Assembly (NCBI GenBank): GCA_028278675.1
Contig: JAQAJJ010000005.1
Coordinates: 62,001 to 126,000 of the forward strand
Reading direction: 5' to 3'
DNA length: 64,000 bases
Origin: Candidatus Azophilus lithoversatilis
GTDB lineage: Bacteria; Pseudomonadota; Gammaproteobacteria; Pseudomonadales; Azotimanducaceae
Both the position numbers and the translations under genes were made by a program. This document shows positions 1 to 64,000 of the stretch, piece after piece. Below the pieces are notes generated by a model. The model did not search any database. It saw nothing but the letters and a program-made list of their open reading frames with translations, and was not told the origin of the DNA. Positions within the stretch are counted from its first letter, which is position 1; every line of letters begins with the position of its first letter.

Positions 1-1000
1 ACCCGCCTGCCGCGAAGCCTGTGGCCAAGGTGACAGGCAGCATCCACCAAAAGTCCCCTTCGCCGAGCAGCATGTAGAACGGATGGGCGGCGGCGATGAT
101 GATGAAGCTGGCCACATAGGCCCGGTGCTTGCCAATGTGCCTCGAAGCCCAAACCCAGAACGGGACCGCCGCAAAGTTCATGCCGTAGAAGAACGTCAGC
201 ATGAAGATGGCCATTTCCTCGGCGCGCAGCACGAAGGCAATGAAGAAGACGTACAGCGGGGTGGTGATCGCCAGCGCCGTCTGCCCGATCATGAAGGTCA
301 GCACCAGCCGTTTGAATGGGCCGTTGGCCAGCATGACCTTCAAGCCCTGCCAAACGGGTAGGGTCGATGGCTGCGGCACTTGGCTGTCCGGCACCCGCGT
401 CACCGTCAGGAAGATGCAGAGCGGCATCAGGACCAGCATGGAAAGGCCCACGACGGAGAGCACCCCACGGCTGCCGCCGATGCCGAACAGCAGCAGCGCC
501 AGCGCCGGCGCCAACTGCGCCACCAAGCTGCCGACCACACCCGCCATCGACCGCCAGCCGGTGATGCGGGAACGTTCGTTGTAGTCGGGCGAAAGCTCCG
601 CCGCCCAAGCGTAGTAGGGAATCAGCAGCATGGTGGTGCCCACCGACACCACCGCCATCCAAGTCAGCATGTGCAGGGTGCCGGCACCTTCCGGCGGCAG
701 GTAGAGTTGATAGATGCCCAGCATCATGATGGGCGTGGCCAGCACCAGCCAAGGACGCCGCCGTCCCCAGCGGGTGTGGGTGCGGTCGCTGATGTAGCCC
801 ATCAGTGGATCGCTCACCATGTCGAACAGCCGCACGCCCAGAATGATGTTAGCCGCCAGGACCAAGGGCACGCCCATGTCGCTGGTGTAGAATTTGGGGA
901 TGAACACGAGGGCGGGAAAGATCGACATCATCAGCGGCGCGTCAGCCAAGCTGTAGTAGAACAGCGTCGAGCGCGTCAGTTTCCGCGAAGTGGTGTGCAA
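1..1000 (-). CDS. GPH-type MFS sugar:cation symporter (3' end outside window)
   Basis: Translated from the minus strand, this is the N-terminal two thirds or so of a polytopic membrane transporter of the glycoside-pentoside-hexuronide (MelB-like) branch of the MFS. It would import a glycoside or related organic solute with Na+ or H+. After the first helix it shows the family signature region with SDPLMGYISDRT followed by WGRRRPW, and then successive hydrophobic segments. No ATG lies near the N-terminus. The best start is TTG at 1000, nine bases after a GGAGG ribosome-binding site. The reading frame runs off the left edge of the window, so the C-terminus is not seen. Substrate cannot be predicted; the family call is firm, the start moderately so. 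Confidence 0.8.
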   Translation of the reverse strand, partial: MHTTSRKLTRSTLFYYSLADAPLMMSIFPALVFIPKFYTSDMGVPLVLAANIILGVRLFDMVSDPLMGYISDRTHTRWGRRRPWLVLATPIMMLGIYQLYLPPEGAGTLHMLTWMAVVSVGTTMLLIPYYAWAAELSPDYNERSRITGWRSMAGVVGSLVAQLAPALALLLFGIGGSRGVLSVVGLSMLVLMPLCIFLTVTRVPDSQVPQPSTLPVWQGLKVMLANGPFKRLVLTFMIGQTALAITTPLYVFFIAFVLRAEEMAIFMLTFFYGMNFAAVPFWVWASRHIGKHRAYVASFIIIAAAHPFYMLLGEGDFWWMLPVTLATGFAAGG

Positions 1001-1111
1001 GATGCGCCGCCTCCAGGGCAAGCTCGCTTGGATGGTAGTCGATGTGCGGAGCAAAAAGGAATCAGCGCTTCGCCCTTGGCCGTCGACATAAAAAGCACAA
1101 GGAACCAAAGC

Positions 1112-1669
1112 ATGACCTACGCCATCAATCCGCATCAAAGCTGGCTGACCTTGGAAGCGCAGGCTGAGCACGAGTCCAGCGCTCGGCGCAAGGCGTTGAT
1201 CATCGAGGTGCGCAATCACATGGAGCATGAAATCAAGGGCCGGTTGGACCCCTTGATGGACACCCTGACGGCGCATCCGATCTACCACTTCTGGGGCGGC
1301 GGTGAACCTTCGGTGATTGAGGGCCACGAAGCGGTGCGGGCTTTCTACGCCGGCATGTTCCAAACCGGCGGCGAGCAATTTGAGGTGGTGGTGGACAAGG
1401 TCGTCACCAGCGACGACCACGTCATCACGGAAGGCCAGGTCAAGCAGGTTTACAAGGGTGAGGCGTTGCTTGCCATGGATGTGGCGACGGTCGGGGACGT
1501 CGAGGTGCGCGGCGCTGACCTTTGGCTCGGTGGCGCTCAACTGGTGACGCTGTGGCCCGCCGATGCCGGCGGCAAGCTGATCGGCGAAGACATCTACTTT
1601 GGCACCAGTCCACTCGCTAACCTCAGGAAGATCGAACCCTGCGACTTGCCGCCCTACTTCAAGCTGTAG
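1112..1669 (+). CDS. SnoaL/NTF2-fold protein, function unknown
   Basis: A 185-residue soluble protein with the pattern of the SnoaL-like NTF2 fold: an N-terminal helical part (HMEHEIKGRLDPLMDTLTAHPIYHFWG) followed by a run of beta strands with the phrase GHEAVRAFYAGMF, typical of this fold. Such proteins are small isomerases, cyclases or hydratases, or ligand-binding partners of oxygenases. It ends only four bases before the end of the convergent P450 gene. An ATG start at 1112 follows AAGGAACC. A reading frame extending upstream exists but is antisense to the symporter and is ignored. It is one of four NTF2-like proteins in this window, the others lying next to oxygenase genes, so a role with the neighbouring P450 is possible but only inferred. 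Confidence 0.75.
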   Translation: MTYAINPHQSWLTLEAQAEHESSARRKALIIEVRNHMEHEIKGRLDPLMDTLTAHPIYHFWGGGEPSVIEGHEAVRAFYAGMFQTGGEQFEVVVDKVVTSDDHVITEGQVKQVYKGEALLAMDVATVGDVEVRGADLWLGGAQLVTLWPADAGGKLIGEDIYFGTSPLANLRKIEPCDLPPYFKL

Positions 1670-1673
1670 AACC

Positions 1674-2948
1674 CTAAACGCGGCCCAGCGATACGGGCAA
1701 ATGCCTGCGGCCCCAAAGAAAAAAGGGCGCGATCCGCTCACCCGCGTCGACTAGCCGCAAGTCCGGGCAGTGCCTAACCAGTGCCCGCAAGGCCGTGCTG
1801 GCTTCGAGCCGGGCCAACTGGGCGCCCAGGCAGAAATGCACCCCCAAGCCGAAGGCCAAGTGGCGCTGCGCCGGCCGGTCCAAGGAGAAAGTGTTCGGTG
1901 CCTCCCATACGCTTGGATCACGATTGGCGGCGGCGTAGTGCAGCATCACCTTGGCATTCTCCGGGATGCGGACGCCGTGCAGCTCCACAGCCCGAGTGGT
2001 GGACCGGTACAGGCCCAGAACCGGCGGGTCGAAGCGCAGGCTTTCCTCCAGCGCCCGGTGCACTAGATCTTCCGATCGCGGGACAAGGTTGTCGTAGGAG
2101 TCAACTTTTGCGCTCGGCAAGCGCCCACTCGTTGATCTGAGGCCTTGCCTGGTTAGGCCTGACTCCGCCACCAACCGCCGCCAAAGGTCCGGGCGTTCGA
2201 GCAGCCGCCAGACAACGTTGGTTATGAGGGAGGTCGTCGTCTCGTTGCCACCCACCAAAAGTTGATTGACGACGCTCAGGATTTCATCGTCCGCCAACCT
2301 CCTGCCGTCCTGCTCAGCCTGAACCAGGCCATCGATCAGGTCGCCCCGGCCCGGCGCCGCCCGGCGTTCGCGGATCTGAGCGAGGATGTAGTTGGCCAAT
2401 TCGGCCAGCTCCGACGCGTAAGCCGACGGGTCGGCTGCGCCCATCGCAGCCACCGAGGCATCCGACCAACGCTTGAAAAGATGCAGGTCACTGGACGGCA
2501 CCCCCAGCATTTCGGCGATGATGACGACCGGCAGCGGAAAGGCGAAGGCATCGTGCAGATCCCATTCCCCCACCGCGCACTCCTCGAGCAATTCCTCGGC
2601 CAACGCCTCAACCCGGCTGTGCATGGCCCCGATGGCACGGGGCGAGAAAGCCTGCTGCACCAAGCTGCGAAAAAAGGCGTGCTGGGGCGGATTGGAGAGC
2701 ATGCCGGCTGGCGGCGTGAAGCGCGGCCCCTGCCCAAATTCACTTGAGTAGGTGTCGATGTCGCGCAAGGCTCCTTGCACATCGGCATAGCGGGAAAGCG
2801 TGTAGAACGGCGGGTCGAAATCGCCAAAGTAGTGCACGGGACGTTCGGTCAGCAAGTGCCCGTAGGCCAAGCTTGGCCGGTCGAAAACCGGTGGCCTGAA
2901 CGGATTGTAGACGGTAACCGCCATCGTTTTCACATCAAGGGCACTCAT
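1674..2948 (-). CDS. Cytochrome P450 with an in-frame repeat-encoded insertion
   Basis: A soluble bacterial P450 monooxygenase of 424 residues from ATG 2948 (MSALDVKT; a second ATG lies eight codons later). It has the I-helix oxygen-activation motif GGNETT (near residue 234), the K-helix ExxR (EESLR, near 301) and the haem-thiolate loop FGLGVHFCLGAQ near the C-terminus, so all catalytic landmarks remain. Between LVAE and VHRALEESLR, where other P450s have a short J-K linker, about 33 extra residues appear (roughly 264-296). They correspond exactly to a dispersed palindromic element at 2061-2158 that occurs elsewhere in the window. The frame stays open through it. Substrate unknown; no redox partner is encoded nearby. 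Whether the enzyme is active with the insertion is uncertain. Confidence 0.88.
   Translation of the reverse strand: MSALDVKTMAVTVYNPFRPPVFDRPSLAYGHLLTERPVHYFGDFDPPFYTLSRYADVQGALRDIDTYSSEFGQGPRFTPPAGMLSNPPQHAFFRSLVQQAFSPRAIGAMHSRVEALAEELLEECAVGEWDLHDAFAFPLPVVIIAEMLGVPSSDLHLFKRWSDASVAAMGAADPSAYASELAELANYILAQIRERRAAPGRGDLIDGLVQAEQDGRRLADDEILSVVNQLLVGGNETTTSLITNVVWRLLERPDLWRRLVAESGLTRQGLRSTSGRLPSAKVDSYDNLVPRSEDLVHRALEESLRFDPPVLGLYRSTTRAVELHGVRIPENAKVMLHYAAANRDPSVWEAPNTFSLDRPAQRHLAFGLGVHFCLGAQLARLEASTALRALVRHCPDLRLVDAGERIAPFFLWGRRHLPVSLGRV
2061..2158 (-). repeat. Palindromic element copy A, inserted in frame in a P450
   Basis: A 98-bp copy of the dispersed element found also at 43264-43381 and 52380-52500. 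Read on the minus strand it begins GCCTAAC and ends CTAGTG. It encodes a peptide matching AKVDSYxNxxPRSxxLV, the same frame as in copy B. It lacks about 20 bp of the central GC-rich hairpin present in B. Conserved blocks shared with B are GCCTAAC, a GAGTCAACTTTTGCGC core and GATCGCGGG. Confidence 0.85.
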
Positions 2949-3048
2949 GCGGACTATAGCCCATCGATTCCACCGTCGCCTGATGGCCCAAAGCTGTAAA
3001 GCCCCTTTCCGCAACTCTATAGCATCCCCGTTTTTCGAAACGGAGGGA

Positions 3049-3096
3049 ACTGCTCTGAAAAAAGACTGTTCTGAAAAAAGACTGTTCTGAAAAAAG
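3049..3096 (+). repeat. Three tandem copies of a 16-bp repeat in a divergent promoter region
   Basis: Units at 3049-3064, 3065-3080 and 3081-3096 read ACTGYTCTGAAAAAAG, the last two identical. They lie in the gap between the divergently transcribed P450 and RidA-like genes. They could be regulator-binding iterons or slippage-generated sequence. The short A-rich tract in each unit is unusual in this GC-rich background. Confidence 0.9.
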
Positions 3097-3205
3097 ACAG
3101 GGAGACGTTTCCGAATTGCGTTGACGCACCGCGAAGTCCGTTGCCAACAGACCGCCAATGAACGTAGTCTATGCGACCCACAAGCGCCTGAATGGAGCGA
3201 CCCCG

Positions 3206-3682
3206 ATGGGGCGGATCGAAACACGGCTCGACGAGCTCGGCATCGTGCTGCCCAAGCCGATGGATTTGGGACCCCTGCCCTTCGAATTGGTGCGCATCCA
3301 CGGCGAGCGCGCCATTCTTTCCGGCCATCTGCCCCTGGATGCCGAAGGCGCCCTCGCCGAGCCGCTCGGCAAGGTGGGCGCCGAAGTCACCGCCGAGCAG
3401 GCCTATCAATCAGCGCGACTCGTGGGTTGCGCATTGCTGGCAAGCCTTCAGCAGGCGCTCGGCGAACTTGACCGGGTGGCCGGCTGGGTGCGGCTGTTCG
3501 GCATGGTCAACGTGGCACCCGGGTTCAACCGCCTGCCAGCGGTCATCAACGGCTGCTCGGAACTGATTCTTGAGATCTTCGGCCCTGAAGTGGGTGCTCA
3601 CGCCCGCTCGGCGGTTGGCTTGGCCGAATTGCCCTTTGGCGCCCCGGTGGAGTTGGAAGGCGAGGTGCTCATCCGCCCGTGA
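3206..3682 (+). CDS. RidA/YjgF-family protein (YER057c-like subgroup)
   Basis: A 158-residue member of the Rid superfamily, in the subgroup whose N-terminus reads like IETRLDELGIVLPKP, and with the strand pattern FELVRIHGERAILSGHLP typical of that subgroup. RidA proteins hydrolyse reactive enamine/imine intermediates; this subgroup is poorly characterised and often sits beside metabolic enzymes. I prefer ATG 3206 (MGRIETRL), which matches the family N-terminus, over an in-frame ATG at 3158. Its stop overlaps the GTG start of the dihydroorotase gene (GTGA, 3679-3682), so the two are probably translationally coupled. Confidence 0.85.
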   Translation: MGRIETRLDELGIVLPKPMDLGPLPFELVRIHGERAILSGHLPLDAEGALAEPLGKVGAEVTAEQAYQSARLVGCALLASLQQALGELDRVAGWVRLFGMVNVAPGFNRLPAVINGCSELILEIFGPEVGAHARSAVGLAELPFGAPVELEGEVLIRP

Positions 3683-5001
3683 GCAGGCAACGCATCGTCA
3701 ACGCCCGCATCGTCAACGAAGGCGCGATCGTCGAAGGCGACGTGCTGATCGAGAACGGGCGCATCGCCGCGGTCGGAACCGTGCCGGAGGGACGGGGCAG
3801 CGTCACGGACGCCCGAGGCGCTTGGCTGCTGCCCGGCATGATCGACGATCAAGTGCATTTCCGGGAGCCGGGATTCACCCACAAGGGTGACATCGCCAGC
3901 GAGTCGGCAGCGGCCGTGGCTGGGGGCATCACCAGCTACATGGAAATGCCAAACTGCAATCCGCTGACCATCGACCAAGCCCGCCTCAACGACAAGCGCC
4001 GACGCGCCGCCGGATGCTCGCACGCCAACTATGCCTTCTACCTCGGCGCGACCAACGACAATCTGGAGGACATCAAACGTGTGGATCCCGCCAGCGCCTG
4101 CGGCGTCAAGGTGTTCATGGGTGCCAGCACCGGCAACATGCTGGTGGACGATGCGGAGACCTTAGAGGGCATCTTCGCCTCGACGCCCTTGCTGATCGCC
4201 ACCCACTGCGAGGACACGCCCATCATTCAAGCCAATGAAGCCGCGGCCTTGGCCCGCTACGGCGAGGACATCCCCATCGCCGAGCATCCCCGCATCCGCT
4301 CCGAGGAAGCCTGCTACAAGTCATCCGAGCTGGCCGTGCAGCTGGCCAAGCGGCACGGCTCGAAGCTGCATGTGCTGCACCTGACCACGGCGCGGGAACT
4401 GGCGCACTTTTCAACCGGCGATCTCGCCGGCAAGCACATCACCGCCGAAGCCTGCGTCCATCACCTATTCTTTGACGACAGTTGGTACGCCGAGAAGGGC
4501 GCGGACATCAAGTGCAATCCGGCCATCAAGCGCCCCGAAGATCGGGAGGCGCTGTTGGCGGCGGTCAACGACGGGCGCATCGACGTGATCGCCACCGATC
4601 ACGCGCCGCACACCCGGGAGGAGAAGTCCCGACCGTACCTGCGGGCGCCCGCCGGCCTGCCACTGGCGCAACACGCCTTGCTGAGCCTGTTCGAACATCG
4701 TCGCCACGGCCTGCTCGATGCGCCCACCATCGCCCAAAAGACGGCCCACGCACCGGCGCGGCTTTTCGGCGTCCGGGAGCGGGGCTTCATTCGCGAGGGC
4801 TACCACGCCGATTTAGTGCTGGTCAGTGAAGGCCGCACCGACGGCGGCGCCAACCTATTCGCCAAGTGCGGTTGGAGCCCCTTCGCCGGCATCGAATTCG
4901 GCCACCGCATCGAGGCCACCTGGGTCAACGGCACGCAGCGATTCGCCGATGGCCAGTTGTTGGACGGTCCATTTGGCCAACCCCTTGAATTCAACCGTTG
5001 A
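3679..5001 (+). CDS. pyrC: Dihydroorotase (long, type I-like cyclic amidohydrolase)
   Basis: A 440-residue metal-dependent amidohydrolase that would interconvert carbamoyl-aspartate and dihydroorotate in pyrimidine synthesis. Visible landmarks are the metal-binding DDQVHFREPGFTHKGD (near residue 55), the candidate carbamylated lysine in CGVKVFMGAS (about 145), the metal histidines in THCED and LHVLHLTTARE, and the catalytic ATDHAPH near residue 310. The length and the HFREPG context fit the long type I / amidohydrolase-like class rather than the roughly 345-residue PyrC of E. coli. It starts at GTG 3679, overlapping ridA-like. A different cyclic amidohydrolase substrate (hydantoin, allantoin) cannot be excluded, but the residues fit dihydroorotase best. 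Confidence 0.85.
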   Translation: MSRQRIVNARIVNEGAIVEGDVLIENGRIAAVGTVPEGRGSVTDARGAWLLPGMIDDQVHFREPGFTHKGDIASESAAAVAGGITSYMEMPNCNPLTIDQARLNDKRRRAAGCSHANYAFYLGATNDNLEDIKRVDPASACGVKVFMGASTGNMLVDDAETLEGIFASTPLLIATHCEDTPIIQANEAAALARYGEDIPIAEHPRIRSEEACYKSSELAVQLAKRHGSKLHVLHLTTARELAHFSTGDLAGKHITAEACVHHLFFDDSWYAEKGADIKCNPAIKRPEDREALLAAVNDGRIDVIATDHAPHTREEKSRPYLRAPAGLPLAQHALLSLFEHRRHGLLDAPTIAQKTAHAPARLFGVRERGFIREGYHADLVLVSEGRTDGGANLFAKCGWSPFAGIEFGHRIEATWVNGTQRFADGQLLDGPFGQPLEFNR

Positions 5002-5023
5002 GGCAATCGCCGACCCAATCCCC

Positions 5024-5590
5024 GTGAAGAAGGCACTCGTCATCGTCGGTGCAGCCGTTGCTCTCGTCGCCATTGCGGCAGTAGTCTTTCGCGACGCCCT
5101 GCAGTTCACGTTGATGGCCACCATGATGCAACATGCGGAAAGCTTCGCCAACACCGAGCTGCCGCCCGCCCCCGACTACGCCGACCCCAGCCACTGGGCT
5201 GCGTTGCCGGAGCGCCAGGACCTTGCGGACGTAACGCCCAGCGAAGCCATTCGGGACAACCAAGCCGAAGCCGAAGTCGATGTCTTCTTCATACATTCCA
5301 ACACCTACAGCGCCAATCTGGGCGCGGTGAACTACGGCTTCAGCGAGGACGACGAACTGCCATCCGAGGTCATCGAACCAGGCGTTGCCGACGCTCAGTG
5401 CATCAACGGCGACCTGATCGTCAGCGAGGTGCGCTCCGAGCACTACCCCGCCTTCATGTCTGAAGAAGGCAACTACCACATAGACGACTTAAACCTGTTC
5501 CACATGAACCTGCGCACCAACGCCGAGGCACGAACCCAAGCCTTTCTTAGGGCGCAGGCTGCGGCCTTCGACCCCATCGATCAGGGCTAG
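5024..5590 (+). CDS. DUF3089 (alpha/beta-hydrolase-like) protein with apparent internal deletion
   Basis: From GTG 5024 this encodes 188 residues: an N-terminal membrane anchor (VKKALVIVGAAVALVAIAAVV), a segment DPSHWAALPERQDLADV then DVFFIHSNTYS that matches the start of DUF3089 proteins, and then ANLGAVNYGF with GNYHIDDLNLFHMNLRTNA, which matches their C-terminus. Full-length members are roughly 330-400 residues. Here the centre, which should hold the nucleophile serine and most of the hydrolase core, is missing while the frame stays open. The family knowledge is from memory and the deletion is inferred. The gene may be a decayed remnant that still expresses. It is followed one base later by the TTG of mltF. 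Confidence 0.65.
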   Translation: MKKALVIVGAAVALVAIAAVVFRDALQFTLMATMMQHAESFANTELPPAPDYADPSHWAALPERQDLADVTPSEAIRDNQAEAEVDVFFIHSNTYSANLGAVNYGFSEDDELPSEVIEPGVADAQCINGDLIVSEVRSEHYPAFMSEEGNYHIDDLNLFHMNLRTNAEARTQAFLRAQAAAFDPIDQG

Positions 5591-5591
5591 C

Positions 5592-7115
5592 TTGAGCGGA
5601 CTCACAAGCGCAGTGACGCGCCGTCTGCTGGTCGCCTCCGCCCGGTTGGCGACCGTCTCGGCGGCGCTGTGGCTTCTGACTGGCTGCGGGGAATCGGTCC
5701 GGGAGGAGCCGCCCGCGCCGTCCCCGAGCGCCAGCGACCAGCCCGGCCTTGAGCACCTTGCCTTGGTCGCCGAGCCGCATACCGACGATCTCGAGGGCAT
5801 GGCCGGGCGCCGCACCATCCGGGCGCTCGTGGTGCGCAGCAAAACCTTCTACTTCTTTGATGGCGCCGTTCAGCGCGGCCTATCCCACGACCGGCTCAAG
5901 GCTTTCGAAACCTACGTCAACGACCAGCGCGACACGGGCACGCTCAAGATCAACATGGTCTTCCTGCCCGTCGCCCGCGACCAACTCATTCCGGCGCTGT
6001 TAGCGGGCTACGGCGACCTCGCCGCAGCCAACCTGACCATCACCCCGGAGCGCGAAGCCGAAGTCGATTTCTCCATTCCGGTGCAGCGGAACGTGCAGGA
6101 GATACTGGTAACCGGCCCGGTCAGCGAACCGATCGCCTCCGTCGAGGAGCTGTCCGGCAAGACCCTGCACACCCGCCGTTCAAGCAGCTACCACGAGAGC
6201 TTAGTGGCACTCAACAAGCGCTTCGACGCAAGCGGCTTGCCACCGGTGGACATCGTCGCGGTGGATGAGCACATCGAGGACGAGGAACTGCTTGAGATGG
6301 TCAACGCCAGCCTGATCCCCCGCATCGTGATCGACTCCCACAAGGCCAGGTTTTGGGCGCAGATATTCGATTCGATAGAAGTGCATTCCGACATCGTGCT
6401 CCGCGACCACGCCGACATCGCCTGGGCGTTTCGTCCCGGAAACCCCGAGCTCAAGGCGATGGTCAATGACTTTCTCAAGGGCAACCGGGAAGGTTCGCTG
6501 ACTGGCAACCTGTTGCTGAGCCGCTATCTGAGGGAGACGCGCTACGTGGAAAACGCCCTGCACTCCTCGGAATTGCGCAAGTTCAATGAGACCGCGCACC
6601 TGTTTCAGGAGTACGGCGACCGCTACGCCTTCGATTGGTTGATGGTCATGTCCCAAGCCTATCAGGAGTCCCGCCTCGACCAGAGTGTGCGCAGCCACGC
6701 CGGGGCCATCGGCGTGATGCAGTTGCTGCCGAGCACCGCAGCGGACAAAAACGTCAACGTCGGCGACATCACCAAGCTGGAAAACAACATCCACGCCGGC
6801 AACAAGTACCTGCGCTTCATCCGCGACCGCTACTTCGAATCCGAACCCATGGACGACCTCAACAAGACCCTGTTCGCCTTCGCCTCCTACAACGCTGGCC
6901 CGGCCCGCGTCAGCCGGCTGCGCGCCGAAGCCGAGCGGCAGGGCCTCGACCCCAACACCTGGTTCGACAACGTTGAAGCGGTGGCGGCGCAACGCATCGG
7001 GCGCGAGACGGTGGACTACGTCAGCAACATCTACAAATACTGGATCGCCTATCGCCTAAGCCGGGAGCAGCTCGACCAGGCAGTCGAAGCGGGAAGTGCC
7101 GCGCGGGGTGATTGA
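5592..7115 (+). CDS. mltF: Membrane-bound lytic murein transglycosylase F
   Basis: A 507-residue lipoprotein with the two-part MltF architecture. A signal peptide with lipobox LLTGCG is followed by a periplasmic solute-binding-like domain (about 75-320; RTIRALVVRSKTFYFFDG, AAANLTITPEREAEVDFS). A C-terminal SLT transglycosylase domain follows (about 335-480), with the catalytic glutamate in SQAYQESRLDQ, then GAIGVMQLLPSTA and AFASYNAGPARV. It cleaves the glycan strand of peptidoglycan, forming 1,6-anhydromuramic products, at the outer-membrane inner face. The start is TTG 5592, immediately after the DUF3089 gene stop. All key residues are present and I expect it to be functional. Confidence 0.93.
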   Translation: MSGLTSAVTRRLLVASARLATVSAALWLLTGCGESVREEPPAPSPSASDQPGLEHLALVAEPHTDDLEGMAGRRTIRALVVRSKTFYFFDGAVQRGLSHDRLKAFETYVNDQRDTGTLKINMVFLPVARDQLIPALLAGYGDLAAANLTITPEREAEVDFSIPVQRNVQEILVTGPVSEPIASVEELSGKTLHTRRSSSYHESLVALNKRFDASGLPPVDIVAVDEHIEDEELLEMVNASLIPRIVIDSHKARFWAQIFDSIEVHSDIVLRDHADIAWAFRPGNPELKAMVNDFLKGNREGSLTGNLLLSRYLRETRYVENALHSSELRKFNETAHLFQEYGDRYAFDWLMVMSQAYQESRLDQSVRSHAGAIGVMQLLPSTAADKNVNVGDITKLENNIHAGNKYLRFIRDRYFESEPMDDLNKTLFAFASYNAGPARVSRLRAEAERQGLDPNTWFDNVEAVAAQRIGRETVDYVSNIYKYWIAYRLSREQLDQAVEAGSAARGD

Positions 7116-7211
7116 CGGTCCGGCAGCGCCAGTGCGCAGGACCGGCATTCAGTCCGCCACTGTTCGAGGGCGAGATGCCTTCGGTCCGGGCCCCGTTCGA
7201 GGCCATCACCC

Positions 7212-7235
7212 GGACCGAGGGTGTCCCGCCCTCGA
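7212..7235 (+). repeat. Short dispersed hairpin repeat, GGACCGAGGG family (copy 1)
   Basis: GGACCGAGGGTGTCCCGCCC plus CTCGA, nearly identical to 39804-39828 and partly to 46487-46506. AGGGYG and CGCCCT form a short stem around a TCC loop. It lies in the 166-base gap between mltF and the convergent nitronate monooxygenase gene, where I see no coding sequence. Confidence 0.7.
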
Positions 7236-7281
7236 TTGAATCCCCAAAAGACCGGCCGGGGAGGCTCTCGGTTGAGGCCGC

Positions 7282-8238
7282 CTAGGCCAAGTACTCCTTC
7301 GCCAGCCGCCCGATCTCCTGGAAGAACTGATCGCGCACCTCGGCGATGATCTCGGCTACCGGGCGAACGGCGTCAATGCGGCCGCAGACTTGGCCGCTTA
7401 GGGCAATGCTGGCTTCCATGTCGCCGCCGAAGTAGAGGTCCAAGGCAGTGCCGAACTCGGTCATGGCGTTGGTTTCGGTGTCGTACTCCAAGCGGCTGGT
7501 CTTATCGGTGCGCAGGGCGCGCAATGCGGGCGAAGCATGACGGTTGAGAAAGACGGTGTCGGTTTCCTTGGCTTGGATGACGGCGTTCTTCCAGTTCTCA
7601 TGGACCGGTGATTCCGCAGCCGACACCATGCGGGTGCCCATCTGCACTCCTTCGGCGCCCAGGGCGAAGGCCGCCGCCATGGAGCGGCCATCGACAAAGC
7701 CGCCCGCGGCGATGACGGGCACATCGACCTGGGAGCGGACCAAGGGCAACAGCACCATGCTCGCCACTTCCCGAGGGTTCTTGAAGCCGCCGCCCTCGCC
7801 GCCCTCCACTACTAGCCCATCGACGCCGCAGGCCACCGCCTTCTTGGCCGCGCCGAGGCTCGGCACCACATGAAAGACGGTCAGACCGGCGTTCTTCAGC
7901 TCCTCAGTGTAGCGCTCCGGATTGCCGGCCGAGGTGGTGACGAACTGCACACCCTGGTCGATGACGAACTGCACGATGTTCGGGTCGCGCACGAAGGCTT
8001 GCGCGATGTTGACCCCAAAGGGCTTGTCGGTGAGCTCGCGCATCTTCAGGATTTCGCCGCGCACGGCATCGAGTTCCCCCGAAGAGGTTTCGATGATTCC
8101 GAGCGCCCCCGCATTGGACACCGCCGACGCGAGCGTCGAGCGAGCGATCCAGCCCATGGGCGCTTGGACAATGGGGATCTCCACACCCAACATACGGGTA
8201 ACGCGATTTTCGAAGGTGGCGGAATGTGCGGGTTGCAT
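7282..8238 (-). CDS. Nitronate monooxygenase (2-nitropropane dioxygenase family)
   Basis: A 318-residue FMN-dependent TIM-barrel enzyme from ATG 8238. The family pattern is clear: LGVEIPIVQAPMGWIA at the N-terminus, SNAGALGIIE, GVQFVTTSAGNPE, GVDGLVVEGGEGGG (with the usual catalytic His region replaced by glutamate-rich EGGEGGGF), VIAAGGFVDGRSMAAAFALGAEGVQMGTR for phosphate binding. It would oxidise alkyl nitronates or act as a related enoyl/acyl flavin reductase; many paralogues have unknown substrates. It lies 37 bases downstream of the GST-like gene on the same strand and is likely co-transcribed with it. Confidence 0.87.
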   Translation of the reverse strand: MQPAHSATFENRVTRMLGVEIPIVQAPMGWIARSTLASAVSNAGALGIIETSSGELDAVRGEILKMRELTDKPFGVNIAQAFVRDPNIVQFVIDQGVQFVTTSAGNPERYTEELKNAGLTVFHVVPSLGAAKKAVACGVDGLVVEGGEGGGFKNPREVASMVLLPLVRSQVDVPVIAAGGFVDGRSMAAAFALGAEGVQMGTRMVSAAESPVHENWKNAVIQAKETDTVFLNRHASPALRALRTDKTSRLEYDTETNAMTEFGTALDLYFGGDMEASIALSGQVCGRIDAVRPVAEIIAEVRDQFFQEIGRLAKEYLA

Positions 8239-8275
8239 AGCCAGATGGCCTCCAAGCGAATAGATCGGGCACCGG

Positions 8276-9046
8276 TCAGCCCAAGGGCACCGGCAATTCC
8301 AAGTGGTCGTCATAGATGCGCCGTTGATGGGCCAGAAGGCGCATCGTCAGCGCGGCATTGATGTCACCGTCTCGGCAGCTGTAGGCGTCGCGGATCATTG
8401 GCAGCGCCGGCAGTTCATCCTCCGGCAAGGGCGCGAACAGGTTGGCGAACACCGCCCAATAGACATCGACGGCCGACAGCGCCGCACCGCAAAGCCACCG
8501 CCGCCGCGCCAGTCGTTCGTCAAGCAGGCCGAGCACCTCAAGCACCCGCGCCTTGGCTTGGCGGGCGTGAACCGGGTTCAAGCCGTACTTGGCCGCCAGA
8601 AACTGCCCCACCGCGGGCGGGAACTTCCCTTCCACCTCGTCGTGGGACAGGGCGCGTTGCGCCATCAACAGCCGGTATGCCCAGCCGAGGCCCATCTGGC
8701 CGCATATTTCGTGAGCCAGGCCGAAGCAGTCCGCCCGCTGCGAAGCGGCGTCGGGAACGAGCGCCGGATCCGGTGCCAGCCGCTCAGCGAGGATGAGGAT
8801 TTCGGCCCAGCCCGTTCGCAAGGGCTCGTTCTCGAAGGCCACCACTGGGACCGAGGAATCTCCCGCCCAAGCGGCCAAGGCGCCTCGCTCATCGCCGTCG
8901 CCTTCGGCACCGTAGCGGCAATCGAGACCTTTGATGTGGAAGATGCCCTTGGCGGCCTCGGTCCAGGGACTCGGAATGCCGCGCAGGCATGCCATTCGCA
9001 GCCCCGCCGCCGCCTTGATCTCCGCAATGGCCGCAAATCTCGTCAA
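8276..9046 (-). CDS. Glutathione S-transferase-like protein
   Basis: A 256-residue soluble protein with a thioredoxin-like N-terminal part, including the cis-proline and glutathione-contact pattern SVPVVAFENEPLRTGWAEILILAERL. An all-helical C-terminal GST domain follows, with LLDERLARRRWLCGAALSAVDVYWAVFANLFAPLP. The N-terminal CLRGIPSPWTEAAKG is unusual. I choose TTG 9046, seven bases after AGGAG, because no ATG precedes the conserved region. Longer upstream reading frame crosses hairpin repeats and is unlikely to be coding. Probably an uncharacterised GST in detoxification; the partner gene encodes a nitronate monooxygenase. Confidence 0.75.
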   Translation of the reverse strand: MTRFAAIAEIKAAAGLRMACLRGIPSPWTEAAKGIFHIKGLDCRYGAEGDGDERGALAAWAGDSSVPVVAFENEPLRTGWAEILILAERLAPDPALVPDAASQRADCFGLAHEICGQMGLGWAYRLLMAQRALSHDEVEGKFPPAVGQFLAAKYGLNPVHARQAKARVLEVLGLLDERLARRRWLCGAALSAVDVYWAVFANLFAPLPEDELPALPMIRDAYSCRDGDINAALTMRLLAHQRRIYDDHLELPVPLG

Positions 9047-9117
9047 GCCGCCTCTCCTAAGTCGGTGGAATCTGAAAAGCGGCCAGTTTACTTGAGTGCG
9101 GCCAACGGGACCAAGCG

Positions 9118-9179
9118 CGCGACCTGACGGTCGCGTATGGAGTTTCGCTGGCGCGAAACCCCGCGCCCTTGGCGTGGGG
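9118..9179. repeat. Cluster of three adjoining hairpins
   Basis: Three inverted repeats stand back to back: CGCGACC/GGTCGCG (9118-9135, loop TGAC), GTTTCGC/GCGAAAC (9142-9159, loop TGGC), and a 9-bp stem 9159-9167/9171-9179 with one G-T pair. The same two-hairpin arrangement with the same 7-4-7 second stem recurs at 34397-34434. The surrounding gap 9047-9443 holds no gene that I can support. Confidence 0.85.
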
Positions 9180-9443
9180 CAGATTCCGATGTGTATCTGA
9201 ACCCAAACAAGCAAGCCATTGGCCAGCAGCGGCTCAGTTTGACTTGCATGCGCTGAGCCTGACGCATGGCTGATGCGAGTTCCAAAGCCGGGGCGCGGAC
9301 GGCCATGTGGAGCAAGCGCTTTCCCACGGGACGTCAATCGCGTGGAGGAACGGCGGTTCGCGCCAGCTCGCCGCGCACCAGTCAATCTGCCAGAATGAGC
9401 GCCGCTCAACCACATTCGCCGCAGCTTTCAACCGGAGATCAGC

Positions 9444-10241
9444 ATGTCAGTCGTGAATTTCGAACGGCAGGGATTTATGGCCCTAGTCACCCTCAACCGG
9501 CCCGAGGCGCTTAACGCCATCAATCCGGAACTGGCCGTGCGCCTGGACCGCATCTGGCACGAGGTGCGCGATGACGATGCCATAAGGGTGGTCATCCTCA
9601 CTGGAACCGGCCGCTCATTCTGCGCCGGAGCCGACCTCGGCCAGATGATTCCCCTGATGTCCGGCACCCGCCAGCCGGAGAATGAGTGGGACGAACGGCT
9701 GGTAAAGGATCCCGCCACCGCGGGTCGCGCTCTACTGCGCAACTTCGACCCGGAGAAACCGGTCATCGCCGCCATCAACGGCCACGCCATCGCGGGCGGC
9801 ATGGAGCTCGTTCAGGGCACCGACATCCGCATCGCCGCGCCCGCCGCCAAGCTCGGCGTGCAGGAGGTCAGGTGGGCGCTCTTCCCAGCGGGCGGCTCCA
9901 CCGTGCGCCTGCCCAACCAACTACCGTTCAGCAAGGCGATGGAACTGCTCCTCACCGGCGACTTGATCAGCGCCGAAGACGCGCTTCAACTCGGCTTCCT
10001 GAACTATGTTGACGGCGAGCCGCTGGAACGCGCCATGGTGATTGCCGAAAAGATCGCCGCCAACGGCCCCTTGGCTGTGCGGGCGATACGCCGCTCGGCC
10101 CGGGCCTGCCTCGGCCTGCCGGAAGCGGAGGCACTGAAGGTCGAAAGCCGGTTCTCGGCTCCCGTCTTTCAAACCGAGGACGCCCGCGAAGGCCCGCGCG
10201 CCTTCATGGAAAAGCGCCAACCCAACTACCAAGGGCGTTAG
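9444..10241 (+). CDS. Enoyl-CoA hydratase/isomerase (crotonase) family protein
   Basis: A 265-residue crotonase-fold enzyme acting on acyl-CoA thioesters, probably hydrating enoyl-CoA in beta-oxidation. It shows LNRPEALNAINPEL at the N-terminus and the first oxyanion-hole region FCAGADLGQM (near residue 60). The second oxyanion loop is INGHAIAGGMELVQGTDIRIAA (110-130), followed by LGVQEVRWALFPAGGST, which carries a candidate catalytic glutamate. ATG 9444 follows CCGGAGA. The second classical glutamate is not obvious, so isomerase or hydrolase activity is also possible. Confidence 0.87.
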   Translation: MSVVNFERQGFMALVTLNRPEALNAINPELAVRLDRIWHEVRDDDAIRVVILTGTGRSFCAGADLGQMIPLMSGTRQPENEWDERLVKDPATAGRALLRNFDPEKPVIAAINGHAIAGGMELVQGTDIRIAAPAAKLGVQEVRWALFPAGGSTVRLPNQLPFSKAMELLLTGDLISAEDALQLGFLNYVDGEPLERAMVIAEKIAANGPLAVRAIRRSARACLGLPEAEALKVESRFSAPVFQTEDAREGPRAFMEKRQPNYQGR

Positions 10242-10271
10242 CCCCAGCATCCTGTCCAATCGAGGCCAACC

Positions 10272-10904
10272 ATGATCAATCTGCTGCAAGGTGGGCATTA
10301 CATGGTTTTCGCGCTGCTGCTGATCGCGTTGGTCGTTTCCCTGTCGTTTCATGAATTCGGCCATGCGCTGGTGGCCAAGTGGCATGGCGACGACACGGCG
10401 CAGCGGGCGGGGCGGCTGACGGTCAATCCGCTGGCCCACATCGATCCCGTTGGGTTGTTGATGGTGGTGCTGGTGGGCTTCGGCTACGCCAAGCCGGTGC
10501 CGACCGACCCGCGCAAATTCAAATCGGCAACGTCAGACCTTTGGGTCGCCGCTGCGGGCCCGTTCATGAACTTTCTGCTGGCCCTGTGCACCTGGAACTT
10601 CTACTTGGCGTTGCGAGCCAACGGTTGGGACAACGCGGGCGCCGAAGTATTCTTCGCCCTGCTGGCGCAAATCAACCTGCTGCTGATGGTCTTCAACCTG
10701 ATTCCCTTGGGGCCTCTGGACGGGCACTACATCCTGCCGCACTTCCTACCCGCCCATTGGGCCATGCGTTACCGCCACTTAAACCATCGCTACGGCACGG
10801 GCGCATTCCTGGCGCTGATCGTGTTGGGCATCGCCGGACTGCCCCTGTTTGGATACTTGGCGGAGTTCTCAATCAGCCTGTTGGGCTGGATCACGCTGAT
10901 TTGA
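10272..10904 (+). CDS. Site-2-type M50 metalloprotease family membrane protein
   Basis: A 210-residue polytopic protein of the compact FtsH-independent M50/Rv-type site-2 protease group. It has the zinc motif HEFGH in SLSFHEFGHALVAKW (near residue 28) and the third-ligand motif NLIPLGPLDG (about 141-150), both within hydrophobic segments, and no PDZ domain. Such proteases cut substrates inside the membrane; targets cannot be predicted from this locus. ATG 10272 is 30 bases after the crotonase gene stop. Confidence 0.88.
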   Translation: MINLLQGGHYMVFALLLIALVVSLSFHEFGHALVAKWHGDDTAQRAGRLTVNPLAHIDPVGLLMVVLVGFGYAKPVPTDPRKFKSATSDLWVAAAGPFMNFLLALCTWNFYLALRANGWDNAGAEVFFALLAQINLLLMVFNLIPLGPLDGHYILPHFLPAHWAMRYRHLNHRYGTGAFLALIVLGIAGLPLFGYLAEFSISLLGWITLI

Positions 10905-11010
10905 TCACCAATGGCGCGTTTCTGCGCAAACGGAGAATTGACGTGAAAAAAATAGTAAATAAATAGTATATAGTTGAAGGTCTTAGGATGAAGCGGAAGG
11001 AAGAACCTGC

Positions 11011-11502
11011 ATGTTTGAAAAACGCAACCCAACAGAGCCGAAGGACGTTCCTGCGGCTGTCCGAACAGCGCAATCGAATCAACCGGCCACGGCGGCCAAG
11101 CCAAAGCCCCGAGCAAGAGCCGTTATCGGCCCGGGAATCAGCGTGTCAGGGGAAGTCACCGGCAGTGAGGATCTGAGTATAGACGGCAAATTGGAGGGGG
11201 CCATCAACTTGCGCGACAACGCCGTCAGCGTGGGCCACTCCGGGGAAGTTCGGGCCAACATCATCGCTTCCACAGTGAACATCAGCGGCCGGGTCGCAGG
11301 CGACATCGTGGGCGTCGAGCAAGTGGTGCTTACCAAAAGTGCTTGGGTGCGGGGCAACATCATCGCGCCTCGGGTGAACTTGGAAAATGGCAGCAAGTTC
11401 AAGGGCAGCATCGACATGGACCCGGTTGAGGAAAAAGGGGCGAAAAAGCCGGAGGCCGGCAAACAGCCGCCGCCTCGGCCCATGCCGAGGGCGCGACCGT
11501 AA
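11011..11502 (+). CDS. Bactofilin
   Basis: A 163-residue bactofilin. A charged proline-rich N-terminal tail (about 1-45) precedes the beta-helical polymerising core, with the repeated pattern VIGPGISVSGEVTGSEDLSI, LEGAI, VGHSGEVRANIIASTVNISG, VRGNIIAPRVNLENGSKFKG. A basic proline-rich tail closes the protein. Bactofilins form nucleotide-independent filaments used in cell shape, stalk or motility functions. The ATG at 11011 is preceded by GGAAGGAAG and by an AT-rich stretch (10945-10985) that is a plausible promoter but lacks a clear consensus. Confidence 0.9.
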   Translation: MFEKRNPTEPKDVPAAVRTAQSNQPATAAKPKPRARAVIGPGISVSGEVTGSEDLSIDGKLEGAINLRDNAVSVGHSGEVRANIIASTVNISGRVAGDIVGVEQVVLTKSAWVRGNIIAPRVNLENGSKFKGSIDMDPVEEKGAKKPEAGKQPPPRPMPRARP

Positions 11503-11647
11503 AACGGGCAGCACCGAGTCCGCGGGAGAGCGCATCACGGCCTTGATGCCGTTGGGACCGGCGCCGGCTTCAGCACGAAAATGACGAACGTGAACAGGTG
11601 AGCCCGGCACTTGACGGTCGTCCGTGCCGCTGAGCCGCGGGGACTTC

Positions 11648-12349
11648 ATGACTGCCACGCCAAACCGGGCCCTCCGTTTGCCGGCAAACGACCCAGCCGT
11701 CGTGGTCGAAACCGATTTGCTGGCGTGGGTCTTTGAAGGGATGGATGCGCCGGGGCGGATCAATGTCCTGGATGTCGGCCGCATCGCGCCCCGGACCGTC
11801 GAGTTCCTTAAGTCAAAGCGCTGCCGGATGTACATCGCGGACCTCTTCGACGGCCCGATCATCGAGCAACAGCGCCACTTGGACCAAGATGCCCTGACGG
11901 CCCGCTTGGCCGAAGCCCTGTGGATGCTTGACGAACCGCTGCATGTCTGCTTGTTGTGGGACTTTCCGAATTATCTCGCCTTGCCCGCTTTGGAGGCCTT
12001 GAACCAAGCACTGAGCCCTTGGGTGTCAGCCCACACCAAGGCGCACGCATTTTGCGCGGTAAAGCGGTCGGCGCCTCTAATGCAGCATCAATACGGCATT
12101 CTCAGCGCCAATGAAGTCGTCCAAACAGCGGCACCCGAGCGCCCGCCGGCCGCGTACCCCCATCCTTGGCGGCGGTTGGGTCGCGCTCTGGATTCGTTCG
12201 AGGTCGCTCGGGGCGCCTTGCGAGCCGGAGGGCTGGTTGAAGTCATCCTGCAGGGCGTGGCTCGGCAGTCCGCCAAACCGCCGATGCGGGCCAGCCGGCA
12301 ATCCGGGCCCAGCCCCCAACCCAGCAGGCCAAGCGCGGTCGGCCAATAG
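11648..12349 (+). CDS. Uncharacterised protein with methyltransferase-like fold pattern
   Basis: From ATG 11648 (preceded by CGGGGAC) this is 233 residues; a GTG eight codons upstream is an alternative. INVLDVGRIAPRTVEFL looks like the first strand and glycine loop of a Rossmann methyltransferase, and LHVCLLWDFPNYL and GGLVEVILQ resemble later strands. The nucleotide-binding acidic residues are not convincing, so this may be a non-catalytic relative. The C-terminal tail is rich in Pro, Ser and Arg. It lies between bactofilin and a 71-residue gene, all on the plus strand. I do not recognise the family and give no function. Confidence 0.6.
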   Translation: MTATPNRALRLPANDPAVVVETDLLAWVFEGMDAPGRINVLDVGRIAPRTVEFLKSKRCRMYIADLFDGPIIEQQRHLDQDALTARLAEALWMLDEPLHVCLLWDFPNYLALPALEALNQALSPWVSAHTKAHAFCAVKRSAPLMQHQYGILSANEVVQTAAPERPPAAYPHPWRRLGRALDSFEVARGALRAGGLVEVILQGVARQSAKPPMRASRQSGPSPQPSRPSAVGQ

Positions 12350-12371
12350 CGTCCAATCGGACAGGACACCT

Positions 12372-12587
12372 ATGTTCGTCGGCATCCAAGGAAACTACCA
12401 CTGGGAACTCAGCAGCGGTGAACTACGGGTCAGCAGCGCCAACCCTCGCTTGGGACATCTCAAGTCCTATCCAGCCCCCGCCGCGTTCAACAATGCCGAG
12501 CAGGCCCAATGGTTCGCCCAAGGGCGGATCGACATGAATGCCGAAGAGCTAGCCGCCTTGGCCGAGGCGGTTAGCCGCAGGGATTGA
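12372..12587 (+). CDS. Small conserved-looking hypothetical protein
   Basis: ATG 12372 opens a 71-residue acidic soluble protein (MFVGIQGNYHWELSSGELRV, ending EELAALAEAVSRRD). GGACAGG lies seven bases upstream. It has no transmembrane segment or recognised motif. It starts 22 bases after the preceding hypothetical gene and is probably in one transcript with it. The regular strand-then-helix composition and good start context argue that it is real. Confidence 0.5.
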   Translation: MFVGIQGNYHWELSSGELRVSSANPRLGHLKSYPAPAAFNNAEQAQWFAQGRIDMNAEELAALAEAVSRRD

Positions 12588-12614
12588 TCTCAACCAGCAG
12601 TTTCCCAACTCAGC

Positions 12615-13505
12615 CTAAGTCCCGCGCATCACCAGCCCGAATTCACTCGGGGTCTCAAACTGCGACTCAACGACCAGCCCATAGCGCTTGGCGAACGAGC
12701 CAACGACCGCCCGCTCCCGGCGGCTAATGTCCTGACGCCGGGCGAGCGCTTGGCGGGAGCCGGTGACAACCAGCCAGTCCGCCGGCGCATCTGCCAGCGC
12801 CGCCAGCAAGCGGGGCTGCTGCCGCGCCACCACCGGCACCAACTTGAGCAGGAAAGCCGCATCATAGTGCTGGATGCCGGTTTGCGCCTCCAAGGCTTGC
12901 CAGCCATCGTCAATGTCCCAAACGCGGCCTTCCAAGACGCCCGACGGCACTTGGCTGCGGGCATTCACGGCTTCAATGCAGCGTGCATCCCGGTCGCAGG
13001 CCACATAGCGCCGGAGGCGGCCGCCAACCCGGTCGAACGGAAACAGCAGAGGCATCAGGCCACAGCCTAAGTCCAACAGCGTGGCGCAATCGCCCCAGAC
13101 CGGTTGAGTGCGCTCCAGGAAGCCATCCAAGTCCGGCCATCGCTCAGCGGTGCTGGCATGGGCGCGGGCCAAGGCCTCGCAGGCCGCTTGGCAGTCCGCG
13201 TCCGCGACGGCGCGGCGCAACCGTTCAAGCCCCGTGGAGAACTCATCGGATTGCGGGCGATAGCGTCGCAGGCGGTAGTAGATGTCCTTCTTGGCCTGCG
13301 ACGCCGCCTGCCGATAGAGGCGGGTGCGAGCCAAGGCGCGGGGCGAGGGGGTTTTCCCGGCCAATGCCCGAAGCGCTTGATGGCTGCGCCAGGTGCGTTC
13401 GATGCGCTCGCGGGCCTGATCAGCGCCTATGCGGTAGCGTCGAGCCGCTTCCTGCGCCAACCGCTCCGCGAGTTGCGCCAAAACGGGCTCCAAGGAGTCA
13501 CTCAT
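12615..13505 (-). CDS. 16S rRNA (guanine-N7) methyltransferase-like protein of the ArmA/RmtB/FmrO type
   Basis: A 296-residue protein from ATG 13505, six bases after GGGAGG. An N-terminal helical domain (1-120) carries RLYRQAASQAKKDIYYRLRRY, resembling the rRNA-binding N domain of aminoglycoside-resistance methyltransferases. Next come HASTAERWPDLDGF (compare HASTRER in that family) and the SAM motif TLLDLGCGLMPLLFPF near residue 160. YVACDRD and FLLKLVPVVARQQ parallel further conserved blocks. Known members methylate N7 of 16S rRNA G1405 and confer high-level resistance to 4,6-disubstituted aminoglycosides. Substrate here is inferred only. The start overlaps the end of the TGT gene by eight bases, so the two are translationally coupled. 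Confidence 0.72.
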   Translation of the reverse strand: MSDSLEPVLAQLAERLAQEAARRYRIGADQARERIERTWRSHQALRALAGKTPSPRALARTRLYRQAASQAKKDIYYRLRRYRPQSDEFSTGLERLRRAVADADCQAACEALARAHASTAERWPDLDGFLERTQPVWGDCATLLDLGCGLMPLLFPFDRVGGRLRRYVACDRDARCIEAVNARSQVPSGVLEGRVWDIDDGWQALEAQTGIQHYDAAFLLKLVPVVARQQPRLLAALADAPADWLVVTGSRQALARRQDISRRERAVVGSFAKRYGLVVESQFETPSEFGLVMRGT

Positions 13506-14520
13506 GCAGAGCCTCCCAAGTCGGGCCGAGCCGGCTCTCCGGAAACCATCGTTGGTGAATGTCAAGCAACTCCTCCAGGCGGCGGTTCAAGTCCCCGCCC
13601 CGCTCAAGCAAGGCGCGCAGTTCCCGAATCGTGTGGCAGATGGTCCACAGGTTGTGGGCCTTGAGCGCTTCAAAGTCCGCAAACACTGCGTCTACCGTCG
13701 CCGCCGCAGCACAGTGCGGGCAGGCGCAGCGGAACTCGCCAGCCAGCAGCCTTCCCGGCTCCGCCAAGGCGCCGTAGGGGGTCATGTACCAGCCGCCATC
13801 TGCGTAGTGAGCATAGGAAGACGAGTCAAAGACATCCGCCCCCAGCGCCACCATGAAAGGCAGTTCCACCGGATCGCCGGCGCCGTAGACGTGCATCGGC
13901 ACCTGCTCGCCGACCAAGCGGCGCGCGTCGCGCAGCACCGCACCGGCAAAGGCTAGGCTGTGCGCCCGGTTGAAGAATGGCACCAAGCTGCCGATGGCCA
14001 GATACTCGACTTCAAGCTCGGCCATGTGGGCAGCGCTATCGCGGCGGAGATCCAGAAAACGCCCGCCCTGCTGCACCCCAGCCACCAAGCCGCGCTCGGC
14101 GATGGCTAGCGCCTGGCGCACCCGCTTGTGCGTAGTGCGCATCTTGCCGAGCGCCGTGGTTCGCCCGTCCCCGGGCGGCGTGATGAGGTCCAAAGGCGAA
14201 ATGATGTCGCTGCCGATGCGGTCCTGGAAACGTACGATGTCCGCGTTCTTCAGATACAGCCGCCGGGTCAGTCCTTGGAAAGCCCCGGAGTCGGTGGCGA
14301 TCAAACCGGCAAAACCAACGTGGGCCTTGAGCGAAGATGGACCGGTGAGCCGTTCGCGCAATTCACGCCGCTTGTAAAGGAAGTAGGCATTGACGATGCA
14401 GCCGTCTATTTCCTCACGGGCCAATTGAAACACCGGCTCCCGAGGCTGGTAAACCGGCAGGAAGAGCGGCAAGGCGTGGCGAACCCCGTCCCGGGTGAAC
14501 AGCGCTCGCCGATCGCGCAT
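13498..14520 (-). CDS. Archaeal-style tRNA-guanine transglycosylase (TGT) paralogue
   Basis: A 340-residue TIM-barrel base-exchange enzyme from ATG 14520. It has ATDSGAFQ (general catalytic aspartate region, near residue 77), GSDIISPLD, GVQQGG, YLAIGSL, and the nucleophile motif DVFDSSSYAHYADGGWYMT, whose wording is closest to archaeal TgtA. A complete zinc site follows: CACPHC and the histidine of KAHNLW. It lacks the PUA-containing C-terminal extensions of archaeal enzymes. TGTs replace guanine with a 7-deazaguanine in tRNA; the related DpdA acts on DNA. The gene starts 11 bases after the MFS exporter stop and overlaps the rRNA methyltransferase gene. No other dpd or queuosine genes are nearby. 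Confidence 0.8.
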   Translation of the reverse strand: MRDRRALFTRDGVRHALPLFLPVYQPREPVFQLAREEIDGCIVNAYFLYKRRELRERLTGPSSLKAHVGFAGLIATDSGAFQGLTRRLYLKNADIVRFQDRIGSDIISPLDLITPPGDGRTTALGKMRTTHKRVRQALAIAERGLVAGVQQGGRFLDLRRDSAAHMAELEVEYLAIGSLVPFFNRAHSLAFAGAVLRDARRLVGEQVPMHVYGAGDPVELPFMVALGADVFDSSSYAHYADGGWYMTPYGALAEPGRLLAGEFRCACPHCAAAATVDAVFADFEALKAHNLWTICHTIRELRALLERGGDLNRRLEELLDIHQRWFPESRLGPTWEALHE

Positions 14521-14531
14521 CGAAACCGCGC

Positions 14532-15806
14532 TCACCGGGACGGGACCGGCGCAGCCGCTTGCACAGGGTCCCTTTCGGGCAAGCGGAGCAGGACCACGGC
14601 CCCTATGGAGACGAAGACTCCCACGGCCACAATCACGAACGCCGGCAGGTAGCTGCCAGTCGTGTCGAAGACCAAGGAAGCGAAGGGAAAGCCAAGCAGC
14701 GAGAACAGCGTGGTCAGCGGCGTCATCAACCCCATCACCCGGGCAAAGTCCGCCCGGCCAAAGAGCGCGCCGATAAAGACGGTCCACATGGGCATGACCG
14801 CTCCATAGCCCAACCCGAACAGGAACGCTGCGACCATCAATCCACTGAGCTTGTCCAAGGTGACGATCAACGCCAAGCCGACGACTTGGGCGACCAGCGA
14901 TGCAGCCATCATCAGCCGTTTGTTGAACACATCGGCCAGTGCGCCGAACAGCGGCTTGGCCAAGGCCGCCATCAGGGTGGCCAACGCCACCACCGACGAT
15001 GCTTGCACGGCGGAAAGCCCCAAGTCGGTGATGTGCGCGTGCAAGGCCAGCAACACGGCGCCAATGCTGAAGAAACTTGGCCCGACGATGGCCACCAGCA
15101 GCCATATGCGGCGGTCCCGAAGCGCCCGCGCGAAGGTCCATGGGGTCACCGATTCGAGCCGCTCGTCGGCGGCTTCGACAACTCCGCATCCGTCCGGCTG
15201 AAGGCCCCTGTCTTCGGGACGGAAGACGGCGAATTTCCAGACCAAGGGAATTAACACCGCGCCCAAGACCAATCCCATCGAGGTCACCGCCCAGCGCCAG
15301 CCTTGGGTTTCCACCAGCCAGGACACAATCGGCACCATTATCGCGCCGGAGGTGGAAATGCCCAACTGGGAGACGCCCAAGGCGATGCCTCGCCGCTTGA
15401 CGAACCAGTTGGCGATCATCGCGTTGCTGGGCAACGGCCCAATCAGGGTGCTGGCAACGGCCAGCACCAAGCCGAAGGCCAAGTAGAGATGCAGCAGATG
15501 CCGGGCTTGGGCAAATGCGATGAAGCCCATCACCAAAGCCGCAACTCCGATGGCCAGCAGCCTGCGAATGGGCATCCGGACGATCAGCTTGCCAACCCAA
15601 GGGCTCAAGCACGCCACCACTAGGGTTTGCAGGGAAAAGGCGAGGGACACTGCAAAGCGCTCCGCCTCCAGCGCTTCGCCCAACGGCTTCTGCAGTACGC
15701 CGTAGGTGTAGAACATGCCGCCAACGGTGAACTGAGTCATGAAGGTGAAGCAGACGACGGACCAACCGAAGAAGAAAGGCCGCCGGGGGCGGGAGAGGAT
15801 GCTCAA
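14532..15806 (-). CDS. MFS transporter, monocarboxylate/OFA-like
   Basis: A 424-residue 12-helix major facilitator, starting at TTG 15806. Features are FFFGWSVVCFTFMTQFTVGGMFYTYGVL at the N-terminus, typical of MCT/OFA members; RRGIALGVSQLGISTSGAIMVPIVSWLVE in helices 4-5; and a charged central loop near residue 200. Direction and substrate cannot be told from sequence. It is the first gene of a three-gene minus-strand operon with the TGT and rRNA methyltransferase-like genes, separated by 11 bases and then an overlap, which is the main clue to its role. Confidence 0.85.
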   Translation of the reverse strand: MSILSRPRRPFFFGWSVVCFTFMTQFTVGGMFYTYGVLQKPLGEALEAERFAVSLAFSLQTLVVACLSPWVGKLIVRMPIRRLLAIGVAALVMGFIAFAQARHLLHLYLAFGLVLAVASTLIGPLPSNAMIANWFVKRRGIALGVSQLGISTSGAIMVPIVSWLVETQGWRWAVTSMGLVLGAVLIPLVWKFAVFRPEDRGLQPDGCGVVEAADERLESVTPWTFARALRDRRIWLLVAIVGPSFFSIGAVLLALHAHITDLGLSAVQASSVVALATLMAALAKPLFGALADVFNKRLMMAASLVAQVVGLALIVTLDKLSGLMVAAFLFGLGYGAVMPMWTVFIGALFGRADFARVMGLMTPLTTLFSLLGFPFASLVFDTTGSYLPAFVIVAVGVFVSIGAVVLLRLPERDPVQAAAPVPSR

Positions 15807-15847
15807 GCTGATGCCGTCCTTCGATTCGAGCGCGTCATTCTATAGAC

Positions 15848-16219
15848 TTGCCCGGTCCCGCCAAAGCGGCGACGCACGGCAGCCTTGGGCTTCCACCTTC
15901 GCCACCCCCGGTTCACCCCGCCCTAGGAGCCCTGTTCATCAGTCCGGCAGACGCGGCCCGGCTCCATCTCGGCGAAGGTTCGTCGGCCCGCATTGCCAGT
16001 CAGGCGAGCAGCCAGGACCTGTTGGTTTGCGTCAACGACCGCATGCAACGGGGTCATGTGCCACTGCCCGGCAGCTTAGATCCAGCCTACCGTGAAGCGG
16101 ACGGTGAACGCGCCCTAAACAGCGACGCACCCAACGAACCGCGGTGGTCGGAACTGCGCGACGAGTACGCCGGCGCACCCCGGCACAAGTCCGTTCCCGC
16201 ACGGGTGGAGGCGATCTGA
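15848..16219 (+). CDS. Possible remnant of a molybdopterin-dinucleotide-binding domain
   Basis: A 123-residue frame opening with TTG 15848. From residue 29 the pattern ALFISPADAARLHLGEGSSA, then VCVNDRMQRGHVPLPGSLD and, at the very end, VPARVEAI resembles the C-terminal molybdopterin dinucleotide-binding domain of large molybdenum oxidoreductases. The catalytic body is absent, and there is no good ribosome-binding site. It may be a stand-alone small protein or the residue of a lost enzyme. It ends two bases before the convergent uvrB stop and starts 41 bases from the divergent MFS gene. Confidence 0.45.
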   Translation: MPGPAKAATHGSLGLPPSPPPVHPALGALFISPADAARLHLGEGSSARIASQASSQDLLVCVNDRMQRGHVPLPGSLDPAYREADGERALNSDAPNEPRWSELRDEYAGAPRHKSVPARVEAI

Positions 16220-16221
16220 GC

Positions 16222-18243
16222 TCAGGCCAACAGCCGTTCCTCGCGGATGCTGCGGATCTGGTCGCGGACGGTGGCGGCCTCCTCGAATTCCAGGTTCCTG
16301 GCGTGTTCCAGCATTTGGTTTTCGAGTTGCCCCACCAGCTTGCCCAGGGCCTTGGGATCTTCCGGCAGTTCCACCGGGGCGGCACCGCGCCGGCGGGTTT
16401 GGGAGACCTTGCGGGCCGCGCCGGGGGCTTGGCGGCGGGCGCCTTCCATGACGTCCGCCACCTGCTTTCGAACGGTTTGGGGGGTGATGCCGTGGGCTTG
16501 GTTGAAGGCGACCTGCTTGGCGCGGCGGCGCTCGGTCTCGGCGATGGCCCGGTCCATGGAGCCGGTGGCCTTGTCGGCGTAGAGGATGGCGCGGCCATTG
16601 ACGTTGCGAGCGGTGCGGCCAATGGTCTGGATCAGGGAGCGCTCACCGCGCAGGAAGCCTTCCTTGTCCGCATCAAGGATGGCAACGAGGGAAACTTCCG
16701 GGATGTCCAAGCCCTCGCGCAGCAGGTTGATGCCCACCAGCACATCGAACTCAGCCATGCGCAGGTCGCGGATGATCTCCATGCGCTCCACCGTGTCGAT
16801 GTCGGAATGCAGGTAGCGCACGCGGATGCCGTGATCGTCCAGATAGTCGGTCAAGTCCTCCGCCATGCGCTTGGTCAGGGTGGTGACCAACACCCGCTCT
16901 CCCCGGCCCACTACGGCGTTGATTTCGCCGAGCAGATCCTCCACTTGGGTCGAGGCTGGGCGCACGATGACCTCAGGGTCCACCAATCCGGTGGGGCGCA
17001 CCACCTGCTCCACCACCTGTCCGGCAAATTCGGCTTCGTAAGGGCCCGGGGTGGCGGAGACGAAGATGGTCTGCGGGCTCATCCGCTCCCACTCATCGAA
17101 GCGCAATGGCCGGTTGTCGAGCGCCGACGGCAGGCGGAAGCCGTATTCCACCAAGGTCTCCTTGCGTGAGCGGTCGCCCTTGTACATGCCACCGATTTGC
17201 GGAACCGTGACGTGGGATTCATCGATCACCAGCAGGGCGTCCTTGGGCAGGTAGTCGAACAGCGTCGGCGGCGGCTCGCCCGGCTCTCGGCCCGACAGGT
17301 AGCGGGAATAGTTCTCGATCCCCGAGCAGTAGCCGAGTTCGGCGATCATCTCGAGGTCGAAGCGGGTGCGCTGCTCCAGACGCTGGGCCTCCAGGAGCTT
17401 GTTGTGCTCGGTCAGATGCGCCAGGCGCTCGCGCAGTTCGTCCTTGATGTCATCGAGCACGCCCAAGATGCGTTCCCTCGGCGTCACGTAGTGGGTCTTC
17501 GGAAACACCGTGAAGCGCGGCACCCGGTCGATGATCTCACCGGTGAGGGGGTCAAATGTGGAGAGGTTCTCGATTTCATCGTCGAACAGTTCCACCCGCA
17601 CCGCCTGCGCTTCCGATTCCGCCGGAAAGATGTCCACCACGTCGCCGCGCACCCGGTAGGCGCCGCGCTGGAAGGCCATGTCGTTGCGTGTGTACTGCAG
17701 TTCCGCCAAACGCGTGAGGATGTAGCGTTGGTCCACCTTGTCGCCCCGGTCGAGGTGCAGCACCATGCGCAGGTAGGATTGCGGGTCGCCCAAGCCGTAG
17801 ATGGCGGACACGGAGGCGACGATCAAGGTGTCGCGCCGTTCAAGGAGCGCCTTGGTGGCCGACAGCCGCATCTGCTCGATGTGGGCGTTGATCGAGGAGT
17901 CCTTCTCGATGTAGGTGTCGGAGGCGGGCACATAGGCTTCCGGCTGGTAGTAGTCGTAGTAGGAGACGAAGTACTCCACCGCGTTGTCGGGGAAGAACTC
18001 CCGGAATTCACCGTAGAGCTGCGCGGCCAGGGTCTTGTTCGGGGCCAGCACCAGCGTCGGGCGATTGATCGCGGCCACGACGTTGGCGACCGCAAAGGTC
18101 TTGCCGGAGCCGGTGACGCCGAGCAGGGTCTGGTGACTCAAGCCGGCCTCCAAGCCCTCCACCAACCCGGCAATGGCCGAAGGCTGATCACCGGCCGGCT
18201 GGTAGGCGGCAACCACTTCAAAGTCTGCAATCGCTTGGGTCAT
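16222..18243 (-). CDS. uvrB: Excinuclease ABC subunit B
   Basis: UvrB, 673 residues, the same length as the E. coli protein. It is the damage-verifying helicase-like subunit of nucleotide excision repair, loaded by UvrA and cut-directing with UvrC. It shows Walker A GVTGSGKT (near residue 40), the beta-hairpin [12 protein letters not shown] (about 92-103), DESH box VIDESHV (near 338), motif [11 protein letters not shown] and a C-terminal UVR domain ([22 protein letters not shown]). ATG 18243 is preceded by a hairpin-rich leader containing a dispersed repeat. The operon appears monocistronic. Confidence 0.98.
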
Positions 18244-18252
18244 GGAGCCCCC

Positions 18253-18343
18253 AGCTGGGAAGCGCGAGGGGCTTTCCCCTCGCATGAGGAAAGACTCAGC
18301 CGGGGAGCACGAGGGGGCACCCCCCGCGTGAAAGGCGCAACTC
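18253..18343. repeat. Two tandem 45-bp hairpin repeats in the uvrB leader
   Basis: Units 18253-18297 and 18298-18343 share AGCYGGGRAGCRCGAGGGG and an ending AAxxCxCAACTC/AAGACTC. The first holds a perfect 8-bp stem GCGAGGGG/CCCCTCGC with loop CTTT (18264-18283). A third, partial copy is at 46345-46377. The pair lies between divergent uvrB and korA-like genes, so it will be transcribed into the uvrB leader. Confidence 0.75.
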
Positions 18344-18482
18344 CGCGCACATCAGCACGGCCCAAGCGCCAGCAAAAAGTCATAAGCATGGAACCGATCC
18401 ATCCGGGCAAATCTCATTTTGACGCGGAATCCGTTAGAATGCCGCACCTTTCGTTTGTGAGCCAACCCCGCTCGCCAGCCCC

Positions 18483-20390
18483 ATGTCGCAGCAACTCGCG
18501 GAAAAAAACAGCCATGTCGTGCGCTTCGCCGGGGACTCCGGAGACGGCATTCAGCTACAGGGCCAGCAGTTCACCGTCGCCTCCGCGCTGGCTGGCCACG
18601 ACCTGTCCACTCTACCCGACTTTCCCGCCGAAATACGCGCCCCGGCCGGCACCCGCTACGGCGTTTCCGCCTTTCAGATCCAGTTCGGCGGTGAGCGCAT
18701 CACCACCCCAGGCGATGCGCCCGATGTGCTGCTGGCCTTCAATCCGGCTGCTTTGACGGTCAATCTACCCCACTTGGCGCCAGGAGCACTCATCATCGTC
18801 GATGACAGCGCATTTTCCGCGCAGCGGCTGAGGCGGGCTGAGCTTACGGCCAATCCCCTTGAGGACGGCAGCCTGCATGACTTCCACGTTTGCCGCGTGG
18901 ACATTTCCCATCTGACCTTGGAAGCGGTGAAGCGCTTCGGTCTCGGCGCCAAGGATTCCGCACGCTGCAAGAACTTGTGGGCACTGGGCTTGGTGCTCTG
19001 GATGTTCGACCAGCCCCGGGACGCCACCGCCGGTTGGATTCAGGCCAAGTTCGCCAACAATGAAGCCGTGCGCAACGCCAACCTAGCGGCACTCGCTGCA
19101 GGCCACGCCTACGGCGAGACCGCCGAACTGCAGCACATCCTCTCCCAGCATCCCATTCCCGAAGCGCCCTTGGATTCGGTCGCCTACCGAACCATCACCG
19201 GCGCGGAAGCCCTGGCCTTGGGGCTGACCGCAGCCGGGGAGTTGGCGGACATCGAACTGCTGTTTTGCTCCTATCCCATCACGCCGGCCTCCGCCTTGCT
19301 GCATCACCTGACCGGTTTGGGCGAAGCCGGTGTCGCCACGTTTCAGGCCGAGGATGAGATCGCCGCCATCGGTGCCGCCATCGGCGCCTCCTATGCCGGC
19401 AAACTCGGGGTGACCTCCAGCTCCGGACCCGGCATCGCCCTTAAAACCGAGGCCCTAGGGCTCGCGGTTGCGGCTGAGCTGCCCTTGGTGGTGGTCAATT
19501 CGCAACGGGCCGGCCCGTCCACTGGCATGCCGACCAAGACCGAGCAAAGCGATCTCCATCAAGCCGTGTACGGCCGCAACGCCGACACCCCCGTACCAGT
19601 GCTTGCCGCCCGCTCCCCGGCGGATTGCTTTGAGACCACCATCGAAGCGGTGCGCATCGCATTGCGCCACATGACGCCGGTGATCCTGCTCACCGACGGC
19701 TACATCGCCAACGCTTCGGAGCTTTGGCCCATTCCCGACATCGATGCGTTCAAACCCATCGCCAACCGCAAACCAACGGATTCCATGGCAGAAAGCGTTT
19801 GGGAGCGGGATGCCGACGGCTTGGCCCGACTGTGGGCGGCACCAGGCGATGCGCGCCACATCCATCGCGTCGGCGGCATCGAGAAGGACATCGAGACCGG
19901 CCACATTTCCTATGACCCCGCCAACCACCAAGCCATGACCGACCTGCGCGCGGCCAAGGTCGCCATAGTGGCCGACCACCTGCCGGAGCAGGCCATCGAA
20001 CAGGGGGTGGCCGGCGGTTTGGCGGTGGTGGCTTGGGGATCGACCTTCGGGGCAGTCTATCAGGCAGTCAAGGAGAGCCTAAGCGACGGGCTGGCGGTGG
20101 CGCAAATCCACTTGCGCCACCTCAATCCGCTGCCGTCCAACCTCGGTGAACTGCTGGCAGGCTTTGAGGCGGTGCTGGTGCCGGAACTCAACAACGGCCA
20201 ACTCGCCACCCTGCTGCGCGACCGCCTGCTGATTGAGGTCGCCCAGCTCAACCAAGTGTCCGGCCAGCCCTTCCCGGTTGCCGCGGTGAAGGCGGCCATA
20301 GCCGAACACGCTCCGGCGCGTCTGGTGGAAGCCCCCACCAAGGAGGCCGTCGGCAAGGAGATCGCGGATCAGGGGGTCGGACGTGGCTGA
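18483..20390 (+). CDS. korA: 2-oxoacid:ferredoxin oxidoreductase, fused gamma-alpha subunit
   Basis: A 635-residue subunit in which the gamma domain (1 to about 190; VVRFAGDSGDGIQLQGQQF) is fused to the alpha/pyrimidine-binding domain (from about 225; LFCSYPITPASALLHHL, FQAEDEIAAIGAAIGASYAG, SSSGPGIALKTEALGLAVAAELP). With the beta subunit it would oxidatively decarboxylate a 2-oxoacid, most likely 2-oxoglutarate, to the acyl-CoA while reducing ferredoxin. ATG 18483. It overlaps the beta gene by eight bases. The fused architecture is that of KorA-type enzymes. Substrate (2-oxoglutarate or a branched 2-oxoacid) is inferred. Confidence 0.88.
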   Translation: MSQQLAEKNSHVVRFAGDSGDGIQLQGQQFTVASALAGHDLSTLPDFPAEIRAPAGTRYGVSAFQIQFGGERITTPGDAPDVLLAFNPAALTVNLPHLAPGALIIVDDSAFSAQRLRRAELTANPLEDGSLHDFHVCRVDISHLTLEAVKRFGLGAKDSARCKNLWALGLVLWMFDQPRDATAGWIQAKFANNEAVRNANLAALAAGHAYGETAELQHILSQHPIPEAPLDSVAYRTITGAEALALGLTAAGELADIELLFCSYPITPASALLHHLTGLGEAGVATFQAEDEIAAIGAAIGASYAGKLGVTSSSGPGIALKTEALGLAVAAELPLVVVNSQRAGPSTGMPTKTEQSDLHQAVYGRNADTPVPVLAARSPADCFETTIEAVRIALRHMTPVILLTDGYIANASELWPIPDIDAFKPIANRKPTDSMAESVWERDADGLARLWAAPGDARHIHRVGGIEKDIETGHISYDPANHQAMTDLRAAKVAIVADHLPEQAIEQGVAGGLAVVAWGSTFGAVYQAVKESLSDGLAVAQIHLRHLNPLPSNLGELLAGFEAVLVPELNNGQLATLLRDRLLIEVAQLNQVSGQPFPVAAVKAAIAEHAPARLVEAPTKEAVGKEIADQGVGRG

Positions 20391-21372
20391 ACTTTCATTC
20401 AAGGACTTCGCCTCTGACCAGGAGGTCCGCTGGTGCCCCGGCTGCGGCGACTACTCCATCCTCAAGGCGGTCCAGCGGGCGTTGGCCACCTGCGGTGCGG
20501 AACCAGCCAAAACGGTGTTCATTTCCGGCATCGGCTGCGCGGCGCGACTGCCCTACTACATCGAATCCTACGGCTTCCACACGATCCACGGGCGGGCGCC
20601 GGCGATCGCCACCGGCGTGAAGCTCGCCAACCCCGAGCTCGATGTCTGGGTGATCACCGGCGACGGCGACGGCCTTTCCATCGGCGCCAATCACCTGCTG
20701 CATGCGCTGCGCCGCAACATCGATCTCAACATCCTGCTGTTCAACAACGAGATCTACGGCCTCACCAAGGGGCAGTACTCGCCTACCTCGCGCATCGGCA
20801 CCACCAGCCCGTCGAGCCCAGGCGGCTCGGTGGACAACCCGGTGCGGCCGGGCGCCTTCGCCGTCGGCGCCGGCGCCACCTTCATCGCCCGGGGCATCGA
20901 CATCGACCAGAAGGGCCTGCCCGGCATACTCACCGAGGCCCGAGCCCATCGCGGTGCCGCCTTCGTCGAAATCCTGCAGAACTGCATTGTCTACAACAAG
21001 GATGTTTTCGAATCCATATCGAGCCGCAAGACCGCCGCCGACCACCAGATCCGCGTTCAGCACGGCCTGCCGCTGCTCTACGGCGGCAATCAGGAAAAGG
21101 GCCTGCGCCTGAATCCACGAACCCTGCAGCTCGAAGCCATTCAAGTGGGGGCGGACGGGGTGGAGGACGTATTGGTCCACGACGAGACCAATCCGACACT
21201 GGCGTTGATGCTGCTCAACCTGGAACCGCCGTTGCCCACCGCCATCGGCGTGATCCACCGTCGCCAAGCAGAGCCCTTCGAGCAGGCCTTCTGGAACGCC
21301 AAGCCCCGCGCCAGGCGGCAACGAGTGGTCACCCTGCTGCACCAGGGCAACCTGGTCGATCACCGTTCGTGA
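20383..21372 (+). CDS. korB: 2-oxoacid:ferredoxin oxidoreductase, beta subunit
   Basis: A 329-residue thiamine-diphosphate-binding beta subunit, starting at GTG 20383 inside the end of the alpha gene. It has WCPGCGDYSILKAVQ (cluster ligands, near residue 18), ISGIGCAARLPYY, and the TPP/Mg motif GDGDGLSIGANHLLHALRRN with NNEIYGLTKGQYSPTS (about 100-140). An extra cysteine lies in ILQNCIVYNKD. No delta ferredoxin-like subunit is encoded next to it, consistent with two-subunit Kor enzymes that use a soluble ferredoxin. Confidence 0.9.
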   Translation: MAELSFKDFASDQEVRWCPGCGDYSILKAVQRALATCGAEPAKTVFISGIGCAARLPYYIESYGFHTIHGRAPAIATGVKLANPELDVWVITGDGDGLSIGANHLLHALRRNIDLNILLFNNEIYGLTKGQYSPTSRIGTTSPSSPGGSVDNPVRPGAFAVGAGATFIARGIDIDQKGLPGILTEARAHRGAAFVEILQNCIVYNKDVFESISSRKTAADHQIRVQHGLPLLYGGNQEKGLRLNPRTLQLEAIQVGADGVEDVLVHDETNPTLALMLLNLEPPLPTAIGVIHRRQAEPFEQAFWNAKPRARRQRVVTLLHQGNLVDHRS

Positions 21373-21399
21373 AAAATCGCTGACTGGCAGGGAAGGAGT

Positions 21400-21476
21400 T
21401 GGTCGGAGTGAGAGGATTTGAACCTCCGGCCCCTACGTCCCGAACGTAGTGCTCTACCAAGCTGAGCTACACTCCG
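21400..21476 (-). tRNA. tRNA-Pro (anticodon CGG)
   Basis: On the minus strand a full 77-nt cloverleaf. The acceptor stem is CGGAGTG/CACTCCG. D arm: GCTC-AGCTTGGTA-GAGC. Anticodon stem CTACG/CGTAG with loop TTCGGGA gives anticodon CGG, which reads CCG. T arm: GGAGG-TTCAAAT-CCTCT. Discriminator A is followed by an encoded CCA (21402-21400). It lies alone between korB and an SDR gene. Confidence 0.97.
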
Positions 21477-21527
21477 ACTCGCTGGCGGACGCTATTTTAA
21501 CGCACCCCGCTGCGCTAGCATACGCAC

Positions 21528-22298
21528 ATGAACCGCTTCGACCTGACTGGCAAGCACATCGCGGTGACCGGGGCCTCCTCCGGTTTCGGGCGCCATTTTG
21601 CCGGCGTTCTGGCCGGGGCCGGGGCGCGGGTGAGCTTGGGCGCCCGGCGCACCGAGCGCATTAAAGGCCGGGTCAAGGAGATACAGGCGCAGGACGGGGA
21701 GGCTTTCGGCGCACCGCTGGACGTCAGCCGCGCCGCCAGCGTGGACGATTTCATAGCCGCGGCCGAGGCGACGTTCGGGCCAATCGATGTCCTGATCAAC
21801 AACGCGGGCGTCGAAGCCGGCGCCAAGACCTACACGATGATCGATGAGGCCGACTGGGACCGGGTGCTGGACACCAACCTCAAGGGCGTTTGGCTCGCTT
21901 CGAAAGCCTACACCGAGCGGGTGCGGGCCAACGGGCAGACCGGCGGCAACATCATCAACATCTCCTCGATTACCGACCGGCGCACCATCAAGGGTCAGTT
22001 TCCCTACGCCGTCTCCAAGGGCGCGCTGTCCCGGCTCACGGAAGTCATGGCCCTGGAGGCTGCCAAGTACGGCATCCGGGTCAATGCGCTGGCGCCCGGC
22101 TACATCCTCACTGACGTCAGCCGCCTGTTGCTGGAAAGCGACCAGTCCGAGGAGTTCGCCAAGGGCATTCCCATGCGCCGCTACGGCGAATTCGAGGACT
22201 TGGACGGGCCGCTGCTGCTGCTCGCCTCCGACGCCTCCGCCTACATGACCGGCAGCATATTGATCGTCGATGGCGGACACGTCTGCGCCTCGCTTTAG
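21528..22298 (+). CDS. Short-chain dehydrogenase/reductase (SDR)
   Basis: A 256-residue classical SDR. It has the nucleotide-binding TGASSGFG (near residue 15), LINNAGV (about 88), catalytic Ser in NIISSI and the YxxxK motif YAVSK (about 160), then LAPGYILTDVSR and a C-terminal DGGHV. It would oxidise or reduce a hydroxyacyl or secondary alcohol using NAD(P). ATG 21528 has little upstream ribosome-binding sequence. It is followed seven bases later by an acetoacetyl-CoA synthetase gene, so a 3-hydroxyacid (for example 3-hydroxybutyrate) substrate is reasonable but inferred. Confidence 0.88.
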   Translation: MNRFDLTGKHIAVTGASSGFGRHFAGVLAGAGARVSLGARRTERIKGRVKEIQAQDGEAFGAPLDVSRAASVDDFIAAAEATFGPIDVLINNAGVEAGAKTYTMIDEADWDRVLDTNLKGVWLASKAYTERVRANGQTGGNIINISSITDRRTIKGQFPYAVSKGALSRLTEVMALEAAKYGIRVNALAPGYILTDVSRLLLESDQSEEFAKGIPMRRYGEFEDLDGPLLLLASDASAYMTGSILIVDGGHVCASL

Positions 22299-22305
22299 GA
22301 AGGCG

Positions 22306-24255
<1,950 letters not shown>

Positions 24256-24273
24256 AGCCTATGGCGCACTTCC

Positions 24274-24512
24274 ATGGAACAAATGGAGACAGCCCCGCGG
24301 CTGGCGGGTTGTTCCTTCGATGTCAGCGGCGTGCCGCTCTGGGGCAAGCTAAGGGCTTCCATGTGGCGGGTTGTTCCTTCGATGTCAGCGGCGTGCCGTT
24401 CTGGGGCAAGCTAAGGGCTTCCATGGAACAAATGGAGACAGCCCAGCGGCCGGCCGGTCGTTCCTTCGGCCTCATCGGCGTGCCGTTCTGGGGCAAGCTG
24501 AAGGCTCAGTGG
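24274..24512 (+). repeat. Three-copy direct repeat encoding a reiterated peptide
   Basis: Units at 24274-24360, 24361-24422 (lacking the first part) and 24423-24512. Each full unit begins ATGGAACAAATGGAGACAGC and each contains a block ending GGGGCAAGCT. Translated in the right frame they read MEQMETAxRxAGxSF and GVPFWGKLKA. Units 2 and 3 are in one frame, unit 1 in another. An open frame 24261-24605 covers them but overlaps the better-supported gene at 24541. I cannot say whether the peptide is made. Confidence 0.85.
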
Positions 24513-24540
24513 TTTCACCCATCTGCAAGGGAGGATTGGA

Positions 24541-24966
24541 TTGAGATTCTTGAAGTGGCTCGGCGCCACACTAGCCGTTTATGTCGTCTTCGTGCTGGCG
24601 TTTGAAGCGGGTTACCTTGGCATGCTGCAGCCCTCGTTCGAGGAGCAGGGGATCCCAATGCTGGTGCTCACCACCACGGACGATGCCGGCAACTCCCATG
24701 ATCGCATGTTGGCGCGCTTCGAAACTGACAAAAACCTCTACGTCTCCGCACATCACTGGACCCGCGGCTGGCACCGGCGGGCCATTGACAACCCGAATGT
24801 CCAGGTTCGAATCGATGGCGACCTGTCGGAATTCGTTGCGGTGCCGGTCGATGGTGAGGAATTTCGGCGAGTGGCTGCGGCACATCCGTTGCCTTTCATG
24901 GTTCGATTCCTAATGGGGTTCCCACCACCTCGGGATGTCCTGCGACTCGATCCAGTGGCGCCCTAG
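24541..24966 (+). CDS. Small membrane-anchored split-barrel (deazaflavin/nitroreductase-like) protein
   Basis: A 141-residue protein starting at TTG 24541, six bases after AAGGGAGG. An N-terminal hydrophobic segment (FLKWLGATLAVYVVFVLAFEAG) may anchor it. The remainder resembles the split-barrel family of deazaflavin-dependent nitroreductases: MLVLTTTDDAGN, ARFETDKNLYVSAHHWTRGWHRRAIDNPNVQVRIDG, FVAVPVDGEEFRRVAA. Cofactor (F420 or FMN) cannot be decided from sequence. It ends seven bases from the convergent SSS transporter gene. Confidence 0.68.
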   Translation: MRFLKWLGATLAVYVVFVLAFEAGYLGMLQPSFEEQGIPMLVLTTTDDAGNSHDRMLARFETDKNLYVSAHHWTRGWHRRAIDNPNVQVRIDGDLSEFVAVPVDGEEFRRVAAAHPLPFMVRFLMGFPPPRDVLRLDPVAP

Positions 24967-24973
24967 CGCTCCG

Positions 24974-26554
24974 TCAAGAAGCCTTTGGCGCGCTTTCGAA
25001 CAGCCGGTCGAGGTGGTGCTCCGGCAACGGCCGGGTCAGCATCGACACCGCCCAAGTGCCGAAAATCGAGACCGCCTCGCCAACCACCGCGCAGGAGTAC
25101 GGATTCTCTCGATAGTGATCCAGCCATTCGGCAATCCCGGACAGCGGACCCAGGGAGCCGGGGTCAACCACCATCCAGGGCAGGCCGCTGCGCAGCAGCG
25201 CGAAGGTGGCCATGCCGCCGATGAGGCCGGTGACGGCGCCAGCCAGGGTCACGCCGCGCCACAATGCGCCCAACACCAGCGGGCCCGCAAAGGCCGCCAT
25301 CATGCCGCCCGTGCCCATCCAGACCAGGAGCGCGATGTTCATGTCCTGCATCGCCCAAGCCATTGCCGTGCACAGCACCAGGACTATGACCGTGCTCCAG
25401 CGACTGATCACCAGCACTCTGTGGTCCACCTGCTCATCGGACAAGTGGGGCCTGTACTTGGGCACGATAGAGCACCGGTAAATGTCGTTGGCGACGATTT
25501 GGGAGGAGGACACCACGAGTCCGTCCGCCGTTGACATGATCGCGGCAAGGACCCCAACGCCGATCAGCGCGGCGAGCCAGGTCGGAAACAGTTCGATGAA
25601 CAGCGCCGGCAGCGCCTCGTTCGCGCTGCGGCCCGCCTCCAGCAGTTCGGGGCCGAGCACACCGCGGGCGAGGATGCCGCCCAGCCCCAGCATGCCCATG
25701 GTCAGGCCGACCGCGAAGGCGAGCTTGACGAAGCGCATCCGATCGCCGTCGTGCTTGAGTGCCCACACCTTATTGCCGATGTGCGGCAGCATGCCAAGCG
25801 GAATGTGGGCAAACAGCACGGCAATGATCGCCCACCAGGAGTCGTAGAGGGAGTTGGACCGGTTCAGTGCCCCGACCAGATTTTCGTCCTGGGCCCGAAG
25901 GCGGTCAACGAAGACACCGAACCCGCCGTCCACGCCCGATGCGAAGAGGAACATCACGATGACCACGATGGCGACCCCGAGCATCATCAATCCCTGAACG
26001 CCATCCGTGATGATGTCCGCGTGGGCGCCGCCGAGCACGACATAGACGAGCAGCACGGCGGAGGTGATGATCAACGCCGTCATCGGCTCGAGGCCGAGCA
26101 TGATCTCGAACATGACCAGACCCGACACCAGTTGCCCGGCGATGTAGAAGAACAGCACCAGCGAGAACACCGAGACCAGCAGGCGCACGCCATCGCTACG
26201 GTAGCGGTCGCCCAGGTATTCGGGGATCGAACGGTTGCCGAAGCGGTGTCCCGAGGTTGCCACCAGCCGGATCGTGATGAGCACCCCGAAATAGACGCCC
26301 ATCGGGTACAGGAACTTGCCCCAGACACTCGCCATGCCGAACTCGTAGCCCAGACCCGGACTGCCCAGGAAGGTGGCGCCGCTGGCGGTGGTGGCGGCAA
26401 AGGCCAGGGCCAGAAAATACGGACCGTAGCTGCTGCGCGCGGTGGCGAAGTCGTCGGCGTTGGCGATTCTGCGGCTCGCAATCCACCCGAAACCCAGCAT
26501 GCCGGCTATGTAGATGACGAGGAACAACCACGACCACTCAACCAAACTCATCAT
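24974..26554 (-). CDS. Sodium:solute symporter (SSS family)
   Basis: A 526-residue polytopic transporter with 12-13 hydrophobic segments. Family features are WIASRRIANADDFATARSSYGPYFLALAFAATTASGATFLG (TM1-TM2 Na+-site region), the central ALIGVGVLAAIMSTADGLVVSSSQIVANDIY that marks TM8 with the second sodium-site serines, and a late glycine-rich TM10. It couples sodium entry to uptake of an organic solute such as a carboxylate, proline or pantothenate relative. ATG 26554, with a second ATG one codon later. Confidence 0.88.
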   Translation of the reverse strand: MMSLVEWSWLFLVIYIAGMLGFGWIASRRIANADDFATARSSYGPYFLALAFAATTASGATFLGSPGLGYEFGMASVWGKFLYPMGVYFGVLITIRLVATSGHRFGNRSIPEYLGDRYRSDGVRLLVSVFSLVLFFYIAGQLVSGLVMFEIMLGLEPMTALIITSAVLLVYVVLGGAHADIITDGVQGLMMLGVAIVVIVMFLFASGVDGGFGVFVDRLRAQDENLVGALNRSNSLYDSWWAIIAVLFAHIPLGMLPHIGNKVWALKHDGDRMRFVKLAFAVGLTMGMLGLGGILARGVLGPELLEAGRSANEALPALFIELFPTWLAALIGVGVLAAIMSTADGLVVSSSQIVANDIYRCSIVPKYRPHLSDEQVDHRVLVISRWSTVIVLVLCTAMAWAMQDMNIALLVWMGTGGMMAAFAGPLVLGALWRGVTLAGAVTGLIGGMATFALLRSGLPWMVVDPGSLGPLSGIAEWLDHYRENPYSCAVVGEAVSIFGTWAVSMLTRPLPEHHLDRLFESAPKAS

Positions 26555-26742
26555 CTACGACCTCCTCCTCGCTCACGATCAACTGCGCTGACGATTTGTT
26601 CTCCGATTGGGGCCAGATCTTACCCTGCAAGGGCCGGATCGCCGTGGTTGACGCCACCTTGGTTCCGCAAGACCATGTGCTTAAGCCACGCAAGGCGCTT
26701 ACAATCGCGCAGTGACAACGGACCCGGAGCCAATCACCTACC

Positions 26743-28050
26743 GTGAGCGCCATCAACCGCATGGACAATCCGGTGTGTCCCGCCAGCCCCGACGAGGCCA
26801 CGTTGGCGGATGCCGAGGTTCTTGAGTGTCCCTACCCCACCTATAGCCTGCTGCGCGAACAGGCGCCGGTCTTTCAGGACCCGCGCACCGGCATCTGGGT
26901 CATCACCCGCTACGAAGACTTGCGCATGGTGTGCCTGGACACCGAACGCTTCAGCAATCACCGGCCGAGCAACGACCACGCCAAGCTCACCGGCAATGCC
27001 CGCAAGGCGTACGAACTGTTTCTGGAAAAGGGATGGGTGCCCGGCGAGTCGCTGGCTGCCCGAGACGATCCGGAACACAAGCAAATGCGCGCCATCTTCG
27101 ATGCGGCCTTCCGCCCAAAACGCATCAAGGCCCTGGATGGCGAGGTCAAGGTCCTGGCGTATGAACTGATCAATGCCTTCATCGACGACGGCCACTGCAA
27201 CTTTGTCAAGCAGTTCGCAGTGCCCCTGCCGCTGATCATCATCTGCCGCCAGATGGGTGCGACGGAAGAGGACATCTGGCAGATCAAGGCGTGGACCGAT
27301 GCCTGGTACCGGGGCAGGGGGTTCGACCTCAGCGAAGCGGAAGTGATATGGGCCACGGAAATGGAGATTCAGGCCCAGCACTACTTCCAGCCCATTTTCG
27401 AACGCCTGCGCCGTGCGCCCGACGGCACCCTGCTTTCGGATCTGGTCAACACCCCAGTCCCGGGCTGGGGCCGGACCCTCAGCGACAACGAACTGCACGC
27501 GGAGATGATGCAGGACACCTTCGTGGGCGGTTCGGAGACCACCACCAACGCCCTGTCCGCGGGCATCATGCTGCTGGCTAGGAACCCCGGCGTGTGGGAG
27601 CAACTGAAGGCCGATCCAGACAAGCATCTACGCACCTTCTGCGAGGAGGTGGTGCGCTTGGAAAGCCCGGTGCAGGGCCTCACCCGCACCGCCAAGACCG
27701 ACATCACCCTGCACGGCGTCACCATTCCCAAGGGTGCGGTGATCGACGCCCGGTTTGCGGCCGGCAACCGGGACCCCGCGCAATTCGAACGTCCCGACGA
27801 CGTCGAACTCGAGCGGCGCAATGCGGCATCGCACTTGGGCTACAGCTCCGGCACCCACTACTGCCTAGGTGCGCCCCTGGCCCGCCGGGAACTCTACTGG
27901 GGCTTCAAGGCCTTCATCGACAACGTGGAGGACTTCCGCCTCACACCGGGACGCAACGACCTGAGGCACTACCCGAACTACGGGCTGCGCGCACTCAATG
28001 AACTGCACATCGAGTTCACCGTGAGGGCTGATCGGCGGTCTGTGGGCTAG
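26743..28050 (+). CDS. Cytochrome P450
   Basis: A 435-residue soluble P450 from GTG 26743; ATG 26761 is an equally possible start and neither has a strong ribosome-binding site. Motifs: AARDDPEHKQMRAIFDAAF (C-helix region), I-helix FVGGSETTTNALSAG, ExxR in EEVVRLESP, PERF-equivalent region PDDVELER and haem loop LGYSSGTHYCLGAPLAR, in which the usual F of FGxG is tyrosine and the following residues are SS. The cysteine is present. The substrate is unknown; the many Rieske and P450 genes in this region suggest a lipid- or terpenoid-like molecule. Confidence 0.9.
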   Translation: MSAINRMDNPVCPASPDEATLADAEVLECPYPTYSLLREQAPVFQDPRTGIWVITRYEDLRMVCLDTERFSNHRPSNDHAKLTGNARKAYELFLEKGWVPGESLAARDDPEHKQMRAIFDAAFRPKRIKALDGEVKVLAYELINAFIDDGHCNFVKQFAVPLPLIIICRQMGATEEDIWQIKAWTDAWYRGRGFDLSEAEVIWATEMEIQAQHYFQPIFERLRRAPDGTLLSDLVNTPVPGWGRTLSDNELHAEMMQDTFVGGSETTTNALSAGIMLLARNPGVWEQLKADPDKHLRTFCEEVVRLESPVQGLTRTAKTDITLHGVTIPKGAVIDARFAAGNRDPAQFERPDDVELERRNAASHLGYSSGTHYCLGAPLARRELYWGFKAFIDNVEDFRLTPGRNDLRHYPNYGLRALNELHIEFTVRADRRSVG

Positions 28051-28817
<767 letters not shown>

Positions 28818-28886
28818 TGGTCGCATCCGGTCACTTCGCCAACAATGCAGGTCAAGGTGTCGAAATCGAATGAGTCTTGCTTTCGG

Positions 28887-29657
28887 TTAAGACGAGACCC
28901 AGTCGATGGCGTTGGCGATCAGGCGCTGGTAGTGCGGGTTGGCGTAGGCTTCCGGGTCATCGCCGCCCTGAAGATAGACGATCCGGCTGCGGCCCTCGGT
29001 CTTGGTCCAACCCACCAGATTGCTGCCCGGGTCATGGTTCCAGCCTTCGTTGTCGAACATCTTGCCGTCGCGCACCACCCGCGCGGCTGAGTAGAAGTTG
29101 TCCCGTTCGAAGGCGTAGTCGCTGCGCAGCAGGGGTGTGACCGCGTCCTCGAACACTTCGTAGAGATAGAGCTCGTCCGTCATGGGGAAGGCGGCGGGCA
29201 CGTCGGCGGTGACCGGATGGTCCGCCACCGTGCTGATGCGGTGGGTCACTTTGTGCCGGTATCCGGAGTCCGGACGGGGCGTGCCCCGCAATTCGGCCGG
29301 CATGTAGAGGAACCGACCGCCGATGATGCGGGCGTACTCTTCCCAAGCCGGCCAGCCAGCGATGGCGTGGTGCAGGAAGACAAAGCCGTGCCCCGCCTCG
29401 AGCAATGCCTTGAAGTCCCGCTTGTAGTCGTCGTCCGGCTCGGCGAATTCGGGCGCGCCGCCTTCACGAAAGCGAATGCCGGGCATGTCATAGAGCACGT
29501 AGGCGTCATAGCGCCGCGCCTGCTTGACATTGAACAGCGCCTGGGAGGCGGGCTGCTCCACATGGGTCCAGTTGACGCCTTCCATGCCATCGAACAGCGC
29601 AAAGAAGGGTTCCCGCTCAAACGGATGGCCCTTGGTGACGAGCAGTATCTCCTTCAT
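28887..29657 (-). CDS. ThuA-like domain protein
   Basis: A 256-residue protein of the ThuA (trehalose-utilisation) / class I glutamine-amidotransferase-like fold. Features: ILLVTKGHPFEREPFFALF at the N-terminus, YDAYVLYDMPGIRF, GHGFVFLHHAIAGWPAWEEYARIIGGRF (the characteristic LHH in place of the amidotransferase Cys), TDELYLYEVFED and GRSRIVYLQGGDDPEAYANPHYQRLIANAIDW. Members are found in sugar and secondary-metabolite catabolism but have no firmly known general reaction. ATG 29657. It is 22 bases after an NTF2-fold gene on the same strand and likely in one operon. Confidence 0.85.
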   Translation of the reverse strand: MKEILLVTKGHPFEREPFFALFDGMEGVNWTHVEQPASQALFNVKQARRYDAYVLYDMPGIRFREGGAPEFAEPDDDYKRDFKALLEAGHGFVFLHHAIAGWPAWEEYARIIGGRFLYMPAELRGTPRPDSGYRHKVTHRISTVADHPVTADVPAAFPMTDELYLYEVFEDAVTPLLRSDYAFERDNFYSAARVVRDGKMFDNEGWNHDPGSNLVGWTKTEGRSRIVYLQGGDDPEAYANPHYQRLIANAIDWVSS

Positions 29658-29679
29658 GGCGACCCGTCCCCGGCGCAGT

Positions 29680-30198
29680 TCACGCCAAATGCTCGTAAAG
29701 TGGATCGTCCGGGCGGCGTTTACCTCGGGCTAAGCCGTCAAAAGGCGGGCCTTCGAGAATGGCCGTCGCCGCGGCGTTCTGGTTCCAGTCCATCACCACC
29801 CGCCGGTGGGCGATCTTCCAGACCTCCCCGCGCTTCTCCATGCGGTCGAGATAACGCCCCAGATAGGTCATTTCGGTGTCGCCGTCCTCGGTGGCCAGAT
29901 AGTGGTATGCGGTGACGTAGGTTTCCACCCGCGCCTCATCGCCGCGCAGGTCGATGGCCGTGTTGGTGATGCTGTGCTGGGTCGCGGCATAGCGCTTGAT
30001 TCCCATTGGCAACATCTCGCAAAACTCGTGCGCCGCACCATTGAAGCCGCCGTAGGCCACTTCCGCATCCGGCCAATAGGCCGACTTCAGGGTAGCCTCG
30101 CAAGCCCGGTCCACGCCGCGGCTGTGCTGGGCCAGCACGTCCTGAATCGCCAATCTGTCAGCTACCTCCGCCAGGTTGGGCACCTGTCCTGTTTCCAC
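29680..30198 (-). CDS. SnoaL-like (NTF2-fold) protein
   Basis: A 172-residue protein from GTG 30198. The family pattern is LAIQDVLAQHSRGVDRACEATLKSAYWPDAEV, then HSITNTAIDLRGDEARVETYVTAYHYLA, then YLGRYLDRMEKRGEVWKIAHRRVVMDW, as in SnoaL_4-type proteins that accompany or are predicted to act as dehydratases/isomerases in aromatic and steroid catabolism. It shares its operon with the ThuA-like gene. No catalytic residue can be assigned with certainty. Confidence 0.82.
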   Translation of the reverse strand: METGQVPNLAEVADRLAIQDVLAQHSRGVDRACEATLKSAYWPDAEVAYGGFNGAAHEFCEMLPMGIKRYAATQHSITNTAIDLRGDEARVETYVTAYHYLATEDGDTEMTYLGRYLDRMEKRGEVWKIAHRRVVMDWNQNAAATAILEGPPFDGLARGKRRPDDPLYEHLA

Positions 30199-30423
30199 CC
30201 TAGTCTCCCCCGATGCTGTGATTCCTATCGTGATGATAGGGTTTCAAGCACTAGGAGGGAACACTGGGGCCAATCGGCTGAGCGTCCAGAGTGAACTCCA
30301 GTTGCAGGAACTGTCTTTTTTTACAGTTCAGCGGTTGACACCAGCCTAGCCTATCCATAGATTGCACACTAAGCGGCTTCGACTTGATTGTGTCCGCTGA
30401 AAGCCAGCGTAGCGGTGTCGCAC

Positions 30424-31536
30424 ATGGAGCGCAGGGAGACAAGTTTGGACAAAACCCGCAATGTGACAAATTCGCGTCGGAGCGCTCGGAAAAGCCACGG
30501 GAAGCCGTCCGCCATCAGCCTGTTTGCCGGAGCTGGCGGACTTGACATCGGGGTTGACGCCGCAGGTTTTCAAACGGTTTGCGCGGTGGAGCTTGATCCT
30601 CACTGCGTCTCAACTCTGCTGCGCAATGCTCGGGGTAAGGTCGTGTGGCAGGTGGATGTGCGGGCACTTGACCCAAAGGGCGTGGCAACCTCTTTGGATT
30701 TGAAACCGGGAGAATTGGGGCTGCTGCACGGCGGACCCCCGTGTCAGCCATTCAGCCAGATCGGCAAGAAGGCCGGAATCAAGGATCCGAGAGGACAATT
30801 GGCGTTCCAGATGGTTCGGTTCGCGAAGAAGACGCGGCCAGCCGCCGTGCTTATCGAGCAAGTGCCGAAGTTCTTGGATGCGCCCGTAGCGCACGACATG
30901 ACGATGCTCGATGTGCTGAGCGAAGAGTTTGTGCACATTGAGTACGATCTGCAGGCGACCGTTCTGAATGCCGCCGATTGCGGCGTGCCACAGAACCGCA
31001 AGCGAGCCATCATCGTCGCGATGCCCAAGGGCCAGGCTTTCGATTTCCCTCTGGTTGGCCAGCGGCAGCCGGCCACCGTCGGTGAGGCAATCAATGACTT
31101 GCCTGACGCCGTTCCTCCCGACTGCGAACCGTTGGCACCAAACCACATTGACATCACGCCACCGCGGGACCGTCACCGGATCTCGTTCGTTACGGAAGGC
31201 GAGTGGTTGTCGAAGGCGGAAGGCGCACCGCCGGATGTGGTGCAGCGGCTCACGCCAAAGGACTCAACCAAATTCCGCAGATTGCACCGAGACCTGCCCG
31301 CCTTGACCTTGCGATGTGGGGAGGCGCTCTACCATCCTTTCGAAAACCGCTACCTAACGCCCCGCGAGGCTGCGCGACTTCAAGGCTTCCCGGACACGCA
31401 CATCTTTGTCGGCCCGATTCGGAGGCGAACCGGAGTCGTCCGTGACCTCGACCAGCATCGGCAGGTGGCCAATGCCGTTCCGCCACCCTTAGCCAAGTCC
31501 GTAGCGGCAACAGTCAAGTCGGCTTTGTGTCTATAG
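30424..31536 (+). CDS. dcm: DNA (cytosine-5) methyltransferase, apparently solitary
   Basis: A 370-residue C5-cytosine methyltransferase. Motif I is SLFAGAGGLDIG (near 34), motif IV GGPPCQPFSQIG with the catalytic cysteine (about 105), motif VI EQVP (in place of ENV), motif VIII QNRKR, motif IX LTPREAARLQGFPD and motif X QVANAVPPPLA. The target-recognition region is short. ATG 30424 is preferred; TTG 30445, seven bases after GGGAG, is a good alternative. No restriction enzyme or endonuclease gene is recognisable on either side. The function may be epigenetic, or it may protect against a restriction system elsewhere. A 15-bp tandem repeat lies downstream. Confidence 0.92.
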   Translation: MERRETSLDKTRNVTNSRRSARKSHGKPSAISLFAGAGGLDIGVDAAGFQTVCAVELDPHCVSTLLRNARGKVVWQVDVRALDPKGVATSLDLKPGELGLLHGGPPCQPFSQIGKKAGIKDPRGQLAFQMVRFAKKTRPAAVLIEQVPKFLDAPVAHDMTMLDVLSEEFVHIEYDLQATVLNAADCGVPQNRKRAIIVAMPKGQAFDFPLVGQRQPATVGEAINDLPDAVPPDCEPLAPNHIDITPPRDRHRISFVTEGEWLSKAEGAPPDVVQRLTPKDSTKFRRLHRDLPALTLRCGEALYHPFENRYLTPREAARLQGFPDTHIFVGPIRRRTGVVRDLDQHRQVANAVPPPLAKSVAATVKSALCL

Positions 31537-32075
31537 TCCACGAGCTATTCGGCACCACCCTTACAACAAGCGGGGCCAACGTCGGCCAGTTTCGGCTCGC
31601 TCAATGCCCGCATGGGGCCGGTCGGCTCTGTGACGGTGGCGGGAATAGAGACATGATGCGTTGGCCTGCCGAGCAGCAGCCTCTAGCACCGTTTTTTGAC
31701 TCCGAGGTCGGCGGTCGTGGTGGCGGATACATACCTTGTGGCGTGTGTTCGGTTCGCACATCCATGACCAATTGAGGTGGGATCTTGGAAGGTGGGATCT
31801 TGGAAGGTGGGATCTTGGACACACACGTTTTCCGTCCCACAAATGACATCGCGCCGATGTCATGCCCAGACGAATCATGTCAGCTTTCTTACCGGGAGGT
31901 TGCCTAGCTCCCAGCTGGTTCAATGTTGACGCCCTGTTGGACAGCGAGAACGCGAACCTTCGGTTCGATACGCCCTCGCTTCGGGGATCATCAGCGACGA
32001 TCCCGTGCGCACGGATGCAATCACGCTCCCCAGCCCGCAAACTTCCGCCAACCACTAGCCGAGGGAGACCGCCAC
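31537..32075. other. 539-base non-coding stretch with a tandem repeat and a hairpin
   Basis: Reading frames here are short, overlap on both strands and show no recognisable protein. The stretch holds a 15-bp tandem repeat (31775-31819) and a hairpin CGAACC/GGTTCG with loop TTC (31953-31967) that is shared with 34397-34411. It may be the scar of lost genes behind the methyltransferase. Confidence 0.6.
31775..31819 (+). repeat. Three perfect tandem copies of a 15-bp repeat
   Basis: Units 31775-31789, 31790-31804 and 31805-31819 each read AGGTGGGATCTTGGA without a mismatch. They lie in non-coding DNA 240 bases behind the DNA methyltransferase gene. Perfect identity suggests a recent slippage event. 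Confidence 0.92.
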
Positions 32076-32462
32076 ATGAGCGCTGAATATGGAATCGCGG
32101 CGGCGCGGGAGTTCATTGATGCGTTCAACGCGCAGGACCACGAGCGCTTGGCTGCGGCGCTGAACTACCCGCACATCCGCCTCGCCCGCAACTTCACCCG
32201 CGTCGAGAGCGCCGCCGAGTTCGCCGCGCGCAGCCGTCGCGGCGAGGCTCACCTCAAGGCGGAAGGCTGGCACCACTCAGTGCTCGCCGCCGTCAAGGCC
32301 GTGCAGGCTGGTATTGGCAAGGTGCATCTGCAGATGCGCGTTGACCGCTGCCGAGAGTCCGGCGAGGTGTACAACAGCTTCGATACCTTTTGGGTCGCCA
32401 CCCGCCGCGATGGCCATTGGGGCATCCAGTTCCGCTCCAGCTACCTCGGGGTCGCCCGCTAG
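32076..32462 (+). CDS. NTF2-fold small protein
   Basis: A 128-residue protein from ATG 32076, preceded by GAGGGAGA. AAREFIDAFNAQDHERLAAALNYPHIRLA and the strand pair VYNSFDTFWVATRRDGHWGIQFRSSYLG fit the compact SnoaL/DUF4440-like NTF2 fold, with a half-open pocket for a small hydrophobic ligand. It converges on the SnoaL/Rieske operon (ends 52 bases apart). Function unknown; a link to oxygenase chemistry is only suggested by location. Confidence 0.75.
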   Translation: MSAEYGIAAAREFIDAFNAQDHERLAAALNYPHIRLARNFTRVESAAEFAARSRRGEAHLKAEGWHHSVLAAVKAVQAGIGKVHLQMRVDRCRESGEVYNSFDTFWVATRRDGHWGIQFRSSYLGVAR

Positions 32463-32513
32463 CCCACCGGGTGCCGGTGGCGCGACTTCAAGTTCGTCTT
32501 CCGTTCGGGGCAG

Positions 32514-33086
32514 CTACCCCGCCCCATCCCGCGGATGGTTGCGGTCAAAATCCTGCCATGCCGACAGTGCTTCGGGGTAGTCGGCGTTCCTCCAGTCACC
32601 ACCGTAGTAGAGGCGCTGCTGGCGGCTGAGACCTTCCAGGTACTTCTCCGCTGGCACGTAGTAGAGGAATTGGATCTCGCGGCAGGAGAAAAGCCAGCGG
32701 CCGTCGACACGCCGGTAGTCGTCGTTGTACTTCATCGCGGCTAGGCTTACGAAGCCGTTGGGGGTGGTCTCCGCATGGCTCAGCACCGTGCCGGTGGCGG
32801 TGTTGGGGTCATCGTCATCGATGCGGATGAATGGGTCGTGGGTCCAGTGATAGCCGGGTCCTCGGATTTTGAACGCCTCGACGAACATCGCCATGATTTC
32901 GTCGCGGTTGTCGGCGCGCATGACGCCGCTCGGCGAGTCGAATTGGGCATCTTCGGTGAACAGCGATTCGAGCCAAGGCATGTCGTGCTCATCGCAAGCC
33001 CGGGCGTAGGCGGTGACCAGCTCCTCGATTTCGATTCGCGACTCGAGCCGCTCGACCCGGCGCTCCAATGCCCGAATATCGGTCAT
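32514..33086 (-). CDS. SnoaL-like protein coupled to a Rieske oxygenase
   Basis: A 190-residue protein with an N-terminal coiled segment (ALERRVERLESRIEIEELVTAYARACDEHDM) leading into the NTF2-like beta sheet (FTEDAQFDSPSG, GTVLSHAETTPNGFVSLAAMKYNDDYRRVDGRWLFSCREIQFLYY). ATG 33086 overlaps the stop of the upstream Rieske gene (ATGA), so the two are translationally coupled. Small NTF2-fold beta subunits accompany many ring-hydroxylating dioxygenase alpha subunits. This protein could be such a subunit or a downstream isomerase. Confidence 0.83.
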   Translation of the reverse strand: MTDIRALERRVERLESRIEIEELVTAYARACDEHDMPWLESLFTEDAQFDSPSGVMRADNRDEIMAMFVEAFKIRGPGYHWTHDPFIRIDDDDPNTATGTVLSHAETTPNGFVSLAAMKYNDDYRRVDGRWLFSCREIQFLYYVPAEKYLEGLSRQQRLYYGGDWRNADYPEALSAWQDFDRNHPRDGAG

Positions 33087-34264
33087 GATGCCTCCCTGAT
33101 TGCCTTAAGCCCCTCGCTGCTGCCGTCCATCATGCTGGCAACCGTGCGATGGTAGTGTTGGATGCCGGGCTCGTTGCGGCCGATGATGAAATCCGAATTC
33201 GCGCCGGCAGGCAGTGCCGCCTGAATCGTCCGCACCACTGCGTAGTCCTCATCGCGCACCGCCTGCAAGGTCATCTCGCTGAAGTTGCGCGCGCTCTCCA
33301 GCCACTGCTCGGTCTGCTCGCCGGGTGCACAAAGAATGCTCTGGCGGGTGGTCGTGGTCTCCAGTGTCGGTCCTGGAAAGATGCGGCTGACCAAGCAATG
33401 GCCGCCCAGGATGCCGGAAACCGACAGGTTCGGAAACGCCGAATGGATGATCCGAATGCAGTCGTCCGGCTGCCACTCAGACTCCGGCAGGTCCGCCAGC
33501 TCCGACAGGTTCCGGCGCCCGAAGGTCAGGCGCTGGTGTGGACCGTAGAGATCGTGAACCAGCAGATTGCCGATAGTGTGCCGCCCAACCGTGGAGCGAT
33601 GCACCGAATCATGGTGATAGACCTCCAGATAGCCGTCCAGTGTCGCCTTCCAGCCAGGGCCGTCCAGGTCGCGCTGCTCGTAGAGCACCCAATCGCCAAG
33701 GCGCAGCGTATCGAGTTGCGCGGCAAAGCCACCGAGCCAAGCATCGATGTCAAACGCCACGCTTGGCGTCAGGCAGGCCCAGACCAGCCCGCAGCGCTCG
33801 ACGCAATGCAGTTCGGTCAAAGAGCGCGACCGACGGTCGAAGTCGCCAAAGGACTCGCTGCCGGTGACGCCCACCAACTGGCCGCGGCTGTCGTAGGTCC
33901 AAGCATGGTAGGGGCAGGAAAAGCGGGAACGCTTGCCGTTCCCCACCGGGCAGACGATCGCCCCTCGGTGCCGGCAGACGTTGAGGAAGGCATGCGCCCG
34001 GCCGTCACCGTCGCGGGTGATCAGGATCGGGATCCCCATCAGTGTTTGGGCGACGTAGCTGCCGGGCTCCGGCACCTCGATGGACAGCGCAACCGCAATG
34101 GGCAACTGCCGGAATATTCGGTTGACCTCGCGTTCGTAGCGCGCCGGGTCACAGTAGGCCGAAACCGGAAGCCGCATCTGGCCGACAGCTTGATCGGTGG
34201 TCTTGCACTGCCAGTGGGCCAACGCCCGCTTGGCCAGTTCGATCCGTTCGTCGCTTGTGCTCAT
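33083..34264 (-). CDS. Rieske non-haem iron oxygenase, alpha subunit
   Basis: A 393-residue oxygenase from ATG 34264. The Rieske [2Fe-2S] site is CRHRGAIVCPVGNGKRSRFSCPYHAW (about 92-117). The mononuclear iron site is in GYLEVYHHDSVH (near residue 222). It would hydroxylate or demethylate an aromatic or steroid-like substrate, using electrons from a reductase that is not encoded here. It is coupled to a SnoaL-like protein downstream and is divergent from a TonB-dependent receptor, suggesting uptake and first attack on one compound. Confidence 0.9.
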   Translation of the reverse strand: MSTSDERIELAKRALAHWQCKTTDQAVGQMRLPVSAYCDPARYEREVNRIFRQLPIAVALSIEVPEPGSYVAQTLMGIPILITRDGDGRAHAFLNVCRHRGAIVCPVGNGKRSRFSCPYHAWTYDSRGQLVGVTGSESFGDFDRRSRSLTELHCVERCGLVWACLTPSVAFDIDAWLGGFAAQLDTLRLGDWVLYEQRDLDGPGWKATLDGYLEVYHHDSVHRSTVGRHTIGNLLVHDLYGPHQRLTFGRRNLSELADLPESEWQPDDCIRIIHSAFPNLSVSGILGGHCLVSRIFPGPTLETTTTRQSILCAPGEQTEQWLESARNFSEMTLQAVRDEDYAVVRTIQAALPAGANSDFIIGRNEPGIQHYHRTVASMMDGSSEGLKAIREAS

Positions 34265-34616
34265 GCCCACAGGAATCGCCTGCTGACCCCTTCCGTTACC
34301 CGTTCCCAACGCCGATGCTTCGGCCGCGCTGAGGCACCGAGGAACCGCGAAGCCGTGCCGAGAAGCGGCGCTCTGGATGAGCGCCTTGCGAGGGCGCGAA
34401 CCTTCGGTTCGTTGGAGTTTTGCCAACGCGAAACCCTTGATCAATCGGCCAGGTTCCCAAGCTTCAAGACACCCGGCTTTCAGCAGCATACCGTCCGCGG
34501 ATGGGCGATGTCCCGAACCTTGCCGCCCTGCCTGCTGGTTGTCAATGTCGGGGGCTTGACCCGTGGCCTCAGCGGGTTCAAGGTAGATGTCCCAATGGAG
34601 AGTGGGAGATAGAGAC
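34265..34616. other. 352-base divergent intergenic region
   Basis: Between the Rieske operon and the TonB receptor. Apart from the hairpin repeat at 34397-34434 I see no gene. Promoters for both directions should be here, but no convincing -35/-10 pair stands out in the GC-rich sequence. Confidence 0.55.
34397..34434. repeat. Double-hairpin repeat, second copy
   Basis: CGAACC/GGTTCG with loop TTC (34397-34411), then GTTTTGC/GCGAAAC with loop CAAC (34417-34434). The 7-4-7 second stem and the linking GGAGTTT match the cluster at 9118-9159. The first hairpin also matches 31953-31967. Confidence 0.8.
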
Positions 34617-36890
34617 ATGTTGGGGAAACTGCCAAAAAATTTCGGCGGCACCACCAAGGTCGCCGCATTGCTGGCGACGGTTCTTGTCGCATTCGCGGGC
34701 GTTGATTGGAAACCCGCGTTCGGACAAGCCGGTTCGCCAACCGTTGCGCCCGTGCTTGAGGAGATCATCGTCACCGCCCGCAAGCGACAGGAGAGCCTAC
34801 TGGAAATACCGGAATCCGTGGTTGCGTTTTCAGGCGATCAAATTGCGCGCCAAGCCGTTGCCAACCTTCGGGACATCGGGATTGCGATCCCCAATCTCAA
34901 CCTTTCCATGCGAACCGACGGCTTTCCAAACGTCACGATCCGGGGCATCGGCGGGTTTGGCAACACCCAAGGGGTGGGCTTTTACCTCGACGACGTGCAG
35001 GTGTTCTCAGATGCCTCGTCAAGGTTCGGAGACTTGGAGCGGATCGAGGTGCTGAAAGGTCCGCAAGGCACCCTCTACGGGGGCAGCAACATCGGCGGGG
35101 CCGTCAAGTTCGTGAGTGCCCGTCCTGATCCAACGGAGGCCTTCGGACGCGTCAAGGGACGCTTCGGGGAACAGAGCCTCGTGGACATGGAGGCGGCTGC
35201 AAACATCCCGTTGAGCGACTCAGGATGGGCGATGCGGGCCTTCGGATTCTTCTACCAAGACGATGGCTTTCTGGTCAACGAGAATCCGCCGCGCCTCAAC
35301 GGGCTGCGGGGCAACAACGACAAGGACGTCGGCGCAGTCGAGGAGTACGGCGCCCGCGTCACGCTGTCCGGGCCGCTCGGCGACCGGCTGTCAGCCTACG
35401 CGGCGCTGCGTTGGAATGAAATGGACGGCTTCAGCAATGTTTGGATGCGGGAGCTGACCGACGACTTCCAGTATGACCGCGCCGTCAACAACAGCACCAA
35501 CTCCACCCATAAACGAGACACCCTCGCCGGGACCGTTGAACTCGAGTGGGACCTTGACAGCGTATCCCTCCTGTCGCTCACGTCCTACACCACGACCGAC
35601 AGCACCCGTTACTCCGATATTGACATCCGGGAGGAGTTCATCTTCGACGCGAATCGGCCGGAGGAAATGGACGTGTTCACCCAGGAACTCCGCTTCACAT
35701 CCACCACCGAGGGGCCATTGAGCTGGCTGGCCGGCGCCTACTACTCGCTTTACGAGGAAAGAATGCGCTCCACCCAAATTTGGTGGGATGCGCGCGTGGA
35801 CGCCGACGGCAACATCTCCGGTCCACTCGGTTGCGCTGCGGAGATGCCGACTTGTTCAGGCGTCTGGACCGGGGAGATTCTGACCCCGGAGCAGGAGATG
35901 GACTCTCTGGCGGTGCCTTTCGAAATTCGAAACCGGGACAAGTCCCATTTGGCGGCGTTCGCCAATGTTAACTACGAATGGGAGGCTTGGGAGTTGGATT
36001 TGGGTCTCCGGGTGGACCGCTGGAAGAACAGCACCGACAACCTCGACACGATGATTAGCAGCAGCCAGGACAGTGTGGAGGTGCTGCCGCGCGCGTCGCT
36101 GACCAGATGGCTCACCGACGAATCGATGGTCTATTTCACCTACGCCAAGGGCTATGAGCCCGGCGGCTACAATCTGGCGAACTTCGAAGGCGAAAACGAC
36201 CTGTTCGGCTTCGACATCGAGGAGGTCTCGAGCTTCGAAATCGGCTGGAAGTCGAGGCGGCTCGAAGACCGGCTCACCCTGAGCGCCGCAGCGTTCTACA
36301 TCGACTACACCGACCGCCAAGTTGAATTCCAAGCCCAGACCGGGGGCCAGATCATTGAGGGCATCATCAACCTAGGGGACTCGGAGCAGTACGGCTTTGA
36401 AGCCGAGCTGAATCTCAAGGTTACCGAACATCTGACCCTGATGGCAGCGCTTGGCGTCATCGATGCCGAATGGAATGACGGCACCCTGGTCGATTTCGGC
36501 GAATCCAGCGTTGACCTGTCCGGCACCGACGTGCCGAATACCAACGACTCGAGTTGGCTGCTGTCGGCCTTGTACAACGCGCCCTTGCCGGCAGCGGGCG
36601 GCCTGCGCCTCGTGGCGGGTGTGCAGGTCAGCCACAGCGGCTCCCTAGTGGGTCTGCAGGCTTGGGATACCGTCAAGAATCCCTCATACACCGTGGCCAA
36701 CGCACAGGTGGGGCTGCAGGGGGAGCGATGGGAGGTAATCGTGCAGGTTGAGAACTTTACCGACGAGGAGTACTACACGGATGTTCAACGCTTTCCCAAC
36801 CTGCATGCGTTGGATGGCGGGGAGAACATCAACATTGGCACGATGGGCCAACCGCGACTGGTGAGCGCCTCGTTGAACTACCGTTTCTGA
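34617..36890 (+). CDS. TonB-dependent outer-membrane receptor
   Basis: A 757-residue receptor from ATG 34617 (after GGGAGA), with a signal peptide (VAALLATVLVAFAGVDWKPAFGQA). A TonB box-like segment EEIIVTARKRQESLLEIP is followed by the plug domain (FPNVTIRGIGGFGNTQGVGFYLDDVQV, ERIEVLKGPQGTLYGGSNIGGAVKFVSARP) and a 22-strand-type barrel ending in NYRF with the terminal aromatic. The plug wording is of the proteobacterial IROMP-like group often used for hydrophobic or glycosidic organics. It is followed by a strong bidirectional terminator and preceded by the divergent Rieske operon. Confidence 0.93.
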   Translation: MLGKLPKNFGGTTKVAALLATVLVAFAGVDWKPAFGQAGSPTVAPVLEEIIVTARKRQESLLEIPESVVAFSGDQIARQAVANLRDIGIAIPNLNLSMRTDGFPNVTIRGIGGFGNTQGVGFYLDDVQVFSDASSRFGDLERIEVLKGPQGTLYGGSNIGGAVKFVSARPDPTEAFGRVKGRFGEQSLVDMEAAANIPLSDSGWAMRAFGFFYQDDGFLVNENPPRLNGLRGNNDKDVGAVEEYGARVTLSGPLGDRLSAYAALRWNEMDGFSNVWMRELTDDFQYDRAVNNSTNSTHKRDTLAGTVELEWDLDSVSLLSLTSYTTTDSTRYSDIDIREEFIFDANRPEEMDVFTQELRFTSTTEGPLSWLAGAYYSLYEERMRSTQIWWDARVDADGNISGPLGCAAEMPTCSGVWTGEILTPEQEMDSLAVPFEIRNRDKSHLAAFANVNYEWEAWELDLGLRVDRWKNSTDNLDTMISSSQDSVEVLPRASLTRWLTDESMVYFTYAKGYEPGGYNLANFEGENDLFGFDIEEVSSFEIGWKSRRLEDRLTLSAAAFYIDYTDRQVEFQAQTGGQIIEGIINLGDSEQYGFEAELNLKVTEHLTLMAALGVIDAEWNDGTLVDFGESSVDLSGTDVPNTNDSSWLLSALYNAPLPAAGGLRLVAGVQVSHSGSLVGLQAWDTVKNPSYTVANAQVGLQGERWEVIVQVENFTDEEYYTDVQRFPNLHALDGGENINIGTMGQPRLVSASLNYRF

Positions 36891-36906
36891 ACCTAGGTGC
36901 CCCCGA

Positions 36907-36942
36907 CTAACCCCGGCATGGCTCGCCGCCATCCGGGGTTAG
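36907..36942. terminator. Bidirectional hairpin terminator
   Basis: A long inverted repeat: CTAACCCCG (36907-36915) pairs with CGGGGTTAG (36934-36942), and inside it ATGGC pairs with GCCAT, with loop TCGCC. It stands between the convergent TonB receptor and LLM oxidoreductase genes and overlaps the stop codon of the latter. There is no long T tract. Confidence 0.65.
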
Positions 36943-37973
36943 CGAAGCCGCTCGACGATGGTGCTTAAGGCCTCGAAGTCTGATGGCCCCGTTAGCGGAA
37001 TGCTGACTTCCACCCGGTCGATGCAATCCGCGTAGCGGACGAGAATGTCATCAGCCAGATTGTCGTGGAGGCTGACGACGGCGAAGCGACGCAGCAACTC
37101 ATCGTCGATGTTGGCAGCCATCTCCGTCCAGCGGCCGCGCTTGGACAAACGGGCCATCTTGGCGCAGAGGTCCTCGAGGCCGTAGATGGCGAAGGCACGG
37201 GCGTAGGCCGGGGTTGAACAGTAGAAGGCCAGCCGCGCCCGCACCACTTCGGCCCGCTCAGCCAAGGTTCCTGCGTCCGGCGCTGTGGCGATCAAGGGCT
37301 TAAGGCACACCTCAAACCCAGGCCGCCGATAGGGCGCCGCAGCCGGCAGCAGCACCGTTTTGATGTATTGCGGGGTGCAGACCGGATGCAGGCGAACGCC
37401 GTCCGCGGCCTCGGCCGCCACCCGAGCCATGTACGGATTGACCGCCGCCACGTGAACGGGAATGGCGGGGTGCTCGATGGGCGCCGGCGTGAACAGGGGC
37501 ACATTGAGATTGAGGTTGTAGTGGTCGCTCTCGAAATCAAGGGGCGTGGCACTCTGCCAACTGTGCCAAAGGGCCTTGAGGGCGCCGACGTAGTCGCGCA
37601 TCCACGGGCCGGGCGGCTGCCATTGCATGCCAAAACGGCGCTGAATGTGGCCACGCACTTGGGAACCGAGCCCGAGCTCGAAGCGCCCGCCGCTCAACTT
37701 TTGCAATGTCCATGCCGCCTGGGCCGTCACATAGGGGCTGCGGGCGAAGGCGATGGCCACCGACGTGCCCAAATGCACCCGTTCGGTGGCGGCGGCCGCC
37801 AACGCCAGCACTTGGAAGGGGTCCTCCTTGGTCTCCTCCATCAGCAGGGCGTGGTAGCCCAAGGCCTCGACACGACCGGCGTCCGCGGCTACCGCGCCAA
37901 GGTCCAGTCCGGCATCGGGCGCCCGCAGGCCGGGGTCGAGCTTGCCCAGCGGCAAGAGCGTTTCGGCTTTCAT
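36939..37973 (-). CDS. LLM-class (luciferase-like) flavin/F420 oxidoreductase
   Basis: A 344-residue TIM-barrel oxidoreductase from ATG 37973; ATG 37991 is also possible. LGYHALLMEETKEDPFQVLALAAAATERVHLGTSVAIAFARSP, then LSGGRFELGLGSQVRGHIQRRFGMQW and DYVGALKALWHSW match the subgroup annotated as F420-dependent in mycobacteria (the MSMEG_2256-like group, recalled from memory). Members also occur in proteobacteria where the cofactor is untested. It would oxidise or reduce a hydrophobic alcohol, ketone or enoyl compound. Convergent with the TonB receptor. Confidence 0.85.
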   Translation of the reverse strand: MKAETLLPLGKLDPGLRAPDAGLDLGAVAADAGRVEALGYHALLMEETKEDPFQVLALAAAATERVHLGTSVAIAFARSPYVTAQAAWTLQKLSGGRFELGLGSQVRGHIQRRFGMQWQPPGPWMRDYVGALKALWHSWQSATPLDFESDHYNLNLNVPLFTPAPIEHPAIPVHVAAVNPYMARVAAEAADGVRLHPVCTPQYIKTVLLPAAAPYRRPGFEVCLKPLIATAPDAGTLAERAEVVRARLAFYCSTPAYARAFAIYGLEDLCAKMARLSKRGRWTEMAANIDDELLRRFAVVSLHDNLADDILVRYADCIDRVEVSIPLTGPSDFEALSTIVERLR

Positions 37974-38055
37974 TCGGCCACTGTAAACCATGAAACTTCA
38001 TTCGGCTAAAATGCGCTCCCTCAAACTCTCATTAACCATTCACTAGGAGCATTTC

Positions 38056-38931
38056 ATGGGCAATCTGGACGGGAAGGTGGCGCTGGTCACGGGCGCAGGC
38101 GGCGGGCTAGGTCGGGCGCACGCGCTGCTGCTGGCGCAGGAAGGCGCCTCGGTAGTGGTCAATGACCTCGGCGGCACCCGGGACGGCAGTGGCGCAGGCT
38201 CCACCATGGCCGATGGCGTGGTCGAGGAAATCAAGGCCGCTGGCGGCCAAGCGGCAGCCGACTACGGCTCAGTCTCCGACGAAGCCGCAGCCAAGGCAAT
38301 GGTGCGGGCTTGCGTGGACCACTTCGGCAAGATCGACATCTGCATCAACAACGCCGGCATCCTGCGCGACAAGTCCTTCAAGAACATGACCAACGAGCTG
38401 TGGGACATGGTGATCGACGTCCACCTGCGCGGCACATACTTGGTGGCCAAGGCGGCTTGGGACCAGATGCTGGTCCAAGGCAGCGGCGGGCGCGTCATCA
38501 ACACCAGCTCCACCTCCGGGCTGATCGGCAATTTCGGACAGACCAACTACGCCGCCGCCAAGGCCGGCATCGCCGGGATCACCCGGACGCTGGCGCTCGA
38601 AGGCGTCAAGTACGGCATCACCGTGAACACCCTGGCCCCGGCGGCCTGGTCGCGCATGACCGAGGACATCATGCCGGAGAACACCGAAGAGCGCTTCGAC
38701 CCGACCAAGGTTTCGCCGGTGGTGGTGTGGCTGTGCACCGATGACGCCAAACACGTCACCGGACGCCAGTTCTGTGCCGGCGGCAACCGCGTCTCCCTGC
38801 TGTCCTGGCAGGTGCTGGAAATCGCCCAAGGCGATCCGATGGATGCGCCCTTCACCGTGGAGGAAATCGGCGAACGCATGGCAGCGACCCAGGAAGACTG
38901 GCCGCGGCTGCTGAAGCCGATGGAGGTCTAA
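38056..38931 (+). CDS. SDR of the (3R)-hydroxyacyl-CoA dehydrogenase (MFE-2-like) type
   Basis: A 291-residue SDR from ATG 38056, after TAGGAGC. It has VALVTGAGGGLGRAHALLLAQEGASVVVNDLGG, whose extended NDLGG motif is typical of the dehydrogenase part of peroxisomal multifunctional enzyme 2 and its bacterial relatives. CINNAGILRDKSF, SSTSGLIGNFGQTNYAAAKAG (catalytic Ser and Tyr-x3-Lys) and TVNTLAPAAWSRM follow. Such enzymes oxidise 3-hydroxyacyl-CoA in beta-oxidation of fatty-acyl or steroid side chains. The C-terminal tail lacks a hydratase domain. Confidence 0.88.
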   Translation: MGNLDGKVALVTGAGGGLGRAHALLLAQEGASVVVNDLGGTRDGSGAGSTMADGVVEEIKAAGGQAAADYGSVSDEAAAKAMVRACVDHFGKIDICINNAGILRDKSFKNMTNELWDMVIDVHLRGTYLVAKAAWDQMLVQGSGGRVINTSSTSGLIGNFGQTNYAAAKAGIAGITRTLALEGVKYGITVNTLAPAAWSRMTEDIMPENTEERFDPTKVSPVVVWLCTDDAKHVTGRQFCAGGNRVSLLSWQVLEIAQGDPMDAPFTVEEIGERMAATQEDWPRLLKPMEV

Positions 38932-38936
38932 CGAGG

Positions 38937-39003
38937 GGACAGCTCGCGGATCGCCGCACGCAAGAGTCAACCCATGTGACAGCGCCTGGTCCGGCGATCA
39001 AGG
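38937..39003 (+). repeat. Possible diverged copy E of the palindromic element
   Basis: The plus strand reads GCCGCACGCAAGAGTCAACC and ends GGCGATCAAGGATGG. In the opposite orientation it aligns with the distal half of copies B and C: a GATCAAGGA end and a GAGTCAAC-like core with gaps. The PhyH stop codon TGA lies in the CTTGATC block. Identity is well below that of A-C, so I hold this call loosely. Confidence 0.35.
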
Positions 39004-39792
39004 ATGGTAGGGAACGGCGATGGGCCGCGCCTGCTTGCCCACCCGCCAGTCGCGCACCGGCGATTCGCAGTCCGCAGCCGCGTAGTGGCTCGAAATGGCG
39101 CGGCGAAAGCTGTCGCTGCGATTTTGGCCCGAGCCGTGGATAAGCAGCGGATGGAACAGCAGCGTATCGCCTTGCGCCATCGGCACATGGAGCCGGTCGC
39201 TCACGCCCTCGGGCTCGATGCCAAAGAACCCGGCGTTCACGTACTCCCAATCCGGGTTGCCGTGGTCGAGCAGCGGCCCCTTATGGCTGCCCGGAATCAC
39301 CGCTAGGCAGCCGTTTTCCCGGTTGGTGGCGCCAAACGCCGTCCACGTGCCGATGATGCGGTCCGCCGGGCGGATGCGGAAGTAGCGCAGGTCCTGGTGC
39401 AGGGGGTGGCGTCCATCCACCCCCGGCGGCTTGTTGAACAGGTTGGTGGAGATGCTGTAGAGGTCATCGCCAATGAGGCTGCGCACCGCATCAAGCAGGC
39501 CCGGCTCCAAGGTGTAGCCGTAAAGCGCGGCATCATCCTCAAAGTTGATCAACTTGTTGACGCCATGCAAGGCTGTGGCCGGCGTCACCGCGCCCTTGAC
39601 CACCATCACGTCGCGCATGATCTTCATTTCCGGGGCCGATGGCGCCGCCCCGCAGGCCAGAGCGACGAAGCGGTCCTCGTAGGCGGCAAGGTGCCGCTGC
39701 GACACCTTGCCCGGAAGCAGGAGGTAGCCCTGCTCCCAATAGCGCTCGATTTGGCTGCTGCTCAACCGCACGTTCGCTCCGCCGCTCCGCAT
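38998..39792 (-). CDS. Phytanoyl-CoA dioxygenase (PhyH) family protein
   Basis: A 264-residue Fe(II)/2-oxoglutarate dioxygenase from ATG 39792. The iron triad is visible as HQDLRYF (HxD, near residue 140) and HGSGQN (about 220), with the 2-oxoglutarate-binding Arg in SFRRAIS. GTWTAFGATNRENGCLAVIPGSHKG is typical of PhyH. It hydroxylates an acyl-CoA, steroid or other hydrophobic substrate. The longer upstream frame runs through a hairpin repeat (39804-39828) and is not used. GTG 39774 is an alternative start. Confidence 0.87.
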   Translation of the reverse strand: MRSGGANVRLSSSQIERYWEQGYLLLPGKVSQRHLAAYEDRFVALACGAAPSAPEMKIMRDVMVVKGAVTPATALHGVNKLINFEDDAALYGYTLEPGLLDAVRSLIGDDLYSISTNLFNKPPGVDGRHPLHQDLRYFRIRPADRIIGTWTAFGATNRENGCLAVIPGSHKGPLLDHGNPDWEYVNAGFFGIEPEGVSDRLHVPMAQGDTLLFHPLLIHGSGQNRSDSFRRAISSHYAAADCESPVRDWRVGKQARPIAVPYHP

Positions 39793-39803
39793 CAGACCCC
39801 GTT

Positions 39804-39828
39804 GGACCGAGGGCGTCCCGCCCTTGAT
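39804..39828 (+). repeat. Short dispersed hairpin repeat, GGACCGAGGG family (copy 2)
   Basis: GGACCGAGGGCGTCCCGCCC plus TTGAT, differing by two bases from 7212-7235. AGGGCG pairs perfectly with CGCCCT around TCC. It lies 12 bases upstream of the PhyH start codon on the coding strand, within the probable leader. Confidence 0.72.
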
Positions 39829-39917
39829 GTGCCGGGCACGGGAGGCACCGCCCCAGGCGACGACGCCGCCGAAGCGGCCGGCCATCGCAACCGGGGACCG
39901 CATCCCACCCCTGGGTT

Positions 39918-40289
39918 CTACATCTTCATCTCAAAGAAACACAGCTTGTTGCCGTCGAGATCACGCACGTAGGCACCGTAGAATACGGGCATCCGCTCCC
40001 CCGGCGGGCCTTCGTCCGTGGCACCGAGCTCCATGGCCTTGGCGTAGAGCTTGTCAACCCCCGCCCGGTCCCCGCCCGGAATGGCCACCATGTTGCCGTT
40101 GCCGGGGTTCTGAGCCTCCTCGTTGTACGGAATGCAGACGGCGAGCATGGCGCTGTCCGTGCCGGTGCCGTAAAACTTGATGCGATCCATGCCGAACAGT
40201 TGCTGGGCGCCGATTTCTCCGAGCAGCGCATCGTAAAACGCCAGCGCCCGGTCCATGTCATTGACGCCGATAGTGCTATATCCCAACAC
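39918..40289 (-). CDS. VOC-family (glyoxalase-like) protein
   Basis: A 123-residue vicinal-oxygen-chelate protein from ATG 40289 with paired beta-alpha-beta modules: LGYSTIGVNDMDRALAFYDALLGEIGAQQL and YGAYVRDLDGNKLCFFEM. The C-terminal glutamate metal ligand (FFEM) is present, but the N-terminal metal histidine is replaced by tyrosine (GYST), so metal binding is uncertain. Functions in the family include glyoxalase, extradiol dioxygenase and antibiotic binding. It lies 125 bases from the PhyH start on the same strand. Confidence 0.85.
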   Translation of the reverse strand: MLGYSTIGVNDMDRALAFYDALLGEIGAQQLFGMDRIKFYGTGTDSAMLAVCIPYNEEAQNPGNGNMVAIPGGDRAGVDKLYAKAMELGATDEGPPGERMPVFYGAYVRDLDGNKLCFFEMKM

Positions 40290-40433
40290 TGCGTTGTCTC
40301 CTTATTGGCTGTTTGAGGTGATTGCGAGTCGCGCCCGGCCGATTCGCGCCGGGCGAGGCACCTAGTTTAGCGGAAAGCGATGCACCTCATGGCAATGGTT
40401 CGATCGCCCTTGCCGAGTTCCGCGCCTGCGCCG

Positions 40434-41042
40434 TCACCGCTCCGCCATCACATCCTCCAATGGGGCTGCAAGCGCATCCATCCGCTCGATTCGTTCCACC
40501 GTAAGCTCGCGCACGCAGACCAAGCCCGCTGCCATGGTCACTGGATTGCCGCAGTAGATGCCGGAATGCGCCACCTTCGGTGCGTGGGGATCAAAGACTC
40601 GCATGTGCTCCCGCTTGCCGCCCACGGCACCGACCGGAAAACCGCCACCGATCACCTTGCCCAACATGGTGAGATCCGGCTCGATGCCATCGAGCACCCG
40701 CGCACCGTCTTCAGCCAAGCGGAAAGTGATGACTTCATCGAGCACGAACAAGGCTCCCGCTGCTTGGCTTGCCGCCTGGACCCGGCGCGGGAATTCAGGC
40801 GTCGCCGTGCTCGGACAGAATCCGCTCGAAGCTCTCCGCGTCGTTGAAGCCACCCACGAAGGTCGAGCCTTCGCACTGCGGCATCAACCCCGGAAAGGCG
40901 CCGGACTCGAACTCCATCAAAATGCCGTGATAGCCGTGCCGGGCCGTCAGCACCTTGTTGCGCCCAGTGATGGCCCTGGCAATGGTCAGGGCCAATATCC
41001 CGGCCTGCGAGCCGGAATTGGTGAAGCGAACGCTCTCCACCG
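40434..41042 (-). pseudogene. Broken class III aminotransferase (glutamate-1-semialdehyde aminomutase-like)
   Basis: Two overlapping frames give pieces of one HemL-like PLP enzyme. The upstream piece (41040-40803) reads ESVRFTNSGSQAGILALTIA and RHGYHGILMEFESGAFPG. The downstream piece, in another frame, reads FPRRVQAASQAAGALFVLDE, LTMLGKVIGGGFPVGAVGGK with the PLP lysine, and HSGIYCGNPVTMAAGL. Near 40800 a frame change and loss of some 15-20 residues join them. The first hundred or so residues and the C-terminal 80-90 are missing. The upstream truncation coincides with a partial palindromic element (41043-41085). It is not functional. Confidence 0.85.
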
Positions 41043-41085
41043 ACGCAATTGTGGCAACCTTGACCCGCGATCAAGGAAACTAGTG
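41043..41085 (+). repeat. Partial palindromic element copy D at a pseudogene end
   Basis: The plus strand ends CGATCAAGGAAACTAGTG, almost the same as the end of copy B, and is preceded by GCAACCTTGACC, comparable with the next block of copies A and B. The rest of the element is replaced by pseudogene sequence, so only about 40 bp remain. It lies 32 bases upstream of a Rieske oxygenase gene, in the orientation that places its distal end toward that gene. Confidence 0.75.
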
Positions 41086-41116
41086 TAATTGGCGGCAATC
41101 GAGGGGGGATTCGCCG

Positions 41117-42472
41117 ATGACCCATGCAGAGTGCGTGAAGCATCCGTTAGCGATGGATGGCAAGGACCCGTCGCTCCTTCGAGGCGATCCGATCTCCCAG
41201 GAGCGCTACTACTGCCCGGAGTTCATGGCGCGGGAATGGGAGGGCCTGTGGACCAAGATCTGGCACATCGCCGGCCGCGAAAAGCAGCTTGAGCAAGCCG
41301 GCGACTTCATCGTGCATGACTTCATGCGCGAATCCGTCATCATCGCAAAGCAGCGTGACGGCTCGCTCAAGGGGTTCTACAACGCCTGCGGCCACCGGGC
41401 GCAACGCTTGGCCTGGCAGGATGGCTGCCAGGCCTGCTTCACCTGTCCCTACCACGGCTGGCAGTGGGGGCTTAACGGCGTGTTGGAGGACTGCCCGGAC
41501 CGGGATGATTTCCCCCAAGGCGACCCGGTGGGCAAGCTGAAGCTCACCGAAGTCCGCGTGGATACTTGGGCAGGACTCATCTGGTACACCATGGATGACG
41601 CAGCGCCGAACTTGATGAGGTACCTGGAGCCCACGCCGGAGCTGTACAAAAGTCATCAGTTCGAGAAGACCATTCGCGTCAATTGGCTGCGCGTGGCGCT
41701 CGACACGAACTGGAAATTCTGGTCGGACAATTTCAACGAGTCCTACCACACGCGAATGGTGCATCCCCAAGTGCCGCCGATCATCGATCAGGATCACTTC
41801 ACGTCCCGCTACGAAATGTTCCCCATGGGCCACAACCGCATCGTGCAAATGGGCCGGCCTTCCCTAAGGGACCGCTTGCCGGACGGTGCGCCGCACCCGT
41901 TTGATGACATGCTGCGGGCTTGGGACATCGATCCCGGCAAGTATCCCGACTACGAAACCAAGGCGATGCAGGGCTGGCGGGACTTGAAGGCCGCCAAGCG
42001 AGCGCTATGGCGGGAGAAGGGCCATCTGCACTACGAACACCTCAGCGATGAGGACTTGACCGAAAGCCCGTTCCAGGTGCTGTTCCCCAACGTCGCCATC
42101 GCCCCATCGGCGGATTCCTTCCTGGTCTGGCGTTGGGAGCCCCATCCGACGGACCCCCAAAAGTGCTTTTTCGATCAATGGACGATGGCCTATCCCATTG
42201 AAGGCATGGAGAAGTTCGTCAATCGTACGGCGGTGAACCCCATCGAGCTCACCGAGGCGGAGCTGGATTTCCGCGAGTACGGCAACGGCGACAGCGTTTT
42301 GGACTATTCGGACCAAGTGGTGTTCCAGGACTGGCAGCTCACTCCTGGCCAGACCACTGGCTGGCGATCCAGAGGCTATCAGGAACCCTACATGGCGGCC
42401 CAGGAAACCCGGGTCAGGCGCTTCCACGAAGTGCTGAACGATTACATGGCCGGCAATCCGCCTGGCCGCTGA
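41117..42472 (+). CDS. Rieske non-haem iron oxygenase, alpha subunit
   Basis: A 451-residue ring-hydroxylating-type oxygenase from ATG 41117. The Rieske site is CGHRAQ...CFTCPYHGW, with 16 residues between the two pairs (about 92-116). The catalytic iron region is DNFNESYHTRMVHP near residue 208. The large C-terminal domain with LHYEHLSDEDLTESPFQVLFPNVAIAPSADSFLVWRWEP is like those acting on aromatic or bulky alicyclic substrates. It lies downstream of element D and converges on a TIM-barrel isomerase gene. The electron-transfer partner is absent. Confidence 0.92.
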   Translation: MTHAECVKHPLAMDGKDPSLLRGDPISQERYYCPEFMAREWEGLWTKIWHIAGREKQLEQAGDFIVHDFMRESVIIAKQRDGSLKGFYNACGHRAQRLAWQDGCQACFTCPYHGWQWGLNGVLEDCPDRDDFPQGDPVGKLKLTEVRVDTWAGLIWYTMDDAAPNLMRYLEPTPELYKSHQFEKTIRVNWLRVALDTNWKFWSDNFNESYHTRMVHPQVPPIIDQDHFTSRYEMFPMGHNRIVQMGRPSLRDRLPDGAPHPFDDMLRAWDIDPGKYPDYETKAMQGWRDLKAAKRALWREKGHLHYEHLSDEDLTESPFQVLFPNVAIAPSADSFLVWRWEPHPTDPQKCFFDQWTMAYPIEGMEKFVNRTAVNPIELTEAELDFREYGNGDSVLDYSDQVVFQDWQLTPGQTTGWRSRGYQEPYMAAQETRVRRFHEVLNDYMAGNPPGR

Positions 42473-42483
42473 GCGAGCGGAAC

Positions 42484-43266
42484 CTACTGGAAAGCGGAAC
42501 GCTGACAGCGCTGGCGAATCTGTTTGGCCCGCTCCACCGGATCGGGGAAGGCATCCCGCAATGCCTTGGACCGAATCTCCAGACTGACATCGAGGCCTGA
42601 GCGGCAGACCGCCTCGATGTCCGCCCTTCTTGCCTCGCCCTCCCCCAATGAACAGCGTCCGTCCACCGCGGCTTCGAGGTAATCGACACCCGTCATGGCG
42701 GCCGACGACTGAAGGAAGTCACAGGCCTGCACATAGGGAAATTCCTCCGAATCCAGCGACGGGAGGGCATCGCCGGCGCGATTCAGGTGCATGAGATCGA
42801 TGAGGATGCCAGCGGCGGGATGATCGACGGCGGCGATGAACGCCCGGGCGGCTGACAGCGACTTGATTGGGGTGAACTCGCCAAACTCCAGGTTGATCCG
42901 AATGCCGTCGCCCGCCAGTTCGCAGAGTTCCCGGAACTGGGAAAGACTGGCGTCATAGTCGTGATGGCGGGAGACGACCAAAACGTTTCTGGCGCCGAGG
43001 CTCAATGCCGCATCAAGAATCCGCTTGTGCGCATCCGTCGCCCGGTCGCCATTGCCAAGCCACAGCGCCTCGACGTCGATCAGCTTAATGCCCGTATCAG
43101 CCAGTGCGGTGCGGGTTCTGGCCAATGCATCGCCATCCCAGCTCGTTGCCGGATCAACCCACATGCCGCAGGTTTCGAATCCGGCCTTGTGCGCAATGCG
43201 AGGGATCTCCCAAGGCGGCACATCCGGAACCCAGCCCGCCGCGAGAGCCCAGTAGGGTTCAGCCAC
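42484..43266 (-). CDS. Sugar-phosphate isomerase/epimerase-like TIM-barrel protein
   Basis: A 260-residue xylose-isomerase-like TIM barrel. Features: WEIPRIAHKAGFETCGMWVD, LIDVEALWLG, LGARNVLVVSRHHD, INLEFGEFTP and ILIDLMHLNRAGDA with plausible metal-binding Glu, Asp and His residues. The best start is GTG 43266 (VAEPYWAL), which is the last codon of palindromic element B; AAGGA sits five bases before it, also within the element. A longer frame from 43383 would translate the whole element as a 39-residue N-terminal extension and cannot be ruled out. Substrate unknown. Confidence 0.8.
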   Translation of the reverse strand: MAEPYWALAAGWVPDVPPWEIPRIAHKAGFETCGMWVDPATSWDGDALARTRTALADTGIKLIDVEALWLGNGDRATDAHKRILDAALSLGARNVLVVSRHHDYDASLSQFRELCELAGDGIRINLEFGEFTPIKSLSAARAFIAAVDHPAAGILIDLMHLNRAGDALPSLDSEEFPYVQACDFLQSSAAMTGVDYLEAAVDGRCSLGEGEARRADIEAVCRSGLDVSLEIRSKALRDAFPDPVERAKQIRQRCQRSAFQ

Positions 43267-43381
43267 TAGATTCCTTGATCGCGGGATGACGTTGCCATAC
43301 GAGTCAACTTTTGCGCCCGGCGACCGTGCGCCGCCAAGGCGGCGCGCCTTCTCGTCGGTCTGAGGCGTAGCCTCGTTAGGC
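43264..43381 (-). repeat. Palindromic element copy B, filling an intergenic gap
   Basis: A 118-bp copy. Read on the minus strand it starts GCCTAACGAGGC, has an internal hairpin GAGGC-TAC-GCCTC and a strong stem CGCCGCC-TT-GGCGGCG, and ends AAGGAATCTAGTG. Its first bases contain the TAA stop of the molybdenum hydroxylase gene and its last three are the GTG start of the isomerase gene. It could be translated as TDEKARRLGGARSPGAKVDS followed by YGNVIPRSRNLV. Confidence 0.9.
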
Positions 43382-45577
43382 AAGCTTCAGGGGCAACGAG
43401 CGCAAGCGTTGGCCGGTGGCGGCAAACACCGCATTGGCGACCGCCGGCGCAATCGGCGGCAACCCAGGTTCACCGACCCCGGTGGGCTCTTCCGCGCTGT
43501 CGATGATCACCACGTCCACATCCGGCGCCTCGTTCATGCGCAGGATGGGGTAGTCGTGGAAGTTGCTTTGCGTGATGGCGCCGTTCTCCAAGTCAAGCTC
43601 GCCGTGCAGGGCCGCGGTCAGCCCGTACATGACCGAGCCTTCCATTTGCGCCCGCACGATGTCGGGGTTCACGGCCACGCCGCAGTCCACCACGCAAAGC
43701 ACCTGGTGGACCCGGATTGCGCCGTTCTCCACCGAAACCTCAGCCACCTCGGCCACGTCGGTGCTGAACGAGCTGTGCGCGGCGAACCCCAGATGGCGGT
43801 CCGGACGCGTTGGCCACTGGCGCAGGCGCTCGCCCGCAACCTTGATGACGTTGTGCAGCCGCGGCTTGTCCCAGGTGTTGCGCAACCGGAAATCGACCGC
43901 ATCCAAGCCCGCCTTGGCGGCGAGTTCGTCCATCATCGTTTCCTTGGCGAACGCCGTGTAGGAGTGCCCAACCGACCGCCAGAACGTGAGCGGCAGCCCG
44001 TGGTTGATGGTCACGTGCCGCACTTCGCGGTTCGCGGTGTCATAGTCCTCGTACAGCCCCTCGATGCTGGAATGGTCCACCACCCAACCGTCAAACGCAT
44101 CGTCCGCGAGGCCCACCATCCAGTCAATGGCGCCCTCGCCCACCGCACCCGGCAACAACGCCGGCATCATGTTGCGCAGCGTGTCGGGCGTGATGTTGCC
44201 ACCGACGCGCTTGGCCTGCCAGGCGGTCAGGCGGCCCGCATCGTCAACGCCCGCCTTGATCCGCATCAAGGAGGCGGGGCGGTAGATGCCGCTTTGAATG
44301 TCGTCCTCGCGGCTCCACAGCACCTTGATCGGCTTGTTGGTAGCCACCGCCAACTGGGTGGCTTCAATCACGTGGGTCAGCGTCGCCCGTCGGCCAAAGC
44401 CGCCGCCGAGATAGGCGTTGTGGGCGCGGACCTTCTCCTTGTCGAGGCCGGCGTAGCGGGCCACCAACCCCTGCGCCGCGGCGATGCCTTGGCTGCCCGT
44501 CCAGACATCCGCCTCGCCACCTTCGATGCGCACAACCGCGTTCATTGGCTCCATGGGCGCATGGGCCAGATAGGGTGCCCAGTAGTCGTTCTCCACGACC
44601 TGGCCGGCCTGCGCAAAGCCGGCATCCAAGTCGCCCCGCTCGCCGGTCACATCACCCTCCTGGTCGAGTCCGGCCCGGTAGTCCGCCCGCAGTCGTTCGC
44701 TGTCAAGACTGGCGAGCGGCGGCAGGTTCCAGTCCACCTCCAGCGCCTGCGCCCCCTTCTTGGCCGCCCAATAGCGATCCGCGACGACCGCTACCCCGCT
44801 ACCGATTTCGATGACGTCAGTGACGCCCGGGACCAAGCGCGCCTTGCCGCCGCGATAGGACTTCAGTGTGCCTCCGGCAACCGGGCAGCGCCGCACCACC
44901 CCGTGATGGAGGCCCGGAACATCGATGTCGATGCCGAACTCGGCAGCGCCCGTGGACTTGTCGAGCGCATCAATCCGCGCAAACTCCTTGCCGATGAACT
45001 TGAATTCGCTCGCTGGTTTCAAAGGTGCCTCGGCGGGCGCTTCGAGCGCTGCTGCTGTGGCCACGAATTGGCCGTAGGGGAGCCGTTCGCCATCGACAAC
45101 CACATGGCCGCCATCGGTGGACAAAGCCGATGCGGGCCGTCGCAATTGACCGGCGGCGGCCTCGAGAAGCACGGCGCGCACGTTGGCGCCCACTTGGCGC
45201 AGTTGCCGGTAGTGGGCCTTGATCGACGTGCTGCCACCCGTGCCCTGAACGCCAAATTCCGGGTTGGCGTAGTCGGCGTGCACACCTGCCCAGAGCACTT
45301 CAATCTCCCGCGGGGGCACATCGAGTTCCTCGGCAACCAAGGTGGTCAGCCCGGTGCTGACGCCCTGCCCCATCTCATCGCGCGGGCAGTAGAAGCGGAC
45401 GCGGTTTTCCGGGGTGATCTGCAAAAAGGCGTTGGGCACGAAGTCGCCTTCCATACGGGCGACGGGCGGTGCGCTTGAGCCGCAGCCGGTGAGCGTGAAG
45501 CCGACCACCAGTCCGCCGCCCGCGACACCGGAAGTCTTGAGAAAGCGGCGCCTTGAAACGTTCAGCAACCGATTCAT
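43376..45577 (-). CDS. iorB: Isoquinoline 1-oxidoreductase-like molybdenum hydroxylase, large subunit
   Basis: A 733-residue molybdopterin-binding subunit of the xanthine dehydrogenase family, IorB type. A twin-arginine signal [25 protein letters not shown] indicates export. Domain features include [20 protein letters not shown] (cofactor contact), [49 protein letters not shown] and the C-terminal [15 protein letters not shown] with the expected catalytic glutamate. It hydroxylates N-heterocycles or aldehydes with water oxygen. It overlaps the small iron-sulphur subunit gene by four bases. Its TAA stop is provided by element B. Confidence 0.92.
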
Positions 45578-46062
45578 GAGGACACCTCCGTGGCCAATTC
45601 GTCAACGCCGGCATGGCGCGCCACGGACAAAATGGCCTGTTTGATGCGCGGATAGCAGCCGCAGCGGCAAATGTTGCCGGCCATGGCGCGCTCCACCTCG
45701 GCCTCATCGGCCTGCGGATTGCGCGCCAGCAGCGCCGCCGCGGACATGATCTGGCCCGGTTGGCAATAGCCGCATTGCGGGACGCTGTGCGAAACCCAAG
45801 CTTCCTGCAAGGGATGGAGTCGATCCGGTGCGCCCAAGCCTTCGATGGTGGTCACCGCCTTGCCGGCAACGGAAGCGATGGGCAAAACGCAGGTGCGCAC
45901 CGCTTCACCGTCCACATGCATGGTGCAGGAGCCGCACAGACCGGCGCCGCAACCGAACTTGGCGCCCTTCAGCTTGAAGGTGTCGCGCACCGCCCAAAGC
46001 AGGGGCGTGTCGGGCGAGTCGTCGGTCCGAACCGGGGTTCCGTTCAGGGTGAATTCAATCAT
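45574..46062 (-). CDS. iorA: Isoquinoline 1-oxidoreductase-like molybdenum hydroxylase, [2Fe-2S] subunit
   Basis: A 162-residue small subunit with two [2Fe-2S] sites: plant-ferredoxin-like GCGAGLCGSCTMHVDGEAVRTC (about 37-58) and the C-terminal CGYCQPGQ...GNICRCGCYPRI (about 97-142). It carries electrons from the molybdenum subunit to a membrane acceptor, often a cytochrome. It has no signal peptide and would ride out with the Tat-targeted large subunit. The ATG at 46062 starts the two-gene operon. Confidence 0.94.
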   Translation of the reverse strand: MIEFTLNGTPVRTDDSPDTPLLWAVRDTFKLKGAKFGCGAGLCGSCTMHVDGEAVRTCVLPIASVAGKAVTTIEGLGAPDRLHPLQEAWVSHSVPQCGYCQPGQIMSAAALLARNPQADEAEVERAMAGNICRCGCYPRIKQAILSVARHAGVDELATEVSS

Positions 46063-46344
46063 GGGTCGCTCTCGATTGGTTCTTGAGGTCAGTTGCGAAG
46101 AGGATGGGGTTGGTGTGATGCCGCCTAACGAGCTTGAGCAACGAGTTGCATCAGCGCCGTGCGCATGGAACGTCAGTTAAGGCACTCGCCGCCGAGCGAG
46201 TATAGCAGCGAAGCCAGATTCAGATCGGGCGCCGCCGAAACATCTGCCAGAAGAATTTGGCCGCGGCCAGCAGCCTGTCCCGCAAATTAGCGTGATTATT
46301 CGTGGCCGTTTCGGCCCCCGGCCGCGTTGCTCGGCGGAGCCCTC

Positions 46345-46377
46345 AGCCGGGGAGCGCGAGGGGCCTGCCACACCGCG
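46345..46377 (+). repeat. Third copy of the uvrB-leader repeat (partial)
   Basis: AGCCGGGGAGCGCGAGGGGC matches the first half of unit 2 at 18298-18317 with a single mismatch in 19 bases; the second half has diverged. Confidence 0.65.
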
Positions 46378-46486
46378 TTGTCGCCCTTTCCGATAACGGG
46401 AAGGCCCTTGCACGGGAACCCAAACGGCCTAGCGACCAAAACCCACTTACTTACGGGACAGCACACTAGCTGCCTCGGAGATAAGA

Positions 46487-46506
46487 ATGTCCCGCCCTCG
46501 ATGGGA
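46487..46506 (+). repeat. GGACCGAGGG-family repeat, partial third copy
   Basis: ATGTCCCGCCCTCGAT shares its last 14 bases with copy 1 at 7212-7235; the left arm of the hairpin is not conserved. Confidence 0.5.
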
Positions 46507-46592
46507 ATCGGTGATTCGGTGCGAGGGCGGCTGTCCTTGAATCGGGCTCAGTTCCTGGCCAAACCTTGATTCACTTCCGCACTGCCCATTCC

Positions 46593-47621
46593 CTAGCCCG
46601 CCAGCGCGGCCTCTTCAGGCCCATCGGACGATGCGATCACTGCGGCGCGCTTCGGGTGGGCGGACGCATCGTCATAGAACTGGCTGAACCAACGGCGGTA
46701 CTTGGCGATGGGGCCGTCGCCGTCGCAGAGCATGGGCGATTCAGCGTATTTCTTGTTTTCCCAGATGGGAATGTCCTGCTGCACCTGGTGGACGATTTCG
46801 GCGATCATTCCGTCCGCGAGCATATTGAACCGCTCTGAGATGTTGCGCGGCTTGGTGAAGGCGAAGCGCAGCTTCATCCGGGTCGCGGTGATCGGGGTGA
46901 TCGTGCCGAGCATGGCGGTCTTAAGCCTGCTGGTGAACGTCTGCGTGCTCATGCCGGGCCCGTAGTTGCAAGTGATCAGATTAACGGTCTCCGTTTTGGC
47001 AAAGTCTACTTTTCCCTCGTCGTCAATGGCTGGCGCCAGAGCGGCCAGCTTGGTTTCCCGGCGATGGCCGTCGAGGTTGATCTCGGCCTCGGGCATCCCC
47101 AAAGCGCCATGCACGGTGACGAAGTGGGCGATGTCCACGGCGTTCTCACCCGCTTCCTGTATGGGCGATTCGATTTCCCAGTCGTAGCAGTCGATGGGGC
47201 TCCAGTCTGGATCGTTCAGCTCAGGAAGGTCGTCGATGTCCCACAACGGCGCCACCCGGCGTGGGTGATGCCAAGCCCAGACCATCTGGTTTCGTTCCTG
47301 CACCGGGTAGCTGTACAGGCAAGGTCCTTCAGTTGCCCGCTTCGGAAGGGAGCGGGCATAAGGGACGTTCACGCAAGCGCCGCCACCGTCAAACTGCCAG
47401 CCGTGAAACGGGCAGATGAGCGCATCGCCCTGCACCTTGCCGCCATGGCCAAGATGGGCGCCCAAGTGAGGACAATGTGCCTCCATCACGTGGGCGTGGC
47501 CATCCTCGGTGCGAAACAGCACCATGTGTTCATTGAAATAAAACAGGGGCTTAACGTCGCCAGGCGGCAACTCGGCGCTATAGGCCAAGGCGTACCAACC
47601 GAGGGGAATGGGCAGGCTCAT
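46593..47621 (-). CDS. KshA/cholesterol 7-desaturase-like Rieske monooxygenase
   Basis: A 342-residue Rieske oxygenase from ATG 47621, six bases after AGGAGA. The Rieske site is CPHLGAHLGHGG...LICPFHGW (about 50-75). The iron motif ENAVDIAHFVTVHG has the N/D-x2-H-x4-H spacing of the KshA (3-ketosteroid 9-alpha-hydroxylase) and DAF-36 group. The order GWYALAYSAELPPGDVKPL at the N-terminus also fits. A steroid-like substrate is therefore likely but not proven. It is divergent from a TetR regulator across an AT-rich region with an inverted repeat. Confidence 0.9.
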   Translation of the reverse strand: MSLPIPLGWYALAYSAELPPGDVKPLFYFNEHMVLFRTEDGHAHVMEAHCPHLGAHLGHGGKVQGDALICPFHGWQFDGGGACVNVPYARSLPKRATEGPCLYSYPVQERNQMVWAWHHPRRVAPLWDIDDLPELNDPDWSPIDCYDWEIESPIQEAGENAVDIAHFVTVHGALGMPEAEINLDGHRRETKLAALAPAIDDEGKVDFAKTETVNLITCNYGPGMSTQTFTSRLKTAMLGTITPITATRMKLRFAFTKPRNISERFNMLADGMIAEIVHQVQQDIPIWENKKYAESPMLCDGDGPIAKYRRWFSQFYDDASAHPKRAAVIASSDGPEEAALAG

Positions 47622-47655
47622 AACTTGTCTCCTGTAGGACACATACGCCAAGATG

Positions 47656-47680
47656 GGAACATATTAACCAATTTTGTTCC
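47656..47680. promoter_or_regulatory. Inverted repeat, likely TetR operator, in an AT-rich divergent promoter region
   Basis: GGAACA (47656-47661) and TGTTCC (47675-47680) form an inverted repeat with a 13-base spacer, 35 bases upstream of the Rieske start. The whole 253-base region 47622-47874 is strikingly AT-rich for this genome. It includes TTTTTTATTTTTTGACC and a near-palindrome GACCTTTTTAAAGTC. Related half-sites GTTCT and GTTCC recur near 47758 and 47801. Confidence 0.55.
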
Positions 47681-47874
47681 ATTAAAGATATAAAAAATTA
47701 CACTTTTTTATTTTTTGACCTTTTTAAAGTCACTTTGGGTATTTTTTCTATATCTTTGTTCTATATACACTTCAATAAAGGGTCATTTCTCCTATATCCG
47801 TTCCATTCTTGATTCGCTGCCACGGAAACATCGCGGTGGAGGGCCCAGCCGTTTTTTGCTAGCTTGCGTCTCCC

Positions 47875-48507
47875 ATGAGCAGCAAAGTCGGCACTGGCTC
47901 CCTACAGGCGCGAGCGGAGGACACCCGTCGCGCCATTCTGGATGCGGCCGTTGAGCTTTATCTCAGCCAAGGGGCGGAAAACACCACGGTCAGCGCCGTC
48001 ATCGAGCGGGCCGGGTTGGGCCGGACCACCTTCTACCGCTACTTCAAGGACGCCGACGACGTGTTGAATCAGGCGGTGACCCGAGACTTCGATACGCTGA
48101 TGGCGGACTTCGAGACGCAACGCTATGAGCATGAGGGCCTTGAGGAGCAGCTCGTTGACGACATCGTCTGGTTCATTCGCCAGTTGCGTCGCCGACCGGC
48201 CTTGAAGCTGATGTTCGCCAACAACAGCACCCACCTCTACGAACGAATCGACGAATCACTGGCCGGTTGCTACAAGGCGGCGATGGCCTGCTCGCGACCC
48301 ACCTTTGAACGCGCCAAGGGGTTGGGACGACTGCGCGAAGGCGTCACGCTCGACAAGTACGTGGAGTGGTGCATGTTCGTCGTCATGTCGCTGCAGACGG
48401 TGAACTTCCCCTTCGCCAGCAACGAGTTTCGGCTGCGGGAGATGTTGAAGGACTTTGTGGTTCCGTCGCTGATCATCGCAGGCGACGATTCGGGCGGATC
48501 ACCCTAA
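47875..48507 (+). CDS. TetR/AcrR-family transcriptional regulator
   Basis: A 210-residue repressor. The N-terminal helix-turn-helix is ARAEDTRRAILDAAVELYLS then TTVSAVIERAGLGRTTFYRYFKDADDVL (about 15-62). The C-terminal ligand-binding domain is all-helical and ends SLIIAGDDSGG. It is divergent from the KshA-like Rieske gene and 33 bases upstream of a CoA-transferase gene, so it probably controls both, sensing a substrate or CoA thioester. Confidence 0.93.
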   Translation: MSSKVGTGSLQARAEDTRRAILDAAVELYLSQGAENTTVSAVIERAGLGRTTFYRYFKDADDVLNQAVTRDFDTLMADFETQRYEHEGLEEQLVDDIVWFIRQLRRRPALKLMFANNSTHLYERIDESLAGCYKAAMACSRPTFERAKGLGRLREGVTLDKYVEWCMFVVMSLQTVNFPFASNEFRLREMLKDFVVPSLIIAGDDSGGSP

Positions 48508-48540
48508 AATCGCCATCCCATCCGCGGTGAGGATCAACTC

Positions 48541-49752
48541 TTGAGCGCACCCTTGGAAGACGTCAGGGTTCTGGAAGTGGACAGCTTCATGGCGGCGCCG
48601 AGCGCCGCCGCCATTCTGGCGGACATGGGCGCCGACGTGGTCAAGATCGAGCCCGTCACCGGAGATCCCATGCGCGGCCTGTCCCGCCCGCTGCGCGTTG
48701 AGTCGAAGTTCGCCGACTATGACCTGCAGTTCGATGTGGACAACCGCGGCAAGCGCTCCGCAGCCATTGCCTTGGACAAGCCCGAAGGCCGAGACCTTGC
48801 CCAGCGCCTAGCCCAAGATGCCGATGTCTTCCTATGCAACCTGCTCGCGCAGCGGCAGCAGCGCTTCGGCCTCGACCCCGAGACCCTGTTCGCCATCAAG
48901 CCAAACCTGGTTCACGCCACCCTCACCGGCTACGGCACCACTGGCCCGGACGCCTGGAGGCCGGGTTACGACGTGACGGCATTCTTCGGCCGCTCCGGCC
49001 TCTACGACGCCATGCGCGAGGGCGAAGACGGCATCGTGCCCATGGCTCGGCCCGCCCAAGGCGACCATACCACCGGACTGGCCCTGGTCGCCGCCATTCT
49101 CGCCGCCCTGCGGCTGGCGGAAAAAACCGGTGTGGGACAACTGGTGGAGACGTCGCTCTACGAAACCGCGGTCTGGACCCAAGCCTCCGACTTCGGCGTC
49201 ACCGCAATCGATAAGGCCCCCGTGCGCCGCCGGGCGCGCCATGAACTCCTTACGCCGATGACCAACCGCTATCCCTGCGGCGACGGCAAGTGGGCAGTGC
49301 TCAACATGCTCGACAGCGGCGCTTGGGAACGCCTGTGCCGGGCCGTCGGCCGCGAGGACTGGCTCGCCGATGAGCGCTACGCGACCGGCCGTGATCGCTA
49401 CAAGCACATGGCGGAACTCGTCGACGGCATCGACGCAACGCTCGCCACCAAGACCCGCGACGAATGGGGCGCCATCTTCGACGAGCAGGGCCTGATCTGG
49501 GGGCCGGTGCTGGGTCTGCACGAAGTGGTGGAAGACCCCCACGCCAACGCCATCGGCCTGTTTCCGGAGCTTCGGCACCCGGAACTCGGGACCTACCGCA
49601 CCGTCAACGCGCCCATGCGCTTCAAATCAGCCGACGTCCGGCCCCGGGGGCCTGCCCCGGCGATGGGCGAGCACACCGAGCAAATCCTCCGCGAAGCCGG
49701 CCTATCACAGCCGGAAATTCAGGATTTGCGTAATGACGGCATCGTCAATTAG
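48541..49752 (+). CDS. CaiB/BaiF-type CoA-transferase (class III)
   Basis: A 403-residue family III CoA-transferase from TTG 48541, after GTGAGGA. It has VLEVDSFMAAPSAAAILADMGADVVKIEPVTGDPMR, NRGKRSAAIALDKPEGRDL, the catalytic aspartate region PAQGDHTTGLALVAAILAALRLAEKTGVGQLVE (near 175) and NRYPCGDGKWAVL. It moves CoA between carboxylic acids such as a bile-acid, carnitine or oxalate relative. It follows the TetR gene in the same direction and is the natural activating step for an acid produced by the oxygenases. Confidence 0.92.
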   Translation: MSAPLEDVRVLEVDSFMAAPSAAAILADMGADVVKIEPVTGDPMRGLSRPLRVESKFADYDLQFDVDNRGKRSAAIALDKPEGRDLAQRLAQDADVFLCNLLAQRQQRFGLDPETLFAIKPNLVHATLTGYGTTGPDAWRPGYDVTAFFGRSGLYDAMREGEDGIVPMARPAQGDHTTGLALVAAILAALRLAEKTGVGQLVETSLYETAVWTQASDFGVTAIDKAPVRRRARHELLTPMTNRYPCGDGKWAVLNMLDSGAWERLCRAVGREDWLADERYATGRDRYKHMAELVDGIDATLATKTRDEWGAIFDEQGLIWGPVLGLHEVVEDPHANAIGLFPELRHPELGTYRTVNAPMRFKSADVRPRGPAPAMGEHTEQILREAGLSQPEIQDLRNDGIVN

Positions 49753-49778
49753 CCGCGAACCTCCGGTCGTTTCGAGTT

Positions 49779-49808
49779 GCGCGGCGCGAAATCCCCGTTG
49801 CGCCGCGC
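49779..49808. terminator. GC-rich hairpin between convergent genes
   Basis: GCGCGGCGC (49779-49787) pairs with GCGCCGCGC (49800-49808), a perfect 9-bp stem with a 12-base loop. It lies in the 90-base gap between the CoA-transferase and MFS genes; no T tract follows. Confidence 0.45.
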
Positions 49809-49842
49809 CGCAAGGCCGCCGCCGACTCCGGCCAAACTCCAA

Positions 49843-51087
49843 TCAATAAGGCCCCGTGCCGGGTTGCGCAGCGACCCGACCGCTTCGCCCCAGGCGAAGC
49901 GCCCTCACCATCGCCACCAGGCCGAGCAGCGTGAAAAAGGCCGCGGCCAGAAACGGAGCGCCGGGGAAATAGACCGGCGCATTGGCGGCGCTGAACCACG
50001 CAAAGGTCTGGGTCATGAAGGGCGGCGAAAGGATGGACACCAGGCTGGCCATGCTGCCGAGAGCGCCTTGCAGCTCGCCTTGCGAATCCGCCGGCACCTG
50101 ACTCGACATCAGGCTCTGCAGTGGCGCAGCGATGAAGCCTTGCGCCGCACCCACCACGATGACGATGTACATCATCCAGCCGAACGGCACGAAGGCGTAG
50201 CCGAGAAAGGCGATGATGGTCATGGTCAAGCCGACGTAGGCGGTGCGCTCGGTGCCGTAGCGCGTGAGGAAGCGGCGGATCAGGTAGGTCTGCACCAGGA
50301 TCATGCACACCCCGACCGCACCTAGGGAGAAGCCAATCTCCGTCGGCGACCAGCCGAACTTCTCGATGGCGAAATAGGACCACACGCTCGGCAGCGAGTG
50401 GTGGCCGATCAAGTAGAAGAAGTAGGTGAAGACCAAGCCCATGACCATCGGGTAGCGCCAAAGTTGATTGAAGGCTCCGAACGGATTGGCCCGCTTCCAT
50501 TCGAAGCGGCGCCGGTTTTCGGCTTTCAGCGACTCCGGCAGCACGAAGAAGCCGTACAGCACGTTGGTGAAGGCCAGCGCCGCCGCCGCATAGAACGGCG
50601 CCCGGGGGCCGTACTCCCCCAGAAAGCCGCCAATCACCGGGCCGACAATAAAGCCCGTGCCGAAGGCCGCGCCCATCAGGGCGAAGTTCTTGGCCCGCTC
50701 CTCGGGCGGGAAGCTGTCGGCGATGAAGGCGTTGGCAATTCCGTAGGTGGAGGCCGAGATGCCCGCGATGAACCGGCCGAGGAACAGCCATGCGATGCTC
50801 GGCGCCCAGCCCATCAGCAGGTAGTCGCCGCCCATCAGCAGCAGGGAGAGCAGCAGCACCGGTCGGCGCCCGAAGCGGTCGGAGAGGTTGCCGAGCACCG
50901 GGGCGCTGAAGAACTGCATGGCGGCATACACGAACATCAGCCAGCCGCCGTACTGCGCCGCCGAGGAGAGCGGCTCGGAGCTGACGTCCATGATGAGCTG
51001 CGGCACCACCGGCATGATGATGCCGAAGCCGATGGAGTCGAGCAGGACCGTGACGAAGATGAAGGCGAGGGCGTGCTTCGGACGCAT
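49843..51087 (-). CDS. TetA-like MFS transporter
   Basis: A 414-residue 12-helix transporter from ATG 51087 (a TTG lies one codon earlier). It resembles the tetracycline/proton antiporter branch: [27 protein letters not shown] in TM1, [18 protein letters not shown] (motif A), [21 protein letters not shown], and [16 protein letters not shown] (motif C of drug antiporters). Export of a hydrophobic compound or uptake of the growth substrate are both possible. It is 53 bases downstream of the CYP153 gene on the same strand. Confidence 0.88.
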
Positions 51088-51140
51088 CAACGCAACCGCC
51101 CCCGCTCACTGGCGGAAGCGGCCCTCATGAGATGTCGATC

Positions 51141-52382
51141 TCAGTGCTCGTGGACGCGGACCGGAAGTTCGAGGTAGCCCTTTACAAATGCCGACAGCGT
51201 GCGCTCCGGCTCGCCCACCACCTCCACCGAGCGGAAGCGCTTCATGATCTCCTCCCAGAGCACGCGAAGCTGCATCTCCGCCAGCCGGTTGCCCATGCAG
51301 CGGTGGATGCCGAAGCCGAACGAGAGGTGGTGCCGGGCGTTCTTGCGGTCGATGATGAAGTCGTTGGGATTGTCGATCACCTCGTCGTCACGGTTGCCCG
51401 AGACATACCACATGCACAGCCGGTCCCCGGCCCGGATGCGATGGCCAGCGAAGTCGGTGTCCTCCACAGCCGTGCGCAGCATGTAGGCCAAGGGCGTCTG
51501 CCAGCGGATGATCTCCGAGACCATGTTGCGGATCAGCTTCGGGGAGGGGTCGGCGCGCAGCTTGTCGTACTCGCCTGGGAACTGATTCAGCGCCAGCACA
51601 CCCCCGGAAATCGAATTGCGCGTGGTGTCGTTGCCACCGACGATCAGCAGGATCAGGTTGCCGAGAAACTCCATCGGCGCCATCTTCCGGGTGTTCTCGC
51701 CGTGGGCGAGCATGGAGATCAGGTCATGGGCAGGCGGCTGATTGACCCGCTCGTTCCAAAGACGGGTGAAATAAGCCAGGCATTCGTGGAGCTCCTCGCG
51801 GCGCTGGTCCATGGTCTCGATCACTCCATGCCCAGGTACCGCGGTGGCCACGTCCGACCAGCGCGTGAGCTTGCGCCGCTCCTCGAAGGGGAAGTCGAAC
51901 AGGGTGGCCAGCATCTGGGTGGTGAGCTCGATGGACACCCGATCCACCCAATTGAAGGTCTCGCCCCGGGGCAGGGAATCGAGAATGCCCGCCGCCCGTT
52001 CGCGGATGGTGCCTTCCAGCGCCTGCAGGTTGCGCGGCTCCACCACCGGCTGCACCGTGGCCCGCTGCACGTCGTGCTTGGGCGGATCCATGGCGATGAA
52101 CATGGGCGTGTCCATGATCTCCTCCTCCGGCACCGAGACCGGCGGCCCCAAGGTGATGCCCTCTTCAGAGGAGAACTGCTCGTGGTTCTTCTCCACGGCC
52201 ATGATGTCGTTGAATTTGGTCACCGACCAGTACGGCCCGAACTTGCTTTCCGGGCAGTAGTGGATCGGCGCCTCGTCGCGCAGGCGCTCAAAGAAGCCCC
52301 AATGGGCGTCCTGCTGAAAAAGGTGGGCGTCGGAGACGTCGATTTGCTCGAGAGGGATGGCGTAGGGGTCTAGCGTATTCAT
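51141..52382 (-). CDS. CYP153-family cytochrome P450 (alkane/fatty-acid omega-hydroxylase type)
   Basis: A 413-residue P450 from ATG 52382. Its wording is that of CYP153: IPLEQIDVSDAHLFQQDAHW, FGPYWSVTKFNDIMAV, LLIVGGNDTTRNSISGGVLALN (I-helix), MVSEIIRWQTPLAYMLRTA (ExxR), MWYVSGNRDDEVIDNP and SFGFGIHRCMGNRLAEMQL (haem thiolate). CYP153 enzymes hydroxylate the terminal carbon of medium-chain alkanes, fatty acids or limonene-like molecules using ferredoxin and ferredoxin reductase, neither of which is encoded here. The ATG is the end of palindromic element C, with AAGAGA six bases before it. Confidence 0.93.
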   Translation of the reverse strand: MNTLDPYAIPLEQIDVSDAHLFQQDAHWGFFERLRDEAPIHYCPESKFGPYWSVTKFNDIMAVEKNHEQFSSEEGITLGPPVSVPEEEIMDTPMFIAMDPPKHDVQRATVQPVVEPRNLQALEGTIRERAAGILDSLPRGETFNWVDRVSIELTTQMLATLFDFPFEERRKLTRWSDVATAVPGHGVIETMDQRREELHECLAYFTRLWNERVNQPPAHDLISMLAHGENTRKMAPMEFLGNLILLIVGGNDTTRNSISGGVLALNQFPGEYDKLRADPSPKLIRNMVSEIIRWQTPLAYMLRTAVEDTDFAGHRIRAGDRLCMWYVSGNRDDEVIDNPNDFIIDRKNARHHLSFGFGIHRCMGNRLAEMQLRVLWEEIMKRFRSVEVVGEPERTLSAFVKGYLELPVRVHEH

Positions 52383-52500
52383 CTGGTTCTCTTGATCGGG
52401 GGATAAGGCCGTCGCATGAGTCAACTTATTGCACCCGACTGGGTGCGCCACCCCAAGGCGGCGCGTCCGCTCGTCGGCTTGGAGCGTTGCCTCGCAGGCC
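52380..52500 (-). repeat. Palindromic element copy C, at the CYP153 start
   Basis: A 121-bp copy that aligns with copy B throughout. On the minus strand it includes GAGGCAACGCTCC, CCGACGAGCGGACGCGCCGC, GTTGACTC and CCCGATCAAGAGAACCAGATG. Its last three bases form the ATG of the P450, in the place where copy B has GTG. An open frame through it reads EATLQADERTRRLG, like EATPQTDEKARRLG in copy B. Confidence 0.85.
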
Positions 52501-52527
52501 ATTGTAAGACATTCCGCCCCGGGCGCA

Positions 52528-53679
52528 TCAACCCCCGGAAACCAGGGCGCCCGCGTAGTCCGGTTCCGCGCACTCGTTGGGCAGCGCTGCAATCCAATCC
52601 GCGACCACCGCCAGGCCGCGTTGGTGGACGATGGAGCGGCCGATTTCCGGCATCCGCGTCGCCGGGTCGTCATCGGCCATGCGGAACACGAGGATCGAGT
52701 CGTCGGGCTGGCCGGGCACGATGGAGTAGCGCCGCCCGCCGGTGCCTTGGCCCGCAGCAATGGGTGGCTTGCACAAGCCAAGGCGGCGCAGCGTATCGTG
52801 GTGGGCGTTCAGCCAAAGGCCCGTAGTGTCGGCCCGTCCCGCTGGGTTGTGGCAATGGCCGCAGTTGGCGTCGAGATAAGAGCGCGCCAATCCGGCCAAC
52901 GGTTCACCAGGGCTGCTCCAGTCCGCGTTCCGGGCCCACTCAGTCGCAGGCGGGGCGCCGTCCAGCCAGCCCAGCGCCTGCCAGTGCGCAATCTGATTGC
53001 CAGGTCCGCCGCCATAGCCGCGGTTGAGCTGTCGGGTGGTCAGGCCGATGGGCAGCAAGGCGTCTCCATCCTGCCCCGTAACATGGCAGCTAGCACATTG
53101 GTTGCGGCTCGGCACCATGTAGTTAACCGTCCTCGCCGTGCCGCCGCCCTCAAACGCCAATCGCAGCGGGATGATCGCGCCGGTGATGGACAGCCAGGCC
53201 TCACTGCCGCGCCACACATAGGCGAGCGCTTCCCAACCCTCGGGTTGGCGCACGAGCAGGCGGGTTTCCACTAGGGAAGTGCGGGCCAGATCGAGCGCTT
53301 CGACCGCGCCATCCCAACCCTCCACCGCCTGCGCAACGCCACCGACGGTGGGATAGAAGAAGGTTTTGCTGATCAATGTGCCCACCGGCAGCGCATACGC
53401 TTGGTCGGCATCGAAGCGGCCACTTTGACCCGGCGGCAGCCAGACTGCGCGAAGCTTCTGCGCGTAGTCGGCAAACAGCGGCGTGTTGACGTCGTAGGGG
53501 AGAACCCCCTCCCCCAAAACCAGGCGGTCGCCCCGGTGCTCGACCAGCCCCCAATCGGAGAGCCGCTGCGGATATTCACCAGAAGCGTGGAGCCGCACCT
53601 GCGGTGTCGGGGCACAGGCACCGAGTACGCTAAGCCCGCAGCAAAGTGCAAAGCTCGCGGTGGCGCGGTCCCATCCCAC
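52528..53679 (-). CDS. Lipoprotein c-type cytochrome (SO_2930-like, two haem motifs)
   Basis: A 383-residue exported lipoprotein (signal with CGLSVLGAC). Two CxxCH haem-binding motifs, CASCH (near 195) and CGHCH (about 268), lie in the C-terminal half, with candidate axial ligands. The N-terminal half (LSDWGLVEHRGDRLVLGEGVLPYDVNTPLFADYAQKLRAVWLPPG) is as in the SO_2930 family that I recall as recurrently paired with a beta-helix protein. Electron transfer in the periplasm is likely; its partner is unknown. It ends 16 bases downstream of the beta-helix gene. Confidence 0.85.
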   Translation of the reverse strand: MGWDRATASFALCCGLSVLGACAPTPQVRLHASGEYPQRLSDWGLVEHRGDRLVLGEGVLPYDVNTPLFADYAQKLRAVWLPPGQSGRFDADQAYALPVGTLISKTFFYPTVGGVAQAVEGWDGAVEALDLARTSLVETRLLVRQPEGWEALAYVWRGSEAWLSITGAIIPLRLAFEGGGTARTVNYMVPSRNQCASCHVTGQDGDALLPIGLTTRQLNRGYGGGPGNQIAHWQALGWLDGAPPATEWARNADWSSPGEPLAGLARSYLDANCGHCHNPAGRADTTGLWLNAHHDTLRRLGLCKPPIAAGQGTGGRRYSIVPGQPDDSILVFRMADDDPATRMPEIGRSIVHQRGLAVVADWIAALPNECAEPDYAGALVSGG

Positions 53680-53694
53680 GATCAGGTCCGTGCC

Positions 53695-54921
53695 CTAAGC
53701 GGCGCCCTCGGCCAATTCCACGGGCGCGAGCCGCGGATGAGCGCACTGGTGTTCGCTGGTGACGACCGCCGGGCTGGCGTAGTCGTTGGCGCCGTCCACG
53801 TTGAGCACGTCCGCCGGCGCGTTGTCCACGCAAATGGCGAATTCAGCCGCCGTGCGCTCAGGATGGCGCACCCCATCCCAAACCACGTCCGGCAGGTGGC
53901 CCTCGGCGCCGTACAGCGCCAGGCGAACCGCCTCCAGCCCCTCGTGATCCGGGGCGCCGCCGCCGGGACCAAAGGTGTTGCCGAGGATCAGGAGCGCTTC
54001 CGGGTAGGGGTCGAAGGTCTCCACCACCTTCCGCTCGCCGGTGTAGTTGGCGCTGAAGTAGCTGGAAATCAACACGTTGGCGGTTTGGTTGTTGCGGATT
54101 TCGTTATCGAACACCTCCACCCGGTCATTGGCGTTGATGAGGATGCCGGACCCAGCCGGCACTCCGGCCACCGCCGACCCAGGAATGCCGAAGTTGGCGG
54201 TGTTGTTGTCAACGACCCGATTGTTGAACACGCGAGTGCTGTGGCCCTCCTCCGGCAGGTCCGGCATGTTGAAGACGAGGATGCCGCCGGTGTTGTTGAC
54301 CGCCTCGTTGCCGAACACGTCCGCATGGACCGTGTTCTCAATCTCGATGCCCGCCACGTTGAATTCGGCCCGGCTGTCGCGCACCACGACGTTGCGCGAC
54401 TGGCCGACGTAAATGCCCGCGTCCGATGCGCCGATGGCCACCGAGCCCTCGATGAGGGTGTTTTCGGTCTGCACCGGATAGATGCCGTAGGCGCCGTTTT
54501 CAGCGCTCGGGCCGCCAGTCCATTCGGTGCGCACCCGGCGCACGGTGATGTTGCGCCCGTCGGTGATTTTCAGGGCATCGCCGGCGGTGTCTTCAATAGC
54601 GAGATCCTCGATGGTGAAGTCACTGGCCGTCACCAACAGCCCTTCGGCGCCCGCCAACTGCCCCTTGAAGCTCAAGATGGATTGATCCATACCCGCGCCG
54701 CGGATGGTGACGCCGACCGTGTTGAGCACCAGACCTCGCTGCAGGCTTAGCGTGCCCGCCGGAATCTCAATGACCGACCCCGGCACCGCTGTCTCGACCT
54801 GCAGCCGGAAGGTTTCCTCTGCGCTCGGCGGCGGGGCTGGCGGCGCCTCGTCGGCAGGCTCGCAGCCAGCGAGCAGAGCGGCAGCAAAAAGGGCGGGCAA
54901 AGCGTGAACGTGAATGCGCAT
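53695..54921 (-). CDS. Parallel beta-helix repeat lipoprotein
   Basis: A 408-residue exported lipoprotein (signal FAAALLAGCEP) followed by a proline-rich linker and a right-handed beta-helix. Repeats include NTVGVTIRGAGMDQSILSFK, DFTIEDLAIEDTAGDALKIT, NITVRRVRTE, GASDAGIYVGQSRNVVVRDS, VAGIEIENTVHADVFGNEAV, TGGILVFNMPDL and ANVLISSYF. It resembles pectate-lyase-like and NosD-like folds, without a recognisable catalytic triad. It is operonic with the cytochrome, and the pair recurs in other proteobacteria by my recollection. Polysaccharide or metal handling is a guess. Confidence 0.85.
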   Translation of the reverse strand: MRIHVHALPALFAAALLAGCEPADEAPPAPPPSAEETFRLQVETAVPGSVIEIPAGTLSLQRGLVLNTVGVTIRGAGMDQSILSFKGQLAGAEGLLVTASDFTIEDLAIEDTAGDALKITDGRNITVRRVRTEWTGGPSAENGAYGIYPVQTENTLIEGSVAIGASDAGIYVGQSRNVVVRDSRAEFNVAGIEIENTVHADVFGNEAVNNTGGILVFNMPDLPEEGHSTRVFNNRVVDNNTANFGIPGSAVAGVPAGSGILINANDRVEVFDNEIRNNQTANVLISSYFSANYTGERKVVETFDPYPEALLILGNTFGPGGGAPDHEGLEAVRLALYGAEGHLPDVVWDGVRHPERTAAEFAICVDNAPADVLNVDGANDYASPAVVTSEHQCAHPRLAPVELAEGAA

Positions 54922-55035
54922 GGGGATCTCCTTGGCTGGCCAATGAGCTTACAACAGCCCCTCCATGCGGTCGATGGCCACGACGGAACCACCAGCCGGC
55001 GGGCCGTTCCCACCGGTCCCGTGGACGCCGGTCCA

Positions 55036-55920
55036 TCAACCGACCGCTCGGCGTTGACGGGGTGCCCGCCTTTTCTTGGTGCGTCGATAGATTGGCCGCA
55101 TCACGCCCCAACCGCCGCCGAGCTTGGTGTCGATGACGCCGATCATCTCGGTGTGCTCTTCGACCGTGACATCGCCGCCCCGTCGGCGAAGCATGGCTGC
55201 GGTCGCGGTGGCAGCCCGGCATTCGGCGAAGTCGAGCGGCGTGCCGCCGTCCGCCTTCGACAGTGCATTGACGTCCGCGCCGCAATCAAGCAGCAGCCGA
55301 GCAACCGCTGTGGCGTCGAACAGTGCGGCCACATGCAGGGGCGTCCAGCCGTCATGGGCCCGGGCCGCAATGTCCGCACCGGCATCCACGAGCAGCTTGG
55401 CGGTCGCTAGGGATCGCTGGAAGGCAGCGGTGTGCAACGGCGTGTAGCAAAAAAACTCCCGAACTCGGACATCGGCCCCACTTGCCAACAGGACTTCCGC
55501 AGCGGCGGCGCTGTCAAACCGGGCGGCCACGCTCAGTGGCGTCGCCCCCGAAGCCAACCTGCCGTTGACGTTCGCGCCGCAATCCAACAACGCCGCGGCC
55601 GTTGCCGGCCCATTCGCCCAAGCGGCCAAGTGCAAGGGCCGGTCGCCCTCCCTTTCCCAAGTGGTAAAGCCGAGGCCTAAATCCCGCAGGGTCCGCATCA
55701 ACTCGGCTGACAGCGACTTGCCGTCATCCTTGAGGCGCGCATCGACCGGCACTCCCCCGTTCACCAAGGCTTGGCAATCGGTGCTTAGGCCCATCACCGC
55801 AGCGAAGTGCAGGTCGGTCCAATCGTCCTCGCCCACGGCCGCGGGAGACAGCTCTCGTTTCAACACTTGGGCCAAGGCGCGCCCGGCTTGCAGCTCATTG
55901 ATTTTCATGTCCAAGTCCAT
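55036..55920 (-). CDS. Ankyrin-repeat protein
   Basis: A soluble protein of up to 294 residues (ATG 55920; ATG 55908 beginning MKINELQ is equally likely). At least five ankyrin repeats follow: DDWTDLHFAAVMGLSTDCQALV, DRPLHLAAWANGPATAAALLDCGANVN, ATPLSVAARFDSAAAAEVLLASGADV, YTPLHTAAFQRSLATAKLLVDAGADI, WTPLHVAALFDATAVARLLLDCGADVN and GTPLDFAECRAATATAAMLRRRG. The C-terminal tail is very basic (RRTKKRRAPRQRR). Ankyrin repeats bind proteins; no partner is indicated. Confidence 0.9.
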   Translation of the reverse strand: MDLDMKINELQAGRALAQVLKRELSPAAVGEDDWTDLHFAAVMGLSTDCQALVNGGVPVDARLKDDGKSLSAELMRTLRDLGLGFTTWEREGDRPLHLAAWANGPATAAALLDCGANVNGRLASGATPLSVAARFDSAAAAEVLLASGADVRVREFFCYTPLHTAAFQRSLATAKLLVDAGADIAARAHDGWTPLHVAALFDATAVARLLLDCGADVNALSKADGGTPLDFAECRAATATAAMLRRRGGDVTVEEHTEMIGVIDTKLGGGWGVMRPIYRRTKKRRAPRQRRAVG

Positions 55921-56153
55921 TAGGTGGTTGGATGAACAGGCCGCAACCTCCCGGAAGCCGCCGGTCCCTTTGCACGGAATGCTAAAGCGTCTCCAAGCAG
56001 CCGGGCAATTCGGTAAAGGCTGAAATAACCGTGCGCTGTTGCCCCGGCAATTCGTAAGAGATATCGCACAGCCCGGACCCCGGGGGCCCGGCCTCCTTTG
56101 CCGCAGGCTAGAATCCCCTAAAATGCCCACCTGCTTGCATAAGAAGATTGGAC

Positions 56154-57515
56154 ATGGCGCACCGAAACCCGGCGGTCAAGGACCAAGTCGCTCGATTCAT
56201 GCGCGGGCTCATTCGCCGCAATGAGGGAGAGACCCAATTTCACCAAGCGGTCCGCGAAGTCGTCGAAAGCCTGATGCCCTTTTTGCTCGAACACCGGCCG
56301 TATCGGGAGGCGCGAATTCTGGAGCGTTTGACGGAGCCGGACCGCGTGGTGATTTTCCGGGTTTGCTGGGAGGACGACGCGCACAATGTACGCATCAACC
56401 GTGCGTGGCGGGTGCAGTTCAACAACTGCATAGGCCCCTACAAGGGCGGCCTGCGGTTTCATCCGTCAGTCAACCTGAGCATCCTGAAGTTTCTCGGCTT
56501 CGAACAGGTCTTCAAGAACAGCCTGACTGGTTTGCCGATGGGCGGCGGCAAGGGCGGTTCAAATTTCAACCCCAAGGGCAAGAGCGACCGCGAGGTGGAG
56601 CGATTCTGTCAGTCGCTGATGATCGAGCTACATCGCCACATCGGGGAGAGCACCGACGTTCCCGCCGGCGACATCGGCGTCGGCGCTCGGGAAATCGGCT
56701 TCCTGTTTGGTCAATACCTGCGCCTGGCAAACCGCTACGCCGGCATATTGACCGGCAAGGGCCAGAATTTTGGCGGCAGCTTAGTGCGCAGGGAAGCCAC
56801 CGGATACGGCTGCGTGTATTTCTGCGAGAACATGCTCAACCGCATCGGCGACGGCATCAAAGGAAAATCCGTGGCGATTTCGGGTTCGGGCAACGTGGCG
56901 ATCTACGCCGCCCAGAAGTCGATCGCCCTTGGGGCGAAGGTGGTCACCCTTTCGGACTCCTCCGGGTTCATCAACATCGAAGGTGGCATGGACCGCGAGT
57001 TGCTGGAGTTTGTTCGCCAGCTCAAGGAGGAGCGGCGGGGCCGAATCGCGGAGGTCGCCGATCGATTCGACCACGTGAGCTTCCACAAGGGTCAGCGGCC
57101 CTGGGCGGTTCCCGTTGACATCGCCATGCCTTGCGCCACTCAAAACGAGATCAGTGCCAACGACGCCCGTGTGCTGCTGAACAACGGAGTGCGCACGGTG
57201 TGCGAGGGCGCCAATATGCCAACCGACTTGAACGGCGCACACGCCTTTCTGGACGCCGGCATCCTCTACGGACCCGCCAAAGCCGCCAACGCCGGGGGCG
57301 TCGCCGTCTCGGGTCTTGAAATGAGTCAGAACGCGCAACACCTCTCCTGGAGCGCACATGAAGTGGATTCACGCCTGCAAACGATCATGCTCGACATCCA
57401 CAAGACCTGCGTACGCCACGGGGTGGAGAACGGCGGCGTCAACTACGTGAAGGGGGCCAACATCGGCGGCTTCATAAAGGTCGCCGACGCGATGCTTGCC
57501 TACGGCATCGTGTAG
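56154..57515 (+). CDS. gdhA: NADP-specific glutamate dehydrogenase
   Basis: A 453-residue hexameric-type glutamate dehydrogenase that aminates 2-oxoglutarate with ammonia and NADPH. It has RVQFNNCIGPYKGGLRFHPSVN, the catalytic lysine in LTGLPMGGGKGGSNFNPKGKSD (about 125-145), PAGDIGVGAREIGFLFGQY, the Rossmann SVAISGSGNVAIYAAQK (about 240-256) and AAVSGLEMSQNA-like GGVAVSGLEMSQNAQHLSW. ATG 56154; TTG 56148 is in frame. A TAAAAT (56119-56124) could be its -10 box but a good -35 is missing. It is a single-gene unit. Confidence 0.96.
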   Translation: MAHRNPAVKDQVARFMRGLIRRNEGETQFHQAVREVVESLMPFLLEHRPYREARILERLTEPDRVVIFRVCWEDDAHNVRINRAWRVQFNNCIGPYKGGLRFHPSVNLSILKFLGFEQVFKNSLTGLPMGGGKGGSNFNPKGKSDREVERFCQSLMIELHRHIGESTDVPAGDIGVGAREIGFLFGQYLRLANRYAGILTGKGQNFGGSLVRREATGYGCVYFCENMLNRIGDGIKGKSVAISGSGNVAIYAAQKSIALGAKVVTLSDSSGFINIEGGMDRELLEFVRQLKEERRGRIAEVADRFDHVSFHKGQRPWAVPVDIAMPCATQNEISANDARVLLNNGVRTVCEGANMPTDLNGAHAFLDAGILYGPAKAANAGGVAVSGLEMSQNAQHLSWSAHEVDSRLQTIMLDIHKTCVRHGVENGGVNYVKGANIGGFIKVADAMLAYGIV

Positions 57516-57585
57516 CGCTGCGCAAAGCCACTTTGGGGGATGCTGTCCAAGCCAGTCGGATCGCTAGCAGCTTGAGGCACCCGGA

Positions 57586-59166
57586 TCAGGTCAGTGCTGC
57601 AGCCATTAGCTTCCGGGTGTAGCGGGTCTGCGGCGCTTTGAACACCGCCTCGGCCCGGCCTTGCTCCACGACTTCCCCATCCTTCATCACCACCAAGTAG
57701 TGGGCCAAGGCACGCACCACGTTCAGATCGTGGCTGATGAACAGATAGGTCAGCCCGTGGCGCAGTTGCAGCGCTCGCAACAGGTCGACGATCTGCGCCT
57801 GTACGGTGCGGTCGAGCGCCGAAGTCGGCTCGTCGAGGACGACAAATTCAGGGCGCAGAGCCAAGGCGCGGGCAATGCAGATGCGCTGTCGCTGGCCACC
57901 GGAAAACTCGTGGGGATAGCGTTCCATGTGCTCGGCCTGCAGCCCGACTTCCCGCAGCGCTTCGCCAACCCTCCCCGCCCTTTCCGCGGCCGTCATCCGC
58001 GGATCATGCACCAGCAGGCCCTCCTCGACGATGCGCTGCACCGAGAGCCGCGGTGAAAGGCTGCCGAACGGATCTTGAAAGACGATCTGCATATGGCGGC
58101 GTTCGGCCACCAAGGCGCTGCCTTTGCGCTCATGCAGGGCCCGGCCTCGAAACTCGATGGCGCCTCGGGAGCGAATCAGGCGCAGCATCCCGAGGCCAAG
58201 CGTCGTTTTGCCCGATCCGGACTCCCCCACCACGCCCACGGTTTGGCCAGCCGGAACTTGCAGGTCGAGGTTGCGCACGGCGAGCCGCTGGCGGCGACGG
58301 CCGAGCCAGCCCTTGCCTTGGGCGTAGCTGACGTTGAAGTCCTTGAGCCGCAGCAAGGTCTCGGCGGCCGGCTCAGCGGGCACCGGCGCGCCGGATGGCT
58401 CCGCCGCCAGCAGACGCCGGGTGTAGGCATGGCGGGGCCGCTCGAAGACCTGCTGCCGGGAGCCGGACTCGACGATTTCGCCAGCGGTCATCACATACAG
58501 GCGATCGGCCATTTGCCGGACGATGCCGAGGTCATGGGAAATCAGCAGCAGCCCCATGCCCATCTCCGCCTGCAGCTCGCGCAACAGCGCCAGAATCCTG
58601 GCCTGTATGGTCACGTCCAGGGCGGTGGTCGGCTCATCGGCGATCAACAGCCGGGGTTCGTTGGCCAAGGCCATCGCAATCATCACGCGCTGCCGTTGGC
58701 CGCCGGACAGCTCATGGGGATAGGCGCTCTGGCGCTGGTCAGCGTCGGTGAGATGGACCCGTTCAAGCAGTTCCAAGGTGCGGCGCCGCGCCGCTTTGCG
58801 GGTCATTTGCCGGTGTGTGATCAGGGTCTCGCCAATCTGCCTTGACACGCTGTGCAACGGATTGAGGGACGTCATCGGCTCCTGAAAGATCATGCTCACT
58901 TCACCGCCCCGAACTGCCCGCAGCAAAGCCGCGTCCGCACCGATCATCTCCCGGCCACCAATGCGCACCGACCCGCGGGGGTGGCTGGCGTGCGGATAGG
59001 GCAGAAGCTGCAGTGCGGCAAGCGCACTGACCGACTTGCCGGATCCGGATTCACCCACCAGCGCCACAGTCTCGCCCTGATCCACGTCGAAGGAGGCGCC
59101 GCGCACAGCATCATCCGCGCCAAACCGCACCCAGAGGTCGCGCACCGACAGGAAGGGTTCAGCCAC
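57586..59166 (-). CDS. yejF: Peptide/microcin C-type ABC transporter, dual ATPase
   Basis: A 526-residue protein with two ABC ATPase domains in tandem. The first has [33 protein letters not shown] and [13 protein letters not shown]. The second has [32 protein letters not shown] and [13 protein letters not shown]. The double-domain form is typical of YejF. It powers import through YejBE. It starts at GTG 59166, overlapping the end of yejE by eight bases. Confidence 0.94.
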
Positions 59167-60232
59167 CGGCGCCCTCCGGCAGACGTGCCGACGCCGGAGC
59201 GGCCGATGAGCCACCCGCTAGGACTCGGCGCGGGTCGAAGGCGTCGCGCACCGCCTCGCCGATGAAGATCAGCAACGTCAGCATGGTGGCCAAGGTGGCG
59301 AAGGCGGCCAAGCCAATCCAAGGCGCATGCAGGTTCATCTTGGCCTGCGACAACAGGCGGCCGAGGGATGGCGACTCCAGGGGCAGACCGAAGCCGAGGA
59401 AGTCGAGCGCCGTCAGGGTGGTGATCGCGCCGTTGAGGATGAAGGGCAGGAAGGTGAGGGTCGCCACCATCGCGTTGGGCAGCACATGGCGGCGCATGAT
59501 GGTGATCTCACCCACGCCCAAGGCCCTCGCCGCCAGCACGAATTCAAAGTTGCGCGCCCGCAGGAACTCAGCTCGCACCACGCCGACCAAGGTCATCCAG
59601 CTAAACAGGGCCAACGCGCCGAGCAGCCAGAGGAAGTTGGGCTCCACCAAGCTGCTCAGGATGATGAGCACGAAGAGTATCGGCAGTCCGGCCCAAATCT
59701 CCACCATCCGCTGGCCAATGAGGTCCGTCAAGCCACCGAGATAGCCCTGGAAAGCGCCGACGGCAACGCCGATGAGGGCGCTGATGAGGGTCAGCGACAG
59801 TCCGAACAGTACCGAGAGCCGAAAGCCGTACAGCACAATGGCGAAGTTGTCGGCGGAAAGGCCGTCCGTGCCCAGCCAGTGACGAGCGCTCGGTGGCGCA
59901 GGATAGGGAGGTTCCAGCTCCCAATCGATGGTGTCATGGGCGTAGCGCACGATGGGCCAGAGCATCCAACCGTCCGCCTCGATCAAGGCCGTCACGTAGG
60001 GGTCGCGATAGTCGGCTTCGGTCTCCAGCACCCCGCCCAACTCGCGCTCTGTATAAGTGAAGAGCACGGGAAAACGCAGATCGCCGCCTTGGGCGAAGAC
60101 GATGGGCCGGTCGTTGGCGATGAACTCGGCGCCGAGCGACAAGGCAAACAGCGTCCCAAACAACCACAACGAGTACCAGCCCCGCCGATTGGCCTTGAAC
60201 ATTAGCCAGCGCCTGCGGCTTACCGGGTCCAT
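59159..60232 (-). CDS. yejE: Peptide/microcin C-type ABC transporter, permease
   Basis: A 357-residue inner-membrane permease of the OppC/YejE type from ATG 60232. The N-terminal region SRRRWLMFKANRRGWYSLWLF, large periplasmic segment with FPVLFTYTERELGGVLETEADYRD, and HWLGTDGLSADNFAIVLYG are YejE hallmarks. The EAA-type coupling loop is AARALGVGEITIMRRHVLPN near residue 265. Ninety-one bases separate it from yejB. Confidence 0.93.
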   Translation of the reverse strand: MDPVSRRRWLMFKANRRGWYSLWLFGTLFALSLGAEFIANDRPIVFAQGGDLRFPVLFTYTERELGGVLETEADYRDPYVTALIEADGWMLWPIVRYAHDTIDWELEPPYPAPPSARHWLGTDGLSADNFAIVLYGFRLSVLFGLSLTLISALIGVAVGAFQGYLGGLTDLIGQRMVEIWAGLPILFVLIILSSLVEPNFLWLLGALALFSWMTLVGVVRAEFLRARNFEFVLAARALGVGEITIMRRHVLPNAMVATLTFLPFILNGAITTLTALDFLGFGLPLESPSLGRLLSQAKMNLHAPWIGLAAFATLATMLTLLIFIGEAVRDAFDPRRVLAGGSSAAPASARLPEGAGG

Positions 60233-60323
60233 GCGATCCCCTCCAAGCCCCGGACACAGACACTTGCCTCCAGGACTTTCGCCCAACAGGCCATAAGGAA
60301 CCTGCGGCTGCCCGGACCCAACT

Positions 60324-61397
60324 TCAACTCCCCCGCCCGTCAAAGTCGATGCGGGGGTCCACCAGCACATAGGTCAAATCGCCGATGAGCTGCATGACCA
60401 AGCCGATGAGCGTGAAGCTGAAAAGGGTGCCGAAGAGGATGGCGTAGTCCCGCTTCACCACCGCCTCATAGCCCAGCAGTCCAATGCCGTCGAGTTGAAA
60501 GATCACTTCGATCAACAAGGCGCCGGTAAAGAGAATGCCCACAAAGGCGGCGGGAAAGCCGGCGATCACGATCAGCATGGCATTGCGGAAGACATGGCCG
60601 TAGAGCACCCGCCGCTCGGTCAGCCCCTTGGCCCGGGCGGTGAGCACGAAAGGCTTGTTCAGCTCCTCCAGGAAGCTGTTCTTGGTGAGCATCGTCAAAG
60701 TGGCGAAGCCACCGATGGTCAGTGCCGTCAAGGGCAGGGCCAGATGCCACAGGTAGTCGCCCACCTTGGCCAAGAGGCTCAAGTCGTCGAAGTTGTCCGA
60801 GGTCAGCCCGCGTAAAGGAAACCAGTCGAGGTGGGAGCCGCCGGCGAACAGGACAATCAGCAGTATGGCGAACAGAAAGCCGGGAATGGCGTAGGCAGTG
60901 AAGATCACGGCGCTGCTCCAGACATCGAAGCGCTGCCCGTCGCGCACCGCCTTGGCGATGCCCAGCGGAATGGAGATGGCGTAGATCAGCAGCAGCGACC
61001 AAAGCCCGAGGGAAATCGACACCGGCAGCCGCTCCAGCACCAAGTCCACCACGGCGCGATCCTGAAAATAGCTGTTGCCGAAGTCGAGGCGCAGGTAGTT
61101 CCACATCATCAGCGCAAAGCGTTCATGGGCTGGCTTGTCGAAGCCGAACTGTTTCTCCAAGCGGGCCACCAGTTCCGGGTCCAAGCCGGAAGCACCGGTG
61201 TAGCCCCCATCTCCGGATGGCCCCAAGCTGGCGGTCGAGGCGGCGGCGGTCGAGGAGACACCAAATCCCGCGGCTTCGGCCAAAGCCTGCTCCACGGGTC
61301 CGCCCGGCGCAAACTGCACGATGATGAAATTGACCAGCATGATGCCAAACAGGGTGGGCACGATCAGCGCTAGGCGCTTAAGGATGTAACGGCCCAC
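60324..61397 (-). CDS. yejB: Peptide/microcin C-type ABC transporter, permease
   Basis: A 357-residue OppB/YejB-type permease: [34 protein letters not shown] at the N-terminus, then an insertion of low-complexity Ala/Ser/Gly (about 43-70) and five further transmembrane helices. The coupling loop is [20 protein letters not shown]. Its ATG (61397) abuts the yejA stop, so the genes are co-transcribed. Confidence 0.93.
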
Positions 61398-63275
61398 CTA
61401 GTGCCCTTCCGCGAAGGCCCGCACCCGGGCCGCCTTTTCCGCATCCCACCACCAATGGGCCACCAGGCTTTCCACCCAGAGCAAGCGGCCATGCTCCGGG
61501 CGCCCGAACTTGTCCCAGCGCACATAGGGGTATTGGGTCTTGGAGGTGTTGGGCATCCAATAGAAGTTCCACAGCAGCACCCGGTCCAGGGCGCGAAGAG
61601 CCGCGACGAAGTCGTCCCAGCTCTTGGCCGCATAGACGTGGGCAATCAGCGCATCCACCGCCGGATCCTTGAGGTTGGACCAGTTTTCGCTGTAGGGCGC
61701 ATCGGCCGCCGCACTGGAAAATGTATTGGAAATCAATAATGTGGGAGTGTTGTCGGGCAGAAAGAACATCGCCCCCGCATCGAAGTCGCCCGAACGCATG
61801 CGATACAGCCAGTTGGAGATTTCCGGTGCCTTGATCGAGGCGCTGATGCCCAAGCGCTCAAGTATTCGGGTGTAGGCGATGAACGCGCGGCCAAGCGCCG
61901 GGGAGACGGCGATGAAGCGGATGTGGAAGGGCTCCCCGGTTTGCTCGTGAACCAAGGTCCCCTTCTCGACCACCCATCCCGCCTCGCGCAGCAGCTCCGC
62001 GGCCCGCTCCAGATTGTCCCGATGCCAACCGACCTCGCTGTGCGGCGCCGCATCGAAGGGGTTGGTGAACACCCGTTCCGGAATCTGGCCGCGCAACGGT
62101 TCCAGCAACCTAAGTTCGCGCTCGCTCGGCAGCTCCCGGGCAGCGAACTCCGAGTCGTGGAAGAAACTCTTGCCATGGCTCCAGAAGCCGTACGAGCGCC
62201 GATTACCCCAATGAAAGCCCGGCATGGCCAGCCACAGCGCCTCGCGGACGCGGATGTCCTGAAAGCGCGGCTGCTCGAGATTCCAAAAGATCGGCCACCA
62301 CAGCCCAGCCGGGCGCAGCGTTCGGGCCACATCCTTTTTCAGATACCCCTGCTCCAACGCCGGAATGTTGTACGACTGGGTCCAGCGGCGCGGCACGTTC
62401 TCCAAGTGCAGGTCCACCACATGGGCCTTGACGGCTTCGGTCTGAACCTGGTCATCGCGGAAATAGTCCATCTTGATGGTGTCGAAGTTGTAGCGGCCCT
62501 TCATGATGGGCAGGTCCTTGGCCCAATAATCCGCCACCCGCTCGAACTTGATCCAGCGCCCAACGGCAAACTCGCCGATGCGGTACGGTCCGGAGCCCAA
62601 GGGCGGCTCGACCGTCGTGCGGGTGATGTCGCGCCCCGCCCAATAGTGCTTGGGAATGATGGGCACCAGCCCCAATCGGCGCGGCACGATGGGGTTGCCG
62701 TGCGCGGCTGGGACGATGTTGAAACGCACCTCGCGCAGCCCGACGACGGCCACCGAGTCGATGATCTGCAGGGGTGTGCTGATGGCGGGCCGAGCATCAA
62801 AGCGATAGGCGTCGAAACTGAACACCACATCATCCACCGTCACGGGTGCGCCGTCATGCCAACGCGACCCGTCGCGCAGCTTGAACTGCACCCAGGAAAA
62901 GTCCGGCGCCCAGGCGATGCCTTCCGCCAACAGCCCGTAGGTGGTGGCGGGCTCGTCCATGGCCATGTCCATGAGTGAGTCATAGACGTAGTTTCGCCAA
63001 CGCGGCCAGAATTCCATGCCGCGCACCACCCGCCCACGCAGCGACGCCTCGTTGAAGTTGTCCCAGTTGCCCATCTCGGGCACCCGGATCATGCCGCCCT
63101 TCGGCGCTTGGGGGTTCACGTACTCGAAGTGGGTGAAGTCGGCTGCATACTTGGGTTCGGAGAGAAAGGCGTAGCCGTGCTGGTACTCAACCGCGAACAC
63201 CTGACCGCAGCACGCCAACAGCGCCACCAATCCACCGGCCCGCACAGTGTGCCTAACCGCCGGTTGAAGTTTCAA
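61398..63275 (-). CDS. yejA: Peptide/microcin C-type ABC transporter, periplasmic binding protein
   Basis: A 625-residue SBP_bac_5-type binding protein. From TTG 63275 a signal peptide (RAGGLVALLACCGQVFA) precedes YQHGYAFLSEPKYAADFTHFEYVNPQAPKGG, a YejA signature. Later come TYGLLAEGIAWAPDFSWVQFKLRDGSRWHDGAPVTVDDV and GSGPYRIGEFAVGRWIKFERV. It binds short peptides for import, possibly peptidoglycan fragments or peptide-nucleotide antibiotics. The start overlaps the stop of the upstream MFS gene (TTGA); GTG 63245 is an alternative. Confidence 0.92.
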   Translation of the reverse strand: MKLQPAVRHTVRAGGLVALLACCGQVFAVEYQHGYAFLSEPKYAADFTHFEYVNPQAPKGGMIRVPEMGNWDNFNEASLRGRVVRGMEFWPRWRNYVYDSLMDMAMDEPATTYGLLAEGIAWAPDFSWVQFKLRDGSRWHDGAPVTVDDVVFSFDAYRFDARPAISTPLQIIDSVAVVGLREVRFNIVPAAHGNPIVPRRLGLVPIIPKHYWAGRDITRTTVEPPLGSGPYRIGEFAVGRWIKFERVADYWAKDLPIMKGRYNFDTIKMDYFRDDQVQTEAVKAHVVDLHLENVPRRWTQSYNIPALEQGYLKKDVARTLRPAGLWWPIFWNLEQPRFQDIRVREALWLAMPGFHWGNRRSYGFWSHGKSFFHDSEFAARELPSERELRLLEPLRGQIPERVFTNPFDAAPHSEVGWHRDNLERAAELLREAGWVVEKGTLVHEQTGEPFHIRFIAVSPALGRAFIAYTRILERLGISASIKAPEISNWLYRMRSGDFDAGAMFFLPDNTPTLLISNTFSSAAADAPYSENWSNLKDPAVDALIAHVYAAKSWDDFVAALRALDRVLLWNFYWMPNTSKTQYPYVRWDKFGRPEHGRLLWVESLVAHWWWDAEKAARVRAFAEGH

Positions 63276-64000
63276 CCGCCAGTCGTCCCTGCTGCGGGCC
63301 GCGGCGTCCGCCAAAGCACCGGCCAGCAAAGGCCGATTCCAACCGCAAAGCAAAGGACTGCAAACCCGCCATTGGCTCCAAAGCCGCCAGCAGCATCACT
63401 GATGAAGCCGCCGACGAAGGGCGCCAGGGCGCCGCCCAGTAGCACGAAGGCCGGATGCGACCCGGCCAGCGCTCCCGAGGGGTCGAGCCGGGACAGAACG
63501 CCCAGCATGATGGGCATGAAGGCTGTTGGGAGCACCGCGAACACCGGCGTGGCGATGATGAAGGCCATCGGGCCGCTGATATTGGAAAGCGCCAATCCGC
63601 TCAGCGCCAGGAGCCCGGTGAGGGTAAGCAGCGGTGCCAGCGGCTTGGTCCGGCTGCCGACATAGCCCGCCACCAAAGGCGCGACAATGCCGATGAACGC
63701 GCCAACCATCATGACGTAGCCCACCACTGCCGCTTCCAAGGGCACCTCGCGCCCGATCTTGACCAGGAACAGCGCCAAGGTGCCGTGGCCGTGGAAGATG
63801 ATGCCTAAGCCAAACAACGCCAGCCAGCCGACGCCCTTCGGCGCACTGCCGCCCTGCTGCAACGAAGCCGGCGCCAGGCCCGGCGTATGGCGGATGAACG
63901 GCAACACCGCCAAGGAACAGAGCACATAGACCGCGAACAGCCCATCGAGCTCGTTCCAGACCACGCCGCTTATGGGCAATTGGGCGTTAACGAATTCATG
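63272..64000 (-). CDS. MFS transporter (N-terminal part outside window)
   Basis: The visible part is the second half of a major facilitator, six to seven hydrophobic helices: GVGWLALFGLGIIFHGHGTLALFLVKIGREV, VVGYVMMVGAFIGIVAPLVAGYVGSRTKPL, MAFIIATPVFAVLPTAFMPIMLGVLSRLDP. A TTG at 63979 could start a short protein, but the frame continues to the window edge and the gene probably does too. It overlaps the yejA start by four bases and so may head the yej operon. Confidence 0.75.
   Translation of the reverse strand, partial: HEFVNAQLPISGVVWNELDGLFAVYVLCSLAVLPFIRHTPGLAPASLQQGGSAPKGVGWLALFGLGIIFHGHGTLALFLVKIGREVPLEAAVVGYVMMVGAFIGIVAPLVAGYVGSRTKPLAPLLTLTGLLALSGLALSNISGPMAFIIATPVFAVLPTAFMPIMLGVLSRLDPSGALAGSHPAFVLLGGALAPFVGGFISDAAGGFGANGGFAVLCFAVGIGLCWPVLWRTPRPAAGTTGG

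Follow-up and report, generated by a model that had tools for sequence, protein, structure and literature searches.

Insertion sequences of the HUH-type IS200/IS605 and IS91 groups lack terminal inverted repeats, have a hairpin end, insert at a fixed short target and give rise to small non-autonomous derivatives. The palindromic elements of Rickettsia are small repeats that can be read in frame inside protein genes. Proteins of a different fold class, Rep_trans, are described for plasmids, phages, archaeal viruses and conjugative elements in the accessible parts of three reports, which contain no description of transposition by this class (PMC13107129, PMC4797284, PMC5714925).

Here, we analysed a 64,000-nucleotide stretch of DNA of Candidatus Azophilus lithoversatilis (hereafter, the window), in which a fragment of a short repeat lies between an aminotransferase pseudogene and an intact Rieske gene. 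The element behind this fragment appears to represent an undescribed class of transposon with putative transposition activity.

A truncated element end between a pseudogene and the Rieske gene

The fragment and its neighbours are arranged as follows.

40465 to 41049, minus strand: pseudogene of a class-III (HemL-like) aminotransferase, recognised from Aminotran_3 matches and comparison with homologues
41050 to 41079, minus strand: truncated left end (LE) of an element, its first 30 nt
41080 to 41083, no strand: CTAG target tetranucleotide on the LE side
41060 to 41089, plus strand: possible hybrid promoter, with TTGACC (41060-41065) in the element, an 18-bp spacer and TGTAAT (41084-41089)
41117 to 42472, plus strand: intact gene for a Rieske/ring-hydroxylating dioxygenase alpha subunit, with orthologues (88-94%) in the congeners G007, G002, G008 and G005

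Read on the minus strand from 41083 to 41050, the fragment starts with CTAG and continues for 30 nt into a ~90-bp repeat. Among the fetched loci of the genome, all 34 nt, CTAG included, are identical in four other copies (L014, L016, L021 and L028), and 33 of the 34 are identical in three more (L004, L019 and L090). In the first four copies, of which L014 and L016 have no right-end hairpin, the repeat runs on past these 34 nt; the window piece instead passes into the aminotransferase pseudogene. It keeps 30 of the 90 nt that are the commonest element length, and the break within the element falls at no recognised end. The original prediction had placed element-like sequence at 41043-41085 and had allowed that its similarity to a full copy farther along the window (copy B, below) might be non-significant. 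The element sequence proved real but narrower, 41043-41049 being pseudogene-side sequence outside the element, and 41052-41085 matched copy B with an E of 2.7e-5 in BLAST; the pair formed by the window piece and copy B is also the first-listed of 55 inverted repeats in the window (34 nt, 85% complementary). The piece at 41050-41083 is almost certainly a truncated element with the ends of a ~1.8-kb coding-element family; by itself, such a fragment is an ordinary, common kind of scar.

In Pfam, the pseudogene gave two Aminotran_3 fragments, 40434-40853 and 40795-41040, the second of which (E 0.0008) does not reach the Pfam cut-off. Matches at E<=1e-30 were found in 13 of 206 genomes of the family, the window's own included, and in none of the eight other congeners, among which the best match was 47% (G003). 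Homologues that are 75-76% identical over the fragment occur in another genus of the family, g58 (G220, G225, G218 and G214), and intact frames of 436 aa (L285, in G220) and 427 aa (L287, in G218) are available for comparison. In blastn with L285, the blocks kept in the window are 40465-40799 and 40817-41046. The pseudogene has lost 111-125 N-terminal residues (a range that depends on the start codon chosen in the intact homologues), 59 bp internally and about 97-105 C-terminal residues. DNA homology to the intact genes ends at 41046 for two of three loci and at 41036 for the third; thus, the edge of the N-terminal loss lies within a few nt of the element, as had been predicted. Moreover, the intact homologues, which are from another genus, run on past the break for the whole of the N-terminal stretch and so do not end there.

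Insertion or recombination at the element had also been proposed as the cause of the deletion, and this held in part: the break is a derived feature and lies at the element, but the 59-bp internal deletion and the C-terminal loss are separate, and the element therefore cannot be the whole cause of the gene loss. From the three separate lesions, we conclude that the aminotransferase gene decayed in several steps and that the element explains one edge only.

On the other side of the fragment, all four congeners with a close orthologue of the Rieske gene (G002, G007, G008 and G005) have TTTGACA / TCTAAT before the gene, and this arrangement is kept in G008, G007 and G005 although their sequence farther upstream differs. 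G002 is collinear with the window to 40379 and resumes at 41082, with ~34 bp in between that include TTTGACA. The window alone has element sequence where the congeners have TTTGACA, and the element end abuts the -10, with the TGTAAT of the window corresponding to the conserved TCTAAT. Because the four congeners share the upstream arrangement and the window differs, the window represents the derived state here. TTTGACA and TCTAAT resemble the -35 and -10 of a promoter, and judging from the sequence either arrangement may function as one. The idea that the distal end of the element points at the Rieske gene did not survive: the end facing this gene is the CTAG (insertion-target) end, and the hairpin end is missing. 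By the patterns used, no element ends were detected at the aminotransferase loci L285-L287 or at the Rieske loci of the relatives (L061-L064), leaving capture of the aminotransferase by the element unsupported.

Alternatively, an ordinary insertion could have been followed by host recombination or decay that made the deletion, with the transposase taking no part in the rearrangement. Inverted partial copy D and copy B lie on either side of a 2.2-kb Rieske segment in a genome with many similar copies, and both the break point inside the element and the two further lesions of the pseudogene are consistent with such a course, to which we give a chance somewhat short of even. Against it, L285-L287 show no element ends by the patterns used, so that simple element-element recombination does not explain the aminotransferase side of the break.

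The repeat family, its ends and its empty sites

The full copies in the window are the following.

2067 to 2156, plus strand: full copy A, 90 bp, in the frame of a cytochrome P450 gene; missing (net 90 bp in each case) from G002, G008 and G004
43270 to 43379, plus strand: full copy B, 110 bp, located where two genes meet and containing an internal hairpin; the site is empty in G007 and G002 (net 110 bp)
43351 to 43379, plus strand: right end (RE) of copy B, a GAGGC-GTA-GCCTC hairpin followed by GTTAG, identified by RE pattern matches
52387 to 52497, plus strand: full copy C, 111 bp, where a second P450 gene probably starts; absent in G008

The repeat is mobile: each of the three full copies is missing from at least one congener. 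At the empty site of copy B in G007 and G002, CACTAG joins GCGAGC directly; the site has a single CTAG, and no duplication is needed, though a 3-nt TAG duplication would look identical. Copy C has a clean empty site in G008 only, G002, G007 and G004 being different at that place, and at the site of copy A the empty-site correspondence is less exact in G007.

With copy B as query, 45 BLAST matches at E<=10 were obtained in the window's genome (G000), with some copies matched in two pieces, and the RE pattern with <=2 mismatches gave 71 matches compared with 0 for the reversed control. We examined 44 distinct copies, 41 in fetched loci of this genome and three in the window. Their left edge is CTAG in 23 of 44 cases; a right end was recognised in 33, of which 25 terminate in TTAG and 20 measure 90 bp, and longer copies have extra internal hairpins. 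The two ends read AAGTTGACTC...TCAAGGA..CTAG and, on the opposite strand, CTAACGAGGC...GCCTCAGACC. LE and RE are unrelated in sequence and, therefore, the repeat has no terminal inverted repeats. A classical MITE is ruled out by this absence and by the empty site of copy B, which is explained without target duplication. LE points at the start of a gene in 12 of 44 copies and RE in 2 of 33 (Fisher 0.019), a weak preference. As background, a gene start is faced by 14 of 106 directions at CTAG sites and by 341 of 3000 random positions.

In the RE hairpin, 229 of 230 pairs are Watson-Crick pairs compared with 64-108 in slid controls, in rows chosen by likeness to a hairpin-bearing consensus, which favours pairing. 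The stem occurs as GAGGC/GCCTC, GGGGC/GCCCC, GAGAC/GTCTC and GGGGT/ACCCC, with compensating changes on both sides at three of the five positions, and this conservation points to a functional hairpin. None of the six single strands folded (copy B and both ends of L186) surpassed its shuffles, with z from -1.0 to 1.7. RE was present in 24 of the 206 family genomes and in 6 of 37 genera, with 0 control matches among the matches listed, and many RE matches sit at contig ends. In named genomes, from which records near the window's genome may be excluded, the exact 26-nt core gave no match.

Individual copies differ in their surroundings. Copy A is read through in frame in ORF 1674-3224 (minus strand, Pfam p450), to which it adds ~30 residues without a stop, and is possibly a protein-borne insertion resembling the palindromic elements of Rickettsia. 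At 43264-43383, copy B has the stop of a molybdopterin-binding dehydrogenase gene on one side and the start of a xylose-isomerase-like gene on the other and alters both edges, and the frame of the second P450 gene (51141-52382, minus strand) stays open through copy C. At L090 (G000:C58:20500-21600), two elements are in tandem, with one YTRG common to the RE of the first and the LE of the second. Small elements of about 121-150 bp with the same ends and other cores are present in G021 (L131 and L132) and G002 (L183 and L184). In Chloroflexi/Anaerolineae, L202, L210 and L238 have a common left end, TTAAGCTTACTA, and L200, L202 and L238 a GAGAC hairpin; these four may form a subfamily. Elsewhere in the window, three direct repeats of ~89 nt each lie at 24269-24506, and a search of the window with Rfam returned only a tRNA.

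Coding relatives and their ~540-residue protein

Among 20 stretches around RE matches, three elements that carry the LE and RE of the repeat were found, with lengths of 1818, 1819 and 1826 bp, in G222, G208 and the congener G007; the remainder were small elements, contig ends or stretches with no left end. Coding elements and small non-coding elements, including those of G021 and G002, thus have both ends in common. Each of the three ~1.8-kb elements has a frame of 544-556 codons that runs from the right end to the left end, together with overlapping frames of similar length. The ~540-aa frame is free of stops in 29 of 29 aligned relatives, which were selected as stop-free in this frame, and the other five frames are so in 0-4 of 29. 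Differences from the first row fall on codon positions 1/2/3 as 4206/3466/6676, as expected for a coding frame. The gene was not found in G000, and among nine congeners only G007 has one; as no autonomous copy was found in the window's genome, its helper must have disappeared or be absent from the assembly. For the coding element of G007, only one flank is conserved in the empty-site comparison, and the small element alone showed insertion polymorphism.

In named genomes, 95 stretches matched, of which 83 encode a relative of the ~540-aa protein and 80 were kept; their titles include Gammaproteobacteria, Paraburkholderia, Caballeronia, Acidobacteria, Actinomycetes, Chloroflexi, Planctomycetes, Myxococcales and others. 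Alignments of homologous coding copies end sharply within different flanks. Of 55 readable regions upstream of the gene, 46 contain RE (<=6/24 mismatches), compared with 0 of 617 far stretches. Downstream, the strict pattern AACTTGACTC + CTAR was detected in 32 of 64 regions and in 0 of 617 far stretches, and a loose LE pattern in 50 of 64 compared with 8 of 64 when reversed and 14 of 617 far stretches. No relatives were found in viral contigs or phages. At the matches in 24 plasmid records, the annotation is 'hypothetical protein' in 13, no gene in 7, absent altogether in 3 and an ArsR regulator in 1.

The 29 aligned members (alignment A1) have a mean column identity of 66%. The protein had no match at E<=0.001 in Pfam, NCBIfam or PHROGs (the last searched with two proteins only); with E up to 1, single members had matches at chance level, of which the best was PapD-like (0.003) and several were helix-turn-helix domains. 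PF02486 and PF25227 (DUF7845) were absent at E<=1 when three proteins and the 29 of A1 were searched with hmmscan. Similarly, the search of PDB sequences returned nothing significant, and a profile search with A1 gave chance-level matches only.

A full-length AlphaFold model (pLDDT 80.9, pTM 0.73) predicts a two-repeat beta domain followed by a C-terminal winged helix. In this model, the beta domain aligns to TATA-binding proteins (TBPs; 1mp9, Z 8.8, 179 residues, rmsd 4.8); Foldseek against the PDB found nothing at E<=0.001, and no Rep_trans entry was among the 50 matches listed on re-alignment. Against viral models, the top match was A0A2N9QVX7 (E 1.8e-5), a protein that, according to the accessible part of PMC13107129, helped its authors to recognise Rep-Arvir as Rep_trans-like. 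With a model of the N-terminal domain (pLDDT 83.8, pTM 0.83), the first Foldseek match in the PDB was the Rep_trans initiator 4cij, at a weak E of 0.064 (TM 0.26/0.34). On re-alignment, TBPs reached Z 8.7 (178 aligned, rmsd 4.2), the Rep_trans structures 4cij, 4cwe and 4cwc Z 7.2 (198, 5.6), 6.8 (183, 5.4) and 6.5 (182, 5.4), and unrelated phosphoglucomutases up to Z 7.0 over fewer residues. The fold matches agree from row to row and extend over the whole domain, but values of 6.5-8.7 for a predicted model are marginal and within the range that chance arrangements can reach.

The Rep_trans site, as given in the accessible parts of PMC4797284 and PMC5714925, has an Asp on the first strand, R-x-D, and Y-x-K and R-x-E on neighbouring strands. 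In the ~540-aa protein, D23, Q250-A-E252, K324-Q-Y326-H-K328 and R334-T-E336 follow in the Rep_trans order on corresponding strands, a correspondence drawn by order and secondary structure. Y-x-K of motif III (Y326-H-K328, strand 321-328) and R-x-E of motif IV (R334-T-E336, strand 332-339) are present; the 'xxE' of YxKxxE and the L position of W/LxRxE are not matched, and motif I is QxE (Q250-A-E252) and not the RxD of Rep_trans. The motif N' aspartate, D23 on the first strand, is kept in 29 of 29 members of A1. Y326 is kept in 75 of 77 aligned segments, with Asp in L197 and in the stop-bearing L207, and K328, R334 and E336 are kept in all 77. A homologue of 25% identity on a Paraburkholderia plasmid (L288:2453-3967), annotated as an ArsR family regulator, retains D23, E252, K324, Y326, K328, R334 and E336, and its sequence suggests that the ~540-aa protein belongs to a wider superfamily.

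These residues bear on an alternative that casts the ~540-aa protein as a TBP-like DNA-binding protein or a replication-type passenger, with an unrelated enzyme moving the element. TBPs score at least as high as the Rep_trans structures, transposase activity is only predicted, and no copy of the gene was found in G000. By contrast, of several overlapping frames it is the ~540-aa one that stays open and conserved across phyla between conserved ends, and nuclease-type residues are kept even in the 25%-identical homologue; TBPs are not known to have such a residue set. We regard this alternative as unlikely. The ~540-aa protein is probably the transposase of the repeat family and, by analogy, is fairly likely to use Rep_trans-like tyrosine chemistry.

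Proposed course of events and comparison with known systems

The order of events that we infer would start with insertion of a non-autonomous element into the promoter-like sequence before the Rieske gene, at a site resembling CTAG. Afterwards or simultaneously, the right two thirds of the element would have been lost in a deletion that started 30 nt into the element, reached the aminotransferase, fused the element to the decayed gene and replaced the native -35. The small elements would be mobilised in trans by the ~1.8-kb insertion sequence with identical ends, the putative transposase of which would combine an N-terminal TBP-like (Rep_trans-like) tyrosine nuclease domain with the C-terminal winged helix. 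If Rep_trans and hairpin-ended HUH transposons are a guide, the winged helix would bind one end (LE, AACTTGACTC...TCAAGGA, or RE), the RE hairpin would be extruded, and Tyr326 would nick at the YTAG boundary with a metal held by Asp23, Glu252 and Glu336. A nick would also be made at the left CTAG edge, with the 5' end held on Tyr326, and the strand would be joined 3' of the target CTAG without inverted repeats or clear target duplication. Altogether, a left end truncated by deletion, in an element trans-mobilised by a ~1.8-kb insertion sequence with a Rep_trans-like transposase, is the best explanation and a likely one.

The junction at 41049/41050 might instead be an artefact of metagenome assembly, two loci having been joined through the 34 nt of repeat that they share. 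The genome consists of 104 contigs and the common stretch is a repeat; however, the junction lies inside a contig of 136,560 bases, the left side keeps synteny with G002 to 40379, and 34 nt are short for a false join with the long k-mers usual in assembly, all of which makes an artefact very improbable. Finally, we give hardly any credence to the repeat being a regulatory or structural element (REP- or RPE-like) and not a transposon, which the orientation of LE toward gene starts and the in-frame copy inside a P450 gene would suit, since the empty sites and the ends in common with ~1.8-kb coding elements contradict a regulatory origin and different cores lie between the same ends in G021 and G002; co-option of single copies is possible.

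The element family, as reconstructed here from a truncated left end and its relatives, differs from each of the systems closest to it. IS200/IS605, IS91 and their REP-like derivatives share with it the absence of terminal inverted repeats, the hairpin end, the fixed short target, the small derivatives and insertion without clear duplication; however, the predicted fold of the ~540-aa protein is not the HUH fold. A Y1 HUH transposase (IS200/IS605) was looked for in G000 as a helper and not found: Y1_Tnp (PF01797) had 0 matches there, compared with matches in 5 of 14 control genomes, and none in the ~540-aa proteins. Like copy A, the Rickettsia palindromic elements lie in frame in protein genes; here, by contrast, a coding relative with the same ends was identified.

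With Rep_trans or pT181-type initiators and MOBT relaxases (PF02486), the ~540-aa protein would have in common the TBP-like catalytic fold, as predicted here. Further likenesses are the acidic residue on the first strand, the acidic residue on the first strand of the second half, (K/R)-x-Y-x-K followed by R-x-E, and a hairpin at the DNA site. By contrast, it has no Pfam match, QxE in place of RxD at motif I and a C-terminal winged helix, and it lies in a transposon-like element and not at the origin of a plasmid, phage or ICE. Rep-Arvir (RepSNJ2, DUF7845/PF25227), in the accessible part of PMC13107129, resembles it in a TBP-like N-terminal domain plus wHTH and has the same top viral structure match, A0A2N9QVX7; these proteins, however, are replicon initiators of archaeal viruses and plasmids, whereas the ~540-aa protein is bacterial, lies between transposon ends and has no sequence match to them.

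In total, the tested features exclude Y1-type IS200/IS605 elements, classical MITEs and membership of Rep_trans by sequence, and a literature search, with subscription papers and ISfinder outside its scope, found no recognisable description of such an insertion sequence. Our proposal is that the elements form a new insertion-sequence family, the transposase of which is a Rep_trans-like tyrosine enzyme. On balance, we lean towards a family that spans many bacterial phyla, has a Rep_trans-like (TBP-fold) tyrosine nuclease and gives rise to ~90-bp derivatives that fill some genomes, replace promoters and enter reading frames, as in the window. If so, its enzyme would join the Y1 and Y2 HUH enzymes as a third kind of single-strand-type transposase, and the element would offer a small, defined system for testing the link between initiators and transposases; replication initiators and transposases, already connected through the HUH superfamily, would then be linked for a second time.
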